Positions 1 to 10,158 of a DNA stretch of 10,158 nt are shown here, piece by piece; the first letter of the stretch is position 1; every line of letters begins with the position of its first letter. The position numbers and the translations under genes are program-made. The DNA is taken from the NCBI GenBank assembly GCA_018396935.1, contig JAGTRA010000027.1, forward strand, positions 1-10,158. The letters are read 5' to 3'. This stretch comes from Candidatus Bathyarchaeota archaeon. Its GTDB lineage: Archaea; Thermoproteota; Bathyarchaeia; Bathyarchaeales; Bathycorpusculaceae. Under the pieces are notes generated by a model. The model had not been told where the DNA came from, did no database searches, and saw only the letters and a list, made by a program, of their open reading frames with translations.

Positions 1-554
1 TAAAGGTTTACCCTAGATCTATTGATGTATCAGGGAGAGTTTATATTGCTACAAACCCCAAAATTGGGATAACACTTCAGGATTCTGCTGAAATTGCCTT
101 TAAAGTTGCTCAGCAAGTTGCAAATGTTGATGCAAGCCACTTAGACCTAATATTAACGGTTACAGCTAACAAAACTATAGATGTAATTGATGGCCCATCA
201 GCTGGAGCCGCCATAACGGTTCTTTTAGCTTCAATGCTTAGCGGATCTGAGATAAGGCGAGACATTGTGATCACAGGAGCTATTCAGAATGATGGATCTA
301 TTAAACAAGTTGGAGGCATCCTTGAGAAAGCTAAGGCAGCAGCCGAGGCGGGTGCTCAATTGTTTCTAGTGCCGATGGGTCAGTCGAAGACGATTATATA
401 CATTGAGCGCATTACCAAGATAGGTCCGCTTCAAATAATAACCTATGAACCCCAAACCGTTGATGTTCAGGAATACCTACGAAAGGAAGGGTATAACACG
501 AAGGTTGTTGAAGTGGCAAACATTCAGGACGCCCTTAGATTTTTCATCAGCTAG
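1..554 (+). CDS. Lon-family (S16) serine protease, C-terminal catalytic domain, 5' partial
   Basis: This is the last 183 codons of a longer gene; the frame is open from base 3 and the N-terminus lies outside the window. The serine-lysine catalytic dyad of the Lon (S16) peptidase family is visible: DGPSAG with the nucleophilic Ser at codon 198-200, and GGILEK with the catalytic Lys at codon 327-329. Ser and Lys are 43 residues apart, the same spacing as Ser679/Lys722 in E. coli Lon. The region between, with an ITGAI strand and a GSIKQVGG turn, is also Lon-like. No ATPase part is visible, so it could be the tail of membrane LonB or of the ATPase-less archaeal S16 protease group (COG1750); the extra 40 or so residues after the core make the latter slightly more likely. 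Expected role is ATP-dependent or stand-alone proteolysis. The stop codon TAG lies in a CTAG that also provides the stop of the opposing gene. Confidence 0.88.
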   Translation, partial: KVYPRSIDVSGRVYIATNPKIGITLQDSAEIAFKVAQQVANVDASHLDLILTVTANKTIDVIDGPSAGAAITVLLASMLSGSEIRRDIVITGAIQNDGSIKQVGGILEKAKAAAEAGAQLFLVPMGQSKTIIYIERITKIGPLQIITYEPQTVDVQEYLRKEGYNTKVVEVANIQDALRFFIS

Positions 555-1495
555 CTTAACTCCCTAAGAACGGTCTCTGCGAAAATTTTTAAACTTTCCC
601 CTGTTGGAAGATCCCCAAAGTATAGCATAAAAAATGTCACCCCCATGTCGAGGTAAGGCTGCATCTCATTAATTAAGTCGTCAGGGGTTCCTACAAAATT
701 CATCTTATTGAAGACATCTAGAGGCACATTTTCCGGTTTCCATGCGCATATTTTTTGCTTAAGTTCCTGTTTATCGCTGGCGAGGTATATGGCTCCACGG
801 ACCCAACACGACTTCTCTATACACTCTAGATTGCGACCAACCTTTCTACAATAAGTCTCGAGAAGGGATAGCTTCCGTTCATATTGATCCACCGAGAGAG
901 GACCCCAGTCAAATCTATCAGCGTACTTTGCCGTAACTTCTAAGATGGATTTACTTACACCACCAATTATTACTGGTGGATGAGGTTTTTGAATGGGTTT
1001 TGGAACACATTTAGCCCTATTAATCCTAAAGTGGAGACCATTAAAAGTTGACTCCTCCATAGTCCACATACGCTTTATTATTTCTAAAGCTTCAGATAAC
1101 TGTTCAGCCCGTGTCCTTAGATTTGGAAATGGAAAGCCATATGCTTCATGCTCCTCTCTCTGAATCCCTGCACCTATGCCAAATTCAAGCCTCCCGTCAG
1201 AGATGACGTCGAGGGTAGCAGCCATCTTTGCTAACAACGCAGGGCTCCTGAATTGGTTGCACAAAACTAAAGTTCCAAGCCTTATTTTTCTCGTTAAAGT
1301 GGAAAGGGCGGATAGGATAGTCCAGCATTCTAAAATAGGCTTATCACCGTACATAACGTGGTCATCAAGCCAAACTGAGTGATAACCAAGCTGCTCACAT
1401 CGCAAAACTACTTCTTTAAGAATTTCAAAGGATCTATAGCGGCTACAATTAAAGCCAAAAGAGTAGAATGGCAGATAAACGCCAAATTTAATCAT
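551..1495 (-). CDS. luciferase-like (LLM family) F420- or flavin-dependent oxidoreductase
   Basis: A 314-residue protein of the bacterial luciferase-like monooxygenase / F420-dependent methylene-H4MPT reductase superfamily, a TIM-barrel oxidoreductase. The first strand is FGVYLPF (residues 4-10), followed by LGYHSVWLDDH (36-46), where family members place coenzyme-contacting residues, and by the family hallmark from about residue 91: LDVISDGRLEFGIGAG, then EHEAYGFPF and RAEQLSEALEIIKRMW. KPHPPVIIGG (170-179) is the conserved strand near the cofactor phosphate. Length fits the family. Archaeal members usually use F420, but the sequence alone does not separate F420 from FMN, and the substrate is unknown. 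The ATG at 1493-1495 has a GGTG about 12 bases upstream. It lies 39 bases after the DUF192 gene on the same strand, so it may be the last gene of the tup/ccdA transcript. Its stop overlaps that of the converging protease gene. Confidence 0.88.
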   Translation of the reverse strand: MIKFGVYLPFYSFGFNCSRYRSFEILKEVVLRCEQLGYHSVWLDDHVMYGDKPILECWTILSALSTLTRKIRLGTLVLCNQFRSPALLAKMAATLDVISDGRLEFGIGAGIQREEHEAYGFPFPNLRTRAEQLSEALEIIKRMWTMEESTFNGLHFRINRAKCVPKPIQKPHPPVIIGGVSKSILEVTAKYADRFDWGPLSVDQYERKLSLLETYCRKVGRNLECIEKSCWVRGAIYLASDKQELKQKICAWKPENVPLDVFNKMNFVGTPDDLINEMQPYLDMGVTFFMLYFGDLPTGESLKIFAETVLRELS

Positions 1496-1534
1496 AATTG
1501 ATACACCATCAGCTCCTTCTAAGCCTTAATGGTA

Positions 1535-2167
1535 TTATGAACCATTAACTACGGTAACCAGTGTTGAATTTGCATTATTTAGAATTTGTCTCCCAACCCC
1601 TGGATCTAGTTCAAGTATTAATGGGCTGTTATCTGGCAATTGAATAAGCCAGTCTTCACCTGGATGTAACTCCCTCCAATTTACAATTTTGTATACGCTG
1701 CCAAATTTTTCTAATATAAGTATGGATAAGGGCAGCTTAACATTCTGCATCGTAATGGTTATAGCGAGCCCGGCATATTGTCTTACGTCAAGAAGCATAC
1801 CTTTGGCGCCCTTGTTCAAGAAATCGTATGAATCCTTAAATCTATAGCCTTCATAGAGTTTTTCAGGCGAGTCAGCTACGTAAACTTTTAACTGTGTACT
1901 GGACACGTGTCTATATGGAAACGTGAAGACTGGAGTTAATGTGTAGAGGTTTACTGTACATGTTTCCCAATAGCTACAATGGCTACTGCCACCGTGAATA
2001 CTACATGTGATAGAGATGTAGAGCAAAACTGCTACTGTTAAGCAGCAGATCATTATTATGTTTAGAGCCATCGACAACTTTCGCATTCCGACACACACCC
2101 TTTGACTGGATATCCTTAGAAAAATGCTATCTACCTTTTTAGATATCTTTCGATGATAATAGCCCAT
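1535..2167 (-). CDS. membrane-anchored DUF192 (COG1430) family protein
   Basis: A 210-residue protein with one N-terminal membrane segment (about residues 33-54) and a soluble domain outside. Residues 91-198 follow the DUF192 pattern: LKVYVADSPEKLYEGYRF at the start (tAdtpeeraqGLMfR in the family), GAKGMLLDV, a strand ITITMQNVKLPLSILIL, GSVYKIVNW, and LILELDPGVGRQI at the end (vLElpaG). The role of DUF192 is not established; members are small secreted or anchored beta-rich domains. Between anchor and domain sit three cysteines (C55, C64, C70), which could form disulfides outside the cell. The gene starts 8 bases after the ccdA-like stop, so the two are probably cotranslated and functionally linked in thiol handling (inference). 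Start is uncertain: Met28 (codon 2084-2086) would give MRKLS directly before the membrane helix, a more typical signal anchor, and has GGGTG upstream; the ATG at 2167 has no clear ribosome binding site. Confidence 0.72.
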   Translation of the reverse strand: MGYYHRKISKKVDSIFLRISSQRVCVGMRKLSMALNIIMICCLTVAVLLYISITCSIHGGSSHCSYWETCTVNLYTLTPVFTFPYRHVSSTQLKVYVADSPEKLYEGYRFKDSYDFLNKGAKGMLLDVRQYAGLAITITMQNVKLPLSILILEKFGSVYKIVNWRELHPGEDWLIQLPDNSPLILELDPGVGRQILNNANSTLVTVVNGS

Positions 2168-2175
2168 CTATCATT

Positions 2176-2859
2176 TTAAACTAGAATTGTGTTCAATAAG
2201 GATGCTATCCCAAGCAAAATCAGCACTATACTACCTATTATGGAGAGTTTTCTTCTAAATAATGGTGCTTTGTTAAGAAGCCACCCTGTAACGCCGCCAA
2301 GGGGTAGTATGGGCGATATTGCAGTGCCCACGCCAAATATAATTGGTATTAAACTGCCATCGATGGGTGAGCCAAAAGTTATAGCGTATAAAATGAGCAT
2401 TGCTAATGGCGGACATATAATGAAGCCTCTGCCGAATCCAAGGAGGAAGGCATATGTATCAATTTTACCTACATGTTTGTTTAAAGCATTTTTAACATCC
2501 ATAACACAGTTAGGAGTACTTTTGCTCTTGAGAAGTATATTTATGCCTATAGCTATTGTTATTGCCCCAAAAGCATAGGATGCATAGTTTTGAAAATTAA
2601 AAATTAAGGATTCACTTAACATGACTCGGAAGATGCTGCTCAAAAAACTAGCTAGAATTCCAACAACAGCATAAGAAGTCACCCTACCTACGTTATAAGT
2701 CAAGGTTATGAATATCCCTTTGCGAAAATCAGCGCCCACTGCTGCAATATAACTGGCGACGTAAGGAAGACATGAAGAAGTACAAAGCGAAAAACCGTAA
2801 AGCAACCCAATAATAAAAGCTTCAATATACATATTTGCTATCTCGATCATGAAAGCCAT
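2176..2859 (-). CDS. ccdA: CcdA/DsbD-like thiol-disulfide membrane protein (cytochrome c biogenesis transmembrane family)
   Basis: A 227-residue polytopic membrane protein with about six hydrophobic helices. The two redox half-sites of the CcdA/DsbD family are both present: C30 in a SCLPY context in the first helix and C149 in an ICPPL context after the pseudo-symmetry point. C26 precedes C30, and C118 lies in the central loop. The flanking GFSLCTSSCLPYVASYI and GFGRGFIICPPLAMLI stretches are typical. The known role is to carry electrons from cytoplasmic thioredoxin across the membrane to extracytoplasmic thiol proteins, including cytochrome c maturation factors; no partner thioredoxin-like protein is visible here. 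The gene sits 65 bases after tupC and 8 bases before the DUF192 gene. A TATA-like CTATATG (2889-2895) and an AAGGTTG a few bases before the ATG could give it its own promoter and ribosome binding site. Gene symbol is by family; orthology is not tested. Confidence 0.85.
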   Translation of the reverse strand: MAFMIEIANMYIEAFIIGLLYGFSLCTSSCLPYVASYIAAVGADFRKGIFITLTYNVGRVTSYAVVGILASFLSSIFRVMLSESLIFNFQNYASYAFGAITIAIGINILLKSKSTPNCVMDVKNALNKHVGKIDTYAFLLGFGRGFIICPPLAMLILYAITFGSPIDGSLIPIIFGVGTAISPILPLGGVTGWLLNKAPLFRRKLSIIGSIVLILLGIASLLNTILV

Positions 2860-2924
2860 TTAACAACCTTCTTTCCCATAATTTTTCTCATATAGACCGT
2901 TTACTACTATTAAACCTTTAGAAC

Positions 2925-3986
2925 TTAATTTGCCTGAACGGATGAGGCTTTAAATGCTATGTAGACTTTAGAACCTATATTGAGCTGCATTTCATTGAAT
3001 GATCTCTTGGTTACTTGAACTATGAAGTCTTTGATTGACATAACTTTAACTCTCAGCCTTACTATATGCCCTATATCAGTTATCTGCGTTATTGTGCCTT
3101 CGAATGTGTTTCTCGCACTTGAAATTAGTGGATATTTTGATAGGATAATATCTTCAGGCGGGACGTGAATGGTTACATTTCCAACCCTCTTGAATGCAGC
3201 TTCAATATGCACGCCATCGCCAATGTCTATAATTGATGTGCCTTCATTGGTTATTCTTGAAACGCCGTGAAAAATATTATCCATGGCTAAGTTTTTATTG
3301 GGCGATGGGCTTCTGAAAATTTCTTGAAACGTGCCTAGCAGCTCCATTCTGCCTCCATCAAGGATGGCTACTCGATCCGCTAAATTTTCCACTTGAGACA
3401 CATTATGGGTTGTCATAATTATTGTTATTTCCTTCTCCCTATTGATATGGGATATTACCTCCTCAACTATGGAGGCATTTTTAGGGTCAAGATTTGCCGT
3501 GGGTTCATCGAGAAGCAGTAGTTCAGGCTCGGTAACTAATGCTTGGGCTATAGCTACTCTTTGCGCTTCCCCTCCGGATAGAGTTAGAGCATTTTTGCGT
3601 TCAAAACCTTTCAATTGGACTAATTCGAGCACCGATTTCACTTTCTGCTCGAAATTACGCTCTCCTCTAACTTTTAGTGGATAAGCTACGTTATCTAATA
3701 CGCTCATGTTAAAGAGTACTGTTTGCTGGAAAACCATCCCGATCCTTCTACGAAGCATCACCCGCTCCTTTGAAGATGAATAGTCTACTGGCTCTCCGTT
3801 AAGCCATACTTCCCCACTTGTTGGTTCCTCAAGCAGGTCAAGAATCTTAAGTAGGGTGGTTTTTCCAGACCCATTTGGCCCTAATAGAACGAAAAATTCC
3901 CCTTTTTGAACGCTGAAAGTTATGCCCTTTAAAACTTGTCTTCCAGAGTACTCCTTAAAAAGGCTTTTCACTTCAACTTTTGACAC
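2925..3986 (-). CDS. tupC: tungstate ABC transporter ATP-binding protein with C-terminal TOBE domain
   Basis: A 353-residue ABC ATPase. Walker A is GPNGSGKT (36-43), Q-loop Gln is Q88 in GMVFQQ, signature is LSGGE (136-140), Walker B is LLLLDE (156-161) and the switch His is H194 in TTHN. After about residue 240 comes a TOBE-type oxyanion-binding domain (293-350: FEGTITQITDIG, then VRLRVKV), as in ModC/WtpC. That domain may sense intracellular tungstate or molybdate and damp transport (known for ModC relatives; inferred here). It energises the permease encoded just upstream. The start is GTG at 3984-3986; its G is also the last base of the tupB TAG stop, so the arrangement TAGTG suggests translational coupling. 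The substrate assignment rests on the adjacent TupA-like binding protein. Confidence 0.9.
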   Translation of the reverse strand: MSKVEVKSLFKEYSGRQVLKGITFSVQKGEFFVLLGPNGSGKTTLLKILDLLEEPTSGEVWLNGEPVDYSSSKERVMLRRRIGMVFQQTVLFNMSVLDNVAYPLKVRGERNFEQKVKSVLELVQLKGFERKNALTLSGGEAQRVAIAQALVTEPELLLLDEPTANLDPKNASIVEEVISHINREKEITIIMTTHNVSQVENLADRVAILDGGRMELLGTFQEIFRSPSPNKNLAMDNIFHGVSRITNEGTSIIDIGDGVHIEAAFKRVGNVTIHVPPEDIILSKYPLISSARNTFEGTITQITDIGHIVRLRVKVMSIKDFIVQVTKRSFNEMQLNIGSKVYIAFKASSVQAN

Positions 3987-4705
3987 TACTCCCTTGCCCC
4001 CTTAACTTGGATTATTGTTAATGCCAAGTTTATTATGAAGGCTATAGTGAGTAAGATGGCTCCAAGAGTCAAAGCCATGGTGAAGTTGCCTAACTCTGTT
4101 TCAATCACAATAGCCGTCGTAAGTGTCCGAGTCCACCATCTAATATTTCCACCAGTAATCATTATGCCGCCTACCTCTGAAATGGCGGCACCAAACGCCG
4201 CTATAATTGAAGATAAAACCCCCATACGCGCCTCCCTCAACACAAGCAATGCCGCTTGTGTTTCTGTTGCACCGAGGGATAGGGCCTTCTCTCTTATGGA
4301 TTTTTCAATACTTCCAACGGCAGACATTGTGATGCCGATAATGATTGGGATGACTATTATGAGCTGTGTCATTATCATAGCCATGGGCGTGTATAGTAGC
4401 CCTAACCAGCCTAGAGGCCCGGATGCTGTCAATAGAAGATAAACTATAAGGCCCACCACAACAGGCGGCAAGCCCATAAAGGTGTTTACGATGGTTTTCA
4501 TTATAACGTCCACAAAACGCATTATAGTTCGCTTTCCCTTAAACCGCCTTAAACCTAGAAAGGTTCCTATGGGTATGCCTATAAGGGCACCTATTAAAGT
4601 GGCTAACCCTGAAACCTTTAATGACAATAAAGTTATGTTTAAGACTTCCTCCCAAAATATGCCCTCATACAAAATGCAAACACCACCCGAGACCTTTAAA
4701 CCCAT
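3986..4705 (-). CDS. tupB: tungstate ABC transporter permease
   Basis: A 239-residue permease with about five to six membrane helices, starting around residues 23-50. The cytoplasmic EAA loop that contacts the ATPase is visible at about 137-162: REKALSLGATETQAALLVLREAR, with the alternating A and the conserved G. Sequence LTTAIVIETELGNFTMALTLGAILL near the end is typical of TupB-type permeases. It would form the homodimeric channel of the tungstate importer. It overlaps tupA by 10 bases and shares one base with tupC. Start is ambiguous: the ATG at 4703-4705 has no good ribosome binding site, whereas a TTG at 4670-4672 (11 codons in) follows GGGTGGTG at a suitable spacing and gives a start just before the first helix. 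Confidence 0.88.
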   Translation of the reverse strand: MGLKVSGGVCILYEGIFWEEVLNITLLSLKVSGLATLIGALIGIPIGTFLGLRRFKGKRTIMRFVDVIMKTIVNTFMGLPPVVVGLIVYLLLTASGPLGWLGLLYTPMAMIMTQLIIVIPIIIGITMSAVGSIEKSIREKALSLGATETQAALLVLREARMGVLSSIIAAFGAAISEVGGIMITGGNIRWWTRTLTTAIVIETELGNFTMALTLGAILLTIAFIINLALTIIQVKGARE

Positions 4706-5664
4706 GGCTCTTGCATATCATACCACGCTAGCTCCTTTTCCTGCTCCGGAAAACCTAACAGCTGTGCCAATTCAATGTTTCTAGCCATGGGTTTGAATAA
4801 AGTTTCACCCCACTTCTTGAAGCTTGCTATTAGATTTTGTCCCTCCTCTGAAATCATCCACTTAGCAAGCATAAGTGCGCCTTCATAGTTTCTCTTAGGG
4901 TACTTCTCAGGATTAACAAGGATTATAGCGTAAGGGTTTAGCAACACCACGTCATCCTCAACTAAAACTCTCAAATTGGTAAGTTGATTCTTAAAGGACA
5001 ACCATGTAGCCCTATCTGTTAATGTATAAGCATTCATTTCATTAGCCATTCGTAAAACAGCCCCCATCCCAGATCCAGCTTCTACATACCATGTTTTATT
5101 TAGAGGTCTCAAGTTCAACTTTTTCCATATACTTAATTCCAGCATGTGGGTGCCTGACTTGTCTGCACGCGAAATAAATTTGGCGTTATTTTTAGCACCC
5201 TCTTCCGCAATTCTACGGAAAGCTTCTGTAGCGTTCTTCAATCCGCTTATCCCAGCTGGATCATTTGCTGGACCAATTATTACGAAGTCGTTGTACATTA
5301 CGCCAATCCTATGGACGCCGCAGCCACTGTTAACGAATTCAAGTTCAAGTTGCGTAGAATGCACCAGCACTAAATCTACATCACCCCGTCTAGCAATTTC
5401 TATGGCCTGCCCTGTGCCTACTGAAATTATGTGAACGGCGATGCCATATTTTTCTTGAAAATATGGCATTAAATATTCCAGCAATCCTGAATCATAGGTG
5501 CTTGTGGTTGTCGCTAATGCAATAATCGATTTCTGAGAGCATATATGCCACTCATAAGCAAATACACTAACGATTACAACAACCAATACTAGAAAAACAG
5601 CCAACGTTTCTGATACAATTTTCATATTACCGTTATGTTTTATTGTATACATCGATACCGTCAT
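4696..5664 (-). CDS. tupA: tungstate ABC transporter substrate-binding protein
   Basis: A 322-residue extracytoplasmic binding protein. A membrane anchor or signal segment lies at about residues 20-37, followed by the mature domain beginning SIIALATTTSTYDSG. The TTTS motif (52-55), VGTGQAIEIARRGDVDLVLVHS and YNDFVIIGPANDPAGI are hallmarks of the TupA family (COG2998), which binds tungstate with high selectivity over molybdate; this differs from the ModA and WtpA families. The ligand is inferred from the family. It is first in the tupABC group. Alternative starts are Met5 and Met14; Met14 would put a Lys directly ahead of the hydrophobic segment, as in many signal peptides. The TATA box 24 bases upstream of the first ATG favours a leaderless transcript starting at or near that ATG. 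Confidence 0.92.
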   Translation of the reverse strand: MTVSMYTIKHNGNMKIVSETLAVFLVLVVVIVSVFAYEWHICSQKSIIALATTTSTYDSGLLEYLMPYFQEKYGIAVHIISVGTGQAIEIARRGDVDLVLVHSTQLELEFVNSGCGVHRIGVMYNDFVIIGPANDPAGISGLKNATEAFRRIAEEGAKNNAKFISRADKSGTHMLELSIWKKLNLRPLNKTWYVEAGSGMGAVLRMANEMNAYTLTDRATWLSFKNQLTNLRVLVEDDVVLLNPYAIILVNPEKYPKRNYEGALMLAKWMISEEGQNLIASFKKWGETLFKPMARNIELAQLLGFPEQEKELAWYDMQEPWV

Positions 5665-5683
5665 TATGCATCTTTTTATGCTT

Positions 5684-5692
5684 TATTTATAA
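5684..5692 (-). promoter_or_regulatory. TATA box for the tup transcript
   Basis: On the minus strand TTATAAATA is centred about 24 bases before the first tupA ATG. The usual archaeal distance of 25-27 bases from TATA centre to start site would put transcription start at about the ATG, so the message is probably leaderless. No operator repeat for a tungstate-responsive regulator is evident nearby. Confidence 0.5.
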
Positions 5693-5757
5693 CTTCCCAT
5701 GGAACAAAGCAAGAACTCGCCGTAAAAACTTAGGCGTAAATACGAAGAAAAACAACT

Positions 5758-6120
5758 TTAGGCAAAACAGCATTTTTCAAAACTAATAACTGCACCAGCT
5801 AGAAAGTTATTAGAAAGGAAAGGCCCGAAAATGGAAAAGAAACCGCTCCTATAATTCTTCATCAACGTGCACAGCTGGTTAGCGTACTTAGCAACCCTAC
5901 CAACCGATAATCCAAGAGCGCTCAAATGATCTATGAATGATAGTAGTAGGCTGCTGTTCTCCAGCCTACTCAGCCTCTCCCTAGCCCTACGAAGCCTACC
6001 AGCATAATCATGTATATCCGCTATCACATTAAACTCTGTACTCGAAGATTTAAAAGTTGGGCTTATGTGAACCGCACCAGAACTAGGGGTATTGGTGCGG
6101 GGGGTGGGATTTGAACCCAC
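5758..6120 (-). pseudogene. truncated integrase-like frame overlapping the 3' half of tRNA-Leu
   Basis: The frame begins with GTG at 6118-6120, inside the T-arm of tRNA-Leu, and runs away from the tRNA for 120 residues; an in-frame TAG at 6127-6129 bars a longer version. Residues about 40-92 (RLRRARERLSRL, then LLLSFIDHLSALGLSVGRVAKYANQL) resemble the SAM-like core-binding domain of archaeal tyrosine recombinases, in which 'GLS.gRv.kY...L' is a recurring pattern. The catalytic domain with the R...HxxR...Y residues is missing; after about residue 92 the sequence (FSIFGPFLSNNFLAG) is unlike an integrase and the frame soon stops. Reading from a tRNA 3' half into an integrase core is what SSV-type integration leaves at the tRNA-proximal end. 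I read it as a decayed int(C)-like remnant. The family match is by eye; a chance frame is the alternative. Confidence 0.45.
6072..6100 (-). ncRNA. tRNA-Leu 3'-end/trailer hairpin
   Basis: The last eight mature bases, CCGCACCA (6100-6093), are followed after the 13-base spacer ATACCCCTAGTTC by their exact reverse complement TGGTGCGG (6079-6072). In the precursor this could fold into an 8-pair stem that competes with the acceptor stem and hides CCA. The same design with different stem bases follows tRNA-Thr. Role unknown: 3' end processing, quality control or transcript ending are candidates. Confidence 0.6.
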
Positions 6121-6180
6121 GAACCCCTACGGGACAAGGTCCTAAGCCTTGCGCCTTTGACCAGGCTTGGCGACCCCCGC
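6093..6180 (-). tRNA. tRNA-Leu (anticodon UAG)
   Basis: An 88-base class II tRNA including an encoded CCA (6093-6095). The acceptor GCGGGGG pairs perfectly with CCCCCGC, the discriminator is A73 (6096), as tRNA-Leu requires. The anticodon stem is CAAGG/CCTTG with loop CTTAGGA, so the anticodon is UAG (reads CUA and other CUN codons). The long variable arm is CCC-GTA-GGG, and the T-arm is GTGGG-TTCAAAT-CCCAC. No intron. Its 3' half overlaps the start of the integrase-like remnant, making it the likely integration target. The trailer carries a complementary hairpin arm described separately. Confidence 0.96.
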
Positions 6181-6211
6181 CCCAACTATTATGCATTGAC
6201 ATATTTCTGGC

Positions 6212-6222
6212 TAAATAAATTT
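6212..6222 (-). promoter_or_regulatory. probable TATA box for tRNA-Leu
   Basis: An AT-rich AAATTTATTTA on the minus strand is centred about 37 bases ahead of the mature 5' end, which would give a leader of roughly 10 bases. The stretch is AT-rich generally, so the exact box is uncertain. Confidence 0.35.
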
Positions 6223-6253
6223 ATTTTGTTAATCAAACCAATTGGGAGCGAAA

Positions 6254-6264
6254 TTTTTTAAAAA
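6254..6264 (+). promoter_or_regulatory. probable TATA box for tRNA-Thr
   Basis: TTTTTTAAAAA is centred about 31 bases before the mature tRNA-Thr 5' end. With the usual archaeal spacing transcription would start near 6286, leaving a leader of about five bases. Confidence 0.5.
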
Positions 6265-6290
6265 GTGGGTTTATTCATATTGTGGATGTA

Positions 6291-6367
6291 GCCTCGGTAG
6301 CCTAGCCTGGTGGGGCACCACTCTGGTAAGGTGGTGGTCGCGGGTTCAAATCCCGCCCGAGGCTCCA
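6291..6367 (+). tRNA. tRNA-Thr (anticodon GGU)
   Basis: A 77-base tRNA including an encoded CCA (6365-6367). The acceptor GCCTCGG pairs with CCGAGGC and the discriminator is T73 (6364). The D-arm is GCCT...GGGC. The anticodon stem is CCACT/GGTGG with a T-G wobble at its base next to the loop CTGGTAA, giving anticodon GGU (reads ACC and ACU). The T-arm is GCGGG-TTCAAAT-CCCGC. No intron. It is divergent from tRNA-Leu, with about 110 bases of shared AT-rich promoter region between them. Confidence 0.96.
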
Positions 6368-6388
6368 ACACCTCTAATTCTGGAGCCT
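6360..6388 (+). ncRNA. tRNA-Thr 3'-end/trailer hairpin
   Basis: The last eight mature bases AGGCTCCA (6360-6367) are followed after the 13-base spacer ACACCTCTAATTC by the exact reverse complement TGGAGCCT (6381-6388), then TTATATAACC. Stem length, loop length and loop sequence (10 of 13 identical, all differences transitions) match the tRNA-Leu trailer, while the stem bases differ and remain complementary to this tRNA. Confidence 0.6.
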
Positions 6389-6571
6389 TTATATAACCTC
6401 GCTTCTTTGGGTGGCTGGTTATAAGGATAGCTAATGTTCATGATGTTACTAGATCCTCTAAATGTTCTCGAATCTATTTATGAATTTAATTCTTTAGCGC
6501 TTATGAGGATTTATATGACTTGTGGTTAAATTGGATACTAATTTATATATTCGATTATATGTCTAAATATA

Positions 6572-6586
6572 TTTATATTTTATATA
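6572..6586 (+). promoter_or_regulatory. TATA-like element ahead of the ECF S component gene
   Basis: TTTATATTTTATATA lies about 55-65 bases before the chosen ATG; a transcript from about 6605 would have a short leader with GGTGAG as ribosome binding site. The whole 6430-6620 interval is extremely AT-rich, so other TATA boxes are possible. No riboswitch-like structured, GC-containing leader is seen. Confidence 0.3.
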
Positions 6587-6637
6587 CGAAATTTTAATTA
6601 TTATCGTAAAAATTATACTTCCTGCCTGGTGAGAGGA

Positions 6638-7237
6638 ATGGTTAAGGTTTCAGTGAGAGAAGTTTCTGCTCTAGCTATTAATGCAGCATTATATGCTGTA
6701 GGCTCCTATGCTACCGCTTATATTCAAACACCATGGCTTGTTCAACTTAGACCGGCAGTAGTTATTCCAGCAGTTTTCGCAGTTTTATTCGGTCCAATAG
6801 TTGGGGGTTTAGGCGCAGCCCTGGGGACGTTTATCGCTAGCATCCTAACGTATGGATCGCCCGTTTTAACAATCTTCAGCGGCACACCAGGAAATTTTGT
6901 ATGCTTCTACATTATAGGAAAAATTTCTAAACCATTAAATTGGAGAAATTTTGTAGCTGCAACCCTCATGGGCTTTCTAGCGGGGAGCATAATAATAGGA
7001 TTTGGCTTGTGGCTATTACTTGCCAAATTAAGCTTCTTAATTCCAACAGGGACATATGCATATAAAGCCGTAGAGGGAGCGATATCATCTATAGCAAAGG
7101 ATCCTGCAACATGGATATTAAACACAATAGTTTGGACCCTTGGAACAGGCGTTATATGCACGGTATTCATTGGAACACCAATATTGAGAGTATGTGAAAA
7201 AGCATTTCCAAATCTGCTAACTAATCAAGAAAAATAG
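6638..7237 (+). CDS. ECF transporter S component (substrate-binding membrane subunit), substrate unknown
   Basis: A 199-residue, strongly hydrophobic protein with about five to six membrane helices. The first part, ALAINAALYAVGSYATAY then LRPAVVIPAVFAVLFGPIVGGLGAALG, is the typical start of S components of energy-coupling factor vitamin transporters, with small-residue helix faces that dock on the shared EcfT. The protein would bind a vitamin or vitamin precursor at the membrane. No EcfA or EcfT gene is adjacent, so it probably relies on a shared module elsewhere (a group II arrangement). An in-frame GTG at 6629 is upstream, but GGTGAG (6628-6633) sits five bases before the ATG at 6638 and makes that ATG the better start. 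It is followed by tRNA-Lys on the opposite strand. The substrate cannot be told by eye. Confidence 0.82.
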   Translation: MVKVSVREVSALAINAALYAVGSYATAYIQTPWLVQLRPAVVIPAVFAVLFGPIVGGLGAALGTFIASILTYGSPVLTIFSGTPGNFVCFYIIGKISKPLNWRNFVAATLMGFLAGSIIIGFGLWLLLAKLSFLIPTGTYAYKAVEGAISSIAKDPATWILNTIVWTLGTGVICTVFIGTPILRVCEKAFPNLLTNQEK

Positions 7238-7311
7238 AAGGGATGCAACAACTTAAGATTCTATAAAGAGCAAATAGCAAGGGCATAATTCATATAAAGG
7301 AGAGGTGAAAG

Positions 7312-7410
7312 CGGGCCCGCCGGGAATTGAACCCGGGACCCCCGGGTTACCTCGCCTCCATATGATGGGCCTAAAAGCCCGGTGCTCTATCCTTGCTGAG
7401 CTACGGGCCC
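7312..7410 (-). tRNA. tRNA-Lys (anticodon UUU) with intron
   Basis: A 99-base gene giving a 75-base spliced tRNA without encoded CCA. The acceptor GGGCCCG pairs with CGGGCCC; the discriminator is G (7312), as in lysine tRNAs. The D-arm is GCTC...GAGC, the anticodon stem CCGGG/CCCGG, the spliced loop CTTTTAA with anticodon UUU (7373-7375), the T-arm CCGGG-TTCAATT-CCCGG. The trailer begins CTTTCACCTCT, sharing the ACCTCT box with tRNA-Thr at the same offset but without a complementary hairpin arm. Confidence 0.95.
7348..7371 (-). other. archaeal tRNA intron at position 37/38 with bulge-helix-bulge
   Basis: The 24-base intron lies in the usual place, one base 3' of the anticodon. The precursor forms a canonical splice motif: outer helix CCGGG/CCCGG, three-base bulges TAG and TAA, a four-pair central helix CTTT/GAGG (with G-T pairs) and an inner helix GCC/GGC. 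Cutting each bulge after its second base removes exactly 24 bases and restores loop CTTTTAA. The tRNA splicing endonuclease would process it. Confidence 0.88.
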
Positions 7411-7438
7411 AATTCATCCGAACATTTATTATCTCATC

Positions 7439-7618
7439 CTTTCTGCATCTCTAAAGCAATACAGAGGTCCCAGCTACAGGTATGCACTTTCTAAAAAAGT
7501 TTTGAGACTATATGAAGATTACGCAGGAGTTGGGCTTAGTTTAATGAGTTGGAGACAACTTGGTTTTCAACAAACTATGATACTGCCTGAGCACCTACAT
7601 ACCATAATGAAGCAATGA
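7439..7618 (+). other. unassigned open frame, possible gene remnant
   Basis: A frame open from 7400 to a TGA at 7616-7618 reads, from about 7442, a protein-like sequence containing YRGPSYRYALSKKVLRLYED and SWRQLGFQQT. It has no ATG before 7544 and no ribosome binding site; a TTG at 7502 is the only earlier alternative start noted. I do not recognise a family. It may be the leftover end of a decayed gene or a chance frame. Confidence 0.2.
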
Positions 7619-7860
7619 ACAGCCTTAAGCGGCTATAAGAGCCAAGTCGGAATAGGGATAGCAAATTAAGCATCTCTAGTTACAAATAATTGAGTCATTT
7701 AACGATGAAAAGCATAAAAACTATTCCTCACTTTAATATATTTTAGACAAAAATATTTTCATAGTCATGGCTTAAAAGAGGATTCTAACAGCCTTAAATA
7801 TACCTGCATGTCATAAAATGTTATCTTCTTTATTCATTTAACTAGAATCTGGTGTGATAG
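7619..7860. other. AT-rich intergenic stretch without a recognised gene
   Basis: With the frame above it forms a 450-base interval between tRNA-Lys and the coiled-coil gene. Both strands contain frequent stops. The right end holds a likely promoter (CTTAAATATA, 7793-7802) and ribosome binding site (GGTGTGAT, 7851-7858) for the coiled-coil gene. No tRNA, repeat array or convincing C/D-box sRNA was seen. Confidence 0.6.
7793..7802 (+). promoter_or_regulatory. probable TATA box of the coiled-coil protein gene
   Basis: CTTAAATATA is centred about 63 bases before the ATG at 7861. A start near 7823 would give a leader of roughly 38 bases ending in GGTGTGAT, a GGTGAT-like ribosome binding site two bases from the ATG. 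Confidence 0.35.
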
Positions 7861-8568
7861 ATGTTTGGTTGGAAAAGTTATTTTGAAAAGATAAAAGCTG
7901 AATTAGAAACCGCTGAACGTAAAAAACATGCTCTTAACGGTCTGCTGGAAAGTGGAAAAATATCAAAAGAAACCTTTGATGTATTCAACGCAGAAATAGA
8001 TGCAGCCATTCAGGAAATTGAAAAACAAAAACTTAAGCTACTAGAAAAAATGAACAACAAAGCCAGGGAACTTGAAAATCACATAAAGATCCTGGAGAAA
8101 ATGCTAGCAAATTTTGAAATCCAGCGAGTAGGCGGGGAAATAGATGAAGAAAGTTACAAAAGCGGTATAGAAGCCGTAATAGCGGGAATCGAGAACGCAA
8201 AAAACGAGCTTAAAGTAATAACAGAGCTGATTAACCAGTTAACTAACCCAATTACAATTTGTGAAAGCACAGAGCAAGGCATCCAGGAAATCTCAACATT
8301 ACATATTGAGAAGATAGAGATAGAAGAGCCCAAAACCACTACACATGTAGAGGTTATAGAGCAAAGTTCTGTGGATGCACAATTACAAAAAGTTGAGACT
8401 ACATCTATAAACGTTGAAACAAACGAAGTCACGGAAGCGATACAAACATCAGGAGACATAGAAACTGAAGCTAAGAGTGTGGAAACCCCACTAGAACAGC
8501 GGATCGGTGAGGGAACAGAAGCCATTTATGAAGAAGCCTCTGGGGAAAATGAAGAGAAACAGCAATAA
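7861..8568 (+). CDS. two-repeat coiled-coil protein with acidic tail; possibly CdvA-like
   Basis: A 235-residue cytosolic protein with no signal peptide or membrane segment. Residues 1-127 are predicted almost wholly helical and coiled-coil, rich in Lys, Glu, Ala and Leu. Two copies of a unit about 60 residues apart can be seen: ESGKISKETF followed by EIDAAIQEIEKQ (30-56), and VGGEIDEESY followed by GIEAVIAGIENA (90-113); each is a short G-I-x-x-E-x-(F/Y) turn leading into a long helix. Residues 128-235 are a low-complexity tail rich in Glu, Thr, Val and Ile, probably disordered, ending EEKQQ. The 'G+I..E.(Y/F)' turn in helical hairpins occurs in CdvA-like coiled-coil proteins of archaeal ESCRT division systems and in SHOCT-like segments; I give CdvA-like only as a possibility. 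It stands alone, convergent with the valyl-tRNA synthetase gene. Confidence 0.75.
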   Translation: MFGWKSYFEKIKAELETAERKKHALNGLLESGKISKETFDVFNAEIDAAIQEIEKQKLKLLEKMNNKARELENHIKILEKMLANFEIQRVGGEIDEESYKSGIEAVIAGIENAKNELKVITELINQLTNPITICESTEQGIQEISTLHIEKIEIEEPKTTTHVEVIEQSSVDAQLQKVETTSINVETNEVTEAIQTSGDIETEAKSVETPLEQRIGEGTEAIYEEASGENEEKQQ

Positions 8569-8601
8569 GCATTTGAAAAAGTATAACAACTGTAACCCCA
8601 T

Positions 8602-8617
8602 CTTTTTTTAAAAAAAG
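8602..8617. terminator. bidirectional T-tract terminator between convergent genes
   Basis: The 16-base palindrome CTTTTTTTAAAAAAAG lies between the stops of the coiled-coil gene (8568) and valS (8629). It offers a run of seven T to transcripts from either side, which suits archaeal RNA polymerase termination at oligo-T. Confidence 0.55.
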
Positions 8618-8628
8618 TTATTTGAGTT

Positions 8629-10158
8629 TCATTCATAAATTGATACGAAGCTTAGCCCATCGTATTGCGGTACTGATTGCCCCCCACCTTTTTCCGGTAT
8701 AATTTGTAGCTCTGAAATCTTACACGTCGCCATGATGTCCTCCTTGTTCCGCTCGATTACATAGGCGTAATCACTATTTCCAGCATAGACTTTAACAACT
8801 TTTATTGGAGCATTAAGAGGCTTTCTCCTCTCAGCTTTTTCCCTCCGAATCTCTGCAATTAAGGCTATTATGAGGTCGCCTTCCCGCTCTGCTACTTCAT
8901 CAATTTTCTTCATATCCACTTCTGGCCAATTTGTGAGGTGAATGCTCTTACAACCTATATGCTCAGAATATATAGCTTGGTATATTTCTTCGGTTATATG
9001 GGGTATTATTGGTGCAAGAAGCTGGAGGATACGATAGAGCACCCTATAGAGGGTGTATTGCGCAGCCTTCCGCTTAGATTCTCCATAGATTTCAGGCTTG
9101 TAAAGCCTGTCCTTAATAGCTTCGATATATTGATCACAGAATATGTGCCATGTGAAATTTCGAATTTCTTCAAGAGCTACATTAAATTGACATTTTTCCA
9201 ACGCTTCAGTTACCCTTTTAGTTAGTTTTTCAGCTTTGCTAATTATCCATCGGTCAAGCGTTTGAAGATCCTCCACTTCATTTGGAACATAATCCTGTAG
9301 CTGGCTACTAACAAAACGGGAAGCATTCCAAAGCTTAGTCAAGAACCTTCTACCGTATTCAACATCAGCCCACCTAAAGGGTATGTCTGAGCCTGTTGCT
9401 CCACCCCCAGCAGCCCATTGACGTGCAGCATCAGCACCATATTTATCAAGAACCTCATGTGTAGCAACGTAGTTCTTAAGGGACTTGCTCATCTTCCTAC
9501 CATCAGACCCCAGAACCATTCCATTGATGAGGCAACTTTTGAAGGGCTTTTCATCAAATAGGGCTAGATGTCTTACGATTAGGTAGTAAGCCCATGTCCT
9601 TATGATGTCTACACCTGAGGGGTGGAGGTCAGCTGGGAAGAACCTTCTCCAGTCCTTTCTGTCAGGCCACCCAGCGTGAACAGCACAGGTTATTGAGGAA
9701 TCCATCCATGTGTCGAAAACGTCGGTTTCAGGTATAAATTCGCTACAACCACATTTAGGACATTTTTCTATACGTGGGCTCTCCAGTTTTGGATCTATCG
9801 GAATCCAGCTCTCTTCAGCCACTATTGTTTCTCCACAGTTTTTACAATACCATATTGGGATTGGCGTCGCGAAAACTCTTTGACGGCTTATAACCCAATC
9901 CCAGTCAAGGGAGCAAGCCCAGTCTATTAACCTAACTTTCATATGCTCAGGATACCATATGATCTCGTTGGCAGCTCGAACCACTCTATCGGTCAGGATG
10001 CGAGTTTTCATAAACCACTGCTTACGTTCAAGTATCTCTATTGGAGTTTTACATCTTTCACATACTCCAACCTCTTGGGTTATAGGCTCAATTTTCTCCA
10101 GCAAACCTGCTAATTCAAGATCCTTCACTATGGCTTTTCTAGCCTCTTTAACTGTTAG
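8629..10158 (-). CDS. valS: valyl-tRNA synthetase, C-terminal 509 residues (5' end outside window)
   Basis: The frame is open to the window edge, so the N-terminal catalytic part with the HIGH motif is missing; archaeal ValRS is about 800 residues. It charges tRNA-Val with valine. Visible here are the end of the editing region, the class I sequence SLDWDWVISRQRVFATPIPIW, two zinc-knuckle pairs (CERC; CKNC with CPKC), ETDVFDTWMDSSIT in the active-site half, and GMVLGSDGRKMSKSLKN with the KMSKS loop at 9481-9495 that positions ATP. After this comes the helical anticodon-binding domain (TLDRWIISKAEKL, then FNVALEEIRNFTWHIFCDQYIEAIKDRL). The CPKC and WMDSSIT features fit the archaeal ValRS type rather than the IleRS or LeuRS relatives. 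The stop is TGA at 8629-8631, followed at once by the T-tract terminator shared with the convergent gene. Confidence 0.95.
   Translation of the reverse strand, partial: LTVKEARKAIVKDLELAGLLEKIEPITQEVGVCERCKTPIEILERKQWFMKTRILTDRVVRAANEIIWYPEHMKVRLIDWACSLDWDWVISRQRVFATPIPIWYCKNCGETIVAEESWIPIDPKLESPRIEKCPKCGCSEFIPETDVFDTWMDSSITCAVHAGWPDRKDWRRFFPADLHPSGVDIIRTWAYYLIVRHLALFDEKPFKSCLINGMVLGSDGRKMSKSLKNYVATHEVLDKYGADAARQWAAGGGATGSDIPFRWADVEYGRRFLTKLWNASRFVSSQLQDYVPNEVEDLQTLDRWIISKAEKLTKRVTEALEKCQFNVALEEIRNFTWHIFCDQYIEAIKDRLYKPEIYGESKRKAAQYTLYRVLYRILQLLAPIIPHITEEIYQAIYSEHIGCKSIHLTNWPEVDMKKIDEVAEREGDLIIALIAEIRREKAERRKPLNAPIKVVKVYAGNSDYAYVIERNKEDIMATCKISELQIIPEKGGGQSVPQYDGLSFVSIYE

Follow-up and report, generated by a model that had tools for sequence, protein, structure and literature searches.

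Inverted arms that match the 3′ ends of archaeal tRNA genes are very probably attachment-site scars of one tyrosine-recombinase family

Introduction

Two tRNA genes on opposite strands of a 10,158-nucleotide stretch of Bathyarchaeota DNA (hereinafter the window, meaning the whole stretch analysed) are each followed, after a short spacer, by an inverted copy of their own 3′ end. This raises the question of why the DNA beyond a tRNA gene should track the end of that particular gene. The original prediction saw in the arrangement an RNA hairpin that may govern tRNA 3′ maturation, surveillance or termination. Here we draw on the window, its genome and related archaea to offer a different answer: each site is very probably an attL, where the integrase side of a mobile element meets the 3′ end of the tRNA gene at which one family of archaeal tyrosine recombinases inserted it.

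Layout of the two sites

The tRNA-Leu(TAG) gene lies on the minus strand at 6093..6180 (ARAGORN; 6096-6180 in Rfam) and the tRNA-Thr(GGT) gene on the plus strand at 6291..6367 (ARAGORN and Rfam). The layout described earlier is confirmed at both: eight bases, namely the last four acceptor bases, the discriminator and CCA, are followed by a 13-base spacer and their exact reverse complement, the arms matching at 8 of 8 positions in each case. On the minus strand, the Leu site comprises the left arm CCGCACCA (6093..6100), the spacer ATACCCCTAGTTC (6080..6092), which resembles those of other attL sites, and the right arm TGGTGCGG (6072..6079). Its counterpart on the plus strand comprises AGGCTCCA (6360..6367), ACACCTCTAATTC (6368..6380) and TGGAGCCT (6381..6388). 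The two spacers are indeed alike, differing at 3 of 13 positions and by transitions only. In both cases the tRNA gene, or its 3′ part, would constitute the tRNA side of attL.

Beyond the Leu arm, on the same strand, there is a TATA-like CTTTTAAA (6049..6056; recognised by eye, with relatives similar), probably the promoter of an integrase, and then a truncated integrase remnant at 5853..6027. The latter retains ~58 of ~402 codons from a probable GTG start at 6027 and was identified by nucleotide identity to the locus L099 and by tblastn. A continuous open frame (5758-6120) leads from the tRNA into this remnant. At gathering score, Rfam recognises three tRNAs and no other structured RNA family in the window, and a terminator scan of the window found no terminator at either arm. 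The third tRNA gene, at 7312-7410 on the minus strand (57.8 bits in Rfam, missed by ARAGORN), spans 99 nt and is probably intron-bearing, with an anticodon that by eye is perhaps TTT; it has neither an encoded CCA nor an arm.

Occurrence of the arm in the genome

The MAG holding the window (G000) amounts to 1.08 Mb in 155 contigs and is 75% complete. Each of its 26 Rfam tRNA hits was read together with the downstream DNA, and 16 of them encode CCA. At a spacing of 13, the arm matches at 6 or more of 8 positions in five of these 16 genes, at 5 or more in six, and at all 8 in two. The six sites thus score 8, 8, 7, 7, 6 and 5, the last four being outside the window. Across all other spacings from 4 to 30, the same 16 genes yield one case of 6 or more matches (at spacing 11) and none with 8. 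The layout seen in the window is far beyond chance. The expectation that the arm would recur after the other tRNA genes was borne out in part: 6 of the 16 CCA-encoding genes of this genome have it and 10 lack it, while relatives do have the arm. Given those 10 genes, it is no general tRNA-maturation element.

The adjacent integrase family

Read on its minus strand, the Leu site leads into the start of a tyrosine-recombinase-like protein. A recombinase gene beside the junction, as looked for in a tRNA attachment site, is present at five of the six G000 sites, the Thr site being the exception, and is intact at none. At contig C87 the integrase is nearly full length and interrupted; the coordinates place its two pieces in a common frame, which makes the interruption an in-frame stop. 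C8 retains decayed pieces, whereas C99 and C139 have short, weak stretches (E 6.5e-5 and 0.0016, the latter at a contig end). The C87 protein matches Phage_integrase in Pfam (1.2e-7), its C-terminal piece also matching Zn_Ribbon_1 (9.5e-6), and among structures it matches the XerC-like recombinase 4a8e (1.2e-6). The family is characterized by a length of ~400 aa and a zinc-ribbon-like C-terminus. A Pfam search with the window frame 5758-6120 returned nothing useful (Snapin_Pallidin at E 0.15-0.19, below the cut-off), and its identity as an integrase follows from the matches of these longer relatives to Pfam and to a structure.

From the tRNA-Leu gene through the site to 5853, the window is identical at 310 of 330 nucleotides (94%), gapless, to G112:C8 (L099). 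This genome belongs to a different family of the same order, and its integrase (L099, 1286-2494, minus strand) is intact, with 402 codons (PF00589, 1.4e-16). Because this intact-integrase locus matches, and because attR is found in relatives (see below), sequence comparison identifies the Leu site as attL and its trailer arm, an inverted repeat of the tRNA end, as element-borne. The Leu element would have since lost most of its integrase. The Thr site would be a bare scar, recognised as attL by its 29-nt core, with nothing attL-like beyond: past its right arm there is no similarity to other attL sites (481 of 500 shuffles were as good), and the proposal that decayed integrase upstream sequence follows the Thr arm failed this test.

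Members of the integrase family are detected at 1e-5 in 60 of 200 genomes (own included). When the 130 nt preceding the aligned integrase start are read by eye, a tRNA 3′ end is seen in most rows, and in relatives the spacer and right arm intervene at a constant distance between the tRNA and the integrase. In six of them a spacer of 13 and an arm with 7 or 8 of 8 matches stand at exactly equal distance from the integrase start; in a seventh this distance is one base off, with a spacer of 12. Across 66 integrase loci, an arm with at least 7 of 8 matches occurs somewhere in the tested stretch in 10 (shuffles: mean 2.5, maximum 6) and at the tRNA end in 7, the stretch having been placed by extrapolating alignments, which is rough for partial matches. 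With only 7 of 66 loci showing it at the tRNA end, the arm belongs to part of the family and is no general need of the integrase. Among 16 named loci with this integrase, eight are Bathyarchaeota and most others Thermoplasmata, at ~30% identity; the viral contigs searched contained no integrase relatives. One Nezhaarchaeota MAG (L221) matches integrase residues 1-178 at 89% identity and has a Leu-type site with the same arm and a near-identical spacer. Its presence in a second archaeal lineage probably reflects transfer, or else a binning error. Separately, homology in the remnants at window 5853 and at ~491 of L143 (G035), which belong to different subclades, ends near the same codon (~55-58). 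This could be chance, or these could be short derivatives retaining just the integrase start.

Attachment sites in related genomes

An attL after a tRNA gene is present in 12 of 200 genomes (own included). The attL search pattern gave 56 matches, of which 26 with an adjoining tRNA were kept, 12 without a preceding tRNA were rejected and 16 were left uninspected; of the remainder, L202 is an attR read backwards and G109:C29 presumably likewise. Together with the Nezhaarchaeota site, this makes 27 attL sites. Such recurrence already refutes coincidence or a recent local copy between the two window sites. The latter might be suggested by their separation of just ~260 nt and their similar spacers; however, a copy would hardly account for 26 sites in 12 genomes and one in a Nezhaarchaeota MAG, nor for two arms that differ and each fit their own tRNA, and we accord this explanation a negligible probability.

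The opposite junction, attR, has the layout GGTGCCC, ~34 nt, GGGCACCAGAACTAGRGG (and next, in most, a T-loop-like TTYRAA), followed by a copy of the tRNA 3′ end and then other DNA. The tRNA end is preceded here by GGCACCAGAACTAGRGG, the inverted partner of the spacer and arm, CCYCTAGTTCTGGTGCC, at attL. A corresponding pattern gave 27 matches: 14 were judged real, three rejected and ten left uninspected. The left arm reads GGGCACCA in 11 of the 14, GGGCACTA in two and AGGCGCCA in one. In the three Thr-type attR, the discriminator-like position, which the pattern left free, is A or G and never the T of the tRNA. The spacer is absent after the tRNA end at 13 of the 14; at C26 (L186) ATACCTCTA follows on the host side, perhaps an older attL half, suggesting possible tandem insertions. 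Neither attL nor attR was found in the viral contigs.

Half of the attR (7 of 14) have a counterpart attL in their own genome that bears the same tRNA end. Six of these seven pairs, which include C87/C26 of G000, are split between contigs: from attR, the element sequence runs out at a contig end before attL is met, which is what an assembly interrupted within the elements would give. In G035 a single contig holds both junctions, at tRNA-Thr and separated by 5.3 kb. The island between them (L143, G035:C1, 327-5340) codes for a truncated integrase, two ArsR-like regulators, thioredoxin-like and iron-sulfur proteins, and an ArsP-like permease. In G043 a tRNA-His gene and the matching attR are 30.9 kb apart, with the right arm and ~80 integrase codons missing. 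Six of the 14 attR are unpaired; G003, for instance, has a Thr-type attR and two attL of other types. G000 has a single attR match (C26), with the same tRNA end as the C87 tRNA; for the window Leu and Thr sites none was found in this genome (75% complete, 155 contigs). The direct repeat looked for at an attachment site, with the tRNA 3′ end recurring at the other junction, is thus present in relatives and in C87/C26. In a separate search for direct repeats, 12 larger stretches (up to 20 kb) were screened; 11 were assigned a site and nine had the site inside. No second tRNA-end copy was found in eight of these nine element loci with attL in the stretch, that of G035 alone having one.

Further features were observed on the element side of certain attR. 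Four of the 14 attR loci (L063/L028 at G000:C26, L183, L199 and L205) have a second, different tyrosine-recombinase-like frame just inside attR that reads into the element; at C26 it weakly matches Phage_int_SAM_4 (E 0.003, below the cut-off), and the others were recognised by eye. At L205 (11-854, G007:C9), ~650 nt from attR, there is a CRISPR-like array with 13 copies of the 30-nt repeat GTTCCGAGAATACCTATAAGGGCTTGAAAC at 66-69 nt spacing.

These findings bear on the pre-tRNA hairpin initially proposed, which might control 3′ maturation, surveillance or termination and in doing so perhaps also benefit the element, by delaying the tRNA or stopping read-through into the integrase. Its structural premise held up in silico: in the minimum-energy fold of both tRNA-plus-trailer RNAs, the trailer hairpin replaces the acceptor stem. 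An energy argument against the hairpin hence failed, although the computed fold leaves out modifications, tertiary contacts and co-transcriptional order. The regulatory role, by contrast, is not supported: 10 of 16 CCA-encoding genes lack the arm, five of the six own cases lie at the integrase end of elements of a kind for which opposite ends have been found, and the window has no Rfam family beyond tRNA and no terminator call at either arm. As the arm sits at element junctions and is missing after most CCA-encoding tRNA genes, effects on RNA would be secondary, and we regard an RNA function as its primary explanation as very improbable.

Matching of the arm to its tRNA

Across the 27 attL sites, the arm matches the tRNA end at 8 of 8 positions in ten, and at no fewer than 5 in any. 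The 20 distinct site sequences have 138 arm-tRNA matches as compared to a permuted mean of 119.7, and 0 of 20,000 permutations reached 138, though the sites are not independent. Covariation is seen at position 4, the discriminator (17 of 20 paired), and position 7 (16 of 20) but not at position 8 (8 of 20). Since the attL and attR patterns fixed most arm bases (at most two mismatches allowed), leaving 4, 7 and 8 free, the remaining positions owe their near-constancy in part to the search itself. In a tree built from the downstream DNA, arms with A at position 4 need two changes (bootstrap 2-3), of which well-supported branches force only one. Exceptions to the matching are found at C87, at both His sites, at the Glu sites and in G047. 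Of the claim of a conserved loop with a covarying stem, the covariation stands, recurring in relatives and exceeding permutation over the 27 sites; the role in tRNA maturation, surveillance or termination is not supported. Overall, the arm beside the tRNA tracks its tRNA, and the far, attR arm does not. The right arm of C87 had been considered as proof that the left arm is host-derived and the right arm element-derived; this is weakened if strand exchange occurs within the tRNA stretch, and C87 then shows just that arm and tRNA end can mismatch.

Proposed mechanism

We propose that in attP the spacer-and-arm half of attL and its inverted partner from attR flank a tRNA-like core as an inverted repeat of ~17-18 nt. 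The exact pattern of such a circular attP had no matches in the viral contigs or in 398 genomes of the phylum, so we infer the circular form. As no spacer follows the tRNA end of an attR, apart from that of C26, strand exchange would take place inside the tRNA-derived stretch, and the element would consequently be the source of the tRNA end at attL. This agrees with 3 of the 14 attR ending in TCA, CTA or CTC instead of CCA (L183, L205, L199), though later decay would look alike. The spacer and arm would then be accessory DNA of attP, most simply a symmetric pair of heptamers, GGCNCCA/TGGNGCC, as putative motifs to which the recombinase or a helper binds. The right arm might stay matched to the tRNA end because the two are bound symmetrically, as a pair with 13 bp between them.

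An alternative is that the arm and tRNA end pair as a hairpin in single-stranded DNA, the folded form being recognised by the recombinase or replication machinery, much as integron attC sites act as folded single strands. Such a putative hairpin would account for a conserved loop with a stem that covaries at positions 4 and 7, and the 29-nt window sites fold at −14.5 and −11.9 kcal/mol, each beating all 200 shuffles (with RNA parameters only). At G118:C40 (L173), moreover, both arms are intact and the 13-nt spacer separating them runs in the opposite orientation, CCGCACCA GTACTAGAGGTAT TGGTGCGG, as though the 29-nt site had been turned around. Yet position 8 pairs in just 8 of 20 sites, 4 of 20 are mismatched at position 1, 2 or 4, the spacer and right arm lie away from the likely crossover in the tRNA part, and the DNA symmetry proposed above accounts for the same data; we deem the hairpin distinctly unlikely.

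In a bolder extension of the attachment-site reading, the element would specify its target through its own DNA, in that a 7-bp inverted arm, set 13 bp away from the tRNA-like end of attP, would need to agree with the 3′ end of the tRNA it targets. Closely related recombinases could then serve several tRNA genes, the element carrying an arm that fits; this arm would act within a symmetric protein-DNA complex or in a folded strand whose stem it forms with the tRNA end. While we hold this to be unlikely, under it target switching would be a compensatory change in DNA rather than a change in the recombinase.

Beyond removing a supposed tRNA regulatory hairpin, the attachment-site reading yields an integrase family, present in Bathyarchaeia and one Nezhaarchaeota MAG, whose junctions can be read, so that islands in these uncultured archaea can be delimited from sequence. 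The target-following arm, in Thr as against GCACCA-ending tRNAs, amounts to a natural experiment on target change by tRNA-targeting recombinases.

Comparison with known integration systems

In systems with SSV-type (suicidal) integrases, the tRNA 3′ end lies beside the integrase N-terminus and attP is inside the integrase coding sequence. The sites described here are similar in that the window open frame 5758-6120 joins the tRNA to the integrase remnant. They differ in that ~72 nt, including what by eye is a TATA-like box, separate the att site from the probable start codon downstream of it, and in that relatives have whole integrases at attL; the gene is thus not split by integration. The explanation considered first, an SSV-type fragment whose att is internal to the gene, was dropped because intact relatives start ~72 nt after the tRNA.

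In a tblastn comparison with phage and plasmid records, the best-covered matches among named viruses are the integrases of the Archaeoglobales pleolipoviruses ThalV2 (BK065158; 35% identity over 88% of the query) and GacPV1 (BK065156; 33% identity over 81%). By eye, the 63 and 168 nt of record before their integrase genes have no such arm (the records are circular). The provirus AvPV1 bears att repeats of 27 nt, located at tRNA-Gly and beside the integrase (PMC10919331). Integrated elements of Thaumarchaeota likewise reside in tRNA genes (PMC6563490) and viruses of Bathyarchaeia likewise encode integrases (PMC10848311); the accessible portions of these two accounts describe no inverted arm of this kind. 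For SSV1/SSV2, inverted repeats are mentioned, with no target-tracking arm in the section concerned (PMC8371274, section 17). More generally, the available text of the open-licence literature, including PMC8371274, PMC10848311, PMC11705971, PMC6563490, PMC10919331 and PMC13107129, yielded no attachment site with an accessory arm matching the target tRNA end.

Archaeal integrases that target tRNA genes, with their attL and attR, are well known (PMC8371274). As compared to the archaeal tRNA attachment sites treated there, the sites reported here have a downstream inverted arm that matches the last bases of the tRNA at a fixed spacing and changes with the target, and it is in this unusual accessory arm that they differ.
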